Of a stretch of DNA of 34,726 bases, positions 1 through 34,726 are shown one piece after another. Location: NCBI GenBank assembly GCA_013694585.1, contig JACDCB010000123.1, positions 1-34,726 on the forward strand, written 5' to 3'. This stretch comes from Candidatus Nitrosopumilus sp. (GTDB lineage: Archaea; Thermoproteota; Nitrososphaeria; Nitrososphaerales; Nitrososphaeraceae). Position 1 is the first letter of the stretch. Every line of letters begins with the position of its first letter. The notes below the pieces were generated by a model. That model saw nothing but the letters and a program-made list of their open reading frames with translations, ran no database searches and was not told the origin of the DNA. Position numbers and translations under genes: made by a program.

Positions 1-99
1 AAGATGGCGTTGATGGAATGGAGGTGTAATTATCAAGCCTTCGGGCGAGATATTCAGCCTGCCATCACCAATAGCCCAACGCACCTGATCTGTAAATAA
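1..99. other. GC-rich unresolved segment at window edge (possible 3' end of a structured RNA or partial CDS)
   Basis: The first ~93 bases are clearly richer in GC than the flanking DNA, which drops abruptly to AT-rich sequence. They can fold into a long hairpin: GATGGC near base 4 pairs with GCCATC near base 61, and inside sits GCC-TTCG-GGC, a classic stable tetraloop. This suggests the 3' part of a structured RNA. I could not match it to 5S, 16S, 23S, SRP or RNase P RNA motifs. Alternatively, plus frame 1 is open from base 1 to a TAA at 97-99 and a minus frame is also open across it, so the end of a protein gene cannot be excluded. The class is unknown. Confidence 0.25.
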
Positions 100-441
100 A
101 GAAAATTTACAAACGACAAGTAGGAAAGTAAAATTATACACTATAACATGTTTATGATGTACTATTAACATATCTTTAAAAATTTTGTTCATCACTGTGT
201 TGTGCGTAAAGAGTAGTGTTATATTTTGGAATTAGTTATTTTTGGTGCTTTAGCTGTTGGTATTCTTTGCAATTCAATGGAGTTTTTTTAGTGATGATGT
301 GTATCCCTACCTACATCGGCTCTTAGATCCTACAATATATTAACTGGTATCCTGGATTAGGATTCCTACTAAGGAGATTATAATTTTAATTAGTTTGATA
401 TAAACATCTAAATATCAATCTCATACTAGATTCTCGTTATA
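100..441. other. Intergenic region upstream of the DHH gene
   Basis: This AT-rich stretch of about 340 bases has no convincing gene. A short hydrophobic frame from a TTG near 228 to a TAG near 292 encodes about 21 residues, but has no supporting feature. A TATA-like GATATAAA near 397 lies at a suitable distance from the TTG start of the next gene. Confidence 0.4.
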
Positions 442-1431
442 TTGAAAAGCATTTGTATATCTCATAAGGAAGATGTTGATGGGATAGTTTCCGCAGCGTT
501 ACTACAAAACGCTCTGAAGATTAGGAACATATTTTTGGTAGATTATCCAAATTTATTAAACTCATTAGACTATACCATATCTCTTTGTAATAAGAATAAT
601 AAGTTCTCGAGAGTTTTTATTTGTGATGTTGGCCTTAACAAAAAGAATCAAACTTTATTTGTAGATAAGTTGAAGATACTACTTCTGAGAAATATTGAAG
701 TGATCTATATAGATCATCATTATCTTGAGGTGGAAATAAAAGAAGAACTAGAATCAATTGGGGTGAAATTAATCCATGATGTTAATGATTGCACTTCTGT
801 TCAAATTTATCATATGCTTAGAGCAAAAATAAGCAGTAAGTTTGCCTTTTATGCATCTGCTGCAGCGTTGACGGATTATATGGAGTCAAATCCCAAGGCA
901 AGTTCATTAGTTAGTAAATATGATCGAACGTTCTTAATGTTGGAAGCGTGTTTTTTATCGTATATCATATCTTCATCACAAAAGAATATTGATTTTCTAA
1001 AGTATATCTCTAGAGCAATATCCAAAGGGAAAATGCCACATGAGATTAAGGATGGATTTAGATTGGTTAGGCAGTTTTGTGAGAAGATTACTAATGCAAT
1101 TACCATAATAGAAGAACAATCTAAGCACTTGAATAATATCTCGTATTTTGAACATAATTTGGAGTTATCTTCAAGCATGATTGTAAATTTCGTTTTAGGT
1201 ATTACAGGAAAGAAAGTTGGAATAGCATTTAAATTAAAATCAAATATTAATTCATACATTCTTTCAATTCGCGGATCTAAGGAATGCAAGACTCATTTAG
1301 GGATGTTAGTAAACAATTTATCCGCGGAATTAAATGGGAGCGGAGGCGGACACGACAAAGCTTGCGGAGCCGTTATACCTATGGAGAATTTCAAGAAATT
1401 TTTGGATAGATTAGATCAAGCAATCGTGTAA
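442..1431 (+). CDS. DHH/DHHA1 family phosphoesterase
   Basis: This is a 329-residue protein of the DHH phosphoesterase superfamily (RecJ, NrnA/oligoribonuclease and GdpP relatives), enzymes that hydrolyse phosphodiester bonds with Mn2+. Visible motifs in order are HKEDVDG (residues 8-14, metal-binding Asp), a CDVG segment (61-64), the signature DHH at 91-93, and the DHHA1 substrate motif GSGGGHDKACG near residue 300. There is no signal peptide, so it should act in the cytoplasm. Length fits the short DHH-DHHA1 group rather than bacterial RecJ. The start codon is TTG, with a TATA-like element about 45 nt upstream. It appears to be a single-gene unit. The exact substrate (nanoRNA, cyclic dinucleotide product or ssDNA) cannot be told from sequence. 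Confidence 0.85.
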   Translation: MKSICISHKEDVDGIVSAALLQNALKIRNIFLVDYPNLLNSLDYTISLCNKNNKFSRVFICDVGLNKKNQTLFVDKLKILLLRNIEVIYIDHHYLEVEIKEELESIGVKLIHDVNDCTSVQIYHMLRAKISSKFAFYASAAALTDYMESNPKASSLVSKYDRTFLMLEACFLSYIISSSQKNIDFLKYISRAISKGKMPHEIKDGFRLVRQFCEKITNAITIIEEQSKHLNNISYFEHNLELSSSMIVNFVLGITGKKVGIAFKLKSNINSYILSIRGSKECKTHLGMLVNNLSAELNGSGGGHDKACGAVIPMENFKKFLDRLDQAIV

Positions 1432-1484
1432 ACTGATTTAAAAAACTATTTAATTAATATTTCATTTATAATATAGATTCAAAA

Positions 1485-2000
1485 ATGACTAGAATAGGAG
1501 AGATTTATCGTAGGGTTCATGGTAGATTAGTTGAACGACCGACTAATTTTAGTTGGGTGATTCCTCAAAAATTGGCAGGTAGCGGCTTGCCGTCATCTTA
1601 CGATCAGCTCACATGGCTTGCATCTAATAATATAAAAAGTTTGGTTACTGTCAGAGAAATCCCTTTACCTGATATATGGGTTGAAAAAGTAAATTCTCAA
1701 AACTATGAGTTAGAAAATTATTTTTTGAAAACAGATGATTATAATGCCCCAACTATAGACGAAATTCATAAAGTGGTGGATTATATCGAAAAAAAGATTG
1801 AGGCAAACAAACCTGTATTGGTTCACTGTGCTGCAGGAAAGGGAAGGACAGGAACCGTCTTAGCTGCCTATTTGATAAAAAAGGAAGGGTTGACTCCGTT
1901 TGAGGCAGTAAAGAAATTGAGACTGATGAGGCCCGGATCAGTTCAATCAGAACGACAATCTATGGCCATTGAACATTATCACCGATTTCTTAACCAGTAG
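1485..2000 (+). CDS. Dual-specificity-type protein tyrosine phosphatase
   Basis: A 171-residue protein of the cysteine-based phosphatase family, close in layout to archaeal PTPs and DUSP23. The P-loop VHCAAGKGRTG (residues 113-123) carries the nucleophile Cys115 and Arg121 of the CX5R motif. Asp84 or Asp85 in KTDDYNAPT is the likely general acid. The N-terminal part (WVIPQKLAGSGLP) resembles the conserved entry of this subfamily. The protein is soluble, without a membrane segment. Substrates could be phosphotyrosine proteins, phosphoserine proteins or a small phosphorylated metabolite. The ATG at 1485 follows an AT-rich TATA-like run centred near 1453, consistent with a nearly leaderless message. 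Confidence 0.9.
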   Translation: MTRIGEIYRRVHGRLVERPTNFSWVIPQKLAGSGLPSSYDQLTWLASNNIKSLVTVREIPLPDIWVEKVNSQNYELENYFLKTDDYNAPTIDEIHKVVDYIEKKIEANKPVLVHCAAGKGRTGTVLAAYLIKKEGLTPFEAVKKLRLMRPGSVQSERQSMAIEHYHRFLNQ

Positions 2001-2071
2001 TATTTACCACTGTGCAGATAACTGTAATATTTAAATTGACTTAAAAAGTGCTATATTTATTGACGATTAAC

Positions 2072-3841
2072 ATGGTGTTCAATACCTTTCAGGATTATCA
2101 AGTTAAAATTAATGAAAAGACGAAGGTGATTATAATATTTCTTACTTCACTTTTTATTATCACATGTCTATTTTCAATTAATACCGCTCATTCAATTGAA
2201 TTAGTTAGCGGGTCTGGAGACAACTCCACTATCAAACTCAATCAAATGACCTCCGAAGATAGTCATAATTATACAACCAGTGATTATAGCAATTCGCTAC
2301 CTGATCTATTTGATAAGGTCGAGAAATCAGTGGTTCAAATAACCGAACCTGGGAGTACTCAAACTACAGAACCTAACCCCTCAAGATTGGGATCTGGATT
2401 TGTCTACGATAAATTAGGACACATTGTTACTAACTTTCATGTTGTAGATGGTTCAAAGAATAATCTATTTTACGTAACCTTTCTAGATGGAGTATCATAT
2501 GAAGGTGATATTGTAGGAACTGATCCTTATTCTGATCTCGCTGTAATCAAACTATCAGATGTAGATAAGAATGTCAGTTCCAAATTGGTCCCATTAGAAT
2601 TGGGTAATTCTTCTATAATTCGCATCGGACAAAAAGTTGTAGCTGTTGGAAACCCTTTTGGATTGTCAGGATCCTTATCTGAAGGTATTATCAGTGGTCT
2701 TGGGAGGCTAATGCCAGCTGGCGATAACGGTGATTCCCCGCAAAATCCGTTTGATAAAACCCAGATAATGAAGCCTGTTCCATCATTTTCTATACCTGAC
2801 ATCATTCAAACAGATGCCGCCATAAATCCGGGTAACTCGGGAGGTCCATTGATCGATATGAATGCAAATGTTATCGGGATTAATACAGCTATTTTCTCAA
2901 ATACTGGTGTTTATTCTGGGATCGGATTTGCCATTCCATCTAATTTTCTGACAAAAATCATACCCCTTTTAATTAAGAACGGGGAATACGATCATCCATA
3001 CATCGGGATAAATGGGTTTGATATAACTCCAGAAATAGCAAAATTATTGAATTTACCTGAAGCTGTAGGATTTTTAGTGATCAATGTTACGGAGGATAGT
3101 CCTGCCAAACTGGCTGGGATACAAGGAGGCAACAAGAGCATGCGAATTAATGGATTGCCTATTGAACTTGGGGGTGATATAGTTACTGAGATAGATAATA
3201 AGCCTGTTAGAAAAGTGGATGACATTTTATCATACTTGGAAAATTACAAACGAATAGGGGATAACGTTACCCTAACAGTGTTGAGAGGTCCAGATCTTGC
3301 TAAGCAGGTTGTAACGATCCCATTGACTGCTAGACCGTCCTTGGAAACAAATTTGACTAATCCGTCTTTGGGTGTAATAGGTTTGGATGTAACCCCTGAG
3401 ATTGCCAAGTTAATGAATATATCAAGAGATAACGGTTTCTTAATCACTAGCATAATTGGTAATAGTTCTGCTTCTAAAGCAAATTTGAGGGGTGGTTATC
3501 TGGTTACTGAAGTTAATGGTACAGTAATAGAGTTAGGAGGAGACATAATAGTAAAGATGGATAATGTCGACATAAAGAACCAATTGGGCATAAAGAATTA
3601 CTTAAAAACTAAGAATATTGGTGATTCTATAATTATTACCGTGTTAAGAGATGACAACTATTTAACAAAATCTCTAGTCCTTGAACCAATCAGCGAGAAT
3701 CAATTAATATTACAGGATTCTACAATAACTGAAAATAATTCGCCTCCCCCTCTCTCACAGGATGATCTGAAAGAATTTTTAGAATCCTGTGCCAAAGTAT
3801 TGCCTAGGGAAGCTTGCGAATCGATGATAATAATAAAATGA
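2072..3841 (+). CDS. Secreted/membrane-anchored HtrA-type serine protease with two PDZ domains
   Basis: A trypsin-like DegP/HtrA protease. Counted from the upstream GTG at 2048, the catalytic triad is His131 (VTNFHVVDG), Asp163 (DPYSDLAVIKL) and Ser264 (NPGNSGGPL). A hydrophobic segment at 26-45 (KVIIIFLTSLFIITCLFSI) is a signal or N-terminal anchor, so the protease should act outside the membrane. Two PDZ domains follow, near residues 317-410 and 440-540, each with the pattern D(I/V)TPEIAKL...GGDI(I/V), evidently a tandem duplication. The tail has two cysteines (SCAKVLPREAC), possibly a disulfide. I prefer ATG 2072 over the longer GTG because the TATA-like AATATTTAAAT near 2027-2036 lies too close to 2048. 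Likely role: quality control of extracytoplasmic proteins. Confidence 0.9.
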   Translation: MVFNTFQDYQVKINEKTKVIIIFLTSLFIITCLFSINTAHSIELVSGSGDNSTIKLNQMTSEDSHNYTTSDYSNSLPDLFDKVEKSVVQITEPGSTQTTEPNPSRLGSGFVYDKLGHIVTNFHVVDGSKNNLFYVTFLDGVSYEGDIVGTDPYSDLAVIKLSDVDKNVSSKLVPLELGNSSIIRIGQKVVAVGNPFGLSGSLSEGIISGLGRLMPAGDNGDSPQNPFDKTQIMKPVPSFSIPDIIQTDAAINPGNSGGPLIDMNANVIGINTAIFSNTGVYSGIGFAIPSNFLTKIIPLLIKNGEYDHPYIGINGFDITPEIAKLLNLPEAVGFLVINVTEDSPAKLAGIQGGNKSMRINGLPIELGGDIVTEIDNKPVRKVDDILSYLENYKRIGDNVTLTVLRGPDLAKQVVTIPLTARPSLETNLTNPSLGVIGLDVTPEIAKLMNISRDNGFLITSIIGNSSASKANLRGGYLVTEVNGTVIELGGDIIVKMDNVDIKNQLGIKNYLKTKNIGDSIIITVLRDDNYLTKSLVLEPISENQLILQDSTITENNSPPPLSQDDLKEFLESCAKVLPREACESMIIIK

Positions 3842-3896
3842 CAAAATTTTGGTAATAGTTGATATATATCGACCCTAAAATATAATTATAGAGAAC

Positions 3897-4322
3897 ATGA
3901 TTTCAAGGATTGAAGATGAATTCCATGTGTTTTGTAAACACGTGATAGATTTGGACCCAAGTATCCGTTTTGCAGGTATTGCGGATGAGGATGGAAAATT
4001 GGAATCTATCGCCGAAAGAAGCGGACTTGTCCCCTTATTAACGCCTGAGGAGAGGGCTCAATATGCTATTACTGCTGCCACAAGGCAGTATACACGTTTG
4101 AGATGGGAATACATGTTAGGTAAAATACAATATGCTAGTTCAAAATACGAACGCCTAATTAGAGCTACAATACCAATTACCGACGAAAACAGTACTCTAT
4201 CATACGTATTACTATTGTCTTTTGATCCTGGGATTACAAACTTTCATCAAATTATTACGGAAAAAATTATTCCATTTATAAATTACAATAAGAACGAATT
4301 GACGAAATTACACAATAAATAA
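3897..4322 (+). CDS. Conserved small protein, possibly DUF6659-like
   Basis: A 141-residue soluble protein of unknown function. The opening IDLDPSIRFAGIADEDGKL, followed by a second segment ending in a SYVLLLSFDPG strand, resembles small thaumarchaeal proteins with an alpha/beta sensor- or roadblock-like layout (I associate it with DUF6659). There are no Cys pairs, membrane segments or catalytic motifs. It has its own ATG and a TATA-like run (GATATATATC near 3860). Its neighbours, the HtrA protease and a secreted Met-rich peptide, are unrelated and separately spaced, so no operon function can be inferred. The family assignment is from memory of the motif only. Confidence 0.6.
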   Translation: MISRIEDEFHVFCKHVIDLDPSIRFAGIADEDGKLESIAERSGLVPLLTPEERAQYAITAATRQYTRLRWEYMLGKIQYASSKYERLIRATIPITDENSTLSYVLLLSFDPGITNFHQIITEKIIPFINYNKNELTKLHNK

Positions 4323-4447
4323 GAAAGATTATATTATAAAAGGGTATTTTTTTCCAAAAAAGTTTTTAGTATTATAAAATTATTCAAGAAAATTTTACAG
4401 ATACTGAACGAAGATGTTATATACCAGAAAAATCTACCTAATAGTGC

Positions 4448-4663
4448 ATGAATAAGTTTAATGTATTCGTAGTTTTAAGTATCGTAGCAGCTGCATCTTT
4501 GTTTGGAGCAATGGTAACACCAGCTTTAGCCATGAACCATGTCTCAACCGATAATATGACGATGACAATGGATAACTCATCTATGCCAATGGATCAAATG
4601 GGTAACATGACCATGATGATGGATAATTCTACCAGTATGACTGGAAATTCAACAACACAGTAA
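4448..4663 (+). CDS. Small secreted Met/Asn-rich protein, possible copper binder
   Basis: A 71-residue protein with an N-terminal hydrophobic signal (residues 5-22) ending in a good signal-peptidase site, TPALA|MNHV. The mature part of about 43 residues contains 12 methionines in MxM, MxxM and MMM arrangements (for example MTMTMDNSSMPMDQM) and no cysteine. It has several N-glycosylation sequons (NMT twice, NSS, NST twice). Met-rich extracytoplasmic peptides are known to bind Cu(I), as in CopA/CopC-type and PCuAC-type proteins, so a periplasm-side copper buffer is plausible in a copper-dependent archaeon; this is inference. The promoter shows TATA-like GTTATATACC about 30 nt before the ATG, so the message is nearly leaderless, and T-rich tracts downstream could end it. 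Confidence 0.7.
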   Translation: MNKFNVFVVLSIVAAASLFGAMVTPALAMNHVSTDNMTMTMDNSSMPMDQMGNMTMMMDNSTSMTGNSTTQ

Positions 4664-4686
4664 CTAGAATAAGATATTAACCCATA

Positions 4687-4742
4687 ATACTTTTTCTAAA
4701 ATTGATTTTTTAGTTATTTTTTTTGATTCTTTATTTTTTATT
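4687..4742 (+). terminator. T-rich terminator tracts after the Met-rich gene
   Basis: Several T-runs occur in a row (CTTTTTCT, GATTTTTTAG, TATTTTTTTTGA, TATTTTTTATTTC) just after the stop codon. Poly-T tracts of this kind terminate archaeal transcription without needing a hairpin. Confidence 0.5.
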
Positions 4743-4797
4743 TCAAATCAGTGATACATAATTGATGATTAAATAAGGCTAAATACAATTATTTTGT

Positions 4798-6279
4798 ATG
4801 GCTTTTGACAATCTATCTGAATACTTGAACGCCTTGGAATCCGCTGGCGAATTAAAAAGGGTCCAGACGGAAGTAAGTTCTGAATTAGAGGTCGCTGAGA
4901 TAATGAGACGGATGATGTATACAAAAAAAAGTCCCGCTATATTATTCGAAAATATAAAGGATTTTGAAATACCGATCCTCGGCAACGCGTTCGGATCGTT
5001 AAAGAGATTACAAATAGCTTTAGGCATAGAAGATTTTTCAGAAATAGGAAATAGAATAGTTGAAATGACCAGGATGAAACTGCCATCAGGGTTATTGAAT
5101 AAATTAAAAATGCTCCCAAGGCTATCAGAGATCTCTGAGTACGGACCTAAAATTGTGGATAGAGGTCAGGTCCAAGAAGTCGTTGAAACAAATAACCCTT
5201 CCTTCAAGCAATTTCCTATTCTCAAGTCATTTAAACAGGATGCAGGAAGATTTATCACCTTTGGAATGACCGTTACCAAACACCCAGAAACCGGCATTAG
5301 AAATATAGGAGTTTATCGCATTCAAATTCTGAATGATAATCAAGCTATAATGCACTGGCAGATTCACAAACGTGGTGCCCAGCATTTTGATATCTCAAAA
5401 GACTCTAAAAAACCAATCGAAGCGGCAATAGTAATCGGCGCCGACCCTGGTACCATTTTCAGCAGCATAGCCCCAGTTCCAGAGGGTATGGATAAATTTC
5501 TGTTTGCAGGTATTTCTAGAAAGAAAGGGGTCAAAATGGTGAAATGTGAAACAGTAGATTTGGAGATACCTGCTAATTCAGAAATCGTATTCGAGGGTAC
5601 CATTGATCCCCAACACCTAGAAACTGAAGGGCCATTTGGAGATCATACAGGTTATTATACGCCCCCTGATAAATTTCCTGTTTTTACGTTAACCGGCGTT
5701 ATGCATAGAAAAAAGCCCATTTACTTAACCACAGTCGTTGGAAAACCCATTCTCGAAGATGCTTATTTTGGAAAGGTAATAGAAAGATCTTTTTTACCTT
5801 TGATACAAATGTTCCAACCAGAAGTAATAGATTTCTCGATGCCTGCAGCTGGATGGTTTCAAGGATTGGGAATAATCTCTATTAAAAAAAGGTACCCTGG
5901 GCAAGCAAAAAAGGTGATGATGGGATTATGGGGGCTAGGCCAACTTTCCTTAACTAAAATTTTTGTCGTAGTTGATCATGATATTGATGTTCATGATATG
6001 GATAAGGTTATTTGGGCCATAACAACCAAAGCAGATCCAAAACGGGATATATTAATAATAGAGAATGTGCCTACTGATACGTTAGATCCTTCATCTCCTT
6101 TGGTCAATTTTGGATCGAAAATGGGAATTGACGCCACAACCAAATCGAGGGAGGAGGGTTTCTTTAGAGAGGTTCAGGAAGAAGTTCACGTCGATGAGGA
6201 AACGAAATTATTGGTTGATAAAAAGTGGGCTATGTACGGATTTCATATGGAAAATACCAAGACTAACCATTCCGACTGA
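4798..6279 (+). CDS. ubiD: UbiD-family prenylated-FMN-dependent decarboxylase
   Basis: A 493-residue protein of the UbiD (3-polyprenyl-4-hydroxybenzoate decarboxylase) family, cytoplasmic enzymes that use prenylated FMN made by UbiX. Diagnostic segments are RNIGVYRIQI (near residue 163), HWQIHKRGAQHF (near 182), and EGPFGDHTGYYTP (near 277), where the catalytic Glu and cofactor contacts lie. Length matches the family. In archaea this enzyme is usually placed in menaquinone or other prenylated-aromatic biosynthesis, or in the alternative mevalonate pathway (trans-anhydromevalonate phosphate decarboxylase); sequence alone does not separate these. No ubiX is in the window. The ATG follows TATA-like ATTAAATAAGG by about 25 nt, indicating a leaderless transcript. 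Confidence 0.85.
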   Translation: MAFDNLSEYLNALESAGELKRVQTEVSSELEVAEIMRRMMYTKKSPAILFENIKDFEIPILGNAFGSLKRLQIALGIEDFSEIGNRIVEMTRMKLPSGLLNKLKMLPRLSEISEYGPKIVDRGQVQEVVETNNPSFKQFPILKSFKQDAGRFITFGMTVTKHPETGIRNIGVYRIQILNDNQAIMHWQIHKRGAQHFDISKDSKKPIEAAIVIGADPGTIFSSIAPVPEGMDKFLFAGISRKKGVKMVKCETVDLEIPANSEIVFEGTIDPQHLETEGPFGDHTGYYTPPDKFPVFTLTGVMHRKKPIYLTTVVGKPILEDAYFGKVIERSFLPLIQMFQPEVIDFSMPAAGWFQGLGIISIKKRYPGQAKKVMMGLWGLGQLSLTKIFVVVDHDIDVHDMDKVIWAITTKADPKRDILIIENVPTDTLDPSSPLVNFGSKMGIDATTKSREEGFFREVQEEVHVDEETKLLVDKKWAMYGFHMENTKTNHSD

Positions 6280-6369
6280 AAGGATCCAATCGACACATCG
6301 GTTCATACCTTAAATCAACTTAAAGCCTTATATTTAGGAGTTTTGTATACTAGGTTACTAAGATAGATA

Positions 6370-6729
6370 ATGTCTAGTAAAGACAAAGTCAAAACTAATA
6401 GCCTCCAGTTGAAAAAAGCCGAGAAATGCGAGAGTTTGGATGAAGGAACATTTGCATTCTTGAATTGGATGAATTGCAAGTCATTTGATAGTGAAGGCTA
6501 TGATCAGAATCCTCCTTTAACCTTGAAATATGTTGATTTTCCTAAGGTTGGTTTGATAAGATTATTTGATAGATTTTTGGGACAGGACGTTTTTGTGGAT
6601 ATAATCGATTGTGTACCGTTATGTAAGGCCTGTATAACCGATGATTGTTCACATGTTGGTTTTACCATTTGCTTGCTCCAATTAATTGAACGAGAGGGCT
6701 TTAAGTCGATGGATGACATTTTAAAGTAA
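6370..6729 (+). CDS. Unknown small protein with a C-terminal Cys cluster
   Basis: A 119-residue protein I do not recognise. A basic N-terminus is followed by FAFLNWMNCKSFDSEGYDQNPP, then a hydrophobic strand region and CVPLCKACITDDCSHVGFTIC, which holds several cysteines and a His that could bind zinc, iron or copper. There is no signal peptide or membrane helix. A TATA-like CTTATATTTAGG lies about 38 nt before the ATG, so it is transcribed on its own. It sits between ubiD and a Dps-like ferritin, with 85 bases before the latter; a metal-related role would be speculation. Confidence 0.65.
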   Translation: MSSKDKVKTNSLQLKKAEKCESLDEGTFAFLNWMNCKSFDSEGYDQNPPLTLKYVDFPKVGLIRLFDRFLGQDVFVDIIDCVPLCKACITDDCSHVGFTICLLQLIEREGFKSMDDILK

Positions 6730-6820
6730 TTAAATCACTAAATTAAAATTTGAATTATCATAGCATTACTAGAATAAATTTATGATAAAATTTTTATATT
6801 CATTAATCTAAGGTTTGATA

Positions 6821-7411
6821 ATGACTGAGAATAATGAGTATGTTCCAAATGTAGTCGCATTAGAAGTATTAGAAAAAAATGGTGTTAATATTGAACGACT
6901 AAAGGAATTGATAACCAAAGGCGTAGGTGCAGAATTTACCACCTATTATTATTATACTATTTTAAGGATGCACTGTACAGGTCTCGATGGAGAAGGAATC
7001 AAGGAGATAGTTGAAGATGCAAGAATTGAGGATAGAAACCACTTTGAGGCTATGGTTCCACGACTTTATGAATTGGGAGGAAGTTTGCCACGAGATATCA
7101 GAGATTTTGCAACCCAAGCCGGATGTCCAGATGCTTATTTGCCCGAGAATTGGAAAGACTTGACTTCTATCATGAAAGTACTATTGGAAGCAGAACAATG
7201 TGCCATTCGGTCCTGGGGAGAAGTATGCGACATGACCGGAGGAAAAGATCCAAGAACGTTCGATATTGCCCAGAGGATAATGCAGGAAGAAATTGAGCAC
7301 GAAGCTTGGTTTATAGAACTGTTATCAAAAAGACCATCTGGACATTTTAGAAGAAAATTTCCAGGACAATCACCTTATACATCTGGTGCAGGTGGACTCA
7401 GCCACCTTTAA
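6821..7411 (+). CDS. Dps-like ferritin (DPSL/thioferritin type)
   Basis: A ferritin-like four-helix protein of about 196 residues that should oxidise and store iron, using peroxide or oxygen, and protect DNA. Di-iron ligands are visible as [10 protein letters not shown] (first Glu), EDRNHFEAM (ExxH) and EEIEHEAWF (second ExxH). Cysteines in AGCPDAY and [14 protein letters not shown] match the cysteine pair placed near the iron site in archaeal DPSL proteins. I chose ATG 6821 (MTENNEYV) over the in-frame TTG at 6815, because TTTTTATATT at 6791-6800 is well placed for a leaderless start near 6818-6821. The C-terminal tail is Gly/Ser-rich. It is a single-gene unit. Confidence 0.85.
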
Positions 7412-7583
7412 TTTATGTTTAAGTTAAATAACTTTTAAATTATTTTAATGAATTATTTGTATTAATAAATTAGAACCGCACACCAATTCTTTAGTATAGG
7501 AAAATGGTCGTTTTTAGGGGATAATTGAATTTTTTCTTCTTCAAGAGAGAAATATTTTATAAACCCATTGTAAAATAATGATA

Positions 7584-7742
7584 ATGGTATTGCATTTAAC
7601 AAATAGAAGGAAAGGGGAAATTCTAATGGCTATAGCTGGGATTGGCTTGGCTATAGGTGCTATTAGTATAAGCGTACCCCAAGTAGCATATGCAGGCTTG
7701 TGTATAACTGGTTTAGGTATAGTATCTATGTTGTGGAGATAG
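7584..7742 (+). CDS. Possible small membrane protein (about 52 aa)
   Basis: Too short for the ORF track. A frame from ATG 7584 to TAG 7740-7742 encodes a basic N-terminus (LTNRRKGE) and then a hydrophobic, Gly/Ala/Ile-rich stretch (MAIAGIGLAIGAISISVPQ, then AGLCITGLGIVSMLW) able to form two short membrane helices. A TATA-like ATTTTATAAACC at about 7553-7564 lies 20-30 nt before the ATG, as expected for a leaderless archaeal gene. An in-frame ATG at 7578 is an alternative start. I know no homologue. The same frame continues open for 90 codons beyond the TAG. Confidence 0.45.
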   Translation: MVLHLTNRRKGEILMAIAGIGLAIGAISISVPQVAYAGLCITGLGIVSMLWR

Positions 7743-8015
7743 ACCTCATCACTGTCTCTGTGTTTTGCAGATATAGTAGATCATACAAAACTGAACTTTG
7801 AACAAATAGATTTAATAAAACAACGTGATATTCTAAGTAGGTATATTGATGGGACTGAGCATAGCTATTGCTTCCACCAACTTTTGTACAAAGGAAAATC
7901 TGACTTAATCTTTGGTTTAATTATCACTCGTAATTTCAACTGCTTAATCCCTGTGCAGAAAACATGTAGGATTTCAATCTTGATGATATGTAAACAGGAG
8001 GTTTTTGAGTTTTGA
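7743..8015 (+). other. Stop-free 90-codon frame without a start, in frame with the preceding ORF
   Basis: After the TAG of the small membrane ORF, the same frame stays open until a TGA at 8013-8015. It has no ATG near its beginning. The conceptual peptide starts with LCFADIVDHTKL, which loosely recalls the metal-binding FADIVGFT motif of class III nucleotidyl cyclases, but the rest does not follow that family. It may be a decayed gene, a sequencing-related stop, or chance. Otherwise this gap of about 315 bases up to 8057 holds nothing I can recognise. Confidence 0.2.
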
Positions 8016-8057
8016 CCTTGTAAATCATCTTGCCTTCGTTTTATCCATCCAGCGTCT

Positions 8058-8516
8058 TTATTTTGTGAACGTAGAATTCTTTGAATCCCAGCAAGATCTG
8101 CATAATTGACCTTTTATAGCCCATAACGGTTTGGGGTTATACCTGATAAAGCCTAATTTCTTATTACATCCATTGCAAATATTATTGATTTTTTCGAATT
8201 CTTCAAATTTTCTTTCATAGCAATCAATACACATCGGTTGACTTGCATCCAGGTTCCACCTCCATTCAGGCCTCTTAATTTCGCCAGAAATCAAATTCTT
8301 GCAAGCAAAGCAAACCTGCCAGTTTGATCTAGATTTTATTGGAGTTGAATTATTACTTTCATCAACGGAGAGTGAGGATTTGGAATGTTCAGATTTTTTC
8401 TCTGGATTGCTAATATTTGATCCCCCTGTTTCATCGGACTGAAAATTTTCTTTGTTTATATCTACAGATTCATTTTTATTGTAGCGGGCTGATTTTCTTT
8501 TAAATGGAATCTTCAC
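8058..8516 (-). CDS. Zinc-ribbon protein with disordered N-terminus, function unknown
   Basis: A 152-residue protein. The first ~65 residues are Ser/Asn/Lys/Glu-rich and look disordered. The C-terminal part has four CxxC knuckles (CFAC, CIDC, CNGC, CRSC), enough for two zinc ribbons, with conserved-looking WRWNLDASQPMCIDCYERKF and NPKPLWAIKGQLCRSCW. No catalytic motif is seen. The start is GTG. It is divergent from the J-domain gene, with about 94 bases of shared upstream DNA. Nucleic-acid or protein binding is the general expectation for such ribbons; a specific role cannot be given. Confidence 0.7.
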   Translation of the reverse strand: MKIPFKRKSARYNKNESVDINKENFQSDETGGSNISNPEKKSEHSKSSLSVDESNNSTPIKSRSNWQVCFACKNLISGEIKRPEWRWNLDASQPMCIDCYERKFEEFEKINNICNGCNKKLGFIRYNPKPLWAIKGQLCRSCWDSKNSTFTK

Positions 8517-8610
8517 GTCTAAATTTATTCGAAATTGTCTTATTTTAGAGTTACAATAATCTTTAATCTAAAGCAAATACTTAATTTTTAGAACTGTTCT
8601 TTTAAAGCTG
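8517..8610. promoter_or_regulatory. Divergent promoter region (zinc-ribbon gene / J-protein gene)
   Basis: 94 AT-rich bases separate two divergent genes. On the minus strand GAATAAATTTAG lies close to the GTG start; on the plus strand CTTAATTTTTAG at 8579-8590 is about 25 nt before the TTG start at 8611. Both look like TATA elements of short-leader transcripts. Confidence 0.4.
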
Positions 8611-9042
8611 TTGTCGCAGTCTTACTATGACATACTAGAGATAGACCAACATGCAACTAATGCCGATATCAAAAAGTCATTTAGACTTCTTGCTCTCAAG
8701 CACCATCCTGACAAAAACAAGAGTAATGAGTCTCATCAAAAGTTCTTACAAATAGTAGAGGCGTACGAAGTACTTTCTGACGAAAATTCAAGAAGGAAAT
8801 ACGATTTGATGAATTCTTCGTCGAACCAATCTTCCAGTTTTACTACAAGTTGGACACCATCAGCTGATTTATCGAAATTTTATAGTTACGATGTTATAAA
8901 GAATTGGCAAGTCCCAAACAAATCTACTGGAGGCATGTGGGACATAGGAGAAAAGGAAAATCTTGGAATGTGGAAGACCACATTAGCACTATTTGGATCA
9001 TTAACATGCGTTGCGGTCTTTATTATTATTCTCTCAAACTAG
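8611..9042 (+). CDS. J-domain protein with C-terminal membrane anchor
   Basis: A 143-residue protein. Residues 4-66 form a J domain: YYDILEIDQHATNADIKKSF, the HPD motif in LKHHPDKNK that stimulates DnaK ATPase, and VEAYEVLSDENSRRKYD. There is no Gly/Phe region and no zinc centre, so it is not canonical DnaJ. A hydrophobic C-terminal helix (LALFGSLTCVAVFIIILS) should anchor it in the membrane, with the J domain recruiting Hsp70 to the inner membrane face. The start is TTG, which keeps the J domain complete. No dnaK or grpE lies nearby, so this is a specialised co-chaperone. Confidence 0.85.
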   Translation: MSQSYYDILEIDQHATNADIKKSFRLLALKHHPDKNKSNESHQKFLQIVEAYEVLSDENSRRKYDLMNSSSNQSSSFTTSWTPSADLSKFYSYDVIKNWQVPNKSTGGMWDIGEKENLGMWKTTLALFGSLTCVAVFIIILSN

Positions 9043-9129
9043 TTGTTGCAACTATCAATCACGTCTAATCTACAAATAACCAACCTTCGATTTTATTTTA
9101 CAACTATGTAAAAGAGCAATTTTTCGATT

Positions 9130-10017
9130 CTAATTTTTTGTACTATTAGCAGGTTCCCACAGGTGGGAGACTTGCTCTCTATCCCTAAAGTAGCTAATAG
9201 GTAGATGCATATAGCACAATAAAAGACATAATGAACCTTTAGGATATTTTATTGAATTCTTGATAAATTCTTTAATGGTTAGAGAGGGGTGAGCATCGAA
9301 ATCAAATTTTCTTGTTAGTTCTTTTATCTGATTATGTCCTCTTATGGCTCTTATTATCTGGCTAAAAAAATCATGTCTGGTAATTGGGGGGTTAAAATAA
9401 ATTATGGCATCATCATCATAGAGCACTCTCTTGTTCATTTCAAGTACTTTGCATTGAAGATATAGATCTATTGCTATTATTTCCTCTGGAATTTCTATCT
9501 CTTTGGCCAACTGAGCATCTAAAGCGAGTGCTCTTCCCATAGTCGTGTATTGAGAAAGGCCATGCATTCTTATCGATCTTAACCAATAAGCAATAAAAAT
9601 AGATGCACAAGCATATAGATTCGTACTCCTAATTTTAGGGATGGTATTAGAAGCGCACAATCCCACGTTGTCTACGATCTTATTCGATAATTTTGAAATA
9701 CAATTTTCTTCGATCTCGATGTCGGCATCTAATAATACTATAATACTACCCTTTGCATTTCTGAATATAGTATTCCATCCTTGACTTGCACCTTTTCTTT
9801 TGTCATTATGAATGAGACGAATATTGTATTCTGGATTTTCAGCCTTTACTTTTCTGATTAGATTTGGAGTTTCATCGTTTGAATCGTCTACGAAAATTAC
9901 CTCGGTTATAACAAACTTCTTTGCTAGTTGCTGAGATTTGAGCGAATCAAAAAATTTCAAAATATTATGTTCCTCGTTATAAGTAATTATACCTATTGTG
10001 ACAGCACAGTTATTCAT
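9130..10017 (-). CDS. Family 2 glycosyltransferase
   Basis: A 295-residue GT-A fold glycosyltransferase. The N-terminus TIGIITYNEEHNI, VIFVDDSNDET and LLDADIEIE (the DxD-type metal site at residues 97-99) are family-2 hallmarks, so it should transfer a sugar from a nucleotide or dolichol-phosphate donor. A hydrophobic segment near the C-terminus (CLLLCYMHLPISYF) may touch the membrane. Its ATG overlaps the stop of the upstream HIT gene by 4 bases, so the two are co-transcribed. Acceptor unknown; archaeal surface glycan or glycolipid synthesis is likely. Confidence 0.85.
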   Translation of the reverse strand: MNNCAVTIGIITYNEEHNILKFFDSLKSQQLAKKFVITEVIFVDDSNDETPNLIRKVKAENPEYNIRLIHNDKRKGASQGWNTIFRNAKGSIIVLLDADIEIEENCISKLSNKIVDNVGLCASNTIPKIRSTNLYACASIFIAYWLRSIRMHGLSQYTTMGRALALDAQLAKEIEIPEEIIAIDLYLQCKVLEMNKRVLYDDDAIIYFNPPITRHDFFSQIIRAIRGHNQIKELTRKFDFDAHPSLTIKEFIKNSIKYPKGSLCLLLCYMHLPISYFRDREQVSHLWEPANSTKN

Positions 10018-10448
10018 AGTCCCTCGATATTCTCTCTAATTTTTTGAGCAACACTTTCAAGCTCCTTTATTTGTGCTATCTTACGCATAGGCCATTGACC
10101 TTTAACTTTCTCAATAGAATATCTAGGGACTATGTGAACGTGCACATGTGGCACAATCTGATTTGCAGATTTTCCATTGTTCTGATTAATATTAAATCCG
10201 TCGCTTCCTAATACACTAGTGATCGCTTTTGCCAATCGTGGGACTAAAGAATGCATCTCGCCTACCTCCTTAATTGGCATTTCCAAAATATTTTTGAAAT
10301 GCTGTTTAGGCACTAATAGCGAATGTCCATGGTTTATTGGGTACTTGTCCAGAAATGCCAAAAATTTTTCATCTTCGTAAATTATCGCATTGGGTAGATT
10401 TTTCAGTACAATCTGACAAAAAATGCAATTGTGATTTAATGTCTGCAT
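10014..10448 (-). CDS. HIT-family nucleotide hydrolase
   Basis: A HIT (histidine triad) protein of the Hint/Fhit-like group, which hydrolyses nucleotide phosphoramidates or dinucleoside polyphosphates. The triad appears as HVHVHIVPR near the C-terminus, and the N-terminal CIFCQIV and KYPINHGHSLLVPKQH segments are typical. I place the start at the ATG (MQTLNHN); the track begins three codons earlier at a TTG. AT-rich TATA-like sequence lies about 25-35 nt upstream. It is the first gene of a two-gene unit with the glycosyltransferase, and their 4-base overlap implies translational coupling. Confidence 0.9.
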   Translation of the reverse strand: MQTLNHNCIFCQIVLKNLPNAIIYEDEKFLAFLDKYPINHGHSLLVPKQHFKNILEMPIKEVGEMHSLVPRLAKAITSVLGSDGFNINQNNGKSANQIVPHVHVHIVPRYSIEKVKGQWPMRKIAQIKELESVAQKIRENIEGL

Positions 10449-10571
10449 CCTTATCAAGATAGTGAGATACCGAAATATTTAATTTAATATTTTATACAGT
10501 TAATATATCTTGTCATAATTTGACGATTATTTTTAGTTCATTTTAAATAGCTCGAAAATTTTTTACAAAGT

Positions 10572-10757
10572 ATGAGTGAATCAATTGAGTTAGAAAGTTT
10601 CACACTGAATTTTTCTTTCCCGTGCCCAAAATGCGAATACCTTAATGAGATCTCTTCAAACGAACTGCATAATAATAGCATCGAATGTGGAATGTGCGAG
10701 ACGATATTCAAGTTTGAGGGTTTGGATTCTATAAAAATATTAGCTACCTTGGAGTAA
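10572..10757 (+). CDS. Small single-zinc-ribbon protein
   Basis: A 61-residue protein whose core is FPCPKCEYLNEI ... IECGMCETIFKF, two CxxC knuckles about 20 residues apart that form one zinc ribbon. Beyond this ribbon nothing can be assigned. Such mini-ribbons often bind nucleic acid or partner proteins. TATA-like TTTTAAATAG sits about 25 nt before the ATG, so it has its own leaderless promoter. It ends 61 bases before ilvD, which has its own AT-rich upstream region. Confidence 0.65.
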   Translation: MSESIELESFTLNFSFPCPKCEYLNEISSNELHNNSIECGMCETIFKFEGLDSIKILATLE

Positions 10758-10818
10758 TGTTATAATCTTAACAAAAGAATTAAGTTTTTATTTTATGATT
10801 TTAATCTAGGTATTTGTA

Positions 10819-12546
10819 ATGATCTTACCGAGCAGAAAAACAGTTGAGGGAGCATCTCGCGCCCCCCATAGGGCAATGTACAAGTCGATGGGTCTCTCTG
10901 ACGATGATCTTAGCAGGCCATTAGTTGCGGTTTCTAGTACGTGTAATGAGGCAACTCCATGTAATATTCATTTGGGAAAGCTTGCTCAAAAAGCAAAGGA
11001 AGGTGTGAAGGACTCTGGAAACACACCGAGAGAATTCACTACAATCGCTGTTTCAGACGGCATTGCTATGGGACACGAAGGAATGAAATCCTCTCTTGTT
11101 AGCCGGGAGATCATAGCTGATTCAATTGAGGTAATGGTTAGAGCACATCAATATGATGCAATAGTTGGAATTTCTGGGTGTGATAAAAGCTTGCCAGGAA
11201 CCCTAATGGCTATGGCTCGACTCAATTTACCGTCCATATTCGTTTATGGTGGTACCATTCTTCCAGGTAATTGGAATGGTAAACCGGTTACAATTCAAGA
11301 TGTTTATGAGGCAGTGGGATCATTTGATGCCGGTAAAATGAGCTTGGAAGATTTGATAAGCCTCGAAAATGTTGCCTGCCCGTCGGCGGGGTCATGTGCA
11401 GGCATGTATACAGCTAATACTATGGCATCGATAAGCGAGGCATTAGGAATGTCGTTACCAGGAAGTGCCACACCTCCTGCGGAAAGCGAAGAAAGATACA
11501 AAATTTGCTTTGAAACTGGTAAATCTATTGATCATCTTTTACTTAACGATTTGAAACCTAGGGATATAATGACCTACGAGGCATTCGAAAATGCAATCAT
11601 GATGGCAAATGCGATAGGAGGTTCGACTAACGCAATACTTCATTTATTAGCACTCTCACGTGAAACCGGAATCGACTTGGATATAAAAGATTTTGAATAT
11701 ATACGAAGAAAGACACCTCACATTGCAAATATGAGACCTGGTGGGAATTATGTAATGTTAAACTTGGATAATATTGGGGGCATCCCTGTAATTTTGAAAT
11801 CATTACTAGATAAAGGTATATTAAATGGGGATGTAGAGACCGTTACCGGTAAGACAATGAAAGAAAATCTTGAATCTTATGACTTTAGTAATTCCAGGTC
11901 TTATTACAAAGCACACAAAACTGAGTATCGAAATATTCTTCGAACTGTTGATAATCCGATACACAAAGAAGGAACGTTAAAAATTCTATTCGGAAATTTG
12001 GCACCAGAGGGTGCTGTAGTCAAAGTTGCGGGGTTAAAAGAAGATAAATTCGAGGGGGTTGCGAAGGTTTACGATTCAGAAGAATCTGCTTTTGATGCTG
12101 TTTCAAAAAGAGAAATTGGCGAAGGTGATGTTGTTGTAATAAGATATGAGGGGCCGAAAGGTGGACCGGGAATGAGAGAAATGCTCGCGGTAACAGCGGC
12201 AATAGTAGGTCAAGGATTGGGTGAGAAGGTTGCTATGTTGACTGATGGTCGATTCTCTGGTGCAACCCGCGGATTTATGGTAGGGCATGTGTCTCCAGAG
12301 GCAATGGTAGGTGGACCAATTTCCATAATCAAAAATGGTGATAATATTAAGATTGATTTAGTCAAAGAATCGATTGATCTCAAGATTTCAAAGAAAGAAT
12401 CAACAAACAGGATCAAGAAATTTAAACCTATAAAGAATAGGTACCGGTCAGGGGCCCTAGCAAAATATGCAACTTTAGTAAAATCTGCATCAGAAGGTGC
12501 TATAACCTCTCCAATACCGAAGTATATGAAAAAGAACTTTAACTAA
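10819..12546 (+). CDS. ilvD: Dihydroxy-acid dehydratase
   Basis: A 575-residue enzyme of branched-chain amino acid synthesis that dehydrates 2,3-dihydroxy-isovalerate and 2,3-dihydroxy-3-methylvalerate to the 2-oxo acids. Iron-sulfur ligands are visible as Cys48 (CNEATPCN), Cys121 (GCDKSLPG) and Cys193 ([13 protein letters not shown]). Further family blocks are [21 protein letters not shown] and [21 protein letters not shown]. Length is normal and the frame intact. It is cytoplasmic and oxygen-sensitive by family. It stands alone here, with no other ilv genes adjacent, and its 3' end overlaps the convergent downstream gene by 4 bases. Confidence 0.97.
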
Positions 12547-13424
12547 TTTTTTATTTCAATAGAATCTATGATCCCGTAAAGTGGAAAGTTATGAAAATGG
12601 TCTGCTATTTTGTTATCAAGGAAAATGATTTGAATTAGCTCAAAATTATTGATCATAATCATTACTTTACTATTTTCAGCTACAAGTTTATCATCTGTAA
12701 ATAAGTCTAGTGTCCCATCCATGAATACGGTGTCATCATTACCAAAAAACGTATTTCCCTCGCCATTGAAATTGTTAATTGTATGCCAGTGAAACCCTTT
12801 GGCATTTGATGTTATCATTACAAATTTTGAATCAAATAATGTAACTTCCGAAGAATTAACACTCATCTTCCAATTGCCGGATACTACTGTTGAAATATTT
12901 TTATTCACGAAGCCACTAGAATCATTAGTGTTAGCATCATTGTTTATGGTCGGATTCCCTTTTTCAATCGATTGAATAATAATACCCGAAAGCATTGAAA
13001 CCAAATTATTTGATAAGTTGTCGGTCTGATTTAGTTGACCAATGACGGTGGTATCCTCGCTGATGCTTCGACTCGAGTTCATAATCGATGATGAATTCCC
13101 TGTGCTGATTATGCCATCAATCCGTTGGTTAGGTGATAGGGCTTGATCTGAATTTTCAAAATTAGTGCCAAGCTCTGATGACGAAATTAATTGGTTATTT
13201 TCATTAGATCCGTTATTTGATATTAACGATGGTTTTAAGGTGGAGACAAGGGATCCTGAAAGAGCAAATGTGTTATTCACATCCAGTCTACCACTCTTGG
13301 AATTCAAGATGTTTTCCTTAACTACAATATTGTTAATTTCGGCAAGGCCGGCCTCGAAAGTACTTTGAGTGAAATAGATCAAGGATATTAATATGAGTAG
13401 TGGAAGAATTTTTGTCAAATCCAA
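12543..13424 (-). CDS. Secreted Ser/Asn-rich protein of unknown function
   Basis: A 293-residue protein with an N-terminal hydrophobic signal or anchor ([13 protein letters not shown]). The next ~150 residues are low-complexity Ser/Asn/Thr/Ile with many N-x-S/T sequons, looking like a glycosylated stalk. The C-terminal ~110 residues are more ordered ([16 protein letters not shown] ... [10 protein letters not shown] ... [16 protein letters not shown]) and likely form a beta-rich domain outside the cell. Tail-to-tail overlap with ilvD is 4 bases. The start is TTG. No enzyme motif is seen. Confidence 0.7.
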
Positions 13425-13500
13425 TAATTGTAATATTGCTGATTTTTTTTAAATAAATTTCTTTCCTTATAAAAGTTAGTCCAAAAATTTATGAATCTAG

Positions 13501-13737
13501 ATGTCCTATAAATATGAAATGCTGAACAAAGATCAATTCTTTAATTTCTTAAAAATAAATAACAATATGGAATTCTCTAAAGAGGAGATTATTAATCGCT
13601 TTGCAGAGTCTAATAATGAAGAACAGAGCATAGACTCACTGCTGTCTGAACTTGAGGTTGAATCCACTTATACGAATTCAAACCTAAATGCATCATGTAA
13701 AGCTGGGACCGTGTATTATAAATGGAAAAGTTCCTAA
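13501..13737 (+). CDS. Small acidic protein of unknown function
   Basis: A 78-residue protein (SYKYEMLNKDQFFNFL ... FSKEEIINRFAESN ... GTVYYKWKSS). The pattern of short helices followed by a basic aromatic tail could be a small winged-helix or helical adaptor, but no family is recognised. A clear TATA-like CTTATAAAAG at about 13465-13474 is 27-35 nt before the ATG, supporting a real leaderless gene. It is divergent from the secreted Ser/Asn-rich protein. Confidence 0.55.
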   Translation: MSYKYEMLNKDQFFNFLKINNNMEFSKEEIINRFAESNNEEQSIDSLLSELEVESTYTNSNLNASCKAGTVYYKWKSS

Positions 13738-13770
13738 TAACGCTAAATGGTTTTTAATTGTATTTACAGT

Positions 13771-14079
13771 TTAATATTCGTTAACTACAATTTCCTCAAA
13801 TTCACGGTGAATTAACTCCAACACTTCAGGAATAGTGTTTAGGTAAATAATTCCACCAGGCATGCATTCGCTACCCTGAGTATAATTTATGCTGGAACTC
13901 AAAAATGGATATATCTTTTTTGTAGAGTAGTATAGCATAAGTAATACGTAGTTTCCCAGCAAATTCTTGTTTATGAAAATTTTTTTGCAAGTCGATTTAG
14001 ATTCAATTCTGATACCTTCGTCAGAATCCAGAAGCGATAACGATTCCGAAAGGGTTTTGTCTGTTGGATTAACGATCAA
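13771..14079 (-). CDS. Unknown small protein
   Basis: A 102-residue protein that I do not recognise. It has a hydrophobic centre (NKNLLGNYVLLMLYYST) and two cysteines (STCKK, SECMPG) but no paired metal knuckle. The end, PGGIIYLNTIPEVLELIHREFEEIV, looks like an amphipathic helix. It is convergent with the preceding small gene, at a distance of 33 bases, and divergent from purC. Support is mainly the ORF itself and its non-overlapping position. Confidence 0.5.
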   Translation of the reverse strand: MIVNPTDKTLSESLSLLDSDEGIRIESKSTCKKIFINKNLLGNYVLLMLYYSTKKIYPFLSSSINYTQGSECMPGGIIYLNTIPEVLELIHREFEEIVVNEY

Positions 14080-14148
14080 ATGATTACATGGTAAATTGTC
14101 TTTTGATCAATTTAAAACTTATAATTAGCATATGGAAAGATTATCAAG

Positions 14149-15012
14149 TTGAAGTTAATCCGTAAAGGTAAAGTAAAGGATATTTATGAAACTAAGGACA
14201 ACACATTAATTTTTTCTTTTTCTGACAGGGTTTCTGCCTTTGACGTTATACTAAATGATGAAATTCCTTATAAAGGAAAAGTCCTATGTGATTTTGCTCT
14301 TTTTTGGTTTAAAATCTTAAAAGGAAAAAACCACTTTAGGAGAAGGGTAGATCCCAGCAAGATTGAAGTAACAAAGCTGAACATGATTCCAATAGAGTGT
14401 GTAGTTCGATCGTATTTATACGGAAGCTTATATTCTAGGTATCTTCAAAATGACGTAGATATTACCGGGACCGAGAAATACTTTGCAAATAAGGATTTGC
14501 AATTAGCTTCAAAATTACCAGACCTGCTGTTTGATCCAACTACTAAATCTGATCAGCATGACAAACCTCTCTCCGAAACAGAAATTCTTAAAAATAGGAT
14601 AGTAAGTCATAGGGAATTTTCGCAATTAAAAAAACTATCTTTGGACTTGTTTTCACAAGTAAACGCGATCGTTTCTGCATCCGGTTTTATTCTCTCAGAT
14701 ATCAAATTTGAATTCGGAAAAGATCCAAAGACAGGAGAAATCATGCTCGGGGATTCGATTGGACCGGATGAATTTAGAATATGGAATAAAGATGATTACC
14801 AGGTTGGACAAATTCAGGACAGTTATGACAAACAAATACTAAGAGATTGGCTGGAGGACATCGGTTTCAGACAAGAAGTAGACAAATGCAACAATAACAA
14901 TACACACCCAAGGATTCCAAAGCTACCAAAAGGCATAATCGAAAAAGTGTCTCAAAGGTACATTGATGCCTATGAACGCATTACAAGATCTACTTTTGAG
15001 AAGTTGGACTAA
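14149..15012 (+). CDS. purC: Phosphoribosylaminoimidazole-succinocarboxamide synthase
   Basis: A 287-residue SAICAR synthetase, the ATP-dependent step joining aspartate to CAIR in purine synthesis. Family blocks are IRKGKVKDIYET (glycine-loop start), SFSDRVSAFDVI, PIECVVRSYLYGS, and LGDSIGPDEFRIW near residue 200. Length is close to the eukaryote-like/archaeal form. The start is TTG, chosen because the conserved KLIRKGKVKDIYE begins right there; an AT-rich AACTTATAATTAG lies about 25-30 nt upstream. No other pur genes are adjacent. Confidence 0.96.
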   Translation: MKLIRKGKVKDIYETKDNTLIFSFSDRVSAFDVILNDEIPYKGKVLCDFALFWFKILKGKNHFRRRVDPSKIEVTKLNMIPIECVVRSYLYGSLYSRYLQNDVDITGTEKYFANKDLQLASKLPDLLFDPTTKSDQHDKPLSETEILKNRIVSHREFSQLKKLSLDLFSQVNAIVSASGFILSDIKFEFGKDPKTGEIMLGDSIGPDEFRIWNKDDYQVGQIQDSYDKQILRDWLEDIGFRQEVDKCNNNNTHPRIPKLPKGIIEKVSQRYIDAYERITRSTFEKLD

Positions 15013-15044
15013 TCAATTTATCAAACGTATGGAGTGATTGTTAT

Positions 15045-15464
15045 TTATTCAACCAGTATAAGTAGCAAGCCCTGTTTGGAAGGGTCTCTCAATAATTCTA
15101 CTATCTTTCTAGGAATGTGTATGGCGCTAATATTACAATTCAGACACAGAGTTCGATTACAAATAAATTCGCTTTTTCTTAAAACAATATCATGATTATG
15201 AGTAAGGATTAGATTATCATTACCAAACCCATGAATTTTAATATTAAACGGTTCAACAATCAATTCTATTTCTACGAAAGAATGATTAGTCTTGATCTTA
15301 TTTTTCATATCACTAGTCAAATCGGAACATGATTTGTTTGCATTAACGCCTATAATACAATCTCCTCTAAATGTCAAGTGCGGATCTTTGGTGACCTCAA
15401 TGGTTCGTGCATGAAGAGATCGAATATTTTTATGGCCGTAAAATTGGATTTCTTCTGTTAACAA
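15045..15464 (-). CDS. DUF371 family protein
   Basis: A 139-residue archaeal protein of the DUF371 (COG2090) family. The N-terminal block EIQFYGHKNIRSLHARTIEVTKD followed by HLTFRGDCIIGVNANKSCSDL is the family signature. Function is unknown; these are small beta-rich proteins conserved across archaea. The ATG start lies close upstream of the divergent psmA promoter (92 bases between). It is convergent with purC. Confidence 0.85.
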   Translation of the reverse strand: MLTEEIQFYGHKNIRSLHARTIEVTKDPHLTFRGDCIIGVNANKSCSDLTSDMKNKIKTNHSFVEIELIVEPFNIKIHGFGNDNLILTHNHDIVLRKSEFICNRTLCLNCNISAIHIPRKIVELLRDPSKQGLLLILVE

Positions 15465-15519
15465 CTAGCCGATTTTATTCATGTTCTTAGGTAAATAACC
15501 CTTTATTTTTTAAATAAGG

Positions 15520-15534
15520 TAACTATAAATAAAG
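15520..15534 (+). promoter_or_regulatory. TATA box of psmA
   Basis: The sequence AACTATAAATAAAG ends about 23 nt before the TTG start of the proteasome gene, a textbook archaeal TATA position for a leaderless message. Confidence 0.6.
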
Positions 15535-15556
15535 ATTTAGAAGTAATCTAGTTGAT

Positions 15557-16288
15557 TTGTTACCAGCAGCAGCAGGTTATGATAGAGGAATTACTGTTTT
15601 CTCACCTGATGGGCGATTATATCAGGTTGAATATGCAATTGAAACCGTTAGGAGAGGCACATTAGCTTTAGGGATCAAAAGCACTGATGGTGTAATCCTT
15701 GCAGTAGAAGAAAAAACGAGAAAATTGCAAATATCTAATGTAACTCAAAAAATATTTCAAATAGATGATCATATAGGTCTTGCCGCAGCAGGGTATATTC
15801 CAGACGCTCGCACTCAGGTTGACCATGCACGATTTTTTGCCCAGAGCAACCGTCTTATTTATGATGAAGTAGTTGACGTTGAAGGCGTCGCAAAAAATTT
15901 AGCTGATATGGCCCAACAGTATACTCAATATGCCGGAGCCAGACCTTTCGGCGTTGCGTTGATATTAGCAGGTGTCGACAAGAATGGAATTGGCTTGTAT
16001 CTTACTGACCCAAGCGGTACATACATCGGATATGATGCTGTAGCAATTGGTGCGGGAAGCGAACAAGTAACTGAACACTTGGAAAAGAATTATAAAAATG
16101 ATATTGGTCTCGATAAAGCTTGCGTACTTGCCATAGAGTCTATTTTCATGGTGAGTGAAGAAAAGACTGGCACTAAACATATCAGATTGGCTGTGATTGA
16201 TTCGAAATCAAAAACTTTGCGAATGATGTCGTTGGAAGAAATAGAGAATTATTCAAAACAAGTTCAAAGTAAAGAAAGTCAGTCTTGA
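15557..16288 (+). CDS. psmA: 20S proteasome alpha subunit
   Basis: A 243-residue alpha subunit that forms the outer rings and gate of the archaeal proteasome. The N-terminal gate and alpha signature GYDRGITVFSPDGRLYQVEYA is complete, followed by VEEKTRKLQ, the LAAAGYIPDAR strand, and YAGARPFGVALILAGVD. As in other alpha subunits there is no propeptide or catalytic N-terminal Thr. The start is TTG. The C-terminus (LEEIENYSKQVQSKESQS) is charged. No beta subunit or PAN ATPase lies in the window. Confidence 0.97.
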   Translation: MLPAAAGYDRGITVFSPDGRLYQVEYAIETVRRGTLALGIKSTDGVILAVEEKTRKLQISNVTQKIFQIDDHIGLAAAGYIPDARTQVDHARFFAQSNRLIYDEVVDVEGVAKNLADMAQQYTQYAGARPFGVALILAGVDKNGIGLYLTDPSGTYIGYDAVAIGAGSEQVTEHLEKNYKNDIGLDKACVLAIESIFMVSEEKTGTKHIRLAVIDSKSKTLRMMSLEEIENYSKQVQSKESQS

Positions 16289-16378
16289 CTGGCTTTAATA
16301 AAATATTATCATACTCGTTTTTTCTATGAATATCCCACCCTATAAATAATTCTTATTTTATTGAAAAATTGATTATCA

Positions 16379-17044
16379 ATGGCAATAGAAATTGGTTCCA
16401 AAGCACCTAATTTGCAACTTTCTAAATGGGTACAAGGTACACCAACTAATATAGATGACTTGGTGGGAAATGTAGTCGTTATTGAAGTATTTCAAGTTAA
16501 CTGTCCCGGATGTTTCCTGTATGGAATTCCGCAGGCAGTTTCGCTGTATGAAAAATATAAGGATAAAAATGTCAAGGTGATAGGAGTCGCCACTGCATTC
16601 GAAGATTATGACAAAAACACCTTACAAAACCTTGAACTTTTGCTTTCAGAAAGTCAAGTTATTGGAGAGACATTTAAGGCATTAAAACAACACGGTAAAT
16701 TGATTGATGGAAATAAGTTATATTACAAGATACCATTTCCTGTATCTTTCGATAAGGTTATCAAAATGCCCGTCGAAGTTTCAGACAAAATGATTTTTGA
16801 TTTTATAGAAATATATTTTTCTGATTTTTCTACATTTTCTGACAAAGATAAAAACGACCTAATTGACAAGGTACGAAATTATTTACAGAATAAGGATTTT
16901 TCGGCATTGACATTTGAGACTTATAGGCTGAGGGGAACACCTTCTTCTATAGTTATTGATAAAGAGGGAATATTGAGGTATAGTTTTTTTGGATCTGAAG
17001 GTTATTTGGAAGGAGCAGTAAACGAGTTGCGAAATGAGCGGTGA
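16379..17044 (+). CDS. Thioredoxin-fold (redoxin/TlpA-like) protein with CPGC motif
   Basis: A 221-residue protein with the peroxiredoxin/TlpA entry (GSKAPNLQLSKWVQG) and a redox motif NCPGC (Cys42, Cys45) after strand VVVIEVFQV. The cis-proline strand appears late as LRGTPSSIVIDKEG. An insertion of about 100 residues between the halves is longer than in standard thioredoxins. There is no signal peptide, so it is probably cytoplasmic, either a thiol-disulfide reductase or a peroxide-reducing protein. It has its own TATA-like CTATAAATAATTC and overlaps the next gene by 4 bases (GTGA), so the two are co-expressed. Confidence 0.8.
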   Translation: MAIEIGSKAPNLQLSKWVQGTPTNIDDLVGNVVVIEVFQVNCPGCFLYGIPQAVSLYEKYKDKNVKVIGVATAFEDYDKNTLQNLELLLSESQVIGETFKALKQHGKLIDGNKLYYKIPFPVSFDKVIKMPVEVSDKMIFDFIEIYFSDFSTFSDKDKNDLIDKVRNYLQNKDFSALTFETYRLRGTPSSIVIDKEGILRYSFFGSEGYLEGAVNELRNER

Positions 17045-17907
17045 TTTATATTTCAACTTCATTGAGATTTGATGTTTCCATTCCAGATTCATTCCTTTAT
17101 GATGTTTCGACAGAAATTGATAAAACACTGAAAATCTTTCAATTATCAAGAGCTTTATCGATTTTTAGGGTTAATAATGTATATATATATCATGACAAAA
17201 TACTGAACGCAAGCAAAAATGATCTTCAATTTATGGTAACTATTCTAGAATATCTTGATACACCTCAATATTTAAGGAGGAAACTTTATCCTAAACTTGA
17301 AATATTAAAAAATGTTGGAAAGCTCCATCCAGTAAGATCGCATCATCATAAAGACAGGGTAGAAATAAGAGACGTAAAAAGTGGCGAAGTTAGGGTCGGG
17401 GTCGTTGAGAAAGGACGGGACGCCTATTTTGTAGATGTTGGATTAAGCATTCCAATTGAGTATAATGGAAAATATAAGCATGATGGTAGGAAAGTTAATG
17501 TAAAGTTATTAAAACACAAGAATTCCATTGATGCAATTGATATCGAAAAAAACGAAATAACTGAGCTATATTGGGGATACAACGTATATCAAATAAAAGA
17601 TTTGAAAAATATTATGGAAAAATTTCCGATATCAAACATTATCCTTACCTCGAAACATGCGAAATACTTTAACCCCTCTGATAACGAGTTCTCTAAGATG
17701 AATCGATCTTCAGACAATAATTCAATTTTAGTTGTTTTTGGATCACCAAAATTTGGGTTAAATTCGATTTTGTCAAAGGATAAAATGAACATTTCTAAAT
17801 ATTATTCCTATAACTTCTTTCCAAATCAAGGTACCCAAACCGTTAGGTTAGAGGAATCAATATACGGAGTATTGTCTATCCTGAATATTTGTTTATTTTC
17901 TCTCTAG
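17041..17907 (+). CDS. SPOUT-family RNA methyltransferase (DUF171/C9orf114-like)
   Basis: A 288-residue member of the SPOUT class (Methyltrn_RNA_3 family), putative RNA methyltransferases with a C-terminal knot that binds S-adenosylmethionine. Signs are the N-terminal FDVSIPDSFLYD, the inserted OB-like region (VEIRDVKSGEVRVGVVEKG), LVVFGSPKFGL in the knot, and NFFPNQGTQTVRLEESI at the end. The start is GTG overlapping the previous stop. Its position directly upstream of uL3 is a recurrent archaeal arrangement and suggests rRNA as substrate, which is inference. Confidence 0.85.
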   Translation: MIYISTSLRFDVSIPDSFLYDVSTEIDKTLKIFQLSRALSIFRVNNVYIYHDKILNASKNDLQFMVTILEYLDTPQYLRRKLYPKLEILKNVGKLHPVRSHHHKDRVEIRDVKSGEVRVGVVEKGRDAYFVDVGLSIPIEYNGKYKHDGRKVNVKLLKHKNSIDAIDIEKNEITELYWGYNVYQIKDLKNIMEKFPISNIILTSKHAKYFNPSDNEFSKMNRSSDNNSILVVFGSPKFGLNSILSKDKMNISKYYSYNFFPNQGTQTVRLEESIYGVLSILNICLFSL

Positions 17908-17924
17908 TCCGTTAATAGCGATAA

Positions 17925-17940
17925 TAAACTTATTAAAGGG
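17925..17940 (+). promoter_or_regulatory. TATA-like element before the ribosomal cluster
   Basis: AACTTATTAAAGGG lies about 25-35 nt upstream of the uL3 ATG at 17962. It would give the ribosomal operon its own start apart from read-through from the methyltransferase. Confidence 0.45.
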
Positions 17941-17961
17941 ATCCGAAAAATTTTTGTATCT

Positions 17962-18960
17962 ATGGGTCACCGAAAATATAGCGCACCACGAAGAGGTAGT
18001 ATTGCATTTCGACCACGGGCCAGAGCACAGAGCTTAGAAGCTCGAATCAGAACATGGCCCGAAGATTTTAGTCGTAATAATGTTGGCTTGGTTGGATTTG
18101 CCGGATTTAAAGTAGGTCAAATTCAGGTAATGACAGTTGATGATAAGGAGAAGACTCCAAATTATGGTAAGCCATTAATGAATCATTCTACAGTGATATC
18201 CTTGCCGCCTTTAAAAATAGTTGGAATTCGAGGTTATTCCGAAGATGGGTACGGTAAGCATGCATTATTCGATGTATATTCTAAAGAAAGCATTAAAGAT
18301 TTATCTTCAAAGTACAAAACCAAGTATTCAGAGGATGGATTAAAAAAAGCTGAAGGAATGATCGGATCTGTTAAACACTTAAACGCTGTAGTTGCAGTGT
18401 TTCCTAATAAAATCGGAATATCGCAGAAAGTCCCATTTATATATGAAATTCCAGTATCTGGCGGTGATAATCAGGTCAAGTTTGAATTCTTAAAGTCTAA
18501 ACTAGGTCAAGAAGTTAGAGTAACCGATGTTTTCAAAACAGGACAGAATATCGATGTTCATGGGATAACTAGAGGTAAGGGTGTTGAAGGTCCAATTACG
18601 AGATTTGGTGTTAAGAGAAAACAACACAAATCAAGGAAAAGTGTTAGAGCTGTTGGAACGTTAGGTCCTATATCACCGGCAGTGGTAATGTATACTGTGG
18701 CAAGACAAGGACAAAGAGGGTTTCACCAGCGTACAGAATATAACAAAAGGATCCTAGTTATGTCAAATTCCGATAATACCGAATTGGTAAATATTAATCC
18801 AAAAGGAGGGTTCAAACATTTTGGGTTAGTAGATGGAGATTATATGATAGTGAGAGGAACTATACCTGGAGTACCGAAGAGATTAATAAAGTTGAGACAA
18901 CCTATAAGGAGCAAACAATCAAAAATAAGTGAACCCAAGGTATTGGAGGTAATTGTATAG
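17962..18960 (+). CDS. rpl3: Ribosomal protein uL3
   Basis: A 332-residue large-subunit protein near the peptidyl-transferase centre. The archaeal N-terminus GHRKYSAPRRGSIAFRPRAR and the loop regions DVHGITRGKGVEGPITRFGV and GQRGFHQRTEYNKRI are diagnostic. It is the first gene of the ribosomal cluster. Its stop is immediately followed by the uL4 ATG. Confidence 0.98.
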   Translation: MGHRKYSAPRRGSIAFRPRARAQSLEARIRTWPEDFSRNNVGLVGFAGFKVGQIQVMTVDDKEKTPNYGKPLMNHSTVISLPPLKIVGIRGYSEDGYGKHALFDVYSKESIKDLSSKYKTKYSEDGLKKAEGMIGSVKHLNAVVAVFPNKIGISQKVPFIYEIPVSGGDNQVKFEFLKSKLGQEVRVTDVFKTGQNIDVHGITRGKGVEGPITRFGVKRKQHKSRKSVRAVGTLGPISPAVVMYTVARQGQRGFHQRTEYNKRILVMSNSDNTELVNINPKGGFKHFGLVDGDYMIVRGTIPGVPKRLIKLRQPIRSKQSKISEPKVLEVIV

Positions 18961-19773
18961 ATGAAGACAAAACTATTCGACTTAAAAGGTAATCAAACCG
19001 AAGATATAGATCTACCTCCATTGTTTAATTTTCCATATCGTCCTGAGATTATTAAAAAGGCATTCGTTAATCTGTATTCTCACCGTTTCCAGAAACAGGG
19101 TAGGTATCCAGCTGCTGGGGAAATTGTGAGTGCTGAATCTAGGAATACCGGTTTAGGCATCGCCCGTCTTGCAAGAGCAAGAGGTGAAGGATTTTCTCGT
19201 GCAGGCCAAGCAGCCGGAGTAGCTGGTGTAAGAAAAGGCAGGCTCGCACATCCACCAGAATCTTGGAAGGTCACTCATAAAAAACTGAACAAAAAGGAAA
19301 ACACTATAGCTCTTCTCTCTGCTATATCGTCAACCCGCCAAAGCGAACTAATAATCAACAGAGGTCATTTAATAGAAGGGTTAAAATCTTTTCCAATTGT
19401 AGTAACTAACGATTTAGAAAATGTGAGCAAAACCAAAAACTTGCTTGACGTTTTACGTCTACTAGGATTAGAAGAAGATGTTAAAAGAGTTGAACAATCC
19501 ATTAAGAAGCGTTCTGGGAAGGCCAAGAGGAGAGGCCGTCCTAACCGAGTTGGCAAAAGTGCATTAATAGTTGTTGGTAATAGTGACTGTGAGTTATTGA
19601 AATTGGATAATTCGATACCTGGGATTGGGATAAAATGCGTAAAGGATATAAGTGTTTTAGATCTTGCACCCGGTGCCAGACCAATAAGGCTAGTGGTGTT
19701 CTCGCAAAATTCATTAGAAGAATTGAGTAATCTGAAAATTCCGAAAAATATAATCCTGGAGAACTCGACATGA
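18961..19773 (+). CDS. rpl4: Ribosomal protein uL4
   Basis: A 270-residue protein whose loop LARARGEGFSRAGQAAGVAG and following RKGRLAHPPESWK reach into the exit tunnel. It directly abuts uL3 with no gap; a Shine-Dalgarno GGAGGT sits in the end of rpl3 at 18945-18950, 10 nt before the ATG. The long antisense ORFs over this gene are shadows. Confidence 0.97.
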   Translation: MKTKLFDLKGNQTEDIDLPPLFNFPYRPEIIKKAFVNLYSHRFQKQGRYPAAGEIVSAESRNTGLGIARLARARGEGFSRAGQAAGVAGVRKGRLAHPPESWKVTHKKLNKKENTIALLSAISSTRQSELIINRGHLIEGLKSFPIVVTNDLENVSKTKNLLDVLRLLGLEEDVKRVEQSIKKRSGKAKRRGRPNRVGKSALIVVGNSDCELLKLDNSIPGIGIKCVKDISVLDLAPGARPIRLVVFSQNSLEELSNLKIPKNIILENST

Positions 19774-20069
19774 ATGAATTTATATATAATAAAAAAATTG
19801 AAATAAATGCCGATATCGCGAGTAAGATAATACTCGAGCCTTATGTAACCGAAAAGACTTTTAATATAATAGAAAAAGAGAACAAACTTAGTTTTATTGT
19901 CCATAATAAGGCCAACAAAGGTCAAATCATCAAAGCAATGAAGATAATCTATGAGGCAGAGATTAGTGAAGTAAATACTTTTAATACCATTAGAGGTAAG
20001 AAAGCAATTATGAAATTTAAGAATGTGGATGGCGCAAGACAGCTCGCAACTAATTTAGGTTTGGTGTAA
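19770..20069 (+). CDS. rpl23: Ribosomal protein uL23
   Basis: A 99-residue protein of the tunnel exit. ILEPYVTEKTFNIIEKENKL, VHNKANKGQIIKAM and VNTFNTIRGKKAIMKF fit the family. The N-terminal 15 residues (NEFIYNKKIEINADI) are a small extension relative to the core. It overlaps rpl4 by 4 bases (ATGA). In most prokaryotes uL2 follows; here a 62-base gap and then uS19 follow. Confidence 0.95.
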   Translation: MNEFIYNKKIEINADIASKIILEPYVTEKTFNIIEKENKLSFIVHNKANKGQIIKAMKIIYEAEISEVNTFNTIRGKKAIMKFKNVDGARQLATNLGLV

Positions 20070-20131
20070 AATATGGAAAATTATGCTAAAGAGACTGAAT
20101 TAAAAATTATTTGTAGGATTAGGTAAAAAAA
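20070..20131 (+). other. 62-base spacer where uL2 would be expected
   Basis: The gap between rpl23 and rps19 holds only a 17-codon frame (ATG 20073 to TAA 20126; MENYAKETELKIICRIR), with no resemblance to uL2. An AGGATTAGG run near 20115-20123 may serve as the ribosome-binding site for rps19. Confidence 0.5.
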
Positions 20132-20539
20132 ATGGTACGCGAATTTAAATTCAAAGGATATTCCGGCGAACAAATCCAAAAACTTTCAATTGAGACACTT
20201 ATGCCACTCTTAAATTCAAGGCAGAGGCGATCTTTGGACAAGAGGCTATCTACTTATATGAATGATGAAAAGAGAAAATTCAGAGAAGATTTGAAATTAG
20301 CTAGGGATGGTAAACTTAAAGGTCAATTAAAAACCCATCTAAGGGATATGATTATTTTGCCCGACATGATAGGATTAACGGTATTGGTTCACAATGGAAA
20401 AGAATTTGTTTCTTATGTTATAAAGCCTGAAATGGTCGGTCATTATCTAGGGGAATATGCTATTACCAATAAACGAGTTCAACATGGAACACCTGGTGTT
20501 GGTTCATCACGATCCAGCTTGTATGTCCCATTAAAGTGA
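20132..20539 (+). CDS. rps19: Ribosomal protein uS19
   Basis: A 135-residue small-subunit head protein of the archaeal/eukaryotic length. KTHLRDMIILPDMIGLTVLVHNGKEF and HYLGEYAITNKRVQHGTPGVG are hallmark segments. The extended N-terminus (REFKFKGYSGEQIQKLSIE) is usual in archaea. It ends 5 bases before rpl22. Confidence 0.97.
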   Translation: MVREFKFKGYSGEQIQKLSIETLMPLLNSRQRRSLDKRLSTYMNDEKRKFREDLKLARDGKLKGQLKTHLRDMIILPDMIGLTVLVHNGKEFVSYVIKPEMVGHYLGEYAITNKRVQHGTPGVGSSRSSLYVPLK

Positions 20540-20544
20540 TATAG

Positions 20545-21018
20545 ATGCCGGATTATTCTTATTCTTTTCAAAAGTATGAAAAGTCAAGACATGTAAGGGC
20601 TGCAATAAGGGACAAATCTATCTCCCATAAGCATTCTAGAGAAATTGCTATAGCCATAAACAACAAAAGTATAGAAAAAGCAAGGGAGTTTCTGGAGGAT
20701 GTTTTGATAAGAAAAATAGCAGTTCCGTACAGGAGATATAACAATGAAGTAGCTCATAGATCAAACATACGAGATGGTTTTTGTTCTGGGAGATACCCAC
20801 ACAAATCAACATCCGAGTTCTTGAAGATGCTAGACAATCTAGAATCTAATGCAGAGTACAAGGGAATGGATTTGGATAGACTCAAAATCATTTCCGTAGT
20901 TGTTCATAAGGGAACAAAATTGAAGAGATTCACCCCGAGAGCTATGGGAAGAGCAAGTCCCAAATATGATACTCTGGTTCATGTTGAAATTGTAGCCATG
21001 GAAGGTAGGTCATCTTAA
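20545..21018 (+). CDS. rpl22: Ribosomal protein uL22
   Basis: A 157-residue protein with HVRAAIRDKSISHKHSREIA at the start, RKIAVPYRRYNNEVAHR in the middle and FTPRAMGRASPKYDTLVHVE near the end, the last being the beta-hairpin and signature region. It is followed without gap by rps3, whose TTG start adjoins its TAA stop. Confidence 0.96.
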   Translation: MPDYSYSFQKYEKSRHVRAAIRDKSISHKHSREIAIAINNKSIEKAREFLEDVLIRKIAVPYRRYNNEVAHRSNIRDGFCSGRYPHKSTSEFLKMLDNLESNAEYKGMDLDRLKIISVVVHKGTKLKRFTPRAMGRASPKYDTLVHVEIVAMEGRSS

Positions 21019-21747
21019 TTGAACGCAATCAAAAACGTTTTAAAAAACAATTATCGTAATACTGAATTGGACGAATTTCTAAAAGAGGAATTAAAGGATG
21101 CCGGATTTGGAGGTGCTGATATTCAAAAATCTCCTCTGGGTACTAGACTAACCTTGTACGTGACGAGACCGGGACTTGTTATTGGAAGGAAGGGAAGTGG
21201 TATTAGGGATCTTACGTCTAAGTTGGAGGTAAGATTTGGATTAACCAATCCACAAATTTCAGTAGTTGAGGTAGAAGTACCCGAATTAAATCCTAAGATA
21301 ATGTGCAACAGGCTAGCACAACTCATTGAAAGAGGCACGGCTTTCAGACGAGCTGCATTGTGGACAGTAAAAACCATAGAGAATGCTGGAGCACTAGGTG
21401 TTGAGGTGACAATTTCCGGAAAGTTACGTAGCGAAAGAGCTCATTTTGAAAAACATTCTTCTGGGATTATTCCAAAAAGTGGTAACATGGCGGATAAAGT
21501 CGTCCGTGAAGGCATTACACACGTCCTAACAAAAATGGGAATTATGGGAATTAGACTTAAGATTGCGATAAAAAATGCTACACCACCAGAATTTGAACTC
21601 ATAACTAATTTCAAAGATCACAATAATCAAAAAAGCCAAGCAGATGATAAAAATCTGTCAGGTTCAAATGAGAGTAATATGCCGGACCCTAATGAAACAA
21701 AACAGCAGAAAGAAATAATAGAAAATAAAGGAGAGATAAATAAATAA
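21019..21747 (+). CDS. rps3: Ribosomal protein uS3
   Basis: A 242-residue protein with a KH domain (PGLVIGRKGSGIRDLTSKLE) and the C-terminal domain GALGVEVTISGKLRSERAHF plus GIMGIRLKIAIKNATPPEF. A charged, Asn/Gln/Lys-rich tail of about 35 residues follows. It starts at TTG directly behind the rpl22 stop, with a purine-rich GGTAGG upstream. Confidence 0.97.
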   Translation: MNAIKNVLKNNYRNTELDEFLKEELKDAGFGGADIQKSPLGTRLTLYVTRPGLVIGRKGSGIRDLTSKLEVRFGLTNPQISVVEVEVPELNPKIMCNRLAQLIERGTAFRRAALWTVKTIENAGALGVEVTISGKLRSERAHFEKHSSGIIPKSGNMADKVVREGITHVLTKMGIMGIRLKIAIKNATPPEFELITNFKDHNNQKSQADDKNLSGSNESNMPDPNETKQQKEIIENKGEINK

Positions 21748-21957
21748 TTGTCAAGAAATAAGACCAAAACATTAAGACAATTTAACGATGATGATCTTAA
21801 GGATAAACTAAGTGATTTGAAAGTCGATCTAGCCAAGCTTCGTTCTGAGGCAATTAAGGGGACTTTAAAGAAAGAAGCTGGAGTAATTAGGTGGAAGAGA
21901 AGAGACATAGCAAGAATACTTACGTTGATGAATGAAAGAACTGGAGGTAAGAAGTAG
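21748..21957 (+). CDS. rpl29: Ribosomal protein uL29
   Basis: A 69-residue two-helix protein of the tunnel exit: RQFNDDDLKDKLSDLKVDLAK, then GTLKKEAGVIRWKRRDIARI. TTG start directly after the rps3 stop. It ends three bases before rnp1, and its last codons carry the GGAGGT that serves rnp1. Confidence 0.95.
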   Translation: MSRNKTKTLRQFNDDDLKDKLSDLKVDLAKLRSEAIKGTLKKEAGVIRWKRRDIARILTLMNERTGGKK

Positions 21958-21960
21958 AAA

Positions 21961-22236
21961 ATGCAGGCAGGCAACCAAATTCACTATAATGAATATCTTG
22001 GCAAATTTGTTAAAATTAACAAAGCAAGGAATGCGAGGAATTCCAACATATCCGGAACTGTTGTGAACGAAACAAAGAATATGTTATACTTGAGTGATCA
22101 TAAAAGCAAAAACGTCATAAAGGTTCCCAAAGGTGAAATCTGTGAATATGAAATTTGCCATAATAGTGGAACTTGTACACTCGATGGCAAGCGATTATTA
22201 GGCAGGCCCGAGGAATTAGTTAACAAAGTAAAGTGA
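21961..22236 (+). CDS. rnp1: RNase P protein component 1 (Rpp29/Pop4)
   Basis: A 91-residue Rpp29-family protein, an archaeal RNase P subunit that with the catalytic RNA removes 5' leaders of pre-tRNAs. The Sm-like barrel core is seen in EYLGKFVKINKARNARNSNISGTVVNETKNMLYL and VIKVPKGEICEYEI. Its place between uL29 and uS17 is the standard archaeal location. A GGAGGT at 21943-21948 lies 12 nt before the ATG. It overlaps the GTG start option of rps17 by 4 bases. Confidence 0.9.
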   Translation: MQAGNQIHYNEYLGKFVKINKARNARNSNISGTVVNETKNMLYLSDHKSKNVIKVPKGEICEYEICHNSGTCTLDGKRLLGRPEELVNKVK

Positions 22237-22241
22237 TTATT

Positions 22242-22565
22242 ATGGTTAAGAATATTGGTATCCAAGTAAAAGCTCCAAAGAAGACATGCAATAATAGATA
22301 TTGTCCGTTTTGCGGCTCCCTATCACTAAGAGGAAAATTGATAGTAGGGACGGTAGTTAGTCATAAAGGGAAAAATATGGTTGTTGTAGAGCGAGAATAT
22401 TCAAGATTTGTAGACAAGTACAAAAGATACGAGAGAAGCAAATCCAGAATCCATGCTTTCATATCTGATTGCATGGATGTATCCGACGGAAACAAAGTCA
22501 AAATTGCAGAATGTCGACCGTTGTCGAAAACCATATCATTTGCTGTTGTGGAGGTAAGTGAATAA
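22242..22565 (+). CDS. rps17: Ribosomal protein uS17
   Basis: An OB-fold small-subunit protein of about 107 residues. The Cys-containing archaeal N-terminus CNNRYCPFCGSLSLRGKL, then VGTVVSHKGKNMVVVEREYS and KYKRYERSKSRIHAFISDC, fit the family. The track starts at GTG 22233, overlapping rnp1; the ATG at 22242 (MVKNIGIQV) is equally possible and is what I used. Confidence 0.95.
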   Translation: MVKNIGIQVKAPKKTCNNRYCPFCGSLSLRGKLIVGTVVSHKGKNMVVVEREYSRFVDKYKRYERSKSRIHAFISDCMDVSDGNKVKIAECRPLSKTISFAVVEVSE

Positions 22566-22567
22566 AC

Positions 22568-23002
22568 TTGTCAACTAAATCAAGAGCCGTATCCTCAAGA
22601 GGAGTAGAAGAATTCAGGCCTTATGTTACGAGGGCACTTCCAATAATGGCACAACTTGTTTGCGCAGACAATACGGGCGCAAAAATACTACAAATTGCTC
22701 AAGTTACGCGGTACAAGGGGAGACATTCGAGGCTACCTGCCGCCGCCGTTGGTGATTTCGTAACGGTAACTGTAAAAAAAGGACCAGCTGAACTCAGAAA
22801 ACAAATTTTTGGAGCTGTCATAGTTAGGCAGAAATACCCAATCAGGAGGTTGAATGGTGTTCGAGTATCTTTTGAAGATAATGCGGCGGTTCTGGTTACA
22901 ACAGAGGGCGAAATTAAAGGAACAGACCTGAAAGGGCCTGTGGCTGCAGAAGCAGCTGAAAAGTGGCCAAGGATTGCTAATTTAGCATCCATGATCATTT
23001 GA
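22568..23002 (+). CDS. rpl14: Ribosomal protein uL14
   Basis: A 144-residue protein with CADNTGAKILQIAQVTRYKG and VTVKKGPAELRKQIFGAVIVRQ, and the archaeal C-terminus TDLKGPVAAEAAEKWPRIAN. The start is TTG with a GGAGGT at 22550-22555. Its TGA overlaps the TTG of rpl24. Confidence 0.97.
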   Translation: MSTKSRAVSSRGVEEFRPYVTRALPIMAQLVCADNTGAKILQIAQVTRYKGRHSRLPAAAVGDFVTVTVKKGPAELRKQIFGAVIVRQKYPIRRLNGVRVSFEDNAAVLVTTEGEIKGTDLKGPVAAEAAEKWPRIANLASMII

Positions 23003-23382
23003 GTGAAAAGAAAATGAAAAGAAAGTCAAATAATATATGTTCAAATTTATCCAGCAATCTAAAGAAGGAGTACAATAGGAGGAGCTTGAGAATAGTCAAA
23101 GGAGATTCAGTCAAAATCATGAGAGGCGAATACAAAGGCGTAGAAGGAAAGGTAGAGAAATTAAATACTTTGAAGGGGCGATTAAGTATAGAGGGCGTTC
23201 AAAGGGAAAAAATCAAAGGCGGTCAAGTTAAAGTTCAGATTCATGCCTCCAATGTTCGTATTATGTCATTGCTCCTGGATGACAAATATCGAAAGAATAA
23301 GATAGGAAATCAGGAACAAATTAATAAATCATCAAGAAAACAAACAGTGAAAACACCTGAAAAAAATGAGGAAAAGAAGTGA
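22999..23382 (+). CDS. rpl24: Ribosomal protein uL24
   Basis: A 127-residue KOW-domain protein: LRIVKGDSVKIMRGEYKGVEGKVEKLNT, then VQIHASNVRIMSL. The C-terminal third is Lys/Asn/Glu-rich and probably flexible. TTG start in the 4-base overlap TTGA with rpl14. Confidence 0.94.
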   Translation: MSEKKMKRKSNNICSNLSSNLKKEYNRRSLRIVKGDSVKIMRGEYKGVEGKVEKLNTLKGRLSIEGVQREKIKGGQVKVQIHASNVRIMSLLLDDKYRKNKIGNQEQINKSSRKQTVKTPEKNEEKK

Positions 23383-23389
23383 AAATTAA

Positions 23390-24112
23390 ATGGTAAAAAA
23401 AAGTGGAAGTACTAAATTAAAAAGACAAATGGCGCCTAAATTTTGGGATATTAAACGAAAAGACTCTCCTTTCATCCTGGCACCTAGGCCTGGCCCTTAT
23501 TCAAAAACAAAATGCTATTCGATCGGTGTATTGATTCGTGATGTTTTGCACCTATGTTTTAATTTAACTGAAGCTAAGAGAATATTAAACTCTGGACAAA
23601 TCAAAGTGGATGGTAAAATTAGAAGGGATGGGCGTTTTGGTGTCGGAATTATGGATGTTGTAGAGGTAGTACCAAATGGGGTAGCTTATAGAATGGTGCC
23701 GAAAGGTTCAAAATTACTAGTTCCCACTCAAACTACAGAAAAATCATTAAAATTGTTAAAGATTACTAGTAAGGTAAGCTATCGAGGAAATAAAATTCAA
23801 TACGGGTTTCACGATGGCAAAACCTTGATATCGGATAATAAAGATATGAATGTAGGTGATTCCTGTCTGGTAACAATTCCTGAAATAAATATAGAACAAC
23901 ATATTAAGTTTGAGACTGGATGTAGTATTCTTGTAGTTCAGGGTGAAAACGCTGGTAAGATTGGTAAAGTAGAAGAGATTAAGGATGGGATGTTTTCGTT
24001 ACCTAAAAGAGTAGTGTTAACATTGGATGAAAAAACCGTGGAATTACCAGTTGGTATAGTAATGCCGGTCGGTGTTGAAAAACCTGTATTGGAGGTGTTA
24101 GTTAATGAGTGA
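23390..24112 (+). CDS. rps4e: Ribosomal protein eS4
   Basis: A 240-residue archaeal/eukaryotic-type S4e. MAPKFWDIKRKDSPFILAPRPGPY begins the S4-type RNA-binding domain, LTEAKRILNSGQIKVDGKIRRD is its core, and a KOW segment GENAGKIGKVEEI lies near the end. It has no bacterial counterpart and so marks the cluster as archaeal. It overlaps rpl5 by 8 bases. Confidence 0.97.
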   Translation: MVKKSGSTKLKRQMAPKFWDIKRKDSPFILAPRPGPYSKTKCYSIGVLIRDVLHLCFNLTEAKRILNSGQIKVDGKIRRDGRFGVGIMDVVEVVPNGVAYRMVPKGSKLLVPTQTTEKSLKLLKITSKVSYRGNKIQYGFHDGKTLISDNKDMNVGDSCLVTIPEINIEQHIKFETGCSILVVQGENAGKIGKVEEIKDGMFSLPKRVVLTLDEKTVELPVGIVMPVGVEKPVLEVLVNE

Positions 24113-24623
24113 AAATAAGATCAACCTTATGAAAGAAATTCACGTTTCTAAGGTGGTCATTAATATTGGTGTAGGTAAATCGGGAGATCCTGTTGAGAAA
24201 GCCAAATATGCTTTATCTGAGCTAACCGGTAAAACTCCAAGTGTAAGGGGTGCAAAAAAAAGCGTAAGGGATTTTGGCATTCATAAAGGTGAACCCATAG
24301 GTGCAATGGTTACCCTGAGACGAACAGATGCCACAAACTTTTTAAGACGAGTAATGGAATCAAAGAGGAATGTGATAAAGAATTCATCATTTGATAATAA
24401 TGGTAACATATCGTTTGGAATCCATGAACATATTGATATTCCTGGTACAAAGTACAATCCTGATATCGGTATATTTGGAATGGATGTATGCGCCGCATTG
24501 ACAAGACCTGGCTACAGAGTTTCCAAAAGGAGAAATCCGAGTAAGATCGGCAAAAATCATAAAATTACAAAAGATGAGTCGATAGAATTCTTTAAGGCTC
24601 AATTTGGAGTTGAAGTCAATTGA
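24105..24623 (+). CDS. rpl5: Ribosomal protein uL5
   Basis: A 172-residue central-protuberance protein that contacts 5S rRNA. IHVSKVVINIGVGKSGDPVEKA, FGIHKGEPIGAMVTLRR and FGMDVCAALTRPGYRVSKR are diagnostic. A strong GGAGGT at 24091-24096 lies 8 nt before the ATG. Confidence 0.97.
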   Translation: MSENKINLMKEIHVSKVVINIGVGKSGDPVEKAKYALSELTGKTPSVRGAKKSVRDFGIHKGEPIGAMVTLRRTDATNFLRRVMESKRNVIKNSSFDNNGNISFGIHEHIDIPGTKYNPDIGIFGMDVCAALTRPGYRVSKRRNPSKIGKNHKITKDESIEFFKAQFGVEVN

Positions 24624-24802
24624 AAATTAAAATTAGAGATTACGCCCTCACGGGAAGAAAGAAGTTGGCCCACGGCAAGGGTACCCGTTGGTGCAAAAGG
24701 TGTGGATCTTTTAGTGGAATGATTTGTTCCTATGATCTTATGTTATGCAGAAGATGTTTTAGAGAAGTTGCCTTCTCACTAGGGTTCAGGAAATACGAAT
24801 AG
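24620..24802 (+). CDS. rps14: Ribosomal protein uS14 (zinc-binding form)
   Basis: A 60-residue protein with WCKRCGSFSGMI and LMLCRRCFREVAFSLGF, the two CxxC knuckles of the zinc form. The TTG start overlaps the rpl5 stop by 4 bases (TTGA). Confidence 0.95.
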   Translation: MKIKIRDYALTGRKKLAHGKGTRWCKRCGSFSGMICSYDLMLCRRCFREVAFSLGFRKYE

Positions 24803-24812
24803 GTGATTATGA

Positions 24813-25205
24813 ATGCCAGCATTAAATATTTTGTCTAATCTATTTACCACTTTATATAACAATGAAATGAGAAGGAAGCGAGAATGCATAGTATTACCAG
24901 CGTCAAAATTCTCAAGTGAAGTTTTAAGGGTCATGCAAAAGCAGAGATATATTGGAGAATTCGAACAGGTTGACGACGGGAGATTGGGTAAATTCAGAAT
25001 ACAACTCTTAGCAAAAATTAATAAATGTGGAATAATTACTCCTAGATTTAGTGTAAAGAAGGATCGATACTTAGATTGGGAACGTCAGTTTCTTCCTTCT
25101 TATAACATGGGTATTTTAATAGTATCCACTAGTAAAGGAATTATGTCTCACCATGATGCTCAAAATGAAGGATTAGGAGGTGCACTTATAGGTTATGTCT
25201 ACTAA
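24813..25205 (+). CDS. rps8: Ribosomal protein uS8
   Basis: A 130-residue protein with the N-terminal NILSNLFTTLYNNEMRRKRE, the YIGEFEQVDDGRLGKFRI segment, and a C-terminal STSKGIMSHHDAQNEGLGG-ALIGYVY typical of archaeal S8. It overlaps rpl6 by 11 bases. Confidence 0.96.
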   Translation: MPALNILSNLFTTLYNNEMRRKRECIVLPASKFSSEVLRVMQKQRYIGEFEQVDDGRLGKFRIQLLAKINKCGIITPRFSVKKDRYLDWERQFLPSYNMGILIVSTSKGIMSHHDAQNEGLGGALIGYVY

Positions 25206-25737
25206 ACCCGAATTTTACGCAAATGAGATTGTTATTCCAGATGGTATATCGGTGAATAAAGATCAGAATCTCATTACAACAAACGGCTCAAACGGAAAAG
25301 TTCAAAAGGATTTTACGAAGATTCATGCATTAATAGAAGTTGGTAAAGAAAAGATTACAATACGATCTTACGGAAATAGGAAAAGCGATTTTGCATTGGT
25401 CAACACGGTGCATAGTCATATTAGGAATATGATAAAGGGTTCAACCACTGGATTCACATATAAACTAAAAATCGTATTTGCACACTTTCCTATATCCGTT
25501 AAGATTAAAGGACAGGATGTTTATATCGAAAACTTTTTTGGAGAACGATCATCTAGGGTGTCAAAGATCCTAGGGAAGGATACTAAGGTTACTGTTCAAG
25601 GTGATGATATTTTGATCACAGGACCAAATATTGAAAATGTATCCCAAACAGCAGCAAATATCGAATCTTCTACAAGGATAAAAAATAAAGACTCTAGGGT
25701 GTTTCTTGATGGGGTATACATATACTCCAAAGCCTAG
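25195..25737 (+). CDS. rpl6: Ribosomal protein uL6
   Basis: A 180-residue protein with FTYKLKIVFAHFPISVKIKG between the repeated domains and ENVSQTAANIESSTRIKNKD plus FLDGVYIYSKA at the end. A GGAGGT at 25176-25181 inside rps8 precedes the ATG by 13 nt. It is the last gene of the cluster here; the eL32-eL19-uL18-uS5-uL30-uL15 genes that follow in many archaea are absent. Confidence 0.96.
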   Translation: MSTKPEFYANEIVIPDGISVNKDQNLITTNGSNGKVQKDFTKIHALIEVGKEKITIRSYGNRKSDFALVNTVHSHIRNMIKGSTTGFTYKLKIVFAHFPISVKIKGQDVYIENFFGERSSRVSKILGKDTKVTVQGDDILITGPNIENVSQTAANIESSTRIKNKDSRVFLDGVYIYSKA

Positions 25738-25832
25738 ATCTCCGAGAAAAAGTAACCTTTTTAACATTTTTAGAATTAGTAAGATTTGATCATTACATTT
25801 AGTTCTTGAGCAAGAAATCAAAGCAGGAAACA

Positions 25833-25847
25833 TAACATTTATTTATT
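25833..25847 (+). promoter_or_regulatory. TATA-like element of tRNA-Asn
   Basis: CATTTATTTATTC ends about 25 nt before the first base of the tRNA, as expected for archaeal tRNA transcription. Confidence 0.5.
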
Positions 25848-25871
25848 CTTTACAATTTTTAATAGCATAGT

Positions 25872-25974
25872 GCCGCTGTAGCTCAGCTTGGTAGAGCAAA
25901 TTCATAATGGATACATTATGAAGCTTAACTGGCTGTTAACCAGTAGGTCATCAGTCCGAGTCTGATCAGCGGCG
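25872..25974 (+). tRNA. tRNA-Asn (GUU) with a non-canonical intron
   Basis: A full cloverleaf forms once 29 bases are removed. Acceptor GCCGCTG (25872-25878) pairs with CAGCGGC (25967-25973); discriminator G at 25974; no encoded CCA. The D stem is GCTC/GAGC (25881-25884 with 25894-25897). The anticodon stem ACTGG/CCAGT closes loop CTGTTAA with anticodon GTT at 25935-25937. The T stem ATCAG/CTGAT closes TCCGAGT. Between D stem and anticodon stem the gene has 29 extra bases that form a hairpin, so the transcript must be spliced. The mature tRNA is 74 nt before CCA addition. Confidence 0.93.
25900..25928 (+). other. 29-nt tRNA intron between positions 27 and 28 (BHB-like)
   Basis: The insert has a perfect 9-bp hairpin, TTCATAATG/CATTATGAA with loop GATA. 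The D-stem strand GAGC can pair with GCTT of the insert (4 bp, one G-T), flanked by 3-base bulges AAA (25898-25900) and AAC (25927-25929). That is the bulge-helix-bulge layout cut by archaeal splicing endonuclease. Cutting after the second base of each bulge leaves A26, A27 and C28 and restores a perfect anticodon stem. The exact border could slide within the A-run. The outer helix is weak, so it is a relaxed BHB. Confidence 0.8.
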
Positions 25975-25985
25975 CTCTGATTAAA

Positions 25986-26342
25986 TTAAAACGAAACTAT
26001 GTCCAATGCTATTGCATCGGATAACAAATAAGTATGTCTGTTCCCTGAAACAAAATTATTATTAATATCTATTCTAGGAACCCACCTATTAGAAGACGTG
26101 AACAGTCTTTCTTTTTTCATCCTGTTTTCAAGCTCTTCTATATCTAATTCAATCTCTTCTATCTCTTCAGTTTCCAGATGTTGAATTATCACTAAAATTT
26201 TTTTAATCAAAACCCGGTCCCCATTTTTGGAGAAGTCACGATTTCTTTCGTCTTCTTCAATGATTTTTATTTTGATCTGTTTTCGGTTGAATGCGTCTCT
26301 ACTCATTAGCATTCTGTCACTCAAATATCCTTCATAGCCCAT
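25986..26342 (-). CDS. Unknown charged protein at the end of the thiolase operon
   Basis: A 118-residue protein with a highly charged centre (KIKIIEEDERNRDF, HLETEEIEEIELDIEELENRMKKE) that probably forms a helix or coiled coil, and an end WVPRIDINNNFVSGNRHTY. No family is recognised. It lies 30 bases downstream of the zinc-ribbon/OB gene on the same strand and is likely the last gene of that operon. Its 3' end nearly meets the 3' end of the tRNA (11 bases). Confidence 0.55.
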   Translation of the reverse strand: MGYEGYLSDRMLMSRDAFNRKQIKIKIIEEDERNRDFSKNGDRVLIKKILVIIQHLETEEIEEIELDIEELENRMKKERLFTSSNRWVPRIDINNNFVSGNRHTYLLSDAIALDIVSF

Positions 26343-26372
26343 TGAGAATCATTGTACATGAGTTGTTAAGAA

Positions 26373-26726
26373 TTATTTTAATCTTTTAATTTTAATTTTG
26401 GTGAATTCTAAGCTTAATTTGTAATCTTTAATGCTGACTTGGGAAATTCTTATTCTATCATTGGGTAATATACTTTGATCAACGCTCCCAATCATTCGTA
26501 TTCCTGAAAACTCGCCTATACCATAATACCCTACTAAGTCTGAAAGATTAGAAAAGGATTTTTCAAGCAGGACACCCTTTCTATTGATTTTTCTAAAACC
26601 ACATTTCCTGAAACAGGAGTTGCAATAATGATTCGGCGGCCAGATATGAATTTTGCAACTAAAGCAATAGGTGGTAATTAAGATGCCTTTCTTGGCGGTA
26701 TCAAAAATAACATCCATTAACGTCAT
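26373..26726 (-). CDS. DUF35-type zinc-ribbon/OB-fold protein
   Basis: A 117-residue protein. The N-terminal part has CFSCKIHIWPPNHYCNSCF, the rubredoxin-like zinc ribbon, and the rest reads as an OB fold (YYGIGEFSGIRMIGSVDQSILPNDRIRIS). In archaea DUF35 proteins partner thiolase-fold enzymes and pass acyl-CoA substrates between active sites, as in the acetoacetyl-CoA thiolase/HMG-CoA synthase complex. It sits 6 bases downstream of the thiolase gene, which supports that partnership. It is shorter than many family members. Confidence 0.8.
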   Translation of the reverse strand: MTLMDVIFDTAKKGILITTYCFSCKIHIWPPNHYCNSCFRKCGFRKINRKGVLLEKSFSNLSDLVGYYGIGEFSGIRMIGSVDQSILPNDRIRISQVSIKDYKLSLEFTKIKIKRLK

Positions 26727-26732
26727 CTTGGG

Positions 26733-27830
26733 TTATTTTTGAAGAATTATTACAGTAGTTGAGGTACCTGCAGCTGCCATGTTGTGAACCAGACCGCTCT
26801 TGCAACCTTTTTTTTGTCTTAAACCTGCCTTTCCTTGCAATTGAATTACTATTTCGTTGGTCTGATCGATCCCAGTCGCACCAATGGGATGACCGCATCC
26901 GAGTAGTCCTCCTCTCACGTTTGTATAGAGCGTGTTTTTGTCTATGAATCTTCTTCCCTGCCCCTTTTCGGCAAATCCAATATCTTCGTAGGCTAAGAGC
27001 TCTAAAATTGTAAATGCGTCATGAATCTCTACGATATCAATGTTTTTAGGTTCCAAGTTTGATTGTTGAAACGCATCTCTTGCTGCTATTCTCGTTGATA
27101 GTATGTAATCAAGATTATTTGAAATGGATGCAAAGCTAGCACCTTGGTTATTCTGGGAAATACCCTTGATCCAAATAGGTATTTCAGTTCTCTTTGCCAT
27201 TGCTTCAGACAAAACGAGTATTGACGAGGATCCTTCGCAAGGATAACAACAATCAAACTTTTTCAATGGTTCTGCCACCATTTTTGAATTAACTATTGTT
27301 GAATAGGTAAAGTGTTTGTCATAGAAAAACGCATTAATGTTTTTATTAGCATTCATATGATTTTTAAAAGAAACAATTGCTAGATCTTCTTCTGTCGTTC
27401 CATACTTTCGAAAGTGGTTTTGGGCATATAGTGATGCCCAGTGAACTGGCATATCATATTGTCCCCTGGAGATGTCCCAAGTCAATTTGTTTCCTTGACT
27501 GTTCTGCTTTTCTACTCCTGTTACTAGCACCGCATTACATAATCCTGATTTTATCAATGAGTATGCCAACATGATACCACTGGTACCTGAATTACATAAA
27601 TTTTCGATCTTGGTCGAAAATTTTGGCCTGATGCCTACCATTTCTGAAACTATATTACCCAAATATGAATCATTAGAGCTACTTGATACAATTAGACCAT
27701 CTACTTCAAACTTTTGAATTTGTGTCCTCCCAAGTAGATCAATTATGGATTTACTAGCTAATTCAGCAGGTGTAGAGTCTGAGGCCTTGGCAAATTTTTG
27801 AGTATTGGTAGAATCAATTGCTATTTCCAT
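26733..27830 (-). CDS. Thiolase (acetyl-CoA C-acyltransferase family)
   Basis: A 365-residue thiolase-fold enzyme of the archaeal SCP2-like type. The nucleophile is Cys79 (ENLCNSGTSG), with VEIHDAF (His) and GCGHPIGATG (second Cys and His) near the C-terminus, so the full catalytic set is present. It should form or cleave a 3-oxoacyl-CoA. It overlaps the upstream oxidoreductase by 10 bases and is followed by its DUF35 partner. Possible roles are acetoacetyl-CoA chemistry in the 3-hydroxypropionate/4-hydroxybutyrate cycle or the mevalonate pathway, or a separate fatty or isoprenoid acyl step; the neighbours favour a dedicated pathway. Confidence 0.85.
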   Translation of the reverse strand: MEIAIDSTNTQKFAKASDSTPAELASKSIIDLLGRTQIQKFEVDGLIVSSSSNDSYLGNIVSEMVGIRPKFSTKIENLCNSGTSGIMLAYSLIKSGLCNAVLVTGVEKQNSQGNKLTWDISRGQYDMPVHWASLYAQNHFRKYGTTEEDLAIVSFKNHMNANKNINAFFYDKHFTYSTIVNSKMVAEPLKKFDCCYPCEGSSSILVLSEAMAKRTEIPIWIKGISQNNQGASFASISNNLDYILSTRIAARDAFQQSNLEPKNIDIVEIHDAFTILELLAYEDIGFAEKGQGRRFIDKNTLYTNVRGGLLGCGHPIGATGIDQTNEIVIQLQGKAGLRQKKGCKSGLVHNMAAAGTSTTVIILQK

Positions 27831-28804
27831 AAATCTGTAAATTCCTTGTAGTTCAAAATGCCGTTAGTGTCTTTTACAGGATTAATTTGTAGTATTGGTA
27901 AATCGATACCTATTTTTTTAAACCTTTTAATCTGGTTATTGCAATCATTTATAGAACCTGCTATGACAAAGTCATTAAGCATCTCATTGGGAATATTTCT
28001 AATTGACTCTTCTAGACCATACTTGCTGTAATCATTATAGATTTTTTCAACTACTGACTTGTATTTTGTTTTAATCAATGAATCATAGTAAATTCTGCCT
28101 ACTGATATATAAAAAGCCAAAGTCTTGGCAGCTCTGAGAGTAGCCTTTGTAGGATCTTTATTTGAAACGGAGGTGATAATTACAAGAGCTTTCATGAACT
28201 TTTGATTATGATTTTCAAAATTGATGTTCTCAATCACCATCTCTAACTCATCTTTTGGCTTTAGGTAGAGGATTACTCCATCTGCATACTTTTTAGCAAC
28301 GCCGATCATTCCTGAATTTACGGCTGCAACATAGATAGGAATATCATCCCTAGAGTGTTCAAGCAGCTTAAAATTTTTAATATTTACTGTTTGTCCATGA
28401 TAGTTAACTTTTTTCGACTTTAACAACAGTTTTATTGATTGAACATATTCTTTCATTCTGATTAATGGTTTTTCAAATTTGATCCCATGAAGGTTCTCCA
28501 CTAAGATAGAAGTGCTTGTGCCAAGGCCTATAATGGCTCGGTTATCTGATAGGTTATCCAATGTAATGCCGCCCATACTAATCGTCGCTGGAGTTCTAGA
28601 ATAGATGTTTACAATAGATGTTCCTATTTTTATTCTGTTTGTAACTTGGGAAATAGCCCCAAGGGTTGAAAAAACCTCCTTTCCCCAGGACTCTGGGGCC
28701 CAGATGGAATGAATACTTTCATTTTTGTCCACTATTGTTGCAAATTCGAGGATCTCTTTTGACTTTAATAATGATCCAATGCTAAATCCTATTTTTTCCA
28801 TCAT
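27821..28804 (-). CDS. Luciferase-like (F420/FMN-dependent) oxidoreductase
   Basis: A 327-residue TIM-barrel protein of the LLM class, which includes F420-dependent methylene-tetrahydromethanopterin reductase-like and FMN-dependent enzymes. Signs are GFSIGSLLKSKEILEFATIVD, IWAPESWGKEVFSTLGAISQ, IKIGTSIVNIYSRTPATISM and AIIGLGTSTSILVENLHG. It is cytoplasmic. Its ATGA overlaps the nucleotidyltransferase stop, and its 3' end overlaps the thiolase start, so it is firmly in this operon. F420 is the likelier cofactor in this lineage, by inference. Substrate unknown. Confidence 0.85.
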   Translation of the reverse strand: MMEKIGFSIGSLLKSKEILEFATIVDKNESIHSIWAPESWGKEVFSTLGAISQVTNRIKIGTSIVNIYSRTPATISMGGITLDNLSDNRAIIGLGTSTSILVENLHGIKFEKPLIRMKEYVQSIKLLLKSKKVNYHGQTVNIKNFKLLEHSRDDIPIYVAAVNSGMIGVAKKYADGVILYLKPKDELEMVIENINFENHNQKFMKALVIITSVSNKDPTKATLRAAKTLAFYISVGRIYYDSLIKTKYKSVVEKIYNDYSKYGLEESIRNIPNEMLNDFVIAGSINDCNNQIKRFKKIGIDLPILQINPVKDTNGILNYKEFTDLWK

Positions 28805-29496
28805 GCTTGTTTGGAATTTATCCTGGATAGCTCTTTGGATGATTCTTCGATATCTTTGTGGGAATCAATTGATTTCCAGAATGATTTTTCAAATTTCTTT
28901 GCTTTTAATTTTTGTTCGTTTGCCATGGCAGGCAGTGCTGTTGTTTCAATGTTTCCTTTATCGGGTAGGAAGTCGAAAATTTCTTGGTTAAAAAAATAAA
29001 TACCCGCATTGATCCATTTATCGATTATATTCGGTTTTTCTTTGAATCCAGTCACAAATTGCTGGTCATTAAAATCTACAATCCCAAAAGGGCTTTTTAA
29101 CGGAACCACTGCTATAGAGTTATAATCGTTCTTGTGAGATAGGATATTAAAATCTATGTTGGTTAATATATCGCCATTGATCATGAAGAAGCCATTTTTT
29201 TCATCCTTTAGAAGCGCTTGTGTGTTTTTCAGAGCGCCGCCGGTACCTAGTGGTTCCTCTTCTACCATATAGGCAACTTTGACCTTGAACTTGTTTCCAC
29301 TCGCAATATGATTTATGATTTGCTCCTTCAAATAGCCGACACAAATGATAATTTCTGTTATGTTATTTTTAGACAATAGCTTTATTTGCCACTCGATAAT
29401 GGGCTTACCTAGGATTTCTATCATCGGTTTCGGGCGGTTATCTGTGATCGGTTTAAGCCTTTTACCAAATCCCCCCGCTAATATTACTCCTTTCAA
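28801..29496 (-). CDS. Sugar-phosphate nucleotidyltransferase
   Basis: A 231-residue GT-A-like nucleotidyltransferase (RmlA/ManC/GlmU-N type) making an NDP-sugar from a sugar 1-phosphate. The N-terminal ILAGGFGKRLKPIT, RPKPMIEILGKPIIEW, PLGTGGAL and FMINGDILTNID are hallmark motifs. It lacks the C-terminal beta-helix of GlmU. The start is TTG, with TATA-like AAAAAATATATC about 30 nt upstream. It is the first gene of the operon with the flavin enzyme, thiolase and DUF35 protein. Confidence 0.88.
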   Translation of the reverse strand: MKGVILAGGFGKRLKPITDNRPKPMIEILGKPIIEWQIKLLSKNNITEIIICVGYLKEQIINHIASGNKFKVKVAYMVEEEPLGTGGALKNTQALLKDEKNGFFMINGDILTNIDFNILSHKNDYNSIAVVPLKSPFGIVDFNDQQFVTGFKEKPNIIDKWINAGIYFFNQEIFDFLPDKGNIETTALPAMANEQKLKAKKFEKSFWKSIDSHKDIEESSKELSRINSKQA

Positions 29497-29607
29497 AACA
29501 TATTAACTGATTTGATTTAAGATATATTTTTTCCTATTGTCGTCTTGAAAAAGGTTACCTATAACAGGAATTTACACTATACCTTGATAATTTGAATATA
29601 GTATCTA

Positions 29608-29650
29608 CTATTATGATAGTGTTATTACTATTATGATAGTGTTATTACTA
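29608..29650. repeat. 20-bp tandem direct repeat, two copies and a partial third
   Basis: CTATTATGATAGTGTTATTA occurs at 29608-29627 and again, identical, at 29628-29647, followed by CTA. Each unit contains the imperfect dyad ACTAT-TATG-ATAGT. It lies about 100 bases upstream of the nucleotidyltransferase operon start and could be a regulator site or a slippage product. Confidence 0.9.
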
Positions 29651-29664
29651 ACACAAAAGAAGAA

Positions 29665-29690
29665 TATTTCATAATTCGAATTATGAAATA
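29665..29690. repeat. 26-bp perfect palindrome (copy 1)
   Basis: The arms TATTTCATAATTC and GAATTATGAAATA are exact reverse complements with no loop. It lies 15 bases beyond the 3' end of bioF. A second copy with one mismatch ends the window. Possible roles are a DNA-binding site, an element end or a terminator-like signal. Confidence 0.9.
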
Positions 29691-29705
29691 ATATTGAAAA
29701 AAGGA

Positions 29706-30887
29706 TTAATTTCTTAGAAATTTGGCAATATGATTTAATAGCTCAGAGATCTGATCTTGGCTATGATCTGAATTTAGAGATATTCTTAAGCGCGCTTCAT
29801 TTCTTTTGACAGTGGGATATCTTATGGCTTGGACGAAGAAATCTTGTTTTAATAATTCCTTCGAAACTGCTAAGGCTTTTTTTTCAGACCCAATTAACAG
29901 CGGAATAATAGGACTATTTTCGATTTTTCGACTGTTAATTTTTTGTTCATTAGCTATTTTATGAAAATGCTCGATATTTCTGTACAACTTAGTCTGGAGA
30001 ATCCCTCCCTTTGCTAATTGCATTGACATCATAGCTATTTCGGCCAAATAATCTGGAAGAGCAGAAGTGAAGATAAACGGTCTGGATTTATTAACTAAAT
30101 ATTCTTTTACCAACTTCGAACAGCTAACATAGCCTCCAAAGCAACCAAGTCCTTTACTCAGACTACTGGTATGAATATCTACCCTTTTGTTAACTCCAAA
30201 ATAACTCGGAGTTCCTCCAAAATCCGTTAACTTATTGTTACCAATAATAAAATCTCCATGTGAGTCGTCAACTATGAGTAAGCAATTATTTTCTGCTGAT
30301 ATCCTCGCAATTTCAGTTAAATCAGCCATATCGCCGTCCATGCTAAAGATTCCTTCAGTTATTATTATTTTTCTTTTGTCATCATACTTTTTTACAGTCT
30401 TTTCTAATTCAATCGTATCATTGTGAGGGAATCGCTGAATTTTACTGGGAGACAACTTGCAGCCATCTATTATGCTCGCATGATTTAATTCATCGCTAAA
30501 AATAATAGTTTCCTTATCAGAGATACATCCTAGGACTCCTAAATTTGCCATGAATCCTGTTGGAAAGAGCAATGATGAGGTAGTTTTCCTATGCTTTGAA
30601 AGAGCTTTCTCTAGGCCTTCTATGCTTTCTGTATTTCCGCTAATTAATCTCGAGCTACATTGTGAAATTCTTGTAGTATGTAGATTCTGTAACTTTTTTA
30701 CTAAAAATTTGTTCCTAGATAAACCAAGATAGTCATTTGATGAAAAATTCAATACAGAAGACGCATGGGTTCCTTTTCCTGACTCTAGGATATCTTCAAC
30801 AGTTCGGAGCTCTCTATAAAGATGTTCCTTTCTTAAATCTCGTAACTTGTCTTGAAAATATAGTGAATTACTTTTGTTTAAGCCCAA
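29706..30887 (-). CDS. bioF: 8-amino-7-oxononanoate synthase
   Basis: A 393-residue PLP enzyme that condenses pimeloyl thioester with alanine in biotin synthesis. Family segments are VLNFSSNDYLGLSRN, SSRLISGNTESIEGLEKAL, VDDSHGDFIIG (PLP-binding Asp) and SSLSKGLGCFGGYVS with the PLP lysine. The start is TTG, 20 bases inside the end of bioB, so both genes share one message. In this family the related enzyme KBL acts on threonine breakdown, but the bioB and bioA context favours biotin. Confidence 0.94.
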   Translation of the reverse strand: MGLNKSNSLYFQDKLRDLRKEHLYRELRTVEDILESGKGTHASSVLNFSSNDYLGLSRNKFLVKKLQNLHTTRISQCSSRLISGNTESIEGLEKALSKHRKTTSSLLFPTGFMANLGVLGCISDKETIIFSDELNHASIIDGCKLSPSKIQRFPHNDTIELEKTVKKYDDKRKIIITEGIFSMDGDMADLTEIARISAENNCLLIVDDSHGDFIIGNNKLTDFGGTPSYFGVNKRVDIHTSSLSKGLGCFGGYVSCSKLVKEYLVNKSRPFIFTSALPDYLAEIAMMSMQLAKGGILQTKLYRNIEHFHKIANEQKINSRKIENSPIIPLLIGSEKKALAVSKELLKQDFFVQAIRYPTVKRNEARLRISLNSDHSQDQISELLNHIAKFLRN

Positions 30888-31848
30888 TCTCTTTTAGCAT
30901 TCTAATGTCATCAAGAGGTTTATTTCCTTTTGTAGTCAAGTATCCCCCACTAATAATTCCATTAGCACCTGCTTTTAGTACTTTCTTATCATTCTTTTTT
31001 AAATGAACTTCTCTCCCTCCTGCAATTTTTAAAATGGTTTTAGGCATGAGAAAGCGAAATGTTGCAATTGTCCTAATTATTTCCTCTTCAGTCAGCGAAT
31101 ACTTGTTATAGAGTGGAGTGCCCTCTCTGCCTATTAACATGTTTATAGGGACTTCGTCAGGATTCAATGATTGTAAAGCGAAACCTAACTCTACTCTATG
31201 TTCGACGGATTCTCCCATACCAATAATTCCACCACTACACAACTCTAATCCCGCTTCTTTAACTATTTTAGCAGTATTAATCCTATCTTCGTAAGAATGG
31301 GTAGTACAAATCTGATCGAACAAACTTTTCGCCGTTTCTAAATTATGATTATATCTTTTAACTCCTAATCTCTTTAATATTATGGCCCTAGCTCTAGTCA
31401 TAAAACCCAAAGAGGTGTTAACATCTATGTCCAGCCTTTCTTTTATTAACTTTATAGTATTGCATATTTGAATAAAATCTTGTTCTGGGGGAGCCCGGTA
31501 AGCACAAACTATACAAAAACTATTTGCCCCATTTTCCTTTGCTGATTCAGCTTGTGCTAAAATCATCTCCGGGGTCAATAGGGGATATTTTTCGATTTTG
31601 GTGGTATTAAACGTCGATTGAGAGCAAAAAGAACAATCTTCTGGGCATCTGCCAGATTTTGCATTAACTAGGGTTTCAACATCAACTTTGTCGCCCCCGA
31701 ATTTCAATGTAATTTGATTTGCACAATCAGCAAGGAAATCAAGATCATTAGAATTAATTAATTTCATTGCATCCTGAAAATTAATTGGTTTATCTGATAA
31801 AACGTTAAACATTTTTTCATAAATAAAGTCCTTATTCAAATTGCTCAT
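30868..31848 (-). CDS. bioB: Biotin synthase
   Basis: A 326-residue radical-SAM enzyme that inserts sulfur into dethiobiotin. The cluster motif is Cys68-x3-Cys72-x2-Cys75 (GRCPEDCSFCSQS), followed by FCIVCAYRAPPEQDF, YNHNLETAKSLFDQICTTHS and CSGGIIGMGESVEHR. It also needs the auxiliary iron-sulfur cluster. TATA-like TAATATAAG lies about 25-30 nt before the ATG. It is the first gene of the bioB-bioF unit. Ahead of it lies an unusual hairpin region and, divergently, a serine recombinase. Confidence 0.96.
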   Translation of the reverse strand: MSNLNKDFIYEKMFNVLSDKPINFQDAMKLINSNDLDFLADCANQITLKFGGDKVDVETLVNAKSGRCPEDCSFCSQSTFNTTKIEKYPLLTPEMILAQAESAKENGANSFCIVCAYRAPPEQDFIQICNTIKLIKERLDIDVNTSLGFMTRARAIILKRLGVKRYNHNLETAKSLFDQICTTHSYEDRINTAKIVKEAGLELCSGGIIGMGESVEHRVELGFALQSLNPDEVPINMLIGREGTPLYNKYSLTEEEIIRTIATFRFLMPKTILKIAGGREVHLKKNDKKVLKAGANGIISGGYLTTKGNKPLDDIRMLKEIGLKQK

Positions 31849-32099
31849 TAGATAATTCTTTTTCTATAATAACTTCCTTATATTAGTATTTTAGAATATC
31901 CATATAGGTCTGTCAAAAGCGGAATTCGTCTGAATTGTAGTAATAATGATTCGTCTAAAAAAGGACCGGTTTTCATACCGTCTTAGAACCAGACCGGTTT
32001 TTTTACTCTAGTTTTTTGGGTTTTTGTATTAATTTTTTTTAATACTTGCTCGTATTAATTTGACTACCTTTTTTTTACTCTCAATTTTGTATCGTCTTT
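31849..32099. promoter_or_regulatory. Divergent region between bioB and the serine recombinase, with repeats
   Basis: This 251-base region holds the bioB promoter, an imperfect CCGG hairpin and several small repeats. ATTCGTCT occurs at 31924-31931 and 31949-31956, 25 bases apart. GTATTAA occurs at about 32026 and 32052, with the inverse TTAATAC at about 32039. The recombinase TATA element is probably in the GTATTAATTT near 32052. Confidence 0.5.
31957..32004. repeat. Imperfect hairpin with repeated ACCGGT and flanking A/T runs
   Basis: AAAAAAGGACCGGT at 31957-31970 faces ACCGGTTTTTTT at 31993-32004. The A-run pairs with the T-run and the self-complementary ACCGGT cores pair with each other, with a 2-base bulge. 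GACCGGTTTT is also a direct repeat about 29 bases apart. Its CCGG cores stand out in very AT-rich DNA. It could be a terminator, or a recombination site for the adjacent recombinase. Confidence 0.6.
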
Positions 32100-32696
32100 A
32101 TGAAATATGCGTTTGCTTACTTACGAGTAAGTACGGAAGAACAAACTGTATTGAATCAGAAAATAGCAATGCAAGGGTGGGCTCAGTCACATGATTTTCA
32201 GATCTTGGATTATTTCGAGGACTCTTCAATTAGCGGAAAAACAGCGGCAATTGGCCGAAAGGGATTCCAAGAACTATTAAAAATAGTAGCATTAGAATCT
32301 GTCGATGCAGTTTTGGTCTACGAACTATCAAGGGTGGGTCGTACTTTCTGGGATACCCTAGAAGCTATTAAGGCTATTGAACAGTATTCCCCCTTAATCT
32401 CATGCTCTCCCAGAGAGACTTTTCTTCAAACAACTGAACCAAGCATCAGAAAGCTTATGCTGGGCATTTTGACATGGGTCGCAGAACGCGAAAGAGAGCT
32501 ATTAGTTCAAAGAACCAAAGACGGCATTATCAGAGCTAAATCGGTGGGAAAACATATAGGAAGGCCTAAAAAAGAATTGAATACTTCTGACTTAATTAGT
32601 CACCTTTCTCAAAATAAATCTAAATTAAGAATTGCGAAGGAATTAGGAGTTTCTAAAGCAACACTGTATAAAAATTTAAGAAAGCTTGCCCACTAA
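32100..32696 (+). CDS. Serine recombinase (resolvase/invertase family)
   Basis: A 198-residue site-specific recombinase of the small serine type (Hin/Gin/Tn3 resolvase). The catalytic Ser11 is in AYLRVSTEEQ, with arginines in YELSRVGRT and the GRKGFQELL helix also typical. A C-terminal helix-turn-helix (LRIAKELGVSKATLYKNLRK) reads DNA, preceded by the GRPKK linker. The frame is intact. It lies between bioB and bioA; its last 4 bases overlap the convergent bioA stop. No transposase is present, so it could be a resident recombinase acting on nearby sites or the remnant of a mobile element. Confidence 0.93.
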   Translation: MKYAFAYLRVSTEEQTVLNQKIAMQGWAQSHDFQILDYFEDSSISGKTAAIGRKGFQELLKIVALESVDAVLVYELSRVGRTFWDTLEAIKAIEQYSPLISCSPRETFLQTTEPSIRKLMLGILTWVAERERELLVQRTKDGIIRAKSVGKHIGRPKKELNTSDLISHLSQNKSKLRIAKELGVSKATLYKNLRKLAH

Positions 32697-34024
32697 CTAA
32701 CATTTCTTTTGTTAATATCTAAAACAATCTCCAATTGAGTATCCATTATTTTATTTAGAGAATGTGAGTCTATGGCTAAAGGCGGTATAACTATCATTGT
32801 AGCTCCTAGAGATCTCAGTAGGACCCCCCTCTTGAGTGATTCTCTCATAACAAAATAGTTAATGGGAATTTTATCCACAATGGTAATGGGTTTACCATTC
32901 ACTGCAAGTTCAAATCCAGCTAATAATCCTTTCGCTCTGATATTTTGTACAATTGGAATGGATTGAAATTCTTGCAACCTCTTCCTAAGTTGTTTGCTAT
33001 TTGATTTGATCTTGCCCAGCAGATTATTTTCTTTGTACATTTTTAGATTTTCAATAACAGCAGTGCAACCAATAGGATGTCCAGCATAAGTGTGACCGTG
33101 AAATAGGTGTTTTTGATCTCCTAAAGCGCCAGAAAATTGTTGGAATATTTTTTTGGAAGTTAATGTGAGGGCTAACGGAAAATAACCACCCGTGATTGCT
33201 TTACCAAAACATGCTATGTCGGGAACGCTTTCTTGGGCTACGTATTCTATCATATTTCCAAGTCGTCCAAACCCCGTTGCAATTTCATCTAAAATAAACA
33301 AGATGTTATGCTTTTTGCACATTTCTTTTATTCTGTTTTGATAATTAGTTGGGTAAATATTGACGCCTCCAGCCAATTGAGCACCGCTCTCCATTATTAG
33401 TGCAGCAGTTTTATCGGCATTTTTTTCAATTATCTTCTCTGTCTTTTCTAACAATAGATTTAACTTTTCTGAATTAACTATTCCATTTAGGGTTACCCTT
33501 TTAGGACTCGGAATTACATGACATTTCAATAACAACCTTTTATAACTCTTAAAGTATTTGTCAACATAACCTACCGACATCGCTCCAATAGTATCACCGT
33601 GGTAACCATCAGCAATTGACAAAAATGAAGTTTTCTTCATATTCCCTTGGTTACTCCAATATTGTAAAGCAATTTTTAGAGCAGCTTCTATAGCAGAAGA
33701 ACCATTATCCGTGAAAAACACTTTGTTCAGGCCCTTCGTCAATTTTAAGAATTCATTTGAAAGCTCGATTGATTTATCATTTCCTAATCCAAAAATAGTT
33801 GAGTGTGGTATTTGTTTAATTTGGTTGATCATTGCAATCGTAATCCGATTACTATTAAATCCCCAAACATTGCACCACATATTGGAAATTCCGTCAAGGT
33901 ATTTGTTACCATCATTATCATAAAAATAAAAGTCTCTTCCCGATCTGATAACTCTCCTCTTGAGATATTTGGTGTAATCATGCATTTGTGTATAAGGATA
34001 CCATATGTTGTCACTTTTTGACAA
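32693..34024 (-). CDS. bioA: Adenosylmethionine-8-amino-7-oxononanoate aminotransferase
   Basis: A 443-residue class III aminotransferase that uses S-adenosylmethionine to make 7,8-diaminopelargonate. DNIWYPYTQMHDY at the N-terminus, ISNMWCNVWGF, FTDNGSSAIEAALK, LDEIATGFGRLG (Asp246) and ACFGKAITGGYFP (PLP Lys275) are BioA hallmarks, and HGHTYAGHPIGCTA is near residue 310. The start is TTG. It is on the same strand as bioB-bioF but separated from them by the recombinase gene, so it needs its own promoter. Confidence 0.95.
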   Translation of the reverse strand: MSKSDNIWYPYTQMHDYTKYLKRRVIRSGRDFYFYDNDGNKYLDGISNMWCNVWGFNSNRITIAMINQIKQIPHSTIFGLGNDKSIELSNEFLKLTKGLNKVFFTDNGSSAIEAALKIALQYWSNQGNMKKTSFLSIADGYHGDTIGAMSVGYVDKYFKSYKRLLLKCHVIPSPKRVTLNGIVNSEKLNLLLEKTEKIIEKNADKTAALIMESGAQLAGGVNIYPTNYQNRIKEMCKKHNILFILDEIATGFGRLGNMIEYVAQESVPDIACFGKAITGGYFPLALTLTSKKIFQQFSGALGDQKHLFHGHTYAGHPIGCTAVIENLKMYKENNLLGKIKSNSKQLRKRLQEFQSIPIVQNIRAKGLLAGFELAVNGKPITIVDKIPINYFVMRESLKRGVLLRSLGATMIVIPPLAIDSHSLNKIMDTQLEIVLDINKRNVS

Positions 34025-34121
34025 ATATAGATAACCTATCCTTGTGTTGATTAATAAATTCTTTATCTTTCTATTCTTGAAATATATATTGATAGTCTGT
34101 TAATGTAAACTGCTAACCTAA
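34025..34121. promoter_or_regulatory. Divergent promoter between bioA and the terminal orphan
   Basis: 97 AT-rich bases. On the plus strand AAATATATATTG at 34080-34091 lies about 30 nt before the ATG at 34122. On the minus strand, TTTATTAATC near 34048-34060 is suitably placed for the bioA TTG. Sharing suggests co-regulation of the orphan with biotin genes, which is inference. Confidence 0.45.
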
Positions 34122-34685
34122 ATGGATGTAAAGGAATTATTATACTCCGAAATCGATCAACTTGGTATAGATTTTATCAAAACAAAAATTAAAAATAACA
34201 TTCTGAACTCAGAGTACATAATCAAACAAATATTTGAAGAATGTGCTAAATCAAGAGGTGCTCAGAATCTATCTCCTTCTGATTATATCTCCTTAGCTGA
34301 AGCTTTGATGCATTACTTACTTGCAATTACTATAACACCGTCACAGAGGAAAATTAATATAAATAAAACTGAAGTCAGCATTCTTGTTCCGGGTGCCAGC
34401 GGTTTAAAAAATGGTGGAGATAAAGTGCTAATTATTCAATTTCTAAAGGGAGGTAAAGTTGAATATGAGCATACTGTCAGCGATTTGTTAAAAATACAAC
34501 CAACTCTCGATAATATATGGTTAGTCTCATACTGCCCTGTAATAACCCTATTCCCGCTGAAAAATTTTGTTATTAATAGTGCGTCAAATGGAACAAAAAA
34601 GCTTGCACAACCATTTTCACAATTGATGATTCAAATAAATGACTTTCTCGATCGGATTAATTATTCCGGTTTTCGCATTCTCTAA
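34122..34685 (+). CDS. Unknown protein divergent from bioA
   Basis: A 187-residue soluble protein I do not recognise. The N-terminal half is helical (LLYSEIDQLGIDFIKTKIKNN ... DYISLAEALMHYLLAI), the C-terminal half looks alpha/beta (KTEVSILVPGASGLKNGGDKVLIIQFLKG, then LDNIWLVSYCPVI). The pairing of a helical part with a strand-rich KVLIIQF part is reminiscent of nuclease-like or regulator folds, but no catalytic motif can be claimed. It is followed 16 bases later by the second palindrome copy. Its location beside bioA makes a biotin-linked role worth testing. Confidence 0.6.
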   Translation: MDVKELLYSEIDQLGIDFIKTKIKNNILNSEYIIKQIFEECAKSRGAQNLSPSDYISLAEALMHYLLAITITPSQRKININKTEVSILVPGASGLKNGGDKVLIIQFLKGGKVEYEHTVSDLLKIQPTLDNIWLVSYCPVITLFPLKNFVINSASNGTKKLAQPFSQLMIQINDFLDRINYSGFRIL

Positions 34686-34701
34686 GACAGGTATCTATTG
34701 A

Positions 34702-34726
34702 TATTTCATAATTCGAATTTTGAAAT
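34702..34726. repeat. Second copy of the palindrome, cut by window end
   Basis: Positions 34702-34726 match 29665-29689 in 24 of 25 bases, with one A-to-T change in the right arm. The window ends before the last base, so the full right border is unknown. It lies just downstream of the orphan gene, as copy 1 lies just downstream of bioF. Confidence 0.85.

Follow-up and report, generated by a model that had tools for sequence, protein, structure and literature searches.

A clade-wide candidate DNA-binding site of ammonia-oxidising archaea clusters in the terminus-ward chromosome, close to the gene of a small basic protein

Two near-identical palindromes flank a block of biotin genes in the 34,726-nucleotide stretch of DNA analysed here (the window). 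On solid grounds, they are two copies of a clade-wide candidate DNA-binding site of ammonia-oxidising archaea (AOA). We see an even chance that this site is bound by a dimer of orf109, a protein encoded next to one of the copies, and that its one to five clustered copies act as a centromere- or terminus-like landmark. Of the three readings offered by the first-pass annotation of this DNA, namely element ends, crossover sites of a recombinase and binding sites of a regulator, the binding site has held up and the other two have not. The motif was not described in the literature that was searched, a search for which subscription papers and preprints were mostly out of reach.

Both palindromes are as first described. 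Copy 1, TATTTCATAATTCGAATTATGAAATA, is a perfect 26-bp palindrome at 29665-29690, 15 bp from the bioF stop at 29706. As a 28-bp motif it spans 29664..29691, between the 3' end of bioF and an NTP-transferase gene, and scores 34.7 bits. A 20-bp unit, attatgatagtgttattact, occurs in two tandem copies just upstream of it (window 29600-29650). Copy 2 (34701..34726) matches at 24 of 25 positions (34702-34726) at the very end of the window and runs on into contig C163; it lies 16 bp past a gene for a 187-aa orphan protein, and orf109 starts 20 bp beyond it. Neither copy is assigned a strand. The number of such palindromes expected by chance in the window is 0.00, and in a motif scan no other position in the rest of the window than copy 1 exceeded 5 bits. 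When the whole genome, which is Ca. Nitrosocosmicus-like (G000, 280 contigs), was searched with up to three mismatches, the sole extra match was C163:47182-47205. The window contig, C85, ends in 127 bp (34600..34726, no strand) that exactly match the end of C163 in reverse complement; a k=127 assembly graph leaves such an overlap of fixed length. Because the two ends overlap, the match in C163 is copy 2 again, which reads GATATTTCATAATTCGAATTTTGAAATATAG across the join; because the contigs abut, the genome holds exactly two copies. Thus, the suggestion that a multicopy repeat had broken the assembly fails. C85 and C163 can be joined into about 82 kb of continuous sequence. Beyond the join lies orf109 (109 aa), followed by a convergent gene for a CdvB1/B2 (ESCRT-III) paralogue.

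The motif, ATATTTCWAAAYTCGARTTTWGAAATAT, is about 28 bp long and holds about 36 bits (column sum over 171 unique sites). The scores of true sites are 18-42 bits. No position in a further 800 kb of AOA DNA reaches 10 bits, so a graded tail of weaker sites, as in a regulon, is lacking. For genome searches a relaxed core, TTTCNNAANTCGANTTNNGAAA, was used. Of 250 genomes of the order, 161 contain it, mainly in the family of the window itself (f1, Nitrososphaeraceae) and in families f2 (Nitrosocaldaceae), f3 and f9, and complete f9 genomes have 1-5 copies each. The relaxed core without mismatch occurs in 72 of 398 genomes of the phylum, all of which belong to f1, f2 or f9. Overall, nearly all genomes of the four AOA families searched have the motif, and some 320 further genomes of the phylum lack it. 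At the variable symmetric positions, the two halves are complementary in just 55-65% of sites, which is near independence. Half-sites that vary almost independently fit binding by a protein dimer rather than an RNA stem.

The sites are clustered on the chromosome. Most genomes carry 2-5 copies, and in complete genomes all listed sites fall within 1-22 kb. They are intergenic in 81 of 83 cases, in DNA that is 85% coding. Most clusters have the end of the S10/spc ribosomal-protein operon on one side and the orf109/cdvB/bio genes on the other. The immediate neighbours vary by family (bioF/ntp; radical SAM; DUF2299/PNPOx; the end of a ribosomal protein gene), and some sites lie just past stop codons, others before starts. 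With orc1/cdc6 taken as the origin, by analogy with N. maritimus (PMC5797428), the cluster position is terminus-ward: the distance from cluster to orc1/cdc6 is 0.397-0.486 of the chromosome (mean 0.455, sd 0.024; 12 genomes of 1.6-3.4 Mb), compared with a mean of 0.221 (sd 0.086) for rpoB. In G088, the strand-corrected third-position T/A skew flips first at cdc6 and a second time near 754 kb, the latter 58 kb away from the cluster. The change of skew in G044 is diffuse and noisy, at 840-1040 kb with the cluster at 907 kb, and the skew of G037 is flat and uninformative. An exact terminus was rejected on the 58-kb offset in G088, and origin boxes were rejected on the distance of about 0.45 of the chromosome from orc1/cdc6. 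The terminus-ward position could reflect hitch-hiking with the adjoining ribosomal-protein operon; the single site of G211 is 226 kb away from that operon.

The candidate binder is orf109, which occurs in the same families as the palindrome; 146 of the 250 order genomes carry it, each with a single copy (one of the 146 being a spurious fragment). All genomes with a full orf109 match also have a palindrome match; that of G246 is doubtful, and the palindrome-like matches of this genome were set aside since they lie inside a long ORF. At most f1, f2 and f3 loci, a palindrome is located 16-50 bp upstream of the orf109 start, and in Nitrosotalea types one palindrome overlaps the start codon. About 11 kb separates the cluster from orf109 in most Nitrosopumilus genomes, and 140 kb in G194. 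The protein is basic (pI 10), and its AlphaFold model (pLDDT 88.6) shows an all-alpha fold whose C-terminus is HTH-like (helices 76-86 and 90-104). Searches of the PDB by sequence and by fold gave no match to orf109, and searches of Pfam and NCBIfam gave no family match, with only sub-threshold matches to Pfam HTH families. Nitrosocosmicus has Y and f2 has H at residue 94, which lies in the last helix, the predicted recognition helix. Where residue 94 is Y or H, position 4 of the half-site is A in 49 of 50 half-sites; where it is S, position 4 is T in 144, A in 126 and C in 6. As it comes from two lineages, this covariation is suggestive. We infer that orf109 is probably the binder of the site.

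The block between the palindromes consists of bioF, bioB, an intact serine recombinase, bioA and the 187-aa orphan. The genes bioF (8-amino-7-oxononanoate synthase; 29706..30887, minus strand; TIGR00858, E 6.8e-103, under the model cut-off) and bioB (biotin synthase; 30868..31848, minus strand; TIGR00433, E 1.5e-113, above cut-off) are followed by the recombinase (198 aa; 32100..32696, plus strand; PF00239, E 1.1e-30), bioA (32693..34024, minus strand; TIGR00508, E 2e-128, above cut-off) and the orphan (34122..34685, plus strand). The orphan has no Pfam match and is fast-evolving; it is syntenic in Nitrosocosmicus and 36-90% identical in relatives. On the other side of copy 1 is the sugar-nucleotide (NTP) transferase gene (28801..29496, minus strand; PF00483, E 9.2e-42), whose upstream region contains this copy. 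A direct repeat, gaccggtttt, with T-runs lies between bioB and the recombinase (window 31960-32010). Nitrosocosmicus relatives keep the whole order: ntp, palindrome, bioF, bioB, recombinase, bioA, orphan, palindrome, orf109, cdvB. In these genomes about 5.02-5.04 kb separates the palindrome copies, and the orientation and content of the block are constant; an invertible block was rejected on this constant orientation. The block is therefore syntenic in relatives, which speaks against mobility, and the palindromes are present alongside it. The serine recombinase occurs once per Nitrososphaeraceae genome, in the same place in several genera, and is absent from all 13 Nitrosopumilaceae genomes tested. 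Its motifs look intact, its place between bioB and bioA is the same across genera of Nitrososphaeraceae, and it is more conserved than bioB. It is a resident gene and not the partner of the palindrome. The tie of the palindromes to biotin genes is a local accident of this family. A biotin-regulon operator of the BirA/BioR/BioQ type was also rejected, since only g7, g12 and f3 have the site in front of bioB or bioA, and its neighbours elsewhere are unrelated.

The site is also found outside chromosomes. A scan of 2.9 million viral contigs (IMG/VR) with a stricter motif returned 11 records, each 4.09-4.44 kb long and circular by its direct terminal repeats, with a single site per record. Together with their relatives they form a family of 26 circular genomes of 4.0-4.4 kb (L256-L266, L288-L302), in which 11 members carry a site of 24-39 bits and 15 have no trace of one. 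The family has about nine conserved small genes, including one for a conserved, structural-looking protein of 127 aa. No recognised replication or integration gene was seen in the member scanned, and the conserved protein was not found in 400 genomes of the order or in phage records. These elements may be tiny AOA viruses or plasmids, and the motif is a sequence tag that may tie such uncultured 4-kb circles to AOA hosts. In clade 1 the site is located between two divergent starts and in clade 2 in a 3' region. These positions are not homologous, indicating that the site was gained at least twice. Capture that is independent of position favours a maintenance function over an operator.

The main rival has a local transcription regulator, be it orf109 or a different protein, using the site as an operator to repress its own gene and a few neighbours. 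Copies in the orf109 promoter in three families are consistent with this, as are copies that precede bioB by 62-77 bp in Nitrososphaera-type and g7 genomes, a copy about 90 bp upstream of bioA in f3, a copy at about the expected CdvB promoter in Nitrosotalea types, and the site between divergent starts in clade-1 elements. However, the neighbour genes change from family to family, many copies lie 5-30 bp past stop codons or between convergent genes, the clade-2 elements carry theirs in a 3' region, and the genome has no other site and no weak sites. We therefore consider an operator rather unlikely. An insulator, a terminator or another sequence-intrinsic element that has no dedicated binding protein would account for an AT-rich palindrome that often follows stop codons directly, but its half-sites lack the covariation of an RNA stem, its information content is far too high, and it occurs at one locus only and also before starts. 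Such an element is highly improbable, even more so than the recombination site considered below.

Readings that involve recombination are also poorly compatible with the distribution of the site. A recombination or dimer-resolution (dif-like) site, used by a tyrosine or serine recombinase, with the serine recombinase of the window as the enzyme here, would agree with a symmetric, terminus-ward site of 26-28 bp with the dif-like outline CATAA-N6-TTATG, with one resident serine recombinase per Nitrososphaeraceae genome, and with capture by small circular elements, as is the case for Xer-exploiting elements. Yet PF00239 was found in 0 of 13 Nitrosopumilaceae genomes, several copies would lead to loss or inversion of the 5-kb block that is constant in Nitrosocosmicus, and the elements are found as free circles whose conserved protein is not seen in the 400 genomes. 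This reading is highly improbable. The complete AOA genomes G121, G211 and G246 gave no match to the tyrosine recombinase family PF00589, and G121 and G211 have the palindrome. In all three, neither a tyrosine nor a serine recombinase was matched. Hence, crossover sites do not hold as a general explanation, because the Nitrosopumilaceae genomes tested lack PF00239 and G121 and G211 keep the palindrome while also lacking PF00589. Two known kinds of site were rejected on the same data: Xer/dif, whose cognate tyrosine recombinase is missing in G121 and G211 and whose single site contrasts with the 2-5 copies here, and a hix/res-type crossover site of a serine recombinase, the enzyme being missing in all 13 Nitrosopumilaceae genomes with a PF00239 search. 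That the palindromes are the ends of a mobile biotin element was suggested by near-identical copies around a block with a recombinase. Nitrosocosmicus keeps both the synteny and the orientation of the block together with both palindromes, each genome has only two copies, and other families carry palindromes without the block, so this idea has next to no chance of being right.

We return to a landmark bound by orf109. A role of the site in chromosome maintenance is about evenly balanced in our judgement. An orf109 dimer would bind each site, and the one to five clustered complexes would mark a single chromosomal region far from the origin. The marked region might then be organised or segregated in a manner like that of parS/SegB or matS, and the function of the cluster might be coupled to Cdv (ESCRT-III) division. 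The site in the orf109 promoter would also allow orf109 to feed back on its own expression. As a whole, we tentatively propose, at somewhat less than even confidence, that the palindrome cluster and orf109 constitute a chromosome-segregation or terminus-organising system of AOA that is coupled to Cdv/ESCRT-III and hijacked by tiny circular viruses or plasmids. A cis site and a linked candidate binder beside an ESCRT-III division gene make chromosome segregation in AOA directly testable.

Known systems resemble this arrangement in part. SegAB has been described in Crenarchaea and Euryarchaea, and these sources (PMC5120986, PMC7617429, PMC11381335) describe no segregation system for AOA. Like SegAB of Sulfolobales (PMC5120986, PMC11381335), the AOA system would involve a small archaeal DNA-binding protein, for which orf109 with its 109 aa is the candidate, palindromic sites of which one is just upstream of the operon of the binder, and archaeal chromosome maintenance. 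Unlike in SegAB, no segA neighbour was recognised at the AOA loci, the cluster is far from the origin, and orf109 is predicted to be helical with an HTH-like C-terminus and no PDB match. As in bacterial ParB-parS, a few high-information palindromes cluster in one region near a candidate binder gene, and the sites are intergenic and independent of the adjoining genes. A few near-identical sites in one region, as expected of parS, are indeed seen in complete genomes (1-22 kb), whereas orf109 has no ParB-like domain, the AOA cluster is origin-distal and no ParA was identified. Searches of Pfam, NCBIfam and the PDB did not place orf109 among ParB-family (ParBc/HTH) or SegB-family binders. The parS and SegB sites known so far are found close to origins or to their own operon. 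MatP-matS and dif share with the AOA site a symmetric sequence in the terminus-ward chromosome, a dif-like half-site outline and a possible link to division. There are about 20 copies of matS over 800 kb and one of dif, whereas the AOA site has 1-5 copies within 22 kb, and several genomes that carry it are without an Xer-type recombinase.

In unrelated genera, palindromes repeatedly occur in pairs whose starts are about 60-81 bp apart (L191, L199, L203, L205, L213, L226, L228, L247, L252), and pairs of this spacing are also found at several Nitrosopumilaceae loci. The recurrent pairing may reflect cooperative binding.
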